A DNA stretch of 39,850 nt from Microbacteriaceae bacterium PS02332. GTDB taxonomy: Bacteria; Actinomycetota; Actinomycetes; Actinomycetales; Microbacteriaceae. Shown one piece after another: positions 1 through 39,850 of the stretch (positions within the stretch are counted from its first letter, which is position 1; every line of letters begins with the position of its first letter). The notes beneath the pieces are model-generated. The model worked only from the letters and a program-made list of their open reading frames with translations. It made no database searches and was not told the DNA's origin. The stretch is from assembly GCA_029959645.1 (NCBI GenBank), contig JASCOJ010000010.1, forward strand, positions 1 to 39,850. Direction: 5' to 3'. Made by a program: the position numbers and the translations under genes.

Positions 1-70
1 CGGCGGGGATTACACACTAAAAACCCCCCCCGGGGGCGTCCCCGCCCCGGGGGGGGGGGGGGGCGCGCCC
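1..70. other. Low-complexity contig end
   Basis: This stretch has runs of eight or more C and thirteen or more G and reads as assembly or sequencing noise, not as genome. The opposite end of the window closes with a similar G run, so the window is probably one whole contig. No gene is supported here. Confidence 0.6.
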
Positions 71-139
71 GCCGGCACCGAGGTCTTCTGGCCCGGTCGC
101 GACTGACCGACGCCAGGGTCCCGCCCACCCCGCGCTCGC

Positions 140-145
140 TAGCAT
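140..145 (+). promoter_or_regulatory. Possible -10 box for ptsH
   Basis: TAGCAT lies about 30 nt before the chosen ptsH start, leaving room for a short leader that carries an AGGAG ribosome site at 165-169. No convincing -35 box is visible, so this is only a weak call. Confidence 0.3.
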
Positions 146-176
146 GAGCGTTCCACCCATCGACAGGAGTCCATCG

Positions 177-449
177 ATGTCCGAAGCCACCCGCACCGTC
201 ACCGTCGCCAGCGCGTCCGGTCTGCACGCCCGCCCGGCGTCCCTGTTCGTCCAGAGCGTCACCGCCTCGGGCCACCAGGTGACGATCGCCAAGGGCGAGA
301 AGTCGGCCAACGCCGGCAGCATCCTGGGCCTGCTCGGGCTCGGCGTCGAGAACGGCGACGAGGTCGTGCTCACCGTGACCGGCGACGACGCCGAGGCCAC
401 CGCGGACACCCTCGTCGACTTCCTGCAGACGGACCACGACGCGGCCTGA
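177..449 (+). CDS. ptsH: Phosphocarrier protein HPr
   Basis: HPr passes phosphate from enzyme I (PEP-phosphorylated) to the sugar-specific IIA domains of the phosphotransferase system in the cytosol. The 90-residue product has the family length. The active histidine is His17 in GLHARPA, and the regulatory-serine region is SANAGSILGLLGLGV with Ser48. I chose the ATG at 177 over the ATG at 144 because AGGAG sits 7 nt upstream of it and the resulting N-terminus matches the HPr family; the longer form adds 11 residues with no counterpart. The gene stands alone here, without ptsI or crr, and is followed by a strong hairpin. The Ser48 site alone does not show that an HPr kinase exists. Confidence 0.95.
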   Translation: MSEATRTVTVASASGLHARPASLFVQSVTASGHQVTIAKGEKSANAGSILGLLGLGVENGDEVVLTVTGDDAEATADTLVDFLQTDHDAA

Positions 450-487
450 CCCGCTGCGGCCCGCAGGGCCGCCGACGGGACCGATGC

Positions 488-530
488 CGGCCTGGAGGCC
501 CGGTGCCAGCTGGCGCCGGCCTCCAGGCCG
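488..530. terminator. Palindromic hairpin after ptsH, member of a dispersed motif family
   Basis: Perfect 12-bp arms, GGCCTGGAGGCC (489-500) and GGCCTCCAGGCC (518-529), enclose an inner stem GGTGCC/GGCGCC (502-507/512-517) and an AGCT loop. It lies between ptsH and the leaderless xth promoter, so it probably ends ptsH transcription, although there is no U tract. The core GCCTCCAGGC recurs between genes near 12231 and 32655. Confidence 0.6.
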
Positions 531-557
531 TCGTCGTCCCCGGTCCGTGGCCGCCGA

Positions 558-563
558 TAGGCT
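558..563 (+). promoter_or_regulatory. -10 box of a leaderless xth promoter
   Basis: TAGGCT is followed by 7 nt and then the ATG of xth at 571, so transcription should begin at or next to the start codon. No ribosome site precedes this ATG. The same hexamer and spacing occur before ponA (35947-35952). Confidence 0.5.
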
Positions 564-570
564 GGCGGGC

Positions 571-2455
<1,885 letters not shown>

Positions 2456-2463
2456 GCGTCGCC

Positions 2464-3087
2464 GTGATCCCCGTCACCCTCGAGTCGCCGCTCGTCCGGC
2501 TGGACGTCCCGACGCGCGCCGACACCGTGGCGATCGCCCAGGCCTGCCAGGACCCGGAGATCGCCCGCTGGACGACGATCCCGCAGCCGTACCGACCGCA
2601 GGACGCCCACGCGTTCGTCGACGCGCTCGTCGGCCCCGGGTGGGCCTCGGACCGCGAGTACACGTGGGCAATCCGGCGGCAGGGGTCCACGTGGCTCGAC
2701 GGCGTGATCAGCTGGCGCACGGCCGCCCGTGACCTCGGGTTCTGGCTCGCCCCCGCAGCGCGCGGGCTCGGGCTCATGCACGACGCGGTCGAACTCGTCG
2801 TCGCGTTCGCCTTCGCGCAGGGCGCACCCGACGTGTACTGGGAGTGCTACGAGGGCAACACCGCCTCGGCGGCCGTCGCCCGACGCGCCGGCTTCGCCTA
2901 CACCGGGTCCGGCGACGCGCTCATCCCGAACCGGGACGGCTCGCCCGCTCCGGCGTGGAAGGCGCTGCGGCGCGCGGACGGCACCCCGGCCTCCGACCTC
3001 GCCTGGCCGACCGCCGCGCCGGACGACGGTCCGGGCGCGGGGACGACCGACACCGGGCACGGTGCTGCCCGCGGTCCCGTCTCGTGA
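2464..3087 (+). CDS. GNAT-family N-acetyltransferase (RimJ/RimL type)
   Basis: This 207-residue protein should move an acetyl group from acetyl-CoA to an amine. The substrate cannot be read from the sequence. The fold shows as an N-terminal RLDVPTRADT block, DPEIARWTTIP, then the acetyl-CoA loop region GFWLAPAARGLGLM and the C-terminal NTASAAVARRAGF typical of ribosomal-protein or antibiotic acetyltransferases. It starts with GTG 8 nt after trpS, and its stop overlaps the GTG start of ribD (GTGA at 3084-3087). The overlap suggests translational coupling to the riboflavin genes, but this family is often a passenger and no role in riboflavin synthesis is implied. Confidence 0.85.
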   Translation: MIPVTLESPLVRLDVPTRADTVAIAQACQDPEIARWTTIPQPYRPQDAHAFVDALVGPGWASDREYTWAIRRQGSTWLDGVISWRTAARDLGFWLAPAARGLGLMHDAVELVVAFAFAQGAPDVYWECYEGNTASAAVARRAGFAYTGSGDALIPNRDGSPAPAWKALRRADGTPASDLAWPTAAPDDGPGAGTTDTGHGAARGPVS

Positions 3088-4184
3088 CCGACGCAGCGGT
3101 GCCGACGCCGGCCGGCGGCACGGTCACCGACGCCGAGGTCCGGGCCATGCGCCGGGCGCTCGAGCTCGCCGAGCGCGGCCCGGTCGTCGGCGACCACGCC
3201 CGGGTCGGCGCGGTCCTCCTGGCACCGGACGGGACCGTCCTCGGCGAGGGCTGGCACCGCGGCGCCGGCACGCCGCACGCCGAGGTCGACGCGATGTCCC
3301 GGGTCGACCCTGCCCTGCTGCGCGGCGCCACCGCCGTGGTCACCCTCGAACCGTGCGACCACACGGGTCGGACCGGGCCGTGCTCGGTCGCCCTCATCGG
3401 CGCCGGGGTCGCCCGGGTCGTCTACGCCGTCGACGACCCCGGGGCCGTGGCCTCCGGCGGAGCGGAGCGGCTGCGCGGCGCGGGCGTCGAGGTCGTCAGC
3501 GGCGTGCTCGCCGCCGAGGCCGAGGCCTTCCTCGAACGGTGGCTGCTGTCCGTCCGGCTCGGACGCCCCTGGGTGACCGTGAAGTGGGCCGCGAGCCTCG
3601 ACGGCCGTGCCGCCGCCGCGGACGGCACGAGCAAGTGGATCACCGGCGCCGCCGCCCGGCAGCACGTCCACGAGCAGCGTGCGGCCCACGACGCCGTGCT
3701 CGTCGGGACCGGCACGGCGCTGGCGGACGACCCGGGCCTCACCGCGCGGGGCGACGCCGGCGAGCTCCTCGCCGACCAGCCGCTGCCGGTGGTCCTCGGC
3801 GACCGCGCGGTCCCGGCCGACGCAGCACTCCGTCGGCACCCGCGGGGGCTCCTCACCATCCCCGGCCACGACCTCCACCAGGCGCTCCGGACCCTCCGCG
3901 AGCAGGGCGTGCACAGCGTCCTCGTCGAGGGCGGTCCGACCGTCGCGTCGGCGGTGATCGCGGCGGGGCTCGCCGACGAACTGCTCGTCTACCTGGCGCC
4001 CGTGCTGCTCGGCGGCCCGCGGGTCGCGCTCGGCGACATCGGCGTGGGAAGCATCCGGGCGGCGCGGCCGTTGCGGGTACTGTCCACGACCAGCCTGGGC
4101 CCCGACCTGCTGGTCCGCGCCCGCCCCACTCCCCCGGCCACCGCCGGGGACGACGGGGCCCGACCCGACCGGAGCCGCACATGA
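3084..4184 (+). CDS. ribD: Bifunctional riboflavin deaminase/reductase RibD
   Basis: RibD deaminates the pyrimidine produced by RibA and then reduces its ribosyl group with NADPH. The 366-residue product starts at a GTG overlapping the previous stop; GTG 3099 and ATG 3147 are alternatives. The deaminase half (about 20-150) carries the zinc site His65-Ala-Glu67 and Cys91 with Cys100 in EPCDHTGRTGPC. The reductase half (about 160-355) shows VKWAASLDGR, KWITG and VEGGPTVAS. Odd point: the usual PNPxVG substrate motif reads DHARVG (37-42), and the later DPNPxVxGxG motif reads DPGAVASGG. Zinc ligands are intact, so I infer an active but diverged deaminase. It overlaps ribA by 4 nt. No FMN riboswitch is seen upstream. 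Confidence 0.9.
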   Translation: MTDAAVPTPAGGTVTDAEVRAMRRALELAERGPVVGDHARVGAVLLAPDGTVLGEGWHRGAGTPHAEVDAMSRVDPALLRGATAVVTLEPCDHTGRTGPCSVALIGAGVARVVYAVDDPGAVASGGAERLRGAGVEVVSGVLAAEAEAFLERWLLSVRLGRPWVTVKWAASLDGRAAAADGTSKWITGAAARQHVHEQRAAHDAVLVGTGTALADDPGLTARGDAGELLADQPLPVVLGDRAVPADAALRRHPRGLLTIPGHDLHQALRTLREQGVHSVLVEGGPTVASAVIAAGLADELLVYLAPVLLGGPRVALGDIGVGSIRAARPLRVLSTTSLGPDLLVRARPTPPATAGDDGARPDRSRT

Positions 4185-4837
4185 CCGACGCACTGACCTC
4201 CGCCACCCCCGGCAGCCCGGTGCAGTTCGAGGTCGCCACCACGGTGCCGACCACCCACGGCACCGTCGAGATGCGCGCCTACCGCGACCTCGTGACCGGC
4301 GCCGAGCACGTCGCCGTCATCGGATCGACCCCGGACGGCGCGGCCCCGGCGGACGGCGCACTCGTCCGCGTGCACTCCGAGTGCCTGACCGGCGAGGCGT
4401 TCGGGTCGCTGAAGTGCGAGTGCAGGCCACAGCTCGACGCCGCCCTCGACACCATCGCCGCCGAGGGCGGGGTCGTCGTGTACCTGCGCGGGCAGGAGGG
4501 CCGCGGCATCGGCCTCGTCAACAAGCTGAAGGCGTACCGCCTGCAGGAGGACGGCCTCGACACCCTCGACGCGAACCTGGCCCTGGGCCTCCCGGCCGAC
4601 TCGCGCGACTACGGCGGGGCCGCCGGGATCCTCAACGACCTCGGCATCACCCGGGTCCGGCTGCTCTCGAACAACCCCGAGAAGCGCAAGCAGCTCGAGG
4701 AGCACGGCATCGTCGTCGACGAACTCGTGCCGCTCGTCGTCGGCGTCGCACCGCAGAACGCCGGCTACCTCGACACGAAGCGTGACCGGATGGGCCACAC
4801 GCTGCCGGCACACCTGGAGCCGGGCACGACGGTCTGA
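4181..4837 (+). CDS. ribA: GTP cyclohydrolase II
   Basis: This enzyme opens the GTP imidazole ring, releasing formate and pyrophosphate, the first committed step of riboflavin synthesis. The 218-residue product is a stand-alone cyclohydrolase II, without the dihydroxybutanone-phosphate synthase domain that many actinobacterial RibAB fusions carry. The zinc cysteines are Cys68, Cys79 and Cys81 in SECLTGEAFGSLKCEC. The catalytic loop is RGQEGRGIGL (103-112), and the C-terminal NAGYLDTKRDRMGH block is typical. It overlaps ribD by ATGA, so the two enzymes acting in sequence on the same intermediate are probably translated together. ribB, ribE and ribH are not in this window. Confidence 0.93.
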   Translation: MTDALTSATPGSPVQFEVATTVPTTHGTVEMRAYRDLVTGAEHVAVIGSTPDGAAPADGALVRVHSECLTGEAFGSLKCECRPQLDAALDTIAAEGGVVVYLRGQEGRGIGLVNKLKAYRLQEDGLDTLDANLALGLPADSRDYGGAAGILNDLGITRVRLLSNNPEKRKQLEEHGIVVDELVPLVVGVAPQNAGYLDTKRDRMGHTLPAHLEPGTTV

Positions 4838-4896
4838 CGCCGTCAGGCTCCGGACGGCGACTTCTGGGCGGATTCGCAGGTGACCGACATCCGTCG

Positions 4897-4902
4897 TACA
4901 CT
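4897..4902 (+). promoter_or_regulatory. -10 box upstream of the MHS transporter
   Basis: TACACT at 4897-4902 has a weak -35-like ATTCGCA about 18 nt upstream. Transcription from here would give a leader of roughly 130 nt before the transporter start at 5041. The leader is GC-rich, and I could not assign a known riboswitch to it. Confidence 0.4.
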
Positions 4903-5040
4903 GGTGCTCCCGTCACGAGCGGTCCACCACCCCGAACGCACCCGACCGGAGCCCGCGCCACCCCGCGCGAACCGGTCGGCGTCCGCAGTTCGCCGTCACC
5001 GCCCGCCGAGGGCGCCCTCCTCCCGGAGTCCCAGCACGTC

Positions 5041-6597
5041 ATGACCGCCGCACCGGCACGTCCCACGTCCGCCCCCGCCACGAACCCACGCTCCCGCGTC
5101 GTCATCGCGAGCCTCGTCGGCACCTCGATCGAGTTCTACGACTTCTACGTCTACGCGACGGCCGCCGTCCTCGTGTTCCCGACGCTGTTCTTCCCGAACG
5201 AGGACCCGACCGCGTCGCAGCTGTCCTCCTTCGTCACCTTCGCGCTGGCGTTCTTCGCCCGCCCGGTGGGGTCGATCGTCTTCGGGCACTTCGGCGACCG
5301 CGTCGGCCGGAAGACCACCCTCGTGGCCTCCCTGCTCGTGATGGGGGGCGCGACCTTCCTCATCGGCTGCCTGCCGACCTTCGGCTCGGTCGGCATCCTG
5401 GCCCCGGTCCTCCTCGCCGTGCTCCGCTTCGCCCAGGGCGTCGGACTCGGCGGTGAGTGGTCCGGTGCGGCCCTCCTGGCGACGGAGAACGCCCCGGCCG
5501 GCCGGCGCGGTGTGTTCGGGTCGCTCCCGCAGCTCGGCGCCCCGATCGGCTTCCTGCTCGCCAACGGCCTGTTCATCGTCATCAACGCCGCGATGCCCGC
5601 CGCGGCCGACGGCACCGCGAACCCGGACTTCCAGGCGTGGGGCTGGCGGCTGCCGTTCCTGCTGTCCTCGGTGCTCGTCGTCGTCGGGCTCTACGTGCGG
5701 TTCAAGCTCGTCGAGTCGACGGTGTTCCGGGGCGTGCAGGAGTCCGGCACGGTCGCGAAGCTGCCGCTCGGTCGGGTGTTCCGCACGTCGTGGAAGGCGC
5801 TCCTCATCGGCACCTTCGGGATGGTCGCCACGTACGTGCTCTTCTACTTCATGACCGCGTTCACGCTCCTGTACGGCACGACCGGAGCCGAGCACGGCCC
5901 GCTGGTCCCGAAGGTCGGGCTCGGCTACACCCGCGGCGAGTTCCTCACGCTGCTCATGATCGGCGTCGTGTTCTTCGGCCTCTTCACGCCGGTCGCCGGG
6001 TTCCTCGCCGACAAGTACGGGCGCCGTCGCACGCTCATCCCGACGACGGTCGGCATCGCGCTGTTCGGCCTGACCTTCCAGTTCTGGTTCGCGGCCGCAA
6101 CCGGGCCGATCACCGTCGTCACGTTCCTCATCGTCGGCCTCTCGCTGATGGGGCTGACCTTCGGACCGATGGGCGCCCTGTTGCCCGAGCTCTTCCCGAC
6201 GACCGTCCGCTACACGGGCTCGGCGGTCGCGTACAACGTCGCGTCGATCCTCGGGGCGTCGTTCGCGCCGTCGATCGCGCTGGCCCTGTGGAAGCCGGAC
6301 GGGGACATCTTCCGGGTCGGCCTCTACCTGTCGATCGCCGCGGTCGTCACCCTCGTCGCCCTGCTGTTCGTCCGGGAGACCCGCGGCAGCGACTTCGGCG
6401 CGGCCGACGCGGCCCGTCCCGCCGACGGCGGCGACCGGACGGACGCCTCCGCCTCCTGCCCGGCGCGCGGCGGTGGGAACGCACCGCCGGGAGGCCCGTC
6501 ATCAGCAGGTGACGGGCCTCCCGTCCGTTCCGGGGTGCGCGGACGGCGGACACCACCGCGGCGGTCGGCGGACGGTGCGACAATCGGACCACGATGA
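5041..6597 (+). CDS. MHS-family (metabolite:H+ symporter) MFS transporter
   Basis: A cytoplasmic-membrane carrier of the major facilitator superfamily, closest in pattern to ProP/ShiA/KgtP-type metabolite:proton symporters; the substrate is unknown. Family signs are GTSIEFYDFYVYATAA in the first helix, FGHFGDRVGRKTT in the loop 2-3, RFAQGVGLGGEWSGAAL in helix 4 and ADKYGRRRT in loop 8-9, with about 12 hydrophobic segments. The family normally ends soon after a motif like RETRG (around residue 446). Here the frame continues for about 70 more Pro/Gly/Arg-rich residues, passes through a perfect hairpin (6488-6523) and ends on the ATGA start of the ABC gene. That tail may reflect a lost stop codon or a small frameshift. 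Confidence 0.88.
   Translation: MTAAPARPTSAPATNPRSRVVIASLVGTSIEFYDFYVYATAAVLVFPTLFFPNEDPTASQLSSFVTFALAFFARPVGSIVFGHFGDRVGRKTTLVASLLVMGGATFLIGCLPTFGSVGILAPVLLAVLRFAQGVGLGGEWSGAALLATENAPAGRRGVFGSLPQLGAPIGFLLANGLFIVINAAMPAAADGTANPDFQAWGWRLPFLLSSVLVVVGLYVRFKLVESTVFRGVQESGTVAKLPLGRVFRTSWKALLIGTFGMVATYVLFYFMTAFTLLYGTTGAEHGPLVPKVGLGYTRGEFLTLLMIGVVFFGLFTPVAGFLADKYGRRRTLIPTTVGIALFGLTFQFWFAAATGPITVVTFLIVGLSLMGLTFGPMGALLPELFPTTVRYTGSAVAYNVASILGASFAPSIALALWKPDGDIFRVGLYLSIAAVVTLVALLFVRETRGSDFGAADAARPADGGDRTDASASCPARGGGNAPPGGPSSAGDGPPVRSGVRGRRTPPRRSADGATIGPR
6488..6523. terminator. Terminator-like hairpin inside the transporter's predicted tail
   Basis: Perfect 14-bp arms (6488-6501 and 6510-6523, core GGGAGGCCCGTCA / TGACGGGCCTCCC) enclose an 8-nt loop. 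It resembles the terminator at 35218-35262. Its position inside the open transporter frame suggests that the transporter originally stopped upstream. No strong U tract follows. Confidence 0.55.
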
Positions 6598-8450
6598 GTT
6601 CCCTGTTCGCACGCCCGAAGAAGGACGACGGCCCGCGCGCCTCGTTCGGCCGTCTGCTGTCCTACCTGTTCGAGAACAAGCCGGCGATGGTCGTCATCAT
6701 CGTGCTGAGCATCCTCGGCGCTGCGGCGTCGCTCGCGCAGCCGTTGCTCGTCAACCAGGTCATCACGGCCGTGCAGCACGGCCGGACGCTGTCGACGCTC
6801 GTCTGGGCGCTGGTCGTCCTCGTGCTCGTCGCCGGCGTGCTGAACGGCGTGCAGCACTTCCTGCTGCAGCGGGCCGGTGAGGGCGTCGTGCTCTCCACCC
6901 GTCGCAAGCTCATCGCGCGCATCCTCAACCTGCCGGTCTCGGAGTTCGACACCCGGCGCACCGGCGACCTGGTGTCCCGCGTCGGCAGCGACACGACCCT
7001 GCTGCGGGCCGTGCTCACGCAGGGGCTCATCGAGTCGATCGGCGGCACGCTGACCTTCGTCGGCGCGATCGTCGCGATGGCGGTCATCGACCCGCTGCTG
7101 CTCGGGATCGTCATCGTCATCGTGGTCATCGCCATCGTCGTCGTCGGTGGGCTGAGCCGCCGGATCCGCGTCGCCTCGAAGCGCGCGCAGGAGAAGGTCG
7201 GCGACCTGACCGCGGCCGTCGAGCGGGGCATCAGCGCCGTCCGGACCATCCGTGCCGCCGGCGCCACCACCCGCGAGGTCAGCGAGGTCGACGGCCACGC
7301 CACCGAGGCGTACAAGCGCGGGCTCGACATCGCCCGGATGTCGGCGTTCGTCGTCCCGGTCGCGAGCATCGTCATGCAGGTGGCGTTCATCGCCGTGCTC
7401 GGCATCGGCGGAGCGCAGGTCGCCGCGGGGCAGATCACCATCGCCACCCTGATCACGTTCATCCTGCTGCTCTTCATGATGGTGATGCCGCTCGGGCAGG
7501 CCCTCGGCGCCGTCGTCGCGGTCGCGCAGGCGCTCGGCGCGCTCGGTCGGATCGAGGAGATCCTGCACCTGCCCACGGAGGACCAGGACGACGCCGCGGT
7601 GCGTCCCGCGACCGCCGTCGCGACCGACGACGCGATCACCTTCGAGCACGTCACCTTCCGGTACGGACGAGCGGCGGACGCATCGGGTGCCGACGGCGCG
7701 ACCGGTGCCGCGACGGGTCCTGACCGGTCGGGAGGCGCGGGTGCCGGAACCGACAACGCGCGCGCCGACGACGTGGTGCTCGACGACGTCTCGTTCCGGG
7801 TCCCCCGTGGAGCGCGCGTCGCGCTCGTGGGCCCGTCCGGTGCCGGCAAGTCGACGACCCTCGCACTCATCGAACGGTTCTACGACCCGACCGCCGGCGT
7901 GATCCGCATCGGCGGCATCGACGTCCGGGGGCTGGACCGCACCGAGCTCCGCGCCCAGCTCGGGTACGTGGAACAGGACGCCCCCGTGCTCGCCGGCACC
8001 CTCCGCGCGAACCTGCTGCTCGGCTCACCCGAGGCCACCGAGGACGACTGCGTCCGCGTGCTCGAGGCGGTGAACCTCGGCGAGGTGCTGCACCGCGACG
8101 CGCGCGGCCTCGACGCCCAGGTCGGCGAGGACGGCGTGATGCTCTCCGGCGGCGAACGCCAGCGGCTCGCGATCGCCCGGGCCCTGCTCGCGGCCCCGCC
8201 GATCCTGTTGCTCGACGAGTCGACGTCGTCGCTCGACGGCGTGAACGAGCAGCGGATGCGGCTCGCGATCGACGCCGTCGCCGAGGACCGCACGCTCCTC
8301 GTGATCGCACACCGGCTCTCGACGGTCGTCGACTCCGACGTCATCGTGGTGCTCGAGCACGGTCGGGTCGTCGGGACCGGCACCCACTCCGAGCTCGTGC
8401 AGAGCACCCCGCTCTACCGCGACCTCGCGAAGCACCAGCTCCTGGTCTGA
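6594..8450 (+). CDS. ABC transporter half-molecule (membrane + ATPase)
   Basis: A 618-residue exporter-type half-transporter that should act as a dimer in the cytoplasmic membrane; its substrate is unknown. Six hydrophobic segments fill about residues 25-320. The nucleotide-binding domain (about 340-615) shows FEHVTFRYG, Walker A GPSGAGKST, the signature LSGGERQR, Walker B ILLLDEST and the switch AHRLST. An unusual Gly/Ala/Asp-rich insert of roughly 35 residues lies between the first ATPase strand (FRYG) and VLDDVSFRV, where most relatives have a short turn. The ATG at 6594 overlaps the stop of the preceding transporter frame; with no clear ribosome site, a separate start signal is likely but not seen. 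Confidence 0.9.
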   Translation: MSSLFARPKKDDGPRASFGRLLSYLFENKPAMVVIIVLSILGAAASLAQPLLVNQVITAVQHGRTLSTLVWALVVLVLVAGVLNGVQHFLLQRAGEGVVLSTRRKLIARILNLPVSEFDTRRTGDLVSRVGSDTTLLRAVLTQGLIESIGGTLTFVGAIVAMAVIDPLLLGIVIVIVVIAIVVVGGLSRRIRVASKRAQEKVGDLTAAVERGISAVRTIRAAGATTREVSEVDGHATEAYKRGLDIARMSAFVVPVASIVMQVAFIAVLGIGGAQVAAGQITIATLITFILLLFMMVMPLGQALGAVVAVAQALGALGRIEEILHLPTEDQDDAAVRPATAVATDDAITFEHVTFRYGRAADASGADGATGAATGPDRSGGAGAGTDNARADDVVLDDVSFRVPRGARVALVGPSGAGKSTTLALIERFYDPTAGVIRIGGIDVRGLDRTELRAQLGYVEQDAPVLAGTLRANLLLGSPEATEDDCVRVLEAVNLGEVLHRDARGLDAQVGEDGVMLSGGERQRLAIARALLAAPPILLLDESTSSLDGVNEQRMRLAIDAVAEDRTLLVIAHRLSTVVDSDVIVVLEHGRVVGTGTHSELVQSTPLYRDLAKHQLLV

Positions 8451-8469
8451 CCGGTCCGGTCGGGCGCGG

Positions 8470-9969
8470 TCAGCCGGCGAACGGGTCGGGCGTCAGGACG
8501 TAGACCGTCTCGAGGTACTCCTCGAGGCCCTCGTGCGAGCCCTCACGGCCGAGCCCGGACGCCTTCACGCCGCCGAACGGGAACGCCGCGTTCGAGACGA
8601 CGCCGGTGTTCAGCCCGAGCATCCCGGTCTCGAGCCGCTCGGCCAGCCGCTGCCCGCGGGCGAGGTCGGTCGTGAACGCGTAGGCGACGAGCCCGTACTC
8701 GGTGTCGTTCGCGAGCCGGATGCCCTCCTCCTCGGTGGCGAACCGGGTGATCGAGACGACCGGCCCGAAGATCTCGGTGGACAGGATCTCCGAGCCCGGC
8801 TGCACGTCGTCGAGGACGGTCGGCGCGTAGAACGTGCCTTCCCGGTCGACCCGCTGCCCGCCGGTGACGAGTCGGGCACCCCGGGCGACGGCGTCGTCCA
8901 CGAGCCCGGCGGCCTTGTCGACCGCACGGCCGTCGATGAGCGGCCCGATGTCCGTGCCGTCCTCGCTCCCCCGGCCGATGCGGAGCGCCTCGACCCGGCG
9001 GGTCAGCGCCGCGGTGAAGTCGTCGGCGATGCCCTCCTGCACGAAGAAGCGGTTCGCGGCGGTGCACGCCTCGCCGACGTTGCGGAACTTCGCGAGCATC
9101 GCCGCGTCGACCGCGCGGTCGAGGTCGGCGTCGTCGAACACGAGGAGCGGGGCGTTGCCGCCGAGCTCCATGCTCGTCTTGAGCACGTTGTCCGCGGCCT
9201 GCTTGAGGAGTGCCGACCCGACCGGCGTCGACCCGGTGAAGGTGAGCTTCCGGAGCCGACGGTCGGCGATGACCGGCGCGGACAGGGCCTTCGCGTCCGA
9301 CGAGGGCACGACGTTGAGGACACCGTCCGGCAGCCCGGCACGGCGGAACAGCTCCGCGAGGAACAGCGTCGTCAGCGGGGTGAGGTCCGCGGGCTTGATG
9401 ACCACCGTGCATCCGGCCGCGAGCGCCGGCCCGATCTTCCGGGTCGCCATCGCCAGCGGGAAGTTCCACGGCGTGATCGCGTACACCGGGCCGACCGGGC
9501 GCTTCAGGACGATGCCCCGGCCGGTGCCCTCGGGGTTCGTGCGGTAGTCGCCGCGGATGCGGACGGCCTCCTCCGAGAACCAGCGGAGGAACTCGGTGCC
9601 GTAGGTCACCTCGCCCCGGGACTCCGCGAGCGGCTTGCCCATCTCGAGCGTCATGAGGGCGGCGAGGTCCTCGGTGTGCTCGCGGGCGAGGTCGAAGGCC
9701 CGGCGCAGCACGTCGGACCGCTCACGCGGAGCGGTGGCGGCCCATGCCTCCTGGGCGGCGGAGGCGGCGTCGAGCGCGGCGATGCCGTCCTCGGGGGTCG
9801 CGTCGGCGACCGACGCGAGCACCGCGCCCGTGGACGGGTCGTGCACGTCGAACGTGGCGCCTCCGGACGCCGGGCGCCAGGTGCCGCCGATGAGGAGGCC
9901 CGTGGGCACGTGCTCGACGCGGACGCTCGCGTCCGCCACCGTGGTCGTCGTGCTGGTGTCGTCGGTCAC
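8470..9969 (-). CDS. gabD: NAD(P)-dependent succinate-semialdehyde dehydrogenase
   Basis: An aldehyde dehydrogenase of 499 residues, best matched to GabD, which oxidises succinate semialdehyde to succinate in 4-aminobutyrate breakdown. The catalytic machinery is complete: Asn169 in TPWNFP, the general base Glu268 in ELGGNAP, and the nucleophile Cys302 in GEACTAANRF. The cofactor-binding KPADLTP and FTGSTPVG blocks are present. The start is a GTG that overlaps the pncA stop by GTGA, with GGAGG upstream inside pncA, so it is coupled to pncA and forms the last gene of dacB-pncA-gabD. No gabT lies nearby, so the exact aldehyde is inferred from similarity only. Confidence 0.88.
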   Translation of the reverse strand: MTDDTSTTTTVADASVRVEHVPTGLLIGGTWRPASGGATFDVHDPSTGAVLASVADATPEDGIAALDAASAAQEAWAATAPRERSDVLRRAFDLAREHTEDLAALMTLEMGKPLAESRGEVTYGTEFLRWFSEEAVRIRGDYRTNPEGTGRGIVLKRPVGPVYAITPWNFPLAMATRKIGPALAAGCTVVIKPADLTPLTTLFLAELFRRAGLPDGVLNVVPSSDAKALSAPVIADRRLRKLTFTGSTPVGSALLKQAADNVLKTSMELGGNAPLLVFDDADLDRAVDAAMLAKFRNVGEACTAANRFFVQEGIADDFTAALTRRVEALRIGRGSEDGTDIGPLIDGRAVDKAAGLVDDAVARGARLVTGGQRVDREGTFYAPTVLDDVQPGSEILSTEIFGPVVSITRFATEEEGIRLANDTEYGLVAYAFTTDLARGQRLAERLETGMLGLNTGVVSNAAFPFGGVKASGLGREGSHEGLEEYLETVYVLTPDPFAG

Positions 9970-10586
9970 AGGACCGCTCCTCCCGGGCTCGCGAGCCCCT
10001 CGTCGAGGTCGCTCCGGCCGGTGTGGCCGCCCTCGTCACGGATCTCCTCCAGCGCCGCCTCGCTCGCCGCCGGGTCCACACCGGCGACGAGGTCCTCGTA
10101 CACGAAGACGTCGAGCCCGGCGTGCACCCCGTCGAGCGCGGACGCCCGGACGCAGTGGTCCGTCGCGATGCCGACGATGTCGAGGGCGTGCACCTTCCGG
10201 TCGTAGAGCACGTCGGTCAGGTCCGCACCGGTGTCGGTGACGCCCTCGAACGCGGAGTAGGCGGGCTCGCCCTGTCCCTTCGTGACGTGCACGTCGACGT
10301 CGCTCGTGTCGAGCGCCGGGTGGTACTCCGCTCCCGGGGTCCCGGCGACGCAGTGCACCGGCCAGGTGGTGCGGAAGTCCGGGCCCTCGGGACCGGCGAA
10401 GTGGCCGCTGTTGTCCCCCGTGGCGTCGTGCCAGTCGCGCGACGCGACGACGAGGTCGTACTCGTCCGCGTGCCGGCGGAGGAAGGCGGAGATCCGCTCG
10501 GCCAGGGCCGCTCCGCCGGTGACCGCGAGCGTGCCGCCCTCGGTGAAGTCGTTCTGGACGTCGGTGATGAGCAGTGCCCGGGTCAT
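9966..10586 (-). CDS. pncA: Nicotinamidase
   Basis: It hydrolyses nicotinamide to nicotinate and ammonia for NAD salvage and, in mycobacteria, is the enzyme that activates pyrazinamide. The 206-residue product has the triad Asp9, Lys103 and Cys145 (in IATDHCVRAS), and the metal ligands Asp51, His53, His62 with His78. The N-terminus TRALLITDVQNDF is typical. I start at ATG 10586, which has GGAG 4-5 nt upstream; the frame is open further upstream but without family similarity. Compared with mycobacterial PncA, the product carries about 20 extra C-terminal residues, ending over the gabD start. It lies 23 nt after dacB. Confidence 0.93.
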   Translation of the reverse strand: MTRALLITDVQNDFTEGGTLAVTGGAALAERISAFLRRHADEYDLVVASRDWHDATGDNSGHFAGPEGPDFRTTWPVHCVAGTPGAEYHPALDTSDVDVHVTKGQGEPAYSAFEGVTDTGADLTDVLYDRKVHALDIVGIATDHCVRASALDGVHAGLDVFVYEDLVAGVDPAASEAALEEIRDEGGHTGRSDLDEGLASPGGAVL

Positions 10587-10609
10587 TTCTCCATCCAACA
10601 CCCGGCGGG

Positions 10610-12199
10610 TCAGGACGAGGCCAGCGACCCCCCGCATCGGTAGGTGGCCGCGGTGACCGCGTCGAGCGCCGGCAGCGCCGCTGCGCGCGGCGACCCGATG
10701 GCGTAGAACGCGAAGGTCAGCCGCTTGCCGTCGGCGGCGTCGATGTACCCGCCGAGGGTGTTCGCGCTGTCGATCCACCCGGTCTTCGCGTGCACCTTGC
10801 CGCGCGCGACCGCGTTCGCGCCCGTGAAGCGGCTGGCGAGCGTCCCGGACACCCCGGCGACCGGCAAGACCTGGGCGAGCGTGCCGAGGCCCTGCTGCCC
10901 GGCCGCGACCGGCACCATGAGCCGTGCGACGAACTCGGGCGACACCGCGTTCGACGCGCTCTCCCCCGACCCGTCACGGATCGTGATGCCCCCGGCGTCC
11001 AACCCGTAGGTGGTCAGGGCCCGCTGGTACACGCCGGTCAGGGACGCGGCGGACCCACCGGCACCGGACTCCTTCGAGGAGATGCGGGCGAGCATCTCCG
11101 CGAGGGTGTTGTCCGAGTTCGGGATCATCTGCCCGATGAGGTCCGACACCGGCTGCGAGGACACCTGGGCGATCGTGGTCTGCGAGGTCGTCGCCCGCTC
11201 CGTGACCTGCGCGGTCGAGGCCCCGACGACCCCGGCGTTCGCGAGCGCGGTCCGGAAGGCGTTCCCGGCACGGCCGATCGGGTCCGTCGACCGCGGCGAC
11301 GTGGCAGCGGCCGGGTTCGCCCGGTCACCGTCGACCATGAGCGCGGTCACCTCGGGCTGGTAGCCGATCGTCCGCTCCGACACCGGCCACGTCGGGTCCC
11401 AGGCGTCGGCAGCGCTCCAGTAGGTGCCGTCGGCGACGATCGTCGTGACCGGCGTGTCACCGAGCCGGGCCTTCACCTGCTGCGCGAGCTGCGGGAGGGT
11501 CGGAGCACCCGGGTAGACCGTGCCGCCGCCGGCGGACAGGGTGGCGTCGCCGTGCCCGACGAGGGCGATCGTGCCGTTGCCCTCGTCCGTGACGGTCGTC
11601 GGGATCCGGTGGGCGCCGCCGAGGACGGACAGCGCGGTGGCGCTCGTCAGGGTCTTCATCACGCTGCCGGTCTGCGCCGGCGTGCTGCCGCTCCGCGACC
11701 AGAGCACCTCGCCCGTCGTGGCGTCCAGGACCGCGCCCTCGAAGCGGCCGAGGCCACTGGCGGAAGCGGCGGAGGCGATCGAACAGGTCCGGGGCGCCGC
11801 CGCCTGCGGCGCCGCCGTCGGGGTCGCGGTCGGGGTCGCGGTCGGCGTCGCGGACGCCACCGGCGTCGGGGTGGCCGTCGGCGTGGCGGACCGCGTCGGG
11901 CCGGCGCTGCGCGTCGACGTGGCGGCGGGAGGGAGCGGGTCACCGGCAGCCGTCGCGGCGTTCACCGCGACCACCCCGCCCGAGCCGAGCGCGAGGATGG
12001 TGACGAGGCCACCGACGGCCCAGGGCACCGGCTTCCGGGCGATGGAGGCGCGGAGACGGCCGAAGGCGCCGGACCCGCCAGCAGCGCCGGCAGGTGCGGC
12101 AGGTGCGGCGGTGGCCGCGCGCCGGCCGGAGCGCCGTGTGGGATCGGTCGCCTCCCGGTGGTCGTCAGCGGGGGGCGGGGTACCTGGTGCGTCGGACAT
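10610..12199 (-). CDS. dacB: D-Ala-D-Ala carboxypeptidase/endopeptidase, penicillin-binding protein (S13 family)
   Basis: An extracytoplasmic low-molecular-weight PBP that trims peptidoglycan cross-bridges. The 529-residue protein has a basic Ala/Pro-rich cytoplasmic tail, one membrane segment at about 59-82, a Thr/Pro/Ala-rich linker (about 92-136, TPTATPTP-like repeats) and the S13 catalytic domain. The active-site motifs are SVMK (Ser179, Lys182), SDN (Ser362) and KTG (Lys472). The linker DNA is a run of near-identical short repeats, so its length probably varies among strains. The ATG at 12199 is preceded by TAGGAT 8 nt upstream, which fits a leaderless transcript leading dacB-pncA-gabD. 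Confidence 0.92.
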   Translation of the reverse strand: MSDAPGTPPPADDHREATDPTRRSGRRAATAAPAAPAGAAGGSGAFGRLRASIARKPVPWAVGGLVTILALGSGGVVAVNAATAAGDPLPPAATSTRSAGPTRSATPTATPTPVASATPTATPTATPTAAPQAAAPRTCSIASAASASGLGRFEGAVLDATTGEVLWSRSGSTPAQTGSVMKTLTSATALSVLGGAHRIPTTVTDEGNGTIALVGHGDATLSAGGGTVYPGAPTLPQLAQQVKARLGDTPVTTIVADGTYWSAADAWDPTWPVSERTIGYQPEVTALMVDGDRANPAAATSPRSTDPIGRAGNAFRTALANAGVVGASTAQVTERATTSQTTIAQVSSQPVSDLIGQMIPNSDNTLAEMLARISSKESGAGGSAASLTGVYQRALTTYGLDAGGITIRDGSGESASNAVSPEFVARLMVPVAAGQQGLGTLAQVLPVAGVSGTLASRFTGANAVARGKVHAKTGWIDSANTLGGYIDAADGKRLTFAFYAIGSPRAAALPALDAVTAATYRCGGSLASS

Positions 12200-12207
12200 C
12201 GCGGACG

Positions 12208-12213
12208 ATCCTA
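12208..12213 (-). promoter_or_regulatory. -10 box of a leaderless dacB promoter
   Basis: On the minus strand TAGGAT is followed by 8 nt and then the dacB ATG, with no ribosome site. Just upstream lies a small CGGGG/CCCCG inverted repeat around a TCACG loop, which could be an operator or chance. Confidence 0.5.
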
Positions 12214-12227
12214 CGGGGCGTGACCCC

Positions 12228-12245
12228 GCGCCTCCAGGCCCGGTC
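12228..12245. repeat. Dispersed GCCTCCAGGC element, copy 2
   Basis: GCGCCTCCAGGCCCGGTC lies in the gap between dacB and the oxidoreductase gene. It shares the GCCTCCAGGC core with the hairpin at 488-530 and the copy at 32653-32671, always outside genes. Confidence 0.45.
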
Positions 12246-12282
12246 GGTCGTCACCACGTCCACCGGCACGGGTCGGTGCGCG

Positions 12283-13269
12283 TCAGTCCTCGTCGTCGGC
12301 CGCGTAGCGGACGCCGACCTGCCGGCGTGCCTCGTCCATGGCGGCCATGATCGCCACGGTCTGCTCCGGGTCCATCGGGCCGCCGTCCCGGCGGCCGGTG
12401 GTGATCATCGCCTCGAGTGCCCGGGCCTCGTGCGCGTAGCCCACGAGTTCCTCGCGCCCGTCGAACTCCTCGACCACGGCACCGTCCCGGTCGCGGATCC
12501 GCCAGGTCGTCGGGACCTGCCAGGTCGGGTCGAGGTCGATGCGCCCCTCGGTACCGATGATCGACGCACTGTCCGGGCTGGCGAGGTCGAGGGCGAAGTG
12601 CAGCACCGACTGGGCCCCGCCCTCGTGCGTCATCACGATGCCCATCTGCTCGTCGACGCCCTGGTCGCTGAGCGTCCCCGCCGCCACGAGCGACGTCGGG
12701 ACGCCGAGCACGTCCACCGCGAACGACAGCGGGTAGACGCCGAGGTCGAGGAGCGCGCCACCACCGAGCGCCGGATCGCGCAACCGGTGCCGCGGGTCCG
12801 TCGGCAGCGCCTGGTGGTGCGTCGCCTGCACGAGACGCGGGGTGCCGATCCGTCCCTCGGCGATCACCTGGCGGATCATCGCCGACTGCGGCAGGAAGCG
12901 GGTCCACATCGCCTCGAGGACGGCGACGTCGGCCTGTCGCGCGGCGTCGACCACCCGGCGCGCCTGCGCAGCCGTGAGGGTGAAGGCCTTCTCGACGAGC
13001 ACGTGTTTGCCGGCACCGATCGCGAGCAGGGCGTCCTCGGCGTGCCGCGAGTGCGGCGTCGCGATGTAGACCGCGTCGACCTCGGGGTCGGCCACGAGGG
13101 ACGCGTAGTCACCGTGCGCTCGCGGGATGTCGAACTCGGCGGCGAAGGCACGGGCGCCCTCGTCGGTGCGCGACCCGACCGCGGTGAACTCCACCCCCGC
13201 GGCGGCGCAGTCGCTGACGAAGGACCGGGCGATGCCACCGGTGCCCAGGACTCCCCATCGAACGGTCAT
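12283..13269 (-). CDS. Gfo/Idh/MocA-family oxidoreductase
   Basis: A 328-residue NAD(P)-dependent oxidoreductase of the family that acts on sugars, inositols and related compounds; the substrate is not visible. The Rossmann dinucleotide loop is GTGGIARSF near residue 9. The substrate-domain motifs are VLVEKAFTLT, with the conserved Glu-Lys, and GGGALLDLGVYPLSFA. It is monocistronic, bounded by the dispersed repeat downstream and its own promoter upstream. The ATG at 13269 has TAGACA 6 nt upstream and no ribosome site, which supports a leaderless message and fixes the start. Base use matches the surrounding core genes. Confidence 0.88.
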   Translation of the reverse strand: MTVRWGVLGTGGIARSFVSDCAAAGVEFTAVGSRTDEGARAFAAEFDIPRAHGDYASLVADPEVDAVYIATPHSRHAEDALLAIGAGKHVLVEKAFTLTAAQARRVVDAARQADVAVLEAMWTRFLPQSAMIRQVIAEGRIGTPRLVQATHHQALPTDPRHRLRDPALGGGALLDLGVYPLSFAVDVLGVPTSLVAAGTLSDQGVDEQMGIVMTHEGGAQSVLHFALDLASPDSASIIGTEGRIDLDPTWQVPTTWRIRDRDGAVVEEFDGREELVGYAHEARALEAMITTGRRDGGPMDPEQTVAIMAAMDEARRQVGVRYAADDED

Positions 13270-13275
13270 GAGGAC

Positions 13276-13281
13276 TGTCTA
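13276..13281 (-). promoter_or_regulatory. -10 box of a leaderless oxidoreductase promoter
   Basis: Minus-strand TAGACA sits 6 nt before the ATG at 13269. The spacing matches the other leaderless starts in this window. Confidence 0.45.
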
Positions 13282-13316
13282 CCAGGGTGAGCGGGACGGC
13301 CGTGCGGTGTGGACGG

Positions 13317-14165
13317 TCAGTCGATCCTGCGGTAGCCGGAGATGATCTGCCGACCCTGCCGGTCGGTGATCTCCGTGATGCCCTGCGCGCGGAGCAGGGC
13401 CAGCTGGTTCGACGGCACGATCCAGTACGTGTGCTGGCCGTGGTCGATCACGACGTACTCGTCGGGTGCCCCGGCGGTCCTGCTCGGGACGTGGGTCAAG
13501 CGGATCATGTCATCCTCCTCGTCGTTCCCCGTTGCGGGGTCGTGGCTGCCGTCGAACTCGAAGTGCCAGGGTTCGACCTGGGCGAACCCGTCGCCGCGGG
13601 GCTGCCACCCGTACCGAGGCGCGTGGGTGTTCATCCAGACCTTCTGCGGCGACCCGGCGATCTGCACGCCGCCGGCGAAGTCACAGGCCAGCGCCCACCC
13701 GTGGAGGGACGTCCCGGGCCGCGCCGCGAGGTTGCCGGTGCCGGCCTGGTACCGGTCCCAGTTGACCTGCTGCGTCGCGAAGTCGCGGTACGCCTCCTCG
13801 ATCGCGAGCGGGCGTCCGAACCGCTCGGCGTAGGCGGCGGAGAGGTCCTGGTAGGCGATGGCCGCGTCCGGGCGGAGGTACGGCTGGCCGGTGTTCGCGG
13901 GCACCCGTGTGAGCACCGAGACCGGGATCCGGCCGTTCGCGTACCCGCCCCAGGACGACGCGGACACGACGGCCGCCCGCATGCTCGGGTCCACAGCTGG
14001 ACCGGACTCCGGGAAGGGCGCCCCTCCCCCGCCCGTGGCCGCCGACGCCGGGCCTGGAGCGCCGCACTCGGTCACCATGGCCCCGACCGAGGCCAGCGCT
14101 CCCCACGTGAGCACCTGACGGCGGGTCGGACCGGTACGACTGGCAGCTGCGTCGCTGTCGCTCAT
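13317..14165 (-). CDS. Tat-exported M15-family D-Ala-D-Ala carboxypeptidase with a C-terminal extra domain
   Basis: A 282-residue zinc peptidase of the VanY/M15 type acting on cell-wall peptides outside the membrane. The N-terminus carries a twin-arginine signal (TRRQVL, Arg15-Arg16) followed by a hydrophobic stretch; the nearby Cys34 is in TEC, which is not a good lipobox. Zinc and catalytic residues are present: His155 and Asp162 in SLHGWALACDF, and Glu198 with His201 in EPWHFEF. After about residue 215 comes a 65-residue extension (IRLTHVPSRT ... YWIVPSNQLALLRAQGI) resembling small C-terminal domains of actinophage lysins, by recollection only. A GGAGG site precedes the ATG. It borders the phage-derived island and may be a domesticated lysin. 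Confidence 0.85.
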   Translation of the reverse strand: MSDSDAAASRTGPTRRQVLTWGALASVGAMVTECGAPGPASAATGGGGAPFPESGPAVDPSMRAAVVSASSWGGYANGRIPVSVLTRVPANTGQPYLRPDAAIAYQDLSAAYAERFGRPLAIEEAYRDFATQQVNWDRYQAGTGNLAARPGTSLHGWALACDFAGGVQIAGSPQKVWMNTHAPRYGWQPRGDGFAQVEPWHFEFDGSHDPATGNDEEDDMIRLTHVPSRTAGAPDEYVVIDHGQHTYWIVPSNQLALLRAQGITEITDRQGRQIISGYRRID

Positions 14166-14227
14166 GCGCCTCCCTCCCGATCCCGGGCATCGGGTGACCT
14201 ACCCCAGCCCATCGCCGTACTGGAATG

Positions 14228-14893
14228 CTACACACCACGACCTCGTCGTCGTCGAAGGTGGACGGACGACACCGAGCCCGAAGTGGCTCGTTCGAGGACA
14301 GCGGAACCGCGAGACGCCCCGTTGCCGTTCAACACGACCGCGTTCGACGACGCGAACACCCTGCACGGCAGCCTCGTCATGTTCGTCCGCCTCTGCGCCG
14401 GACGACTCCGCCGGCAGGCACCCGGCGCCGCGAAGAACGCGTGGACGAACGCGGAGGGACGCGTCGTCGGCCTCCCCGGCGAACACCACCCCCGGCGATG
14501 CACGCCAGGCCGTGTCCGTCATGGCGACGTGGCTCGTCGCGCACCTCGAGGACCTCTGCTGGCAGGAGATCCACGACGTCGAGTGAATGTCCGACGAGCT
14601 CCGCAACGTGTGGACCATCAAGTCGCGGTGGCCCACGAAGCGGCAGTCGTACTGGTCACCGCTGCCCTACCCGACCGACGGCGGACGCGTCGCCGTGTAC
14701 CCGCCAGAGACGGCTGACGCGGCGGAGACGGCTTCGTGCATGCAGTGCGGCCGCCAGTTCACCGCAGACGAGTACCAGGCGTACCTCCGCGCCTACAACG
14801 CCAGCCGGCAGACGATCGGCGACACCGCAGCAGATGCGCCTCTCCGAACGCGTCAAGGCGCAGCTGCTCGCGAATTATGAGAGGACCGCATAA
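14228..14893 (+). pseudogene. Broken phage-type early protein (helical + zinc ribbon)
   Basis: Three reading frames must be joined to follow one protein. The first part (PLPFNTTAFDDANTLHGSL ... EGRVVGLP, about 14319-14480) breaks at a CCCC run at 14474-14477. It resumes in another frame as NTTPGDARQAVSVMATW and LVAHLEDLCWQEIHDVE. TGA at 14584-14586 then interrupts it, and the same frame goes on as MSDELRNVWTIKSRWP, GGRVAVYPP and the zinc half-site CMQCGRQF. Near 14820 it shifts again and ends MRLSERVKAQLLANYERTA. The pattern resembles an actinophage early protein with a C-terminal zinc ribbon, which I recall but cannot search. The true 5' end is unclear. Three lesions in 570 nt argue for decay over a single sequencing error. 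Confidence 0.65.
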
Positions 14894-14916
14894 CACGATC
14901 AAGCTCGCACCGGGCC

Positions 14917-14922
14917 TAGCCT
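14917..14922 (+). promoter_or_regulatory. -10 box of a leaderless promoter for the 14929 gene
   Basis: TAGCCT is followed by 6 nt and then ATG, with no ribosome site. It matches the leaderless pattern seen in the core genes. Confidence 0.45.
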
Positions 14923-14928
14923 GCTGTC

Positions 14929-15351
14929 ATGACGGACTGGTCTGAGGTACTTGCCCCTGGGATCACAACGATCGGCGTTGTAGCTGCGGCAGCCCTGACT
15001 CGAAACCGTGGAGGAACCGACCATAGGGCCGAGTTGAAGGCGGACCTCGAGATACTTGATGCGCTGCCCAGTGAATCACCTGCTCGTGAGGCGCTTCTCG
15101 CGGACATTGAGCGTCGGATCGTCGGGTCATCGACGGCGGACACCAAGCGCCGCGACCCGGCAGGCGTCGCCCTCGGGTTTTTCTTCCTCGGGCTGGCAAT
15201 CTGGCTCGCAGTGCTCGCGGTCAACGCGTCGGGGGCGCTCCACGGGATCTTCCTCGGTTGCGCCATCGCGGTCGGTGCGTTGGGTATCTACGGGGTTGGC
15301 GCTGATCTGCGCAAGGTGGAGCGTGACGCGAAAGGGCGACCTATCCGTTAG
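14929..15351 (+). CDS. Small membrane protein of unknown function
   Basis: I do not recognise this 140-residue protein. A short hydrophobic N-terminal segment (about 10-24) is followed by a charged, probably cytoplasmic stretch (25-73, rich in Glu, Arg, Asp), and then by two strong hydrophobic segments at about 76-95 and 98-117, with a basic tail ending RKVERDAKGRPIR. The gene has its own leaderless promoter and an inverted repeat after it, so it is a complete transcription unit. Its GC content is lower than that of the core genes. It is intact while the phage genes on either side are broken, which suggests selection for its function. Confidence 0.7.
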   Translation: MTDWSEVLAPGITTIGVVAAAALTRNRGGTDHRAELKADLEILDALPSESPAREALLADIERRIVGSSTADTKRRDPAGVALGFFFLGLAIWLAVLAVNASGALHGIFLGCAIAVGALGIYGVGADLRKVERDAKGRPIR

Positions 15352-15368
15352 GGGCGGTTCGCATAATG

Positions 15369-15393
15369 CCCAGCAGTCACCCCGACTGCTGGG
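15369..15393. terminator. Hairpin between convergent membrane-protein genes
   Basis: CCCAGCAGT (15369-15377) pairs perfectly with ACTGCTGGG (15385-15393) around a 7-nt loop. It lies between the stops of the plus-strand 14929 gene and the minus-strand 15941 gene. There is no clear T tract on either side. Confidence 0.5.
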
Positions 15394-15464
15394 CCGTCCC
15401 CCGGCGGTACCCGTTCCGGCCCACCCATGACGTCGCCTACGAGGAGGGGTGGACTCAGGAGGGG

Positions 15465-15941
15465 TTAGACCCAGGGCACCGTCTTCTTCCAATACCACAT
15501 CGACTTCACGACCCCCGTCGCATCGAGGATCAGCAGCAGCAGGCTGAGAGCGAGTGCAATCAGGGCAATGATCGCACTCGCGTGTGTAAACGAGAGAGCC
15601 GTCGGGTCAGGGGCGCCAGTCTCACTGCCTACAACCGAGACGGACGTCGACCCGACGAAGGACACGAGAGAGCCTGCCGCGGGGACAACAGCGGCGACGA
15701 GGCTGAGCCACATGCCCCGCCGATTGTTGTACTTCTTGGCTAGTCCGAAAGCGAAGCGTACCACCCCGGCGAGGTAGGCAAGAGTGATTGCATTGAGGGA
15801 TTGGAGGTGCTCCCACTCCTTAGCCATGTCGACGATAACGATCACCGCGAGGACGACGGCCCCAACGAGAAGTAGCGCGGCTCCAGGATATGCCACATAG
15901 GTCGGCAGTTCCCAAGTCCCTGTCTTAGGTTTTTTAGTCAC
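15465..15941 (-). CDS. Small multi-spanning membrane protein of unknown function
   Basis: This 158-residue protein is not recognised. It has a short basic N-terminus (TKKPKTG), then hydrophobic segments at about 17-38, 50-68, 77-98 and 120-142, consistent with four membrane spans. A polar loop with SETGAPDPTALSF lies before the last span. The start is a GTG, with TAGGTT 6 nt upstream on the minus strand and no ribosome site, so a leaderless message is likely. Composition is less GC-rich than the flanking core. Location among phage remnants makes phage exclusion or lysogenic conversion possible, but nothing in the sequence shows it. Confidence 0.68.
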   Translation of the reverse strand: MTKKPKTGTWELPTYVAYPGAALLLVGAVVLAVIVIVDMAKEWEHLQSLNAITLAYLAGVVRFAFGLAKKYNNRRGMWLSLVAAVVPAAGSLVSFVGSTSVSVVGSETGAPDPTALSFTHASAIIALIALALSLLLLILDATGVVKSMWYWKKTVPWV

Positions 15942-15947
15942 CGTCTG

Positions 15948-15953
15948 AACCTA
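15948..15953 (-). promoter_or_regulatory. -10 box of a leaderless promoter for the 15941 gene
   Basis: Minus-strand TAGGTT is followed by 6 nt and the GTG start. A second TATGCT a few bases further upstream is an alternative. Confidence 0.4.
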
Positions 15954-16197
15954 GAGCATAAGGAGGCGCTTGCAACTCTGCCCGGCTACTGGACGGTCAA
16001 GCAGATCGCGCGCAGCATCCCTGGATGCATTCGAGATGGCGAGGAGCGGGGCGAGTGAGCGTCCTATTGCTCCTCGCGCCCTCAGGTCCCAGGCTCGCCC
16101 GCACTCGCTGAGGCCGCGAGCCCGTTGCAGGCCGCGACTTCGCTTGCTGATGCCGCTCGAGCGGTCCTGCCACGCTCTCAACTCGAAGCTAGAGGGC

Positions 16198-16833
16198 TTA
16201 GTCGTCCTCTAGCGTCTGGCTCGGGACGGGTTCCGGATTGGCCTCCGCCTGAGCTCGGGTGTACGGATACCCCTCAGGCGTCGCGACCCAGATATACGTC
16301 GCGCGGAGAGCCGCCTGCCGTGCGCGGTGCTGCCCCTTCCTCCACTCAACCTGAGGCTTGTTGTACTCGGCCTCGAACGCCTTGATGGCGTCACGCACCA
16401 TCGTCTGCCCGTTCGGCTCGTTGGGGAGCGCAACCGACATGTAGAGAGCCTCTTCTGCAGCTTCCAACGCAGATCTTCGCCCCACTTCATGTCCCACAGG
16501 AAGGAGTGAGCCTTTGTCCACCATCTCGTCGACCGCGAGACGAACGAACTCCTCCATCTTTACGGCGATCCGTTGCCGATCTTCCCGTCGCTTCCGGTCC
16601 TGCTCAGCATCATTGATCAAAGCAGTGAGAGCAGCGTTGTCTCGCGATGTCCGCCGGTTGAACCTGTACGCCTGGAAGGCGATGAACGCCGAGAAACCAG
16701 CCACGAGAACGGTCGCGACGGTTTGGCATGCGGGCATCACGAAGTCACGCCACGACTCGTAGGCCAGGTCGTGCACGATCGGCTTGGCGGCGGCCGTGAG
16801 GACTGCCAAGGAATTTGAGGCAAGGAAGGACAC
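16198..16833 (-). CDS. Membrane-anchored cytoplasmic protein of unknown function
   Basis: A 211-residue protein with no recognised family. After about 30 residues there is one strong membrane span (CQTVATVLVAGFSAFIAFQAY, about 35-56). It is followed by a basic FNRRTSRD stop-transfer sequence, a charged helical region (about 65-100, EQDRKRREDRQR) likely to form a coiled coil, and a soluble C-terminal domain ending ANPEPVPSQTLEDD. The frame is open to a GTG at 16884, but the GTG at 16833 has TACGGT 6 nt upstream, matching the leaderless pattern, so I choose 16833. The layout (anchor, RTxRR, coiled coil, soluble part) resembles the gene at 18694-19269, although the C-terminal parts differ. Confidence 0.65.
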   Translation of the reverse strand: MSFLASNSLAVLTAAAKPIVHDLAYESWRDFVMPACQTVATVLVAGFSAFIAFQAYRFNRRTSRDNAALTALINDAEQDRKRREDRQRIAVKMEEFVRLAVDEMVDKGSLLPVGHEVGRRSALEAAEEALYMSVALPNEPNGQTMVRDAIKAFEAEYNKPQVEWRKGQHRARQAALRATYIWVATPEGYPYTRAQAEANPEPVPSQTLEDD

Positions 16834-16839
16834 GCAAGC

Positions 16840-16845
16840 ACCGTA
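16840..16845 (-). promoter_or_regulatory. -10 box deciding the 16833 start
   Basis: Minus-strand TACGGT followed by GCTTGC and GTG. This supports the shorter of two possible starts of the membrane-anchored protein. Confidence 0.4.
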
Positions 16846-16955
16846 CCGGCACGGAGCGACGCGCTGAGCACGGGTGCTTGACACGTTTCAGCGGCACGAA
16901 TACGTTTCGAGCCGTAGGCAAGTGGTAACGAACCGCTTGCCCTTCGTGCCTCTAA

Positions 16956-16989
16956 GAGAAGGGCCCTCACTCCGGTGGGGGCCCTTCTC
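16956..16989. terminator. Strong phage-like hairpin
   Basis: GAGAAGGGCCC (16956-16966) pairs with GGGCCCTTCTC (16979-16989) around a 12-nt loop. Such GGGCCC stem terminators are common between actinophage genes. It stands just before the first HNH pseudogene. Confidence 0.65.
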
Positions 16990-17073
16990 GTCGTTCCAGC
17001 ACACCAGCGCCCCGAGGGAAGCCGCGCTGCGCCAACAGTTGGGTGCATGAACAACCTCGTGGAAGGAGTTGAT

Positions 17074-17604
17074 GTGACTAGACGGACCCAGGGCAGCAGC
17101 GCCAAGCAGTGCAACGAAAGTGGCTGCGACAAGCTGGTACGAGCCCGCGGCCTCTGCTCCACTCACTACAACCAGCAACACCTCGTCGCCAGGCACGCAG
17201 TTGTTGCATCCCAGTGCAAGGCCTGTGGAGACACGGTGCGGCGGGAGGCTCGGCACGGCAGGCGATTTGTCTGCTCAGTCAAGTGCAGGAGCGTGCTGAG
17301 CGACCACTCTGGCGGCTCCTGTAGTTGGGCCGGCCGACGCGGCGTCGCGAGCTTGGAGCTACGGCTGCACAGAGGTCGTCACCTTGGAGGCCGAGACGAT
17401 CTTCGATTGCGGCAACTGGACCTGTTACCTCTGGGCCAGAGCGTCAATCGAAATGCTTATACACTGGACCCCCGAGCACATGCGGTCCACCATGTCGTCT
17501 CGCTTGGGCAAGGCGGCGCGCACACTCCTGCAAACGTCCGCTGCGCCTGTCATGGGTGCAGCGGACGAAAGTCGCGGCGCTCTCATCCGCTCAGCTCAGC
17601 GTGA
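17074..17604 (+). pseudogene. Broken phage HNH endonuclease (copy 1)
   Basis: A good ribosome site (GGAAGGAG, spacing 5) leads to GTG at 17074. The product begins with a zinc-binding block (QCNESGCDKLVRARGLCSTHY) and then CKACGDTVRREARHGRRFVC. Around 17310-17325 the sense moves to another frame, reading WSYGCTEVVTLEAE and TIFDCGNWTCYL. At CTCTGGGCCAG near 17430 one base seems to be missing, and the first frame resumes with QSVNRNAYTLDPRAHAVHHVV, SLGQGGAHTPANVRCACHGC. The last piece is the HNH core (His-His-Val, Asn, His). Two frameshifts make it non-functional unless they are sequencing errors. HNH endonucleases in phages usually sit next to the terminase genes. Confidence 0.7.
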
Positions 17605-17845
17605 CGTCGACACAGTGCCCCGAGGAGCGGATCGGGCGCAAGCATCCATCACGAGGATGAGCACTGAACACCTGGGCGGCCGGGACCGTCAGCTTCCGGG
17701 TAGACGGACGCGCACCCGGCCGCTCACCACCAACTTCCCCGGGCCCGCCGGCCACTCATTTAGCAGCAACGCCGCCGCCTACCCACCATCCGCGTGGGGG
17801 TCGCAGCAGCAAGCACACACAGTGCGGCGCTGAGCTCGGGGATCC

Positions 17846-18091
17846 TTGTGGCCGTCACGCCCGAGCAACACGCTGGTGACACGCGGAACCCGGCACCCTG
17901 ACGGCCGACAATCAACAGACCTCAACGACGAGGGCAACGACCTTGACGACGTCAACACACACCGCACACTCGCCAACCGCTGGCCCACCCCGACCGGGCA
18001 CGACGGACACGGCGCCCCGCTCTACCCATGGCAGCAGGCAGAACCCGCACCAGTCGACGCCGCCTGCCAAGCGCTCGATGACAAGCAGTGA
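17846..18091 (+). pseudogene. Possible remnant reading frame before the second HNH gene
   Basis: An 81-codon frame whose TGA overlaps the GTG of the next HNH remnant (GTGA), as is usual for adjacent phage genes. The last third (GHGAPLYPWQQAEPAPVDAAC) looks like coding sequence; the start is not convincing and no family is recognised. The stretch from 17605 to 17845 upstream holds no gene or structure that I can support. Confidence 0.25.
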
Positions 18092-18414
18092 GCAGCCACC
18101 ACCGCAGCACCAAGCAGCGCGACGCTGACCGTGCACGTGTCCGCCACACCGCAGCCGCCTGCCACATCTGCGGTGAGCCCATTGACTAAACGCTGCCGCA
18201 CACCAACCCGCGATCCTTCGTCGTCGACCACGTCATCCCACTCGCCAAGGGCGGACCCGACACCATCGACAACAAAGCAGCAGCACACCGCGACTGCAAC
18301 AGCACCAAGCGCGCTCGCCTCGTCGCACCCATCGTCCGACGAAGCGGGTGGTGCATACAGGCGTTCGTGAGAACCCGGGCTACAACCCGAACGGCGTTGA
18401 CACGCTGCCGGTGA
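18088..18414 (+). pseudogene. Phage HNH endonuclease (copy 2) with a nonsense codon
   Basis: From GTG 18088 the frame reads SSHHRSTKQRDADRARVR, then ACHICGEPID, a TAA at 18187-18189, then TLPHTNPRSFVVDHVIPLAK, GGPDTIDNKAAAHRDCNSTK and RARLVAPIVRRSGW. This is a complete actinophage-type HNH endonuclease: a CxxC zinc half, VDHVIPL with the catalytic His, Asn, and HRDCN. A single base (TAC or TAT to TAA, a tyrosine in relatives as I recall) stops it. Past about 18357 the sequence no longer resembles HNH and runs into a structural-protein frame. The two appear to have been joined by a deletion. Confidence 0.75.
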
Positions 18415-18600
18415 CCGCCTCGCCGATGACCTACTCGGCTGGGTCAACACCGCAACGGCTCTAGATCATCGGTGGAACGTGGACCGGGGTCTCCGTCAAC
18501 GGGGTAAACCTGGCGACGACGAACCCGACGATCATCCTCTACGGGCCGTACGACGTCGTCGTGTTCACCTACACGGGGGGCCCCGACCGCCGTGAAGCGA
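18369..18600 (+). pseudogene. C-terminal fragment of a phage structural protein with a nonsense codon
   Basis: In a different frame from the HNH gene, 18369 onwards reads ENPGYNPNGVDTLPVTASPM, TYSAGSTPQRL, a TAG at 18462-18464, then IIGGTWTGVSVNGVNLATTN and PTIILYGPYDVVVFTYTGG. Such Gly/Thr/Val beta-rich domains occur at the C-terminal end of actinophage capsid or tail proteins. There is no start codon, and the upstream part is missing. In an intact phage the HNH and structural genes are separated by terminase and portal genes, so the direct junction implies a large deletion. Confidence 0.55.
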
Positions 18601-18601
18601 A

Positions 18602-18680
18602 GCCGCGTGTAACGCGGCCGTCGTGGTGGCGTTACGCCACGAGAATCCCTCGGGTTCCTTCGGGAGCTCGAGGGGGTTTT
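18602..18680 (+). terminator. Three consecutive hairpins ending in an intrinsic terminator
   Basis: The first is GCCGCGT-GTA-ACGCGGC (18603-18619), the second TCGTGG...CCACGA (about 18621-18642). The third is CCCTCG...CGAGGG (18647-18674) with an inner stem, a TTCG tetraloop and a following GGTTTTC. The last is a classic intrinsic terminator for plus-strand transcription; the first two could stabilise the 3' end. Confidence 0.65.
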
Positions 18681-18693
18681 CTCGTCGTTTCTG

Positions 18694-19269
18694 TTAGGAA
18701 CGACGAATCGTGGCTGCCGCAAGCAAGGTCAAGGTCCTATCTGGATCCAGCTGCCACTTGTCACCGTACGCATCGACAAAAGTAAGACGAAGCGGCAAGT
18801 CGTCCTCATCGTCGGCGGCAGAGTCATTTTCCCAAATGAGACCGCCGTCTTCAGTGAAACCACCAGGAACTCGCCCAATGTACTGCCGCGTCATGAGACC
18901 GGTCACGTCGCTCCGTGGCTGCCATTGGCCGGCGCTGACGGCGCGTACCCACTCGACGGTCGCTGAGAAAACCGTATTGTTGGACTCGTTAACTATCGAT
19001 GGCGTGTAGGTCGCATGACCTTTTCCCGCCTGCAAGCGATGGCGTTTCACCGCTAAGCGGACGGATGCGGCTTGCCGAGATGCACGTCGCTCAAGTGCGT
19101 CTTGGCGTTCCCGCTGATCGCGCTCATGCTCGCGGTCCATCGACCGGCGGTTCGTTCGCACCGTCAGGATGAGAGCACACACCGTTGCGCTACTGATTAC
19201 CAAGTTGATAGCTACCGCCACCCAGCCCGAGGCGGTATCCGGCGCGAAGGGAGAAGTGGCGAGGACCAT
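18694..19269 (-). CDS. Membrane-anchored protein of unknown function
   Basis: A 191-residue protein with no recognised family. One membrane span lies at about residues 16-37 (VAVAINLVISSATVCALILTV), followed by RTNRRSMD and a strongly charged coiled-coil-like stretch (EHERDQRERQDALERR, about 48-66). A soluble, probably beta-rich domain follows (TYTPSIVNESNNTVF, WENDSAADDEDDLPLRLTF). The region to about residue 40 predicts a cytoplasmic C-terminus. ATG 19269 has TACGCT 6 nt upstream and no ribosome site, fixing the start by the leaderless pattern. It is intact, lower in GC than the core, and faces the phage remnants tail to tail across a terminator. Confidence 0.68.
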   Translation of the reverse strand: MVLATSPFAPDTASGWVAVAINLVISSATVCALILTVRTNRRSMDREHERDQRERQDALERRASRQAASVRLAVKRHRLQAGKGHATYTPSIVNESNNTVFSATVEWVRAVSAGQWQPRSDVTGLMTRQYIGRVPGGFTEDGGLIWENDSAADDEDDLPLRLTFVDAYGDKWQLDPDRTLTLLAAATIRRS

Positions 19270-19275
19270 GTAGGA

Positions 19276-19281
19276 AGCGTA
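19276..19281 (-). promoter_or_regulatory. -10 box of a leaderless promoter for the 19269 gene
   Basis: Minus-strand TACGCT, 6 nt, then ATG. Confidence 0.4.
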
Positions 19282-19358
19282 ACGGGCACGAGCATATTGC
19301 GACAGCGAGGCGAATCTGCGACATTGATTAGCGGCCCACGCCGTCCGGATGAACGGAA

Positions 19359-19387
19359 GGCCTCTGGGGCTTGCTGCCCAAGGGGCC
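19359..19387 (-). terminator. Hairpin after the secreted PASTA gene
   Basis: GGCCTCTGGGGC (19359-19370) pairs with GCCCAAGGGGCC (19376-19387) with one mismatch and one wobble, around a TTGCT loop. It lies 20 nt beyond the stop of the minus-strand PASTA gene. The tail has only a short T tract. Confidence 0.45.
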
Positions 19388-19407
19388 CTTTCGTCCTTCG
19401 AAGCCGC

Positions 19408-20040
19408 TCAGTAAACGTTGAATCCGGTCACCTGAGGCGCATCGTTCGACCCTCCTACGGTGCAGTCGACGGTGACTGCCGCCTTCGCGTTGTAGGCGTT
19501 CGTGACCTCCGCCTCGAACTTCCAGAAGTAGTGATCGCCCTGAGCTTCGGAGGCGATGCGACCGAGGATCAGGTGTCCCTGCCAGCCGTACGGGTACATC
19601 GCCGCCCCGTACTGGTCACAAGCAGTACCGGCATGACCGGCGTCGAGTCCGGCGCTCGTGACGTCGGGGGCGGCTTCCTTGGTGGGTGTGGCAACCGGAG
19701 AGCTCGTGGTTGGCGCGTACTTCTTCATGAGTTTCACCGTCAGGGTGATGTTGTCACCTGCCTCCACGATCTCGCCGACTTTCACGCTCTGCTTCGTCAC
19801 CTTCCAGTGCGAAGCCATGATGACGGGTCCGTTCGCCTTGGGCTTGAGCTTCACGACGAAGCCCTCCTCGCTCAAGAAGGCGCGGACTGTCTTCGCCGAC
19901 AACCCAACCACATTCGGCATCCTCACCCCGTCGGCACCCTGAGCGGTAGTAGCGGTCCCGAACACCAGGGCGCATCCGAGCAGGAGCGCCAGAAGCGCTC
20001 GGACTAACTCTCGTGCACGACTCGGACGCTGTGCGTTCAT
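19408..20040 (-). CDS. Secreted protein with one PASTA-like domain
   Basis: A 210-residue exported protein. It has a Sec signal peptide (basic MNAQRPSRAREL, hydrophobic LLALLLGCALVFGTATTAQGA) and then a PASTA-like domain (about 37-105, RMPNVVGLSAKTVRAFLSEE to DNITLTVKL). A Thr/Ser/Pro linker (about 110-125) follows, and a C-terminal domain containing two cysteines (TACDQYG, VDCTVGG) that could form a disulphide. PASTA domains bind muropeptides or beta-lactams in kinases and PBPs. An isolated secreted PASTA is unusual and its role is unknown. I start at 20040, where GGGGAG lies 4 nt upstream, and not at the ATG at 20052 that contains this ribosome site. A hairpin follows the gene. Confidence 0.7.
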   Translation of the reverse strand: MNAQRPSRARELVRALLALLLGCALVFGTATTAQGADGVRMPNVVGLSAKTVRAFLSEEGFVVKLKPKANGPVIMASHWKVTKQSVKVGEIVEAGDNITLTVKLMKKYAPTTSSPVATPTKEAAPDVTSAGLDAGHAGTACDQYGAAMYPYGWQGHLILGRIASEAQGDHYFWKFEAEVTNAYNAKAAVTVDCTVGGSNDAPQVTGFNVY

Positions 20041-20212
20041 TGAGCTCCCCATGGGGACATCATGCCCAACAGTCGTCCGTGTGTCTGCACCCCTTTTGAG
20101 AGGAGGCGGTGGGGAGCCGAACCTGGGTCCGCGCTACGAGCACTTGATGAGGAGGGCAGACGCCGACTCGCTTTGGTTCTGTCGGGACCCCGAGGCGATT
20201 CAGGTTGAGCGG

Positions 20213-20668
20213 CTAAGCGACCAGCGTGCCTGCGTCGTAAGCGGCACGAAGCCGACCATAGAACTGCGCCGCCTGGTCGATGGAGGAGCCTGCTTCCAGG
20301 CCCTCGAGATACCTCACGTTCACGCTCCAGGAGTGCAACTCGAGATACTCCATAGCGATACTCGGGTACAGCAGGTCAACGAGGTCGTTCACGCCGAAGG
20401 CCCGCGTCTTGCCGGGAACCACGCGGGCCTTGTGCATCGTGACCGTCTGATCGCTCATCTGCAACTGCGGGTGCTTCGCCGTGCATGCAGCGATCGAGGT
20501 GAACAGAGGATCGGCCAGGATGGCCGCTCGCGCCGTGTGGTAGGCGGCGTAGAAGTAGCAGACGACAGCCCAGTCGTTACCAGCCGCGGCCAGATCGTCC
20601 GCTGTTGCCCTGATCGCATCCGCTCGCGCGATGCAGTCCGCGGTAGTGCGCAGGGCGTTCGAGTTCAT
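20213..20668 (-). CDS. HEPN-like helical protein, second gene of a two-gene cassette
   Basis: A 151-residue, largely helical protein. The run WAVVCYFYAAYHTARAAILA (about 33-52), with aromatic residues at helical spacing, and the later DLVDLLYPSIAMEYLELHSW and NVRYLEG are what HEPN-domain proteins show. The catalytic RX4-6H ribonuclease motif of HEPN toxins is not visible, so it may be a non-catalytic HEPN protein or a different helical family. Its ATG overlaps the stop of the upstream 100-residue gene (ATGA at 20665-20668), which implies coupled translation. The arrangement resembles toxin-antitoxin or anti-phage pairs, but this is inference from layout only. Confidence 0.55.
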   Translation of the reverse strand: MNSNALRTTADCIARADAIRATADDLAAAGNDWAVVCYFYAAYHTARAAILADPLFTSIAACTAKHPQLQMSDQTVTMHKARVVPGKTRAFGVNDLVDLLYPSIAMEYLELHSWSVNVRYLEGLEAGSSIDQAAQFYGRLRAAYDAGTLVA

Positions 20669-20967
20669 GCGAACTGGAACTGACGCCGGCTGTCGGCAAC
20701 GGATCGAGTACGATCGCGGAGCTGTCCAACGAAGTTGTGGCTGAGTACCATCTCGTCCCAGAAGATCCCAGCGACGTCCGAGAAGGCGCGAAGCGCTGCT
20801 CTCCGGTGGTCCTCATCATCGTGACGGAGGACGATCTCGACCTCGGCTTCGTGGACGCGGGGGTCAATCTCCACGGCGAGAGCTCGAATGTTCTCCTTGC
20901 CGATGAAGCCGATGGTGGTCTCGCCGATCGACTCTGCAAGGACGTCGAAGTCGGGGAAATCGCTCAT
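20665..20967 (-). CDS. Small acidic partner protein of the HEPN-like gene
   Basis: A 100-residue protein, not recognised. It starts MSDFPDFDVLAESIGETTIG, continues with a probable beta segment (EAEVEIVLRHDDEDHRRA) and a helical part (ALRAFSDVAGIFWDEMVLSH), and ends DSRRQFQFA. It lacks a GSxxxD nucleotidyltransferase signature, so it is not a MNT partner. The frame is open far upstream (to 21303), but the ATG at 20967 has TAGTGT 7 nt upstream, matching the leaderless pattern. Overlap by 4 nt with the HEPN-like gene points to a bicistronic module. The last residues resemble a common C-terminal pattern of small two-gene cassettes, by impression only. Confidence 0.55.
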   Translation of the reverse strand: MSDFPDFDVLAESIGETTIGFIGKENIRALAVEIDPRVHEAEVEIVLRHDDEDHRRAALRAFSDVAGIFWDEMVLSHNFVGQLRDRTRSVADSRRQFQFA

Positions 20968-21344
20968 AACCGGCACACTACACATGCTCGCCGGGTCCGC
21001 ACACTCCTGAGTCGGAACCTGACAACGTCCGAGCCTGACGCTGTGGACTCCCACAATCGATCTGGACGGCATCCCTCCACACTCACCCGCACTCCGGAGC
21101 TTGCCCGAAGCCCCATTCGACGAGTACGGCGCGCTCGGTCCGGCGATGACGCGGGCCCCGACTTCAAGGATGCGGTCGGGAAACTGCAGCCAGGCGAGCA
21201 CCGGTTCGGGCACGGGAAGGTCGACCTCCGGTCCGCCGCGAGCCGCCTCGGGGAGGGAGAACGCAGGGCCGAGCGCCCACCGGTCTCTCCGTCGTCGTGC
21301 CACGCTCGGACGGTAGCGGCGGCTGCCGACACCGGCCGTTGGTG
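20968..21344. other. Gap upstream of the HEPN-like cassette
   Basis: Besides the leaderless promoter (20975-20980) I find no supported gene. On the minus strand the frame from 21303 is open and its first part (RGGPEVDLPVPEPVLAWLQF, PDRILEVGARVIA) looks like a coding fragment of a small phage or actinobacterial protein, possibly a remnant. It has no clear ribosome site. Confidence 0.4.
20975..20980 (-). promoter_or_regulatory. -10 box of a leaderless promoter for the HEPN-like cassette
   Basis: Minus-strand TAGTGT, 7 nt, then the ATG at 20967. It should drive both genes. Confidence 0.4.
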
Positions 21345-21911
21345 TCAGAGCTTGGTGAGCGCGTCGGCGGTTGCGGCAGCAGCATCCCAGTCGATCGCGG
21401 CGTCGTCGGCGGCGGCGTGGAACTTCACGCGACCGCGGACCGCCGTCTCGGTCGCGGTGACGAGCTCATTGCTGAGGCCGGCGACGAGGGCTGCTGCGGC
21501 GTCCTGCAGGTCGCGGTAGGCGGCGACGTCGTGGTCGCCGAGCTTCCTCGCGAGCAGTTCCGCTGCCGTCATAGCGGCCTTCCGTGCTTCCGCGCTCCCA
21601 TCAGCAGCGTGGTCGGTCGCCCAGGTGTGGAGCGCGGCAAGGAGCACGGCGGCCTCGTCGTGGGCCGGCCCGGAGAGCGACGCGACGCGGATGTACCGGT
21701 TCGCGGCCATCTCTACGAGGCCCTCGGACTCGAGGCGTGCGATTGCCTCGCGGACGGGCGTGCGGGAAACGCCGAGCCAGCTCGTGAGTTCGTCGTCGTT
21801 GAGCCGCTCGCCGACGACGAGGGTGCCGTTCTCGATGGCCTCGAGCATCTGCTCGTAGACGACGTCTCGGAGGAGGCGTCGCGGACCCTGGCTGGCGGTT
21901 GACTTCGGCAC
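21345..21911 (-). CDS. GntR-family transcription regulator
   Basis: A 188-residue regulator. The N-terminal winged helix (about 12-75) is of the GntR/FadR type: LRDVVYEQMLEAIENGTL, then VGERLNDDELTSWLGVSRTP, VREAIARLESEGLVE and NRYIRVASLS. The C-terminal part (about 80-188) is helical and Ala-rich, shorter than a full FCD ligand domain and without its metal-binding histidine pattern, so the effector is not predictable. The start is GTG. A perfect 13-bp palindrome (21927-21939) overlaps the probable promoter 15 nt upstream, which points to autorepression. It is intact inside the phage-derived island. Confidence 0.82.
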   Translation of the reverse strand: MPKSTASQGPRRLLRDVVYEQMLEAIENGTLVVGERLNDDELTSWLGVSRTPVREAIARLESEGLVEMAANRYIRVASLSGPAHDEAAVLLAALHTWATDHAADGSAEARKAAMTAAELLARKLGDHDVAAYRDLQDAAAALVAGLSNELVTATETAVRGRVKFHAAADDAAIDWDAAAATADALTKL

Positions 21912-21926
21912 CGGCGTGGCATCTCT

Positions 21927-21939
21927 ATATTCCGAATAT
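21927..21939. promoter_or_regulatory. Palindromic operator candidate of the GntR gene
   Basis: ATATTC-C-GAATAT is a perfect palindrome in an otherwise GC-rich neighbourhood, ending 16 nt upstream of the GTG. On the minus strand it overlaps a TATAGA-like -10 box (about 21922-21927). A dimeric winged-helix regulator bound here would block its own promoter. Confidence 0.55.
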
Positions 21940-21960
21940 CAGGGCGTGATGCGGGACGGC

Positions 21961-22161
21961 TCATCGCACGTTCGGGTCCAGCGTGCGATGGAACACCTGG
22001 TCGCGGTCGACGAGGACCTCCTGCAGTCGTCCCTGCCATGCGCACTGCACGAGAACGGCGACGTCGGACGAGGCGACCTCGAAGCACTTCAGGTGCAGCG
22101 GATCCGGGATCTGCTCGAACGCGATGTACGCCCATACCGGACGGGGCGAGTCGATCGTCAT
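21961..22161 (-). CDS. Small protein of unknown function
   Basis: A 66-residue frame (MTIDSPRPVWAYIAFEQI ... QVFHRTLDPNVR) with ordinary coding character and two cysteines (KCFEVASS, VQCAWQGRL). No family is recognised. The start is uncertain: a GAGGAG lies 13 nt upstream of the ATG, and the frame is open further up to 22236. It lies just after the GntR operator region, oriented the same way as the regulator, so it may precede GntR on a transcript. Confidence 0.45.
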   Translation of the reverse strand: MTIDSPRPVWAYIAFEQIPDPLHLKCFEVASSDVAVLVQCAWQGRLQEVLVDRDQVFHRTLDPNVR

Positions 22162-22278
22162 CAGCGTGCCGGCAAGCTCCTCGGGAACGCGACGGGCTGA
22201 CGCAGGGTGACGTCCTGATGCTCGGGCGGGGACCACTCGTGCTTGGCCATGTGGGGATGATGCTGCCGACCGCCGACA

Positions 22279-22617
22279 TCAGCTTCCCGTCAAGCTCGTG
22301 ATCGTCACGTAGTTCGCGTCCGACTCGATCCGAACCGTGCAGGAGTAGTCGGAGCGGGTCATCGCGCCGAAGCTGTTCTCCGAGTCGACCGAGCCATCGA
22401 CCGTGAATGGCCCTAGGCTGCGCGACTCCGAATCGAACTCTGCTGTTGACGGAGACTTCAGTTGGTCCTTCACTCGCGTCTCACAGGACGCCTTCGCTTC
22501 GAGCAAGTTGTTCGCCAGGCTGTTGCCGTTGGCGTGCGACTTGTTGACGGCGCCGACGATCACGAACACCAGGATCATCGCGAGGATCGTAAGCCCCCGG
22601 AGTACCTCCACCACCAC
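22279..22617 (-). CDS. Small membrane-anchored or secreted protein of unknown function
   Basis: A 112-residue frame with an N-terminal hydrophobic segment (LTILAMILVFVIVGAV, about 8-24) and a polar exported part. That part contains KASCETRVKDQLKSPSTAEF and, near the C-terminus, DYSCTVRIESDANYVTITSL; the two cysteines may pair. Small proteins of the pattern CETxVKxxLKSPSTAxF occur widely in actinobacteria and their phages without known function. The GTG start at 22617 has no ribosome site or clear promoter, and an internal ATG is possible. Confidence 0.6.
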   Translation of the reverse strand: MVVEVLRGLTILAMILVFVIVGAVNKSHANGNSLANNLLEAKASCETRVKDQLKSPSTAEFDSESRSLGPFTVDGSVDSENSFGAMTRSDYSCTVRIESDANYVTITSLTGS

Positions 22618-22636
22618 GGGCGGCGAAGCTTGGCGG

Positions 22637-23085
22637 CGACCTTAACTAGAGGTTCGCTTATGTACTCGTACTGCATGCCGTTCTCCGCCTTGTACAACCC
22701 TCGGCGGGTTCCGGCCGGTACTGGCTCATGCATCGACCGCGTGGACGTGCTGCGCCTGCCAGCCCTCTGGAACCGACGAGTGGAACGCGGTCTGGGCAGC
22801 CGGATAGTTTGGCCTTGACGCTTCGTGAGCCTGCGTGCTCATCGACCGGGCGGTGGCGCGCACAGTGGACTACCCCGCGGCCTTGCTCTCTACCGTGATG
22901 ACCTGCAGCAGCTGGAACCCCTAAAGGTCTAGCGCGTTCGTGGCGGCGGCTCGGGCCTCACCAAATCGTGTCTCCGCTACCGTCCGCTTCGCGGGTCTCG
23001 GTCGAGCGGATGGTGCCTCGCAGAACTGTCACCGGTTCAGTATCCCGTGGCGCGTTGTGTCAGTGGTGCGGTGCAGGGTCCGTCC
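22637..23085. other. Stretch without a supported gene
   Basis: I see no conserved frame, tRNA or strong hairpin here. Codon use in the open frames on both strands is not coding-like. It may be further eroded phage DNA. Confidence 0.4.
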
Positions 23086-23256
23086 ATGGACCCGAGGTGT
23101 ACTACGTGTGGCGAACCGTTGAAGATGCAGCTCGTTGACCCGAAGCAACCGATGACGAAGACCGCATGGGGCTCCCCTCGCCTGAACGACGAGTGGCGCT
23201 GCGCGAATGGGCATCGCCGCCCGGTCACGGACGCCGAAGACCGCCTCATGGAATGA
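23086..23256 (+). CDS. Small zinc-ribbon-like protein
   Basis: A 56-residue frame starting MDPRCTTCGEPLKMQ and continuing with DEWRCANGHRRPVTD. The CxxC at residues 5-8 and the later Cys-x2-Gly-His could form a four-ligand zinc site. Neither a ribosome site nor a TANNNT leaderless box precedes the ATG, so the call rests on the metal-site pattern alone. Confidence 0.45.
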   Translation: MDPRCTTCGEPLKMQLVDPKQPMTKTAWGSPRLNDEWRCANGHRRPVTDAEDRLME

Positions 23257-23418
23257 CCGGCAACATGTAGGCCGTCCTTGCTTGCGGCTAGCAGTGTCGG
23301 CGCCAGCTACGCCCCACTGCCCGTGAGGTGCCGTCGGTGCGAGTTGAGCTTCCTCGCGGCGTCCCACCCGCGCTCCCCCGCGCGTGGCGGTGCCCGCATG
23401 TGTGCACTTCGGCAAGTA

Positions 23419-23465
23419 AAAGCCCCGGCTTAGCTGCGCATTGGTTGGCAGCTGACCGGGGCTTT
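23419..23465 (-). terminator. Terminator of tRNA-Thr
   Basis: AAAGCCCCGG (23419-23428) pairs with CCGGGGCTTT (23456-23465), with an inner AGCTGC/GCAGCT stem. Read on the minus strand it follows the tRNA by 8 nt and ends in a T tract. Confidence 0.75.
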
Positions 23466-23472
23466 CCTAACG

Positions 23473-23545
23473 AGCCGCCTGTCGGAATCGAACCGACGAC
23501 CTATTCATTACGAGTGAATCGCTCTACCGACTGAGCTAAGGCGGC
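23473..23545 (-). tRNA. tRNA-Thr(CGT)
   Basis: The minus strand folds into a complete cloverleaf. The acceptor GCCGCCT pairs with AGGCGGC, the D arm is GCTC...GAGC, the anticodon stem ATTCA/TGAAT carries the loop CTCGTAA with anticodon CGT, and the T arm GTCGG-TTCGATT-CCGAC is standard. CCA is not encoded. It marks the right edge of the accessory island, and tRNA genes are common phage integration sites. I could not find a second copy of its 3' end near 14200. Confidence 0.95.
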
Positions 23546-23590
23546 GGACGCCCCGGAAGCCGGAGCGGCACGAGAAGCAACTGTACAGGA

Positions 23591-24226
23591 TCAGACGAGC
23601 GAGCGCGAAACGAGCGCGCCGAGGTCGTCGAACGAGCGCTGGAGCTCGTCCACGAGGTGCACGTCGCCCTCGGAGTCGGACCACTCCCACCATGCGTGCC
23701 GGAGGGCGGCGAGGCCGACGAGTGTGGCCAGCCGGGCCCGTCGCCGGAGCACGGCGTCGTCCTCGACCACGGCCGGGTCGTCCTGTCGGAGCCGCCGCTC
23801 GACGACGGTCTGGATCTCGGCCTGGAACTCCTTCATCGACGCCATCCGCCGACTGAACAGCTCGGGGTTGGCTCGGAGCACCTGCTGCCGCTCCTCGATC
23901 AGGCCGCGCTCCTCGATGAGCTCCCGCGCCGAGTGCACGAGCAGGACGCCCAGGTCGGCGAGCAACTCGCCCTGCGGCCCACCGGTGACGAACGTCTCGA
24001 CGTCCGGGCCGTCGGGCAGCGTCGGGTCGTCCCCGAGGATCGCCTGTTCCTTGCTCGGGAAGTAGTTGAAGAAGGTCCGCGGCGAGATGTCGGCGCGGCG
24101 GGAGACCTCGTCGATGGTGACCGCTGCGATGCCCTGCTCGACGGCGATCCGGAGGGCTGCCTGCTGGATCGCCAGCCGGGTGGCGCGTCGCTTGCGCTCG
24201 CGGAGTCCCGGTGCGGCGTCGGTCAT
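23591..24226 (-). CDS. TetR-family transcription regulator
   Basis: A 211-residue repressor. The N-terminal helix-turn-helix domain (about 10-60) is clear: RLAIQQAALRIAVEQGIAAV, TIDEVSRRADISPRTFFNYF and PSKEQAILGD. The C-terminal ligand domain is variable and gives no clue to the effector. I use ATG 24226, with GGGAGGA 8 nt upstream; the frame is open upstream but lacks a signal. It ends 45 nt before tRNA-Thr. It is not adjacent to an obvious efflux gene, so its target is unknown. Confidence 0.88.
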   Translation of the reverse strand: MTDAAPGLRERKRRATRLAIQQAALRIAVEQGIAAVTIDEVSRRADISPRTFFNYFPSKEQAILGDDPTLPDGPDVETFVTGGPQGELLADLGVLLVHSARELIEERGLIEERQQVLRANPELFSRRMASMKEFQAEIQTVVERRLRQDDPAVVEDDAVLRRRARLATLVGLAALRHAWWEWSDSEGDVHLVDELQRSFDDLGALVSRSLV

Positions 24227-24297
24227 GACGTCGATCCTCCCACGCCGGGCCGGGCGCCCGGCATGAGAACCCTCGACGGAAGCCGTGCGCGGCGCGG

Positions 24298-24359
24298 CCA
24301 CGGTCACGTGGTCAGCGGACCGCGCGGGGCACGACCACGTCGTCAGCGGACCGCGCGGG
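24298..24359. repeat. Short tandem duplication covering the holB stop
   Basis: GTCAGCGGACCGCGCGGG occurs at 24311-24328 and again at 24342-24359, a period of 31 bp, with similar CACG(R)YCACGT sequences before each copy. The second copy contains the stop codon of holB, so the end of the gene has been partly duplicated. Confidence 0.7.
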
Positions 24360-25485
24360 CAACCGTGACGAGGAGCGCCTCGAGCGCGAGCAGTGCGGCG
24401 ACGTTGGCGGCGATCCGCTGGCGTGCGAGGGCCACGGCATCGAGCACCTCCAGCGCGGCGACCGGCGGCACCGATGGCAGCGCCCGGTCGAGTTCGTGCC
24501 GGATCGCGAGGTTGACCGGCTCGACCGGCGCTCCGAGCCCGAGCAGGAGCAGGTCCCGGTAGAGCGAGGAGACGTCGATGAGGATGCGGTCGAGCCCGTC
24601 GCGCAGGCTCCGGGTCGCTCGACGCTTCTGGTCGTCCTCGAGCGCACGGAGCTGGGACCGGAGCGCCGGGGGGACGGTGCCACCGGGCTCGATGCCGAGC
24701 GATCGGAGCGCGGCGTCGCGCTCCTCGGCGTCGCGCTCGAGGGTGATCGCCTTCGCGTCCTCGTCCGCGACGGCCAGCAGCGCGGCGGCTGCGTTCACGG
24801 CGTCGCCGACGCTGCGGATGCCGAGCACCGTCGTGAGGGTGCGGCGGCGACGATCCCGTGCGTCCTCGCTCGTCGCCAGCCGCTGCGCCATGCCGATGTG
24901 GCTCTGCGCCTGCCGAGCCGCGTCCGTCGCCAGGACCCGGTCGACGCCGGTCCGGGCGACGAGCAGGTCGGCGACGGACTCGATGCCGGGGACCCGGAGG
25001 CGCACCGAGCGGACGCGCGACCGGATGGTCGGCAGGAGGTCGGCCTCACTCGGCGCACAGAGGATCCAGACGGTGCGCTCGGGTGGCTCCTCGAGCGCCT
25101 TGAGCAGCAGGTTCGAGGTGCGCTCCGTCATGCGGTCGGCGTCCTCGACGATCATCACGCGGTAGCGGCCCACGGACGGCGAGTAGTGCGACGTCGTGAC
25201 GAGCTGCCGGATCTCCTCGATCGTGATGATGACCCGCTGCGTGGTGAGGGTCGCGACGTCCGGGTGCGTGCCGGCACGGATCTGCCGGAGGGTGTGGTCG
25301 TCGTCCGGGCCGGACCCGACGAGCGCTGCCGCGAAGGCCGCCGCGACGTTCGAGCGTCCGGAGCCGGGAGGCCCGGTGATGAGCCACGAGTGCGTCATGC
25401 CCCCGGTGTCGTCGGTCGACTCGGCCGCCGCGCGGCGCGCGGCGCCGGACTCCTCCCGCCCCGGCAGGCCGGCCCACACCCACAT
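24343..25485 (-). CDS. holB: DNA polymerase III subunit delta'
   Basis: Part of the clamp loader that places the beta clamp on DNA at the replication fork. The 380-residue product shows the AAA+ N-terminal domain with MTHSWLITGPPGSGRSNVAA, whose P-loop ends GRS in place of GKS/T as expected for the non-hydrolysing delta' subunit. Further on are RVMIVEDADRMTERTSNLLL, KALEEPP (sensor 1 region) and a helical C-terminal domain. The four-cysteine zinc module of many delta' proteins is missing. ATG 25485 gives the MWVWAGLPG start; no clear ribosome site is visible. It lies 34 nt after tmk in the usual actinobacterial order topA-tmk-holB. Confidence 0.9.
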   Translation of the reverse strand: MWVWAGLPGREESGAARRAAAESTDDTGGMTHSWLITGPPGSGRSNVAAAFAAALVGSGPDDDHTLRQIRAGTHPDVATLTTQRVIITIEEIRQLVTTSHYSPSVGRYRVMIVEDADRMTERTSNLLLKALEEPPERTVWILCAPSEADLLPTIRSRVRSVRLRVPGIESVADLLVARTGVDRVLATDAARQAQSHIGMAQRLATSEDARDRRRRTLTTVLGIRSVGDAVNAAAALLAVADEDAKAITLERDAEERDAALRSLGIEPGGTVPPALRSQLRALEDDQKRRATRSLRDGLDRILIDVSSLYRDLLLLGLGAPVEPVNLAIRHELDRALPSVPPVAALEVLDAVALARQRIAANVAALLALEALLVTVARAVR

Positions 25486-25519
25486 GGTCGGATAATCCCG
25501 GCGACCACCGACGTGACCG

Positions 25520-26164
25520 TCACGCGTCGATCCCCACGAGGGGTGCCAGAGCGGTGCGGATCCGCTCCTGCACCGTCGCCTCGGGCTCGGCGGCGTCGAC
25601 GACGAGGAACCGGTCGGGCTCGGCGTCCGCCATCGCCAGGAACGCCCGGCGCACGGACTCGTGGAACACCGCGGCCTCGGACTCGAGCCGGTCGAAGACG
25701 TCGCCCCGGGCCGAGGCGACGCGGGAACGCCCCACGGTCACGTCGAGGTCGAGCAGGACCGTCCGGTCCGGGACGAGGCCGCCCGCGGCCCAGTCCGAGA
25801 CGTCGCGGATCGAATCCGCACCGAGCCCGCGCGCCACGCCCTGGTACGCGACCGACGAGTCGATGTAGCGGTCCTGCAGCACGACGGCACCCCGGGCGAG
25901 GGCCGGTCGCACGACCGTCTCGACGTGGTGGGCGCGGTCGGCGGCGTAGAGCAGGGCCTCGGCACGGGCGCTGATGTGCCCGCGGTCGTGCAGCACGATC
26001 TCGCGGATCCGCTGGCCGAGCTCCGTACCGCCCGGCTCGCGGGTGCGCACGACCTCGCGGCCGGCCGCCTCGAGCCATGCGGCGAGGAGGCCGGCCTGCG
26101 TGGTCTTGCCCGCTCCGTCGCCGCCCTCGAGCGTGACGAAGCGTCCGGGGAGCGCCGCCGTCAC
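25520..26164 (-). CDS. tmk: Thymidylate kinase
   Basis: It phosphorylates dTMP to dTDP for DNA synthesis. The 214-residue product has the P-loop GGDGAGKTT (14-22), the DR[YH] block QDRYIDSSVAYQGVARGLG with the catalytic Asp-Arg, the LID-like SRVASARGDVFDRLES region, and TREPGGTELGQ, all standard. It begins with GTG overlapping the topA stop by 4 nt (GTGA), so it is coupled to topA and followed by holB: a replication operon. Confidence 0.94.
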   Translation of the reverse strand: MTAALPGRFVTLEGGDGAGKTTQAGLLAAWLEAAGREVVRTREPGGTELGQRIREIVLHDRGHISARAEALLYAADRAHHVETVVRPALARGAVVLQDRYIDSSVAYQGVARGLGADSIRDVSDWAAGGLVPDRTVLLDLDVTVGRSRVASARGDVFDRLESEAAVFHESVRRAFLAMADAEPDRFLVVDAAEPEATVQERIRTALAPLVGIDA

Positions 26165-28950
26165 TTCTTCTTGGCGGGGGCGCGGCGGGTGGTCGGCTTC
26201 TTCTTGACCGGGCCCTTCGCGCGCTTGTCGGCGAGCAGCTGCACGGCGCGTTCGAAGTCGACGTCGTCGACCTCCTCGCCGCGCGGGATGGTGGCGTTCG
26301 TCTCGCCGTCGGTGACGTAGGGCCCGAAGCGGCCGTCCTTCACCTTGATCGGCTTGCCGGACACCGGGTCGGCCTCGAACTCCTTCAGCGCGGCACTGGC
26401 GGTGCGCTTGGCGCCGTACTTCGGCTGCGCGAAGATCTCCAGGGCACCGGGGAGGTCGACGTCGAAGATGGCGTCCTCGCTCGGGAGCGTCCGGGTGTCG
26501 GTGCCCTTCTTGAGGTAGGGACCGTACCGGCCGTTCTGCGCCGTGATCTCGTCGCCGGACTCCGGGTCCTTCCCGACCACGCGGGGCAGGTCGAGCAGCT
26601 TGAGTGCGGTCTCGAGGTCGACGGTCTGCGGGTCCATCGACTTGAACAGCGACGCGGTGCGCTCCTTCGGAGCCGCGGCCTTCTTCGTCGTCTTCTTCGC
26701 CGTGGTCGCCTTGGCCGCGGTCTTCGTGCCCGCGGCCTTCGTCGCGGTCGTCGTCGTGCTCGCGGGCTCGGCGGCAGCGGGGGCGAGGACCTCGCCGGTC
26801 GCCTGGTCCACCTCGGGCTCGGGCTCCGGCGTGCGCTCGGTCACGTAGGGACCGAACCGGCCGTCCTTCGCGAGCACCTCCTTGCCCGTCTCCGGGTTGA
26901 CGCCGACCACGCGGTCGCTCACGACCGGTGCCTCGACGAGCTCGCGGGCCTTCTCCTGCGTCAGCTCGTCGGGCGCGATGTCCTCGGGGACGTTCACCCG
27001 GCGTGGCTTCTCCGGGTCGTCGCTCGGGGTCTCGATGTAGGGCCCGTAGCGGCCGATCCGCAGCGTGAGCCCGGGGGCGAGCTCGACGGAGTTGATCTCC
27101 CGCGCGTCGATCTCGCCGAGGTTGTCGATGACGGTGCGGAGACCGCGCTGGTCACCGCCGCCGAAGTAGAAGCCCTTGAGCCAGTCGACCCGGTCCTCGT
27201 CACCGCTGGCGATCCGGTCGAGGTCGTTCTCCATCTCGGCGGTGAAGTCGTACTGCACGAGGTCGCCGAAGTAGTCCTCGAGGAGCCGGACGACGCTGAA
27301 CGCGATCCACTGCGGCACGAGGGCCGTGCCGCGCTGGGTGACGTAGCCGCGGTCGATGATCGTCGAGATGATCGCCGCGTACGTCGACGGGCGCCCGATG
27401 CCGAGCTCCTCGAGCGTCTTGACGAGGCTCGCCTCCGTGTAGCGCGGGGGTGCCGAGGTGTCGTGCCCCTTGGCGAGCACGTCGTGCACGCCGAGGTGGT
27501 CGCCCTCGGTCATCTGCGGGAGCTTCGCGTCCTCGGTGGACTCGCTGCTGGCCCGCTCCTCGTCGCGGCCCTCTTCGTAGGCGTTGAGGAACCCGCGGAA
27601 GGTGATCACGGTGCCGGACGCGGTGAACTCCACGTCCGTCCCCGTCGCGGTGCTGGCGAGGCCCTCGACCGACTCGGTCGAGGTGATGCCGAGCACGACC
27701 GACGCCGTCGACCCCTTTGCGTCCGCCATCTGCGATGCGACGGTGCGCTTCCAGATGAGGTCGTAGAGCCGCAGGTCGTTGCCGCGGAGCACGCCCTCCA
27801 TCTGCGACGGCGTACGGAAGGTGTCGCCGGCGGGACGGATGGCCTCGTGGGCCTCCTGGGCGTTCTTGCTCTTGCCGGCGTAGCTGCGGGGCTTCGCCGG
27901 GATCGAGTCGGCCCCGTACAGCTCGGAGGCCTGCTTGCGCGCCGCGGTGACCGCCTGCTGGGAGAGCGAGGACGAGTCGGTCCGCATGTAGGTGATGTGG
28001 CCGTTCTCGTAGAGCGACTGCGCGACGCTCATCGTCTGCCGCGCCGAGAACCGGAGCTTGCGCGCGGCCTCCTGCTGCAGCGTCGACGTGGTGAACGGGG
28101 CTGCCGGTCGACGCGTGTACGGCTTCGACTCGACGCTGCGCACGACGGCGTCACCGGCGCGCTCGAGCAGCGCCGACAGCGAGGACGCGGACGCCTCGTC
28201 GAGCCGGACGACGTCGGACTTCGTCGCACCACGGTCGTCGAAGTCACGGCCGGAGGCGACCCGCATGCCGTGGATCCGGGCGAGGCGGGCCGGGAAGGCG
28301 CCTTCGTCGGTCTTCTCGAACCGGGCGGTGAGGTCCCAGTAGTTGGCGGAGACGAAGGCGAGGCGCTCACGTTCGCGGTCGACGACGAGTCGCGTCGCCG
28401 CGGACTGCACGCGGCCGGCGGACAGGCCGGGGCCGACCTTGCGCCAGAGCACCGGCGAGACCTCGTAGCCGTAGAGACGGTCGAGGATGCGACGCGTCTC
28501 CTGAGCGTCGACGAGCGCGGTGTCGAGCTCACGCGTCGCCTCCTTCGCCCGCTGGATGGCTTCCTTGGTGATCTCGTGGAAGACCATGCGGTGCACCGGC
28601 ACCTTGGGCTTGAGCACCTGCAGGAGGTGCCACGCGATGGCCTCGCCCTCGCGGTCCTCATCAGTTGCGAGGAAGAGTTCGTCGGCGTCCTTGAGGGCAC
28701 GCTTCAGGTCGGCAACCGTCTTCTTCTTCGCGTCGGACACCACGTAGTACGGCTCGAAGCCGTTGTCGACGTCGACCGAGAACTTGCCGAGCGAGCCCTT
28801 CTTCAGCTCTGCCGGGAGGTTCTTGGGCTCGACGAGGTCGCGGATGTGTCCGACGGACGCCTGGACCTCGTACCCGTCGCCGAGGTATTGCGCGATCGTC
28901 TTCGCCTTGGCGGGGCTCTCGACGATCACGAGCTTCTTCGTGCCTGGCAC
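26161..28950 (-). CDS. topA: DNA topoisomerase I
   Basis: A type IA topoisomerase that relaxes negative supercoils. The 929-residue product has the Toprim domain (KKLVIVESPAKAKTIAQYLG, DEDREGEAIAWH), the catalytic Tyr321 in TYMRTDSSS, and the actinobacterial C-terminal region of repeated modules (GRFGPYV, GRYGPYI, GRYGPYL, GRFGPYV). The end is Lys/Ala-rich (KKKPTTRRAPAKKK), and a Thr/Ala/Lys-rich linker (about 735-780) separates two repeats. The frame is open upstream to 29229, but GTG 28950 follows AAGGAG with a 5-nt gap and gives the family N-terminus, so I start there. It is first of topA-tmk-holB and overlaps the end of a TadE-like gene. Confidence 0.95.
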   Translation of the reverse strand: MPGTKKLVIVESPAKAKTIAQYLGDGYEVQASVGHIRDLVEPKNLPAELKKGSLGKFSVDVDNGFEPYYVVSDAKKKTVADLKRALKDADELFLATDEDREGEAIAWHLLQVLKPKVPVHRMVFHEITKEAIQRAKEATRELDTALVDAQETRRILDRLYGYEVSPVLWRKVGPGLSAGRVQSAATRLVVDRERERLAFVSANYWDLTARFEKTDEGAFPARLARIHGMRVASGRDFDDRGATKSDVVRLDEASASSLSALLERAGDAVVRSVESKPYTRRPAAPFTTSTLQQEAARKLRFSARQTMSVAQSLYENGHITYMRTDSSSLSQQAVTAARKQASELYGADSIPAKPRSYAGKSKNAQEAHEAIRPAGDTFRTPSQMEGVLRGNDLRLYDLIWKRTVASQMADAKGSTASVVLGITSTESVEGLASTATGTDVEFTASGTVITFRGFLNAYEEGRDEERASSESTEDAKLPQMTEGDHLGVHDVLAKGHDTSAPPRYTEASLVKTLEELGIGRPSTYAAIISTIIDRGYVTQRGTALVPQWIAFSVVRLLEDYFGDLVQYDFTAEMENDLDRIASGDEDRVDWLKGFYFGGGDQRGLRTVIDNLGEIDAREINSVELAPGLTLRIGRYGPYIETPSDDPEKPRRVNVPEDIAPDELTQEKARELVEAPVVSDRVVGVNPETGKEVLAKDGRFGPYVTERTPEPEPEVDQATGEVLAPAAAEPASTTTTATKAAGTKTAAKATTAKKTTKKAAAPKERTASLFKSMDPQTVDLETALKLLDLPRVVGKDPESGDEITAQNGRYGPYLKKGTDTRTLPSEDAIFDVDLPGALEIFAQPKYGAKRTASAALKEFEADPVSGKPIKVKDGRFGPYVTDGETNATIPRGEEVDDVDFERAVQLLADKRAKGPVKKKPTTRRAPAKKK

Positions 28951-29525
28951 GTGACTCCTTGATCGATGGTGCTCGTCAGCCGCTGGACGACATGATCGCG
29001 TCCTGGTCGACCGGGACTTCGGTGACCGGGGGTCTGACAGGCACACCATACACACACAGATGGGGATGACCAGCCGCACCACGAACCGGTTCTCCGGTGC
29101 GCGGCACGACCGGGCGGGTCGGACGACGACGTGGCGATGTCCGGTCCGGCCGTCGCCGTCGCGGTCGCGGGGAAGGGCCGCGTCCCGACGACGACCCGGA
29201 CCGACGCAACCGTCTCGTGCACCGAGCACGAGACGACCCGGCCGCCGTTCGACCGAGCCGCACGCTCAGCTGCTGGACACGGCGCGCCCGGGACGAGGTC
29301 CACGGCGGCAGGCGCCGCGACGAGCGCGGCGGCGTCAGCAGCGCTCTGCGCCCGGGCAGTGCCGACGCGGTGCCCGGCTGCGGTGAGCGCGGCCGCGACG
29401 ACGACCACCACGGCGCCGAGCACGGCGACGACCGCGACCGTCGCCGAACCACGGTCGGTGGGACAGCGCCCGTGCCCCGGACGACCATCGAGGCCGGGAC
29501 GGGAGCCGCAGCCACGGGACGTCAC
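28926..29525 (-). CDS. TadE-like pilus/secretion-neighbourhood protein with a long tail
   Basis: The first part (about 30-135) matches the helicase/secretion-neighbourhood TadE-like family: DRGSATVAVVAVLGAVVVVV as a membrane segment, then GTARAQSAADAAALVAAPAA and a secreted stretch ending near VVVGTRPFPAT. Members are usually about 110-130 residues; here the frame stays open for roughly 60 more residues of Ser/Arg/Cys-rich sequence and overlaps the topA start by 25 nt. The real end may lie earlier, with a stop lost by mutation. Start GTG 29525 overlaps the TadE stop by GTGA. Confidence 0.7.
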   Translation of the reverse strand: MTSRGCGSRPGLDGRPGHGRCPTDRGSATVAVVAVLGAVVVVVAAALTAAGHRVGTARAQSAADAAALVAAPAAVDLVPGAPCPAAERAARSNGGRVVSCSVHETVASVRVVVGTRPFPATATATAGPDIATSSSDPPGRAAHRRTGSWCGWSSPSVCVWCACQTPGHRSPGRPGRDHVVQRLTSTIDQGVTCQARRSS

Positions 29526-29869
29526 GACCGTTCCTCCACGGCACAGGCACGGCCACGGAGGAGCAGCCCCGCGAACGGCCCACCGGCGACCGGACGGGAC
29601 ACCGTCACGCACACGAGACCGCCGTCGTGCGTGACAGCTGCTGCGGCGCCGGCCGCGACCTCGGCGACGACCTGACGTCCGGTCTCGTCGTCACCGCGCC
29701 CGGCCGCCCGGGCAGCGGCTCCGGCTGCCGACTGGAGCCGGCCCTGCGCGTCGACGAGCACGACCCCGACCACGCCGAGGGTGAGGACGGTCACGACCGC
29801 CGGGAGCGCGACGGCGAACTCCACCGTGACGGCACCGCGCTCCGCACGGTCACGATGTGAGCGCGCCAC
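29522..29869 (-). CDS. tadE: TadE-family pilus assembly protein
   Basis: A 115-residue minor pilin. After a basic N-terminus (ARSHRDRAERGAVTVEF) comes a pilin-like hydrophobic helix (AVALPAVVTVLTLGVVGVVLV) that places it in the membrane. The rest is exported, with two cysteines near the C-terminus (LVCVTVS, RGRACAVEE). The Gly-x-x-(V)-Glu around residue 13-17 is the prepilin-type cut signature. It overlaps the DUF4244 gene by 20 nt and the next TadE-like gene by 4 nt, so the genes of the Tad block are translated together. Confidence 0.82.
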   Translation of the reverse strand: MARSHRDRAERGAVTVEFAVALPAVVTVLTLGVVGVVLVDAQGRLQSAAGAAARAAGRGDDETGRQVVAEVAAGAAAAVTHDGGLVCVTVSRPVAGGPFAGLLLRGRACAVEERS

Positions 29870-30308
29870 GGACGAGGTCGGTGAGGATGGCCTGCACCTC
29901 GCCGGACCGCATCACCGCGACGAGGACGCCCGCGAAGGCGACGGCGGCGAGGATCACGATCGCGTACTCCGCCGTCGCCGAACCGTGGTCGTCCCGGACC
30001 CGGTCGCACAGCCCGACCCGGTCGCGCAGCCCGACCCGGTCGCGCCGCCCCTGGTGCTGCCCCGAGCGGTCGACCAGCCGGTGCCGCAGGCAGCAGCAGC
30101 AGCCCGGGAACCCACCCGGACCGCCCGACGAGCACCGGTCGGGACGTCGGACCGAACCGGGCAGCCGGATCGGCTCGGTCGACGCACGCCGTGCCCCGGG
30201 TCCGACGGCACCCGCGGGTGGCACGGCCCGCTCGCGCTCGGAGCGCTCGATGGTCGGCACGCGGGGCTGCCGCACCGGCGGGACAGGTCGGTGTTCCTGG
30301 AGTGTCAT
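29850..30308 (-). CDS. DUF4244 (Flp-type pilin) with an unusual N-terminal extension
   Basis: The last 50 residues (DDHGSATAEYAIVILAAVAF, AGVLVAVMRSGEVQAILTDL, VRGALTS) are a textbook DUF4244 domain, the major Flp-like pilin subunit of actinobacterial Tad loci, with the prepilin G-x4-E signature. The family is usually about 60-80 residues; this frame adds about 100 more residues, with a Cys run (GCCCC), Arg-rich text and a tandem repeat. The ATG at 30308 has GAGAGGA 8 nt upstream and is the only start with a ribosome site. The added part may be a leader removed on maturation, or the true start may be missed. The gene precedes tadE. Confidence 0.7.
   Translation of the reverse strand: MTLQEHRPVPPVRQPRVPTIERSERERAVPPAGAVGPGARRASTEPIRLPGSVRRPDRCSSGGPGGFPGCCCCLRHRLVDRSGQHQGRRDRVGLRDRVGLCDRVRDDHGSATAEYAIVILAAVAFAGVLVAVMRSGEVQAILTDLVRGALTS
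30001..30051 (-). repeat. 18-bp tandem repeat in the DUF4244 leader
   Basis: CGGTCGCACAGCCCGACC (30001-30018) and CGGTCGCGCAGCCCGACC (30019-30036) are followed by a partial third copy (30037-30051). In the pilin frame it encodes GLCDRVRD- and GLRDRV-like repeats. Confidence 0.75.
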
Positions 30309-30398
30309 CTGGTCGTCCTCTCTCATGTCCGATGTCGTGCTCCCAGCCTCGCCACCCCGCGCCGCGCGGACGGCCCCGGGATGCTCTCCTGTGGACGG

Positions 30399-31477
<1,079 letters not shown>

Positions 31478-31481
<4 letters not shown>

Positions 31482-32617
31482 CCCGACGACGCGACCACCC
31501 GCGCCCCGCTCGCCGCTCCGTGCCGTCCCCGGAACGCGACCCCACCGGCGACCGCACCGGCGACCGGCTCTCCCGCACCTGGGGTCGAGGCTGCACTGCG
31601 TCCGCCCCGAGCCCGGACGAGCTCCACCGTCGCCATCGGCCGGACCTCGAGCCGCCCGCCGGGATCGACCCCGAACGCCCCGATGCCCACCAGCCGTCGC
31701 CCCGCGCGCCGCCGGTCGACGTGGAGCACGAGGTCGAACGCACTCGCCGCCTGCCGGGCGAGGGCATCGGGTCCGAGTCCGGCGAGCGCACCGAGCGCCT
31801 CGAGCCGTGCCGGGACGTCGGCGACACCGTTCGCGTGCAGGGTCCCCGCTCCCCCGTCGTGCCCGGTGTTCAGCGCCGCCATGAGCTCCCGTACCTCGGC
31901 TCCGCGGCACTCGCCGACGACGAGCCGGTCCGGTCGCATGCGGAGCGCCTCCCGCAGGAGACGGTCGAGCCCGAGTGCACCCACGCCCTCCGCGTTCGCC
32001 TGCCGCGCTTCGAGTCCCACGACGTGCGGGTGGTCGACGCGGAGTTCGGCCACGTCCTCCACGGTCACGATGCGCTCGTCCGGTGGCACGAGCGCGAGCA
32101 TGGCGGCGAGCAAGGTCGTCTTGCCGCTGCCGGTCGCCCCGGTCACCAGGACGTTCCGCCGCGCTGCGACCACGTGGTCGACGACGTCCCGTGGGACGAC
32201 GTCGAAGAACCCCTCCGCCTCGAGCGCCGCCACCGTCGGCCTTCGGCCGCGGGGCAGTCGGATCGAGATGGCGGTACCGGGGGTCGCGACCGGGGCGAGG
32301 ACGACGTGGACGCGGACGCCGTCCCCGAGCCGCACGTCGGCACACGGCGTCGTCTCGTCGACGTGGCGGCCGCCGAGGGCGATGAGTGCCTGCGCGAGGT
32401 CGCGGGCCCGGTCCTCCCGCAGCACGAGTCCCGGCACCGACACGACGCCGTCCCCGCGGTCCACCCACACGCCGCGGTCGGCGAGGACGAGGACGTCGGT
32501 CACGGCGTCGTCGACGACGAACGGGGCGAGTTCCTCGAACTCCACGAGCGGCGCGACGGTGCGACCGTTCGTCGGCCGGGGGGCGCCGGGGAGGAAGGGA
32601 GCGCGGTGTCGGTGCAT
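31478..32617 (-). CDS. tadA: Tad pilus assembly ATPase TadA
   Basis: A 379-residue type II/IV secretion ATPase that powers pilus assembly at the inner membrane. Visible are the N-terminal domain (DDAVTDVLVLADRGVWVDRG), the Walker A GATGSGKTT, an Asp box TVEDVAELRVDHPHV, the Walker B-like LRMRPDRLVVGECRGAE, and a His box GTLHAN. The frame extends to 32695, but the ATG at 32617 has TATCGT 7 nt upstream and no ribosome site, so a leaderless message is likely and sets the start. It overlaps the TadB/C gene by 4 nt. The usual TadZ/Ssd gene of this locus is not seen upstream. Confidence 0.88.
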
Positions 32618-32624
32618 GTCGAGG

Positions 32625-32630
32625 ACGATA
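32625..32630 (-). promoter_or_regulatory. -10 box of a leaderless tadA promoter
   Basis: Minus-strand TATCGT, 7 nt, ATG at 32617. It drives the whole Tad block tadA-tadB/C-DUF4244-tadE-tadE-like. Confidence 0.45.
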
Positions 32631-32652
32631 GGCACGCGCCGCAGCCGACCGC

Positions 32653-32671
32653 GGGCCTCCAGGCCGGTCGG
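32653..32671. repeat. Dispersed GCCTCCAGGC element, copy 3
   Basis: GGGCCTCCAGGCCGGTCGG lies just upstream of the tadA promoter. It shares its core with the elements at 488-530 and 12228-12245. Confidence 0.45.
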
Positions 32672-32940
32672 TGCACGTCCCGGTGCGATCCACAAGGAGG
32701 ACGGCGCTTGTACCCCGTTCCGATGTCCCGTACCCCGTCAGGAGGCGCACCCGGGACGTCGATGTCCGGAAGACCGCCGGAAGGAGCCCGCACTTCCCGG
32801 GCGTTGCGCCGCCGTCCGACCGGCGCGGAGATACGCGACACCTGTGGCAGACCGGTCTGTCCAGGCTTCCGCGCGCCCGCTGGGATCGGAGCGGCCCGGG
32901 TTCTCCGTCGGGCTGCGGACCGGCGACCGAGCGTCGGGGG

Positions 32941-33037
32941 AAAAGAAGAGGCGGCACCTGTTGGGGGGAACGGGTGCCGCCTGGACATCGCGGGATTGGG
33001 GGGAATCCGATGCGATGCCGCCGGAACGAGTCCGGCG
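32941..33037 (-). ncRNA. 6C small RNA
   Basis: On the minus strand, two stem-loops each carry a loop of exactly six C. Loop 1: an outer stem CATCGC/GCGATG and an inner stem GGATT/AATCC around CCCCCC (32993-33008). Loop 2: a perfect 10-bp stem AGGCGGCACC/GGTGCCGCCT (32949-32982) whose apex is TT-CCCCCC-AA. Loop 2 is followed by TCTTCTTTT, so it also acts as the terminator. A 5' hairpin CGCCGGA/TCCGGCG precedes them (33016-33034). This is the pattern of the actinobacterial 6C RNA family. In mycobacteria (B11) it lies between the Tad/ssd locus and the acs region, as here, which supports the call. Known members regulate targets through the C-rich loops pairing with G-rich mRNA sites. Confidence 0.88.
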
Positions 33038-33043
33038 AGAACG

Positions 33044-33074
33044 AGTGTACCCCACAACGGAGCATGCTCGGCAA
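33044..33074 (-). promoter_or_regulatory. Promoter of the 6C RNA
   Basis: On the minus strand TACACT (33044-33049) is a good -10 box about 7 nt before the predicted 5' end near 33037. TTGCCG (33069-33074) could serve as -35 with a long 19-nt spacer. The inverted repeat GGAGCATGCTC lies between and just upstream and may bind a regulator. Confidence 0.55.
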
Positions 33075-33083
33075 CCCCATGCT

Positions 33084-33117
33084 CCGGATCGCGAACTGGG
33101 ACAGCCGGATCGCGAAC
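33084..33117. promoter_or_regulatory. Direct-repeat operator candidate between 6C RNA and acs
   Basis: CCGGATCGCGAAC occurs twice, at 33084-33096 and 33105-33117, with start-to-start distance 21 bp, two turns of the DNA helix. It sits between the divergent 6C promoter and the acs promoter, so one protein bound on the same face could control either or both. Confidence 0.45.
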
Positions 33118-33255
33118 GGCGGCAACTGATCACCCGGGTGCCGTCACTCGGCGTCGCGACGACCGCCCGCGCCCGTCCCGGGGGTAGTCTCCGACTGCGC
33201 CCGACCGGCCCAGCGCGCCGACCGGAGGCGGCACCGACGACGTGAAGGAAGATCG

Positions 33256-35208
33256 ATGACGATCCCACAGCAGGACGACACCCTCGACGAGACCGCGGCG
33301 ACCTTCCCGCCGCCGCCGGAGTTCGTCGCCGACGCCGTCGCCGACGAGCGGCTGCACGCTGCCGCCGCCGCTGACCGCGTGACGTTCTGGGCCGACCAGT
33401 CCCGCGCCCTGCTCGACTGGCGGACGCCCTTCACGCAGGCCCTCGACTGGTCACGGGCCCCCGTCGCCAGCTGGTTCGCCGACGGCACGCTCAACGTCGC
33501 CGAGAACTGTCTCGACCGTCATGTCCGGGCCGGCCTCGGCGACCGGGTCGCGATCCACTTCGAGGGCGCCCCGGGCGACACCCGCACGATCACCTACGCC
33601 GAGCTGACCGCCGAGGTGCAGCGTGCCGCGAACATGCTCGTCGACCTCGGGGTCGGACAGGGCGACCGGGTCGTGGTCTACCTCCCCCTCATCCCGGAGG
33701 CCGTGGTCACCATGCTCGCCGTCGCCCGCATCGGCGCGGTGCACTCGGTCGTGTTCGGCGGCTTCAGCGCCGAGAGCCTCCGCGCCCGCATCGAGGACGC
33801 CGGTGCGAAGCTCGTCGTCACCGCGGACGGCGGCTGGCGTCGCGGGGCGGTTGCGCCGCTCAAGCCCGCGGTCGACGAGGCACTCGAGGGCGAGGGCACG
33901 GACAGCGTCGAGCACGTGCTCGTCGTCCGACGCGGCGAGAACGACATCGCCTGGAACGAGCGCGACCTGTGGTGGCACGACCGGATGGCGGCAGCCGCCC
34001 CGGACCACGAGCCCGAGGCCTTCCCCGCCGAGAACCCCCTCTTCATCCTCTACACCTCGGGCACGACCGGGAAGCCGAAGGGCATCGTGCACACCTCCGG
34101 CGGGTACCTGACCCAGGCGGCGTACACGCACAGGAACGTCTTCGACATGCACCCGGAGAAGGACGTCTGGTGGTGCACGGCCGACATCGGCTGGATCACC
34201 GGCCACACGTACGTCGTCTACGGCCCGCTCGCGAACGGCGTGACCCAGGTCCTGTACGAGGGCACACCGGACGAGCCGCAGCCCGGCCGCTGGTGGGACC
34301 TCGTCGACCGGTACGGCGTCACCGTCCTCTACACCGCACCGACCGCCGTCCGGGCCGCGATGAAGGCCGGTCGCCACGTGCCCGACGCGCGCAGCCTGGA
34401 GTCCCTCCGCCTGCTCGGCAGCGTCGGCGAGCCGATCAACCCCGAGGCCTGGCACTGGTACCGCCAGGTCATCGGCCACGACCGCACGCCGATCGTCGAC
34501 ACGTGGTGGCAGACCGAGACCGGCGCGATCATGATCTCCGCGCTGCCCGGCGTCACCAAGCTGAAGCCGGGCGCCGCGCAGACGCCGTTGCCCGGCATCG
34601 TGGCGGAGATCGTCGACGAGGAGGGCTCCCGCGTCGACCCCGGCGGCAGCGGCTACCTGACGATCACCGAGCCGTGGCCGTCGATGGCGCGCGGCATCTG
34701 GGGCGACCAGGACCGCTTCGTCGAGACCTATTGGGACCGCTTCCCCGGCCGCTACTTCGCCGGCGACGGGGCCCGGCTCGACGGCCAGGGCGACATCTGG
34801 GTGCAGGGTCGGGTCGACGACGTCATGAACGTGTCGGGACACCGCCTGTCGACCGCCGAGATCGAGTCCGCGCTGGTCGGGCACGAGGGCGTCGCCGAGG
34901 CCGCCGTGGTCGGCGCAGCGGACGCGACGACCGGTCAGGCGGTGGTCGCGTTCGTGATCCTCACGGCGGAGGCGGCGGACGGCGTCGACCGGGAGGCGTC
35001 GGCTGCCGAGCTCCGTGCCTGGGTCGGCACGCGCATCGGCGCGATCGCGAAGCCGCGGCAGGTCGTCATCGTGCCGGAGCTGCCGAAGACGCGCTCCGGC
35101 AAGATCATGCGCCGGCTCCTCCGCGACGCAGCCGAGGGGCGCCGCATCGGCGACACGACGACGCTGTCGGACCCGACGATCATGGCGACCATCGCGGACC
35201 TGATGTAG
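33256..35208 (+). CDS. acs: Acetyl-CoA synthetase
   Basis: It activates acetate with ATP to acetyl-AMP and then to acetyl-CoA. The 650-residue product is full length: GDRVAIHFEGAPGDTRTITY near the N-terminus, the P-loop-like YTSGTTGKPKGIVH, VDTWWQTETGA, and the hinge and C-terminal catalytic lysine block PKTRSGKIMRRLL, the lysine that is controlled by acetylation in this family. ATG 33256 has GAAGGAAG upstream. A -10-like TAGTCT at 33185-33190 would give a leader of about 60 nt; the upstream direct repeat may be its operator. A strong terminator follows. It is transcribed away from the 6C RNA. Confidence 0.96.
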   Translation: MTIPQQDDTLDETAATFPPPPEFVADAVADERLHAAAAADRVTFWADQSRALLDWRTPFTQALDWSRAPVASWFADGTLNVAENCLDRHVRAGLGDRVAIHFEGAPGDTRTITYAELTAEVQRAANMLVDLGVGQGDRVVVYLPLIPEAVVTMLAVARIGAVHSVVFGGFSAESLRARIEDAGAKLVVTADGGWRRGAVAPLKPAVDEALEGEGTDSVEHVLVVRRGENDIAWNERDLWWHDRMAAAAPDHEPEAFPAENPLFILYTSGTTGKPKGIVHTSGGYLTQAAYTHRNVFDMHPEKDVWWCTADIGWITGHTYVVYGPLANGVTQVLYEGTPDEPQPGRWWDLVDRYGVTVLYTAPTAVRAAMKAGRHVPDARSLESLRLLGSVGEPINPEAWHWYRQVIGHDRTPIVDTWWQTETGAIMISALPGVTKLKPGAAQTPLPGIVAEIVDEEGSRVDPGGSGYLTITEPWPSMARGIWGDQDRFVETYWDRFPGRYFAGDGARLDGQGDIWVQGRVDDVMNVSGHRLSTAEIESALVGHEGVAEAAVVGAADATTGQAVVAFVILTAEAADGVDREASAAELRAWVGTRIGAIAKPRQVVIVPELPKTRSGKIMRRLLRDAAEGRRIGDTTTLSDPTIMATIADLM

Positions 35209-35217
35209 CGGTCGGAC

Positions 35218-35262
35218 GCAGGAAGGGCCTCCCGTCACATCCGGCCGGGAGGCCCTTCCTGC
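35218..35262. terminator. Bidirectional terminator between acs and ridA
   Basis: Perfect 17-bp arms (35218-35234 and 35246-35262, core GCAGGAAGGGCCTCCCG) with an 11-nt loop. Convergent genes on both sides make it bidirectional; the stem has T-rich ends (CCCTTCCTGC). Confidence 0.85.
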
Positions 35263-35292
35263 GCGCCCGGACGCGTCGCGTCCGCCGGCGGC

Positions 35293-35754
35293 TCAGTCCG
35301 CCAACTCGACGATCAGCTCGACCTCGACCGGTGCGTCGAGCGGCAGGACCGCCACGCCCACCGCGCTGCGGGCGTGCATGCCCGCGTCGCCGAAGACGTC
35401 GCCGACGAGCTGCGACGCACCGTTCGCGACCCCGGGCTGCCCGGTGAAGGCCGGGTCGGACGCGACGAACACCGTCACCTTGACGACCCGCGCGACGCGG
35501 TCGAGGGACCCGGCGACGCTCTGCACCGCCGCGATCGCGTTCAGCGCGGCCTGCCGGGCCTGCGCCGTCGCGGTCTCGGCATCGACGGCGCCGCCGACCT
35601 TCCCGGTGACCGGGAGGGCGCCGTCCACGAAGGGCAGCTGGCCGGCGGTGAAGACGTGCGAGCCCGACACCACGGCGGGGACGTAGGCGGCCACCGGCGC
35701 GGCGACCGGCGGCACCGTGAGACCGAGCTCGGTCAGGCGTTCGGCGACGGTCAT
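35293..35754 (-). CDS. ridA: RidA/YjgF-family deaminase
   Basis: RidA-like proteins hydrolyse reactive enamine/imine intermediates such as 2-aminoacrylate. The 153-residue product is of the longer actinobacterial subgroup. It shows the family segments VVSGSHVFTAGQLPFVDG, QARQAALNAIAAVQSVAG, RVVKVTVFVASDPAF and RSAVGVAVLPLDAPVEVELI. The Arg of the C-terminal HARSAVG block, which binds the carboxylate in active members, is present; Tyr/Ser details cannot be assigned with certainty. It overlaps the small DUF4177 gene by ATGA, a pairing common in actinobacteria. Confidence 0.9.
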   Translation of the reverse strand: MTVAERLTELGLTVPPVAAPVAAYVPAVVSGSHVFTAGQLPFVDGALPVTGKVGGAVDAETATAQARQAALNAIAAVQSVAGSLDRVARVVKVTVFVASDPAFTGQPGVANGASQLVGDVFGDAGMHARSAVGVAVLPLDAPVEVELIVELAD

Positions 35755-35909
35755 GCGTCGTCCTTCGGGCGCTTCAGGTAGGCGACCAGCCCGCCCTCGG
35801 GTCCGGTGACGACCTGCACCAGCTCCCAGCCCTGGTCACCGAAGTTGTTGAGGATGGCAGTGGTGTTGTGGATGATCAACGGAGTGGTCAGGTATTCCCA
35901 GCGGCGCAT
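35751..35909 (-). CDS. DUF4177-type small protein
   Basis: A 52-residue protein, too short for usual gene finders. It reads MRRWEYLTTPLIIHN, then a loop and NNFGDQGWELVQVVTG and GGLVAYLKRPKDDA. The pattern W-E-Y ... L-N-x-x-G-x-x-G-W-E-L-V ... Y-L-K-R is that of DUF4177; the function is unknown. AAGGA lies 5 nt before ATG 35909, and its stop overlaps the ridA ATG (ATGA), so the two form one operon. Its promoter probably shares the short gap with ponA. Confidence 0.85.
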   Translation of the reverse strand: MRRWEYLTTPLIIHNTTAILNNFGDQGWELVQVVTGPEGGLVAYLKRPKDDA

Positions 35910-35946
35910 GCGGTTCCTTGCCAGCCTTTCAGTCCAGGTGGTCGTT

Positions 35947-35960
35947 TAGGCTGCATCCTA
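35947..35960. promoter_or_regulatory. Overlapping divergent -10 boxes of ponA and the DUF4177-ridA operon
   Basis: On the plus strand TAGGCT (35947-35952) lies 7 nt before the ponA ATG at 35960 and predicts a leaderless message. On the minus strand TAGGAT (35955-35960) fits a promoter for DUF4177-ridA with a leader of about 40 nt. The two -10 boxes overlap back to back, so polymerase can probably use only one at a time. Confidence 0.45.
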
Positions 35961-38602
35961 TGTCTGCCCAGAAGACGTCTGCCCGTCGGACCAAGCCCGT
36001 CTCCGCAGTCGGCGCCTTCATCGGTTTCGTCGGCTTCAGCGCCCTCGCCGGCCTCCTCGTCACGATCGGCGTCACACCGGCGATCGCCGTGGCCGGCGTC
36101 ACGACGACCTCGACGATCGGCGTCTTCGAGTCGCTGCCCGAGTACATCGAGCTCGGCGAGCTGCCGCAGCGCAACGAGGTGCTCGCCTACTCGGGCGGCC
36201 AGCCCGTGCACCTGGCGACGGTCTACGACCAGAACCGCCAGGAGCTGAAGTACGACCAGATCAGCGACAACCTCAAGAACGCCGCCATCGACGGCGAGGA
36301 CAAGCGCTTCTGGGACCACGGCGGCGTGGACATGACCTCGCTCGTGCGCGCCGGCGTCGGCTCGGTCGCCGGCAAGCTCGGGGACTCCGGCGGTGGGTCG
36401 ACGCTGACCATGCAGCTCGTCCGCAACATCAAGATGACGCAGGCACTCGAACTCCCCACGCAGGAAGAGCGCGACGCCGCGTACAACGACGCCGTGCGCC
36501 AGACGATCCCGCGCAAGCTCGAGGAGATGAAGCTCGCGATCGGGCTCGCGAAGAAGTACCCGAAGAAGGACATCCTCACCGCGTACCTCAACATCGCCTA
36601 CTTCGGCGACCAGACCTACGGCGTGCAGGCGGCAGCGCAGCGCTACTTCAGCAAGAACGCGTCGGACCTGACCCCGGCGGAGGGCGCTTCCATCCTCGCG
36701 ATCGTGCAGTCCCCGAACACCCGCAACCTGTCTGACCCCAAGTACTACGACGCGAACGTCGGTCGACGCGACGTCATCCTGAAGTCGATGTACGCGCAGA
36801 AGCACATCGACAAGCAGCAGCTCGACGAGGCCCTCGCGTCGAAGCCGGCCGACTACGTGCACCTCAGCGACCCGACCCAGGGCTGCAAGGCGGCGGCGGG
36901 CGTCGGCTCGCAGTTCTTCTGCGACTACGCCGTGCAGGTCGTCAAGGAGATGTCGCAGCTCGGTTCGACCCAGAAGGCGCGTGACGCAGCCTGGCGCAAC
37001 GGCGGCTACACCGTCCAGACCACCCTCAACGTGGACCTCAACGACGCGCAGAAGAAGCTGATCGACTCCTACGCGCCGAACACCGAGGCCCGTCTCGAGC
37101 TCGGCGGTGTCATCAACTCGGTCGAGGCCGACACCGGACGCATCCTGACGATGGCGCAGAACAAGGACTACAACCAGCTGCAGGCCTGTGGGTCGCAGGG
37201 TGCCGACCCGAACGCCTGCGCACCGGCCACCGACACCGGGATCAACCTCAGCGTCGACAAGCAGTACGGCGGCGGCCAGGGCTTCCAGACCGGTTCGACG
37301 TTCAAGCCCTTCACCCTGCTCAACTGGCTGCAGAAGGGCCACGGCCTCGGCGAGATCGTGAACGGCACGCCGCGCGGCTTCACGAGCTACACCGTCTGCG
37401 GTAAGCGCTCGGGAATCTCGCCCGTGTACCAGCCCAAGAACGACTCCCTCGGCGAGGGCGGCAACATGACCGTCGAGAGCGCGACCTACCGCTCGGTGAA
37501 CGTCTCCTACGTCAACATGGCGCAGAAGTTGGACTACTGCGACATCCGGAAGACCGCCGAGTCCCTGGGGGTGCACCTCGCCAAGCCCCGGACCTCGATG
37601 GCCGGCTACGGCGACGACATGTCGAAGAAGACCACCACCGGGATCGAGCTCAACCCGTCGGCGGTGCTCGGCACGAACTACATCGCCCCGCTGACCATGG
37701 CTGCGGCCTACGCCGGCATCGCGAACAACGGCACATTCTGCCGCCCCATCGCGATCGACAACGTCACGAACGCCGAGGGCAAGGCGCTCGGCGGCCAGCC
37801 GAAGGACTGCACCCAGGCGATCGACCCGGAGGTCGCGAAGACCGCGATCTCCGCGCTGAAGAAGACCCTGACCGTCGGTACCGCCGCCGGCGCCCGGACG
37901 CCGGACGGCTTCGACGAGTTCGGCAAGACCGGCACGACGAACGAGGCGGACCAGATCTGGCTCGTCGGATCGTCCACGAAGGTCGCGACCGCGACGTGGC
38001 TCGGCAACATCCAGGGCGACAAGAGCCTCCGGCACGTCTACGGCCCGAAGGGGCTCTACTCGCTGTCGCGCACGTCGCTGTGGCGTCAGGCGCAGAGCAT
38101 CGTGAACAGCCAGCACGCCGGTGGGCAGTTCGAGGCGCCGTCCCCCACGTCCGTCCGTGGCAACAGCATCACCGTGCCGAACGTGGTCGGACAGACCCCC
38201 GAGCAGGCGCGGTCGGCGATCGCCGGTGCCGGGCTCACCTACGTCGACGGCGGCGTGCAGGCCGGAGCCGGGACGCCCGGGACCGTCTCCTCCACGATCC
38301 CGGCGGCGTCGAGCCCGCTCTCCCGCGGCTCGTCCGTCACCGTCTACACGACCGACGGATCGCAGGCGACGGTGCCCCAGGTGGGCGGGCGGTCCATCGA
38401 CGACGCGCGCGCGGCCCTGCAACAGGCGGGCTTCGGCAACCTCGCAATCTCCGACCAGTTCCAGCCGGGCAACGGGCAGAACCAGTGCACCGTGGCGACC
38501 GTGACGCCGGGCGCGGGATCGGCGGCGTCGAAGGACACCGCCGTCAGCGTCGGGCTCTACGGCGACCAGAACGGCAAGGCCCCGAAGGACGGCTGCCGAT
38601 GA
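35960..38602 (+). CDS. ponA: Class A penicillin-binding protein (PBP1-type) with two PASTA domains
   Basis: A bifunctional wall synthase at the outer face of the membrane. The 880-residue product has a short cytoplasmic tail, one membrane span (about 15-40), a transglycosylase domain with Glu113 in GEDKRFWDHGG and GGSTLTMQLVRNI, and a transpeptidase domain with Ser446-Thr-Phe-Lys449, Ser512-Val-Asn514 and Lys656-Thr-Gly. C-terminal PASTA domains start near residues 737 (ITVPNVVG) and 803 (ATVPQVGG). I start at ATG 35960: no ribosome site, but TAGGCT at the leaderless distance. The upstream ATG at 35918 would run through the promoter. Overlaps the phosphoesterase by ATGA. Confidence 0.95.
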   Translation: MSAQKTSARRTKPVSAVGAFIGFVGFSALAGLLVTIGVTPAIAVAGVTTTSTIGVFESLPEYIELGELPQRNEVLAYSGGQPVHLATVYDQNRQELKYDQISDNLKNAAIDGEDKRFWDHGGVDMTSLVRAGVGSVAGKLGDSGGGSTLTMQLVRNIKMTQALELPTQEERDAAYNDAVRQTIPRKLEEMKLAIGLAKKYPKKDILTAYLNIAYFGDQTYGVQAAAQRYFSKNASDLTPAEGASILAIVQSPNTRNLSDPKYYDANVGRRDVILKSMYAQKHIDKQQLDEALASKPADYVHLSDPTQGCKAAAGVGSQFFCDYAVQVVKEMSQLGSTQKARDAAWRNGGYTVQTTLNVDLNDAQKKLIDSYAPNTEARLELGGVINSVEADTGRILTMAQNKDYNQLQACGSQGADPNACAPATDTGINLSVDKQYGGGQGFQTGSTFKPFTLLNWLQKGHGLGEIVNGTPRGFTSYTVCGKRSGISPVYQPKNDSLGEGGNMTVESATYRSVNVSYVNMAQKLDYCDIRKTAESLGVHLAKPRTSMAGYGDDMSKKTTTGIELNPSAVLGTNYIAPLTMAAAYAGIANNGTFCRPIAIDNVTNAEGKALGGQPKDCTQAIDPEVAKTAISALKKTLTVGTAAGARTPDGFDEFGKTGTTNEADQIWLVGSSTKVATATWLGNIQGDKSLRHVYGPKGLYSLSRTSLWRQAQSIVNSQHAGGQFEAPSPTSVRGNSITVPNVVGQTPEQARSAIAGAGLTYVDGGVQAGAGTPGTVSSTIPAASSPLSRGSSVTVYTTDGSQATVPQVGGRSIDDARAALQQAGFGNLAISDQFQPGNGQNQCTVATVTPGAGSAASKDTAVSVGLYGDQNGKAPKDGCR

Positions 38603-39552
38603 CGCGCGGCCGCGCCGCCCTCGGCGTCGTGGCAGCGGGAGCCGCGGTCGGCGCGGCCAGTGCCGCGTACGGCTCGCTCGTCGAGCGCCGACGCTTCGGC
38701 ATCCGCTGGGAGACCGTCCCGGTCCTCCCACCGGGATCGCGCGACATCACGGTGCTGCACCTGTCGGACATCCACATGGCCCCGTGGCAGTCCGACAAGC
38801 AGCAGTGGCTCCGTGACCTGAGCCTGGTCGAGCCGGACTTCGTCGTGAACACGGGTGACAACCTCGGACACGCCACCGCGAACGCCGCCGTGGAGTACGC
38901 CCTCGAGCCGTTCCGGGGTGTCCCGGGGGCGTTCGTCTACGGCTCGAACGACTTCTTCGGACCCTCGCCCCGGAACCCGCTGAAGTACCTCAGCGGTCCG
39001 AGCAGGATGCGCTCCGGCGCGGAGCCCGTCGCGCTCGACGTCGACCGGCAGACCGCCTTCTTCGAGTCGCTCGGCTGGCTGGACCTCAACGACCACGCGC
39101 GGGCGATGGAGCTCAAAGGCTCGCGGCTCGAGCTCTTCGGGACGTCCGACGCCCACCGTGGCTGGGACCGCCTCGACCTGCTCCCCGCGAACGTCGACGA
39201 GATGCGCTCCGAGGTGCCGTGGTCCGAGGACGAGACCGGCCCCTCCCCCGTGTCCATCGGCGTGACGCACGCTCCCTACCGCCGGGTGCTCGACGCGTTC
39301 GTGACGCAGGGTGCCGACGTCGTCTTCGCGGGACACACCCACGGCGGCCAGGTCGCCGTCCCCGGGGTCGGCGCACTCGTGACCAACTCCGACCTGCCCC
39401 GACGCTACGCGAGTGGCCTGCACCAGTGGCAGAACCGCACGCACTGGTCGTGGCTCAACGTCTCGGCGGGGCTCGGCACGTCGATCTACGCGCCCGTGCG
39501 GTTCGCGGTGCAGCCCGAAGCCGTCGTCGTCACCCTGACCGCGAAGGCCTGA
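38599..39552 (+). CDS. Metallophosphoesterase (calcineurin-like)
   Basis: A 317-residue hydrolase with an N-terminal membrane anchor or signal (ALGVVAAGAAVGAASAAYG, about 6-25). The metal-binding motifs are in order: DIH in LHLSDIHM, GDN in NTGDN, a GNxx-like GSND in FVYGSNDFFG (Ser in place of Gly/His-type second residue), and GHTHGGQV with the metal-binding histidines. Relatives such as YkoQ and other exported phosphoesterases act on phospholipids or nucleotides; the substrate here is unknown. It overlaps ponA by 4 nt, so the two are coupled, suggesting an envelope role. Confidence 0.9.
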   Translation: MTRGRAALGVVAAGAAVGAASAAYGSLVERRRFGIRWETVPVLPPGSRDITVLHLSDIHMAPWQSDKQQWLRDLSLVEPDFVVNTGDNLGHATANAAVEYALEPFRGVPGAFVYGSNDFFGPSPRNPLKYLSGPSRMRSGAEPVALDVDRQTAFFESLGWLDLNDHARAMELKGSRLELFGTSDAHRGWDRLDLLPANVDEMRSEVPWSEDETGPSPVSIGVTHAPYRRVLDAFVTQGADVVFAGHTHGGQVAVPGVGALVTNSDLPRRYASGLHQWQNRTHWSWLNVSAGLGTSIYAPVRFAVQPEAVVVTLTAKA

Positions 39553-39646
39553 CGCGTCACTCCGGCTCGGACGGACGACGCTGCCGGATGACGCTGCGAC
39601 GCGCCCGGGCCGGGCGCTGTGGTCGTGAGCACCCCCGATCATCGGC

Positions 39647-39652
39647 TAGACT
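39647..39652 (+). promoter_or_regulatory. Possible -10 box of tRNA-Pro
   Basis: TAGACT lies about 36 nt before the mature tRNA-Pro 5' end. A -35 box is not clear. Confidence 0.4.
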
Positions 39653-39687
39653 TCCAGGGTTGCTCCGGGAACGGAGTGATCACACCG

Positions 39688-39762
<75 letters not shown>

Positions 39763-39789
39763 ACTGTGTTGAGACAGCAGTACGAAGAA

Positions 39790-39815
39790 GGCCCCGCGCC
39801 GGGAGGCGCCGGGCC
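39790..39815 (+). terminator. Hairpin after tRNA-Pro
   Basis: GGCCCCGCGCC (39790-39800) pairs with GGCGCCGGGCC (39805-39815) with one mismatch around a GGGA loop. Position fits the end of the tRNA transcript. Confidence 0.55.
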
Positions 39816-39825
39816 GTCGTGCGTG

Positions 39826-39850
39826 GGAGCGGTGTGGGGGGGGGGGTTTT
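39826..39850. other. Low-complexity contig end
   Basis: A run of about eleven G followed by T ends the window and is probably an assembly artefact like that at 1-70. Confidence 0.5.

Follow-up and report, generated by a model that had tools for sequence, protein, structure and literature searches.

A predicted 6C/B11-type small RNA between acs and tadA in Curtobacterium, and related elements with twin C-loops

The minus strand of Microbacteriaceae bacterium PS02332, which belongs to the genus Curtobacterium (family Microbacteriaceae), carries at 33037-32941 a predicted 6C RNA of about 97 nt, very probably a trans-acting small RNA with a promoter and a terminator of its own and the Curtobacterium orthologue of 6C/B11 (positions are those of the window, the whole stretch of 39,850 nucleotides analysed here). 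The main finding is the orthologue of a known RNA at a known place, to which the analysis adds a family-wide blind spot of the Rfam cut-off, a near-fixed place beside a tadA gene of leaderless type and a sibling element. The identity as 6C, already proposed in an earlier note on this DNA, is supported by structure, loops and genomic place.

Parts and fold of the predicted RNA

The 5′ end of the RNA was set from its spacing to the -10 box and the 3′ end from a T-tract. Between them, the predicted fold begins with a 5′ hairpin of 7 bp (33019..33037), which lies outside the Rfam model, followed by hairpin 1 (32985..33018), with a CCCCCC loop at 33003-32998, and hairpin 2 (32949..32982), whose CCCCCC loop falls at 32968-32963, so that the two minus-strand stem-loops with apical CCCCCC described in the earlier note are both recovered. 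For the stretch as a whole the predicted folding energy is -50.3 kcal/mol (z -7.2), a stability that none of 200 shuffles reached. Hairpin 2 consists of a 10-bp stem, a mismatch and 3 bp, and is followed by the T-rich tail TCTTCTTTT (32941..32949); its suggested second role as terminator is in keeping with this terminator-like stem and tail, whereas a simple terminator scan left it unflagged.

The promoter presents a comparable picture. A -10 box, TACACT, at 33049-33044 (minus strand) is preceded by the -35-like hexamer TTGCCG (33069..33074, minus strand), and a TTGNNN element stands exactly 19 nt ahead of TACA[G/C]T in 30/30 genus loci; the -10 region reads GGGGTACAGT in 29 of these and GGGGTACACT in one, PS02332 itself. 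The simple promoter and terminator scans of 32600-33300 flagged 0 and 0 sites, so that the suggested start of the RNA at TACACT, like its predicted end, rests on conservation. The usual -35/-10 spacer is 16-18 nt, and the longer one of 19 nt at 6C may involve an activator. An operator-like dyad upstream of the -10 box (GGAGCATG/CATGCTCC) was set aside because, judged by eye, the 29 further genus loci in the alignment do not conserve it, and a by-eye look for a PafBC-type -26 motif found none. From this promoter 6C would be transcribed divergently from acs, and the transcript would end at its own terminator ahead of tadA.

Conservation and covariation across the family

Within the genus, both 6C loops read UUCCCCCCAA in 30/30 loci, and all 37 same-genus genomes searched, PS02332 included, match the 6C region with E 7.7e-30 or better; the exact double-loop pattern was found in 40 of 41 Curtobacterium genomes, against 0/41 for a reversed control pattern. 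A family model, R1, draws on 41 of the 59 loci that could be read, of which 16 are from Curtobacterium and 25 from other genera. It matches PS02332, whose own sequence is among the 41, at 32937-33037 with 98.5 bits.

The R1 alignment leaves 95.6% of cells paired, and pairing falls to 25-53% when the partner is slid along. Moreover, 13 of the 24 pairs have changed on both sides among these 41 family sequences, a count that 0/500 shuffles equal, and the further pair types are equalled by 4/500. The three covariation helices correspond to hairpin 1 (helices 1 and 2) and hairpin 2 (helix 3), and the 6C stems are conserved by structure rather than by letters. In 51/59 loci the best local stem sits at the offset of the 5′ hairpin; taken singly, this hairpin reaches p <= 0.05 against mononucleotide shuffles in 26/59. 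One locus with a first loop of five C (L044) was left unscored in these 5′ hairpin counts, in the family neighbourhood counts and in the simple fold test given below.

Detection by Rfam and comparison with known 6C RNAs

A search of the whole window at Rfam gathering thresholds returned two tRNAs only and no 6C. The covariance-model check suggested in the earlier note gave a mixed outcome: RF01066 (6C) matches 32946-33016 over its full length (model positions 1-75 of 75), with 34.9 bits against a gathering cut-off of 47. When Rfam was searched with an E-value threshold, RF01066 was the top family by bits at this place, and CcsR1 (RF02791) came marginally ahead by E-value (0.0031 vs 0.0036), a ranking that recurred in a search of 30500-36500; the same-place matches of CcsR1 (21.8 bits, cut-off 65.3) and of Scr3202 (RF02833; 22.5 bits, cut-off 52) are weak and far under their cut-offs. 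The failure of RF01066 at its cut-off was treated as a matter of the curator's threshold, without biological weight.

The Rfam cut-off misses the predicted 6C RNA in most Microbacteriaceae genomes. At E <= 1, RF01066 matches 126 of the 199 genomes of the family and only 5 pass the gathering cut-off, against 163/199 matched by R1 at E <= 0.01 (its 41 source sequences by construction), so that annotation by cut-off overlooks 6C here. Among same-class genomes, 115/197 match RF01066 at E <= 0.01 and 85/197 lie above the cut-off. In a set of 14 control genomes, C. glutamicum alone matches, under the cut-off; the search gave the genome without the place, and we infer that the match is its known 6C gene. 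At E <= 10 three non-actinobacterial control genomes match as well, and weak matches at that level therefore mean little. Two more weak RF01066 matches lie elsewhere in the PS02332 genome (22.8 and 20.9 bits); one of the weak matches (L002) was rejected, having no C6 run, and another (L003) has a longer C-run on its own strand at a GC-rich contig end.

Like RF01066 and mycobacterial B11, the PS02332 RNA has two C-loop hairpins, the second of them terminator-like, plus a 5′ hairpin; three helices are described for the 6C RNA of M. mucogenicum (PMC6582537), and loops 2 and 3 of M. marinum B11 are given as C-rich (PMC12395582). It differs from them in falling under the Rfam cut-off and in having UUCCCCCCAA in both loops, and its -10 box is TACACT where that of B11 is reported as TATAGT (PMC12395582). 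The northern-verified 6C RNA of C. glutamicum (cgb_03605) is similar in length, at about 100 nt with a 27-nt 5′ extension past the Rfam prediction, and is reported to have eight C per loop, against six in PS02332 (PMC4046766).

A near-fixed place between acs and the tad locus

Downstream of 6C on the same strand lies tadA (31478..32617, minus strand; TIGR03819, 386.8 bits, cut-off 373.15; PF00437), with tadE further on (29522..29869, minus strand; NF041390 TadE_Rv3655c, 54.8 bits, cut-off 40), and upstream lies the divergent acs (33256..35208, plus strand; TIGR02188, 922.4 bits, cut-off 724.95). The arrangement with tad on one side and acs on the other, which the earlier note describes as known for mycobacterial B11/6C, extends well beyond this genome. 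Within about 1.5 kb, tadA follows 6C on its own strand in 30/30 genus loci and 25/29 other family loci, and acs precedes it on the opposite strand in 29/30 and 26/29, respectively; the absences from family loci include the contig-end cuts L031 and L039. Among 125 family genomes with both a 6C and a TadA match among the matches listed (150 of each, leaving 25 on each side unpartnered), a TadA match lies at most 2.5 kb downstream of 6C on the same strand in 120, with a median gap of 296 nt; in the remaining five it also follows on that strand, at a distance of 3.8-6.3 kb.

At the level of the class, 20 regions were chosen from the genomes matching RF01066 at E <= 0.01. TadA is downstream of 6C on the same strand in 18 of them (at 1.2-2.2 kb in 17 and 3.4 kb in one), upstream on the other strand in one and absent from one, while acs is found upstream on the opposite strand in 12/20 within the DNA examined; this place, ahead of the tad genes and flanked by acs on the opposite side, is a further likeness to RF01066/B11. 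The gap between 6C and tadA holds an open frame in 18/18 class regions, some of these frames not clearly coding, and the product of the one gap gene tested is Ssd (TIGR03815, 345 bits); PS02332 differs in having no ssd between 6C and tadA. Conserved 6C/Ms1 synteny has already been reported for mycobacteria and S. coelicolor (PMC6582537), and B11 is placed between Rv3660 and Rv3661 (PMC12395582). A search for Ms1 in 30500-36500 at E <= 1 showed no match.

The start of tadA bears directly on what this place may mean. A -10-like box, TATCGT (32625..32630, minus strand), stands 7 nt ahead of the ATG at 32617, a start of leaderless type, and a TANNNT box is found 5-9 nt ahead of an in-frame tadA start at 52/55 loci, compared with 5.1 expected at random positions (several in-frame starts were tried per locus, and likewise in the control). 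Judged from these boxes, tadA looks leaderless, about 320 nt past the end of 6C, in which case there would be no tadA leader for 6C to join and no ribosome-binding site to cover. That 6C keeps its place beside a tadA of apparently leaderless type points to an action in trans.

Two other readings of the locus can be weighed against this one. Rfam classes 6C as Cis-reg, and the same-strand place upstream of tadA, near-fixed in 120/125 family genomes and 18/20 class regions, would also be expected if 6C acted in cis on the tad operon, as a leader or attenuator whose terminator is read through under some condition. Such a role is nevertheless unlikely, given that tadA appears to have its own close upstream -10 box at 52/55 loci, that the gap between 6C and tadA varies and contains an open frame in other families (Ssd in the one tested), and that B11 is reported to repress reporters in trans (PMC10470900, PMC12395582). 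Otherwise, the stretch separating acs from tadA could hold merely a terminator or other hairpins, with chance C-runs and no discrete RNA, as the terminator-like second hairpin and the empty promoter scan might suggest. This is very improbable in the face of loops identical in 30/30 genus loci, stems that covary across the family and a -35/-10 pair conserved at fixed spacing alongside the loops.

Proposed action in trans and candidate targets

The trans-acting 6C would be expected to work by analogy with B11, its C6 loops pairing with tracts of five or six G at the ribosome-binding sites of distant mRNAs and the pairing blocking ribosome entry and speeding mRNA decay, as is reported for B11 in M. 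abscessus and M. marinum. In M. abscessus, the eccB4 leader is reported to have six G, with either B11 loop sufficient for repression (PMC10470900), and in M. marinum the B11 terminator loop is described as pairing with guanine tracts beside the ribosome-binding site (PMC12395582). Identical, invariant loops in both hairpins would also suit a protein site, and 6C might then mainly bind a protein through its C6 loops instead of pairing with mRNA. That reading is unlikely, as repression of G-tract targets is relieved when both loops are mutated in M. abscessus (PMC10470900) or when the terminator loop is mutated in M. marinum (PMC12395582).

Local targets with GGGGGG near their starts, which the earlier note had raised for the neighbouring genes, did not materialize: no six-G run was found at the start of acs or tadA in the window, and tadA looks leaderless. 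A six-G run at 30416-30411, 8 nt ahead of a GTG that falls where a tad ORF ends, was dismissed because by eye no real gene begins at that GTG. In the PS02332 genome the pattern GGGGGG-N4-9-ATG occurs 38 times against 16 for the reversed pattern, and in 13 Curtobacterium genomes 296 times against 150; this two-fold excess before ATG may reflect mere G-rich ribosome-binding sites. Reading the starts at 29 loci, which cover 30 of the 38 matches, gave an ORF of at least 50 aa in 18 loci, and plausible starts behind six G, read together with Pfam matches, include those of motA, an NlpC/P60 gene, an RHS/DUF6531 protein and an alpha/beta-hydrolase protein. Of these, motA and the ESX-type effector genes are the predicted target candidates in PS02332, and the candidates are only partly conserved.

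Labels for motA and its neighbours flbD and fliI, and for ESX/WXG100-type N-termini, were assigned by eye, and the Pfam search of the G6-start proteins gave no WXG match. Both the RHS/DUF6531 protein (L362, G000:C177) and the alpha/beta-hydrolase protein (L373, G000:C294) have by eye ESX-type N-termini and six G before their starts, and GGGGGGAA stands ahead of RHS-type relatives at three other loci. For motA, counted in 30 of the 40 genomes with a motA match, a run of at least five G lies upstream in 26/30 loci and of at least six in 4/30, one locus having no upstream DNA; the tract falls within the final codons of the gene ahead of motA. The NlpC/P60 gene was discarded as a conserved target, the six G being missing in the sole relative found (1/16 stretches).

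A complement to the loop over its full ten bases, TTGGGGGGAA, was found before ATG 27 times in 19/41 genomes. Nineteen of these matches come from 6C itself, read on its antisense strand, and one comes likewise from another twin-loop element; of the seven others, four share one string. In four Curtobacterium genomes (L428, L431, L432 and L438), TTGGGGGGAA stands ahead of the same start (TTGGGGGGAAGACCGTGATG), and the gene behind it at L432/L390 is lipoprotein-like by eye. A full ten-base complement before ATG is rare, and the target genes of 6C remain predictions.

Sibling elements with twin C-loops

A second element with twin C-loops is found downstream of clpC in 18 of 38 readable Curtobacterium regions within 420 nt, and in one more just beyond (19/38; two short clpC regions and one genome with no ClpC match are left out of the count). 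It occurs at L198, L203, L209, L213, L220, L223, L257 and other loci, and is absent from the clpC site of the PS02332 genome (L253). In the element, a GTA-type -10-like box stands behind a stretch rich in G, and there are two C-loop hairpins whose stems change. A GC-rich hairpin lies apart from these; it is invariant across 17 sequences and lacks a strong T-run, so that it may also be a shared terminator of clpC or of the facing gene. Covariation of the clpC-linked element, assessed on 17 of the 18 sequences, is moderate: cells changed on both sides exceed those of 500/500 shuffles, pairs with changes on both sides are equalled by 93/500, and pair types speak against it (487/500). Rfam at gathering threshold reported nothing for two clpC-linked loci and one further element.

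Four genomes carry double-loop elements away from clpC. In one such element (L263 and L264; G019 and G036), not near clpC, the first of the C6 loops and its partner are displayed differently, one by a hairpin and one by a GC-rich hairpin of terminator-like form. Twin-C6-loop elements were also observed on contigs apart from that of clpC (L265, G029:C2; L266, G259:C53); these contigs are possibly secondary replicons and recall the plasmid 6C copies of mycobacteria, where extra 6C-like genes off the main locus, some of them plasmid-borne, have been reported (PMC9569102). The clpC-linked element resembles those mycobacterial copies in being an additional 6C-like gene off the main locus, and differs from them in its separate terminator-like hairpin and its other stems. 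The literature search found no paper linking 6C RNA with clpC and, among the titles listed, none on 6C in Curtobacterium.

Searches beyond actinobacterial chromosomes gave no blastn match of 6C to phages and plasmids. Ten viral contigs with the double-loop pattern were rejected on failing a simple fold test, which many non-actinobacterial double-loop matches, among the matches listed, fail as well; the same test also failed some evident 6C genes, L071, L074 and L153 among them. Within the window itself, long poly-G runs stand at both contig ends (24-63 and 39836-39846) and are probably assembly or sequencing artefacts.

Implications for Curtobacterium

With 19 of 38 readable genomes carrying it, the clpC-linked element offers a natural test of presence against absence. 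As a tentative idea, more open to doubt than to belief, Curtobacterium may have several sibling small RNAs with a common seed, UUCCCCCCAA, on different stems. These would comprise the ancestral 6C between acs and tadA, a clpC-linked copy that has a promoter to itself and is carried by about half of the genomes, and others. Together, through G-tract ribosome-binding sites, they might influence secretion (ESX effectors) and motility (motA) as well as surface genes, and the near-fixed place beside tad would then reflect an old functional tie to the control of pilus or surface.
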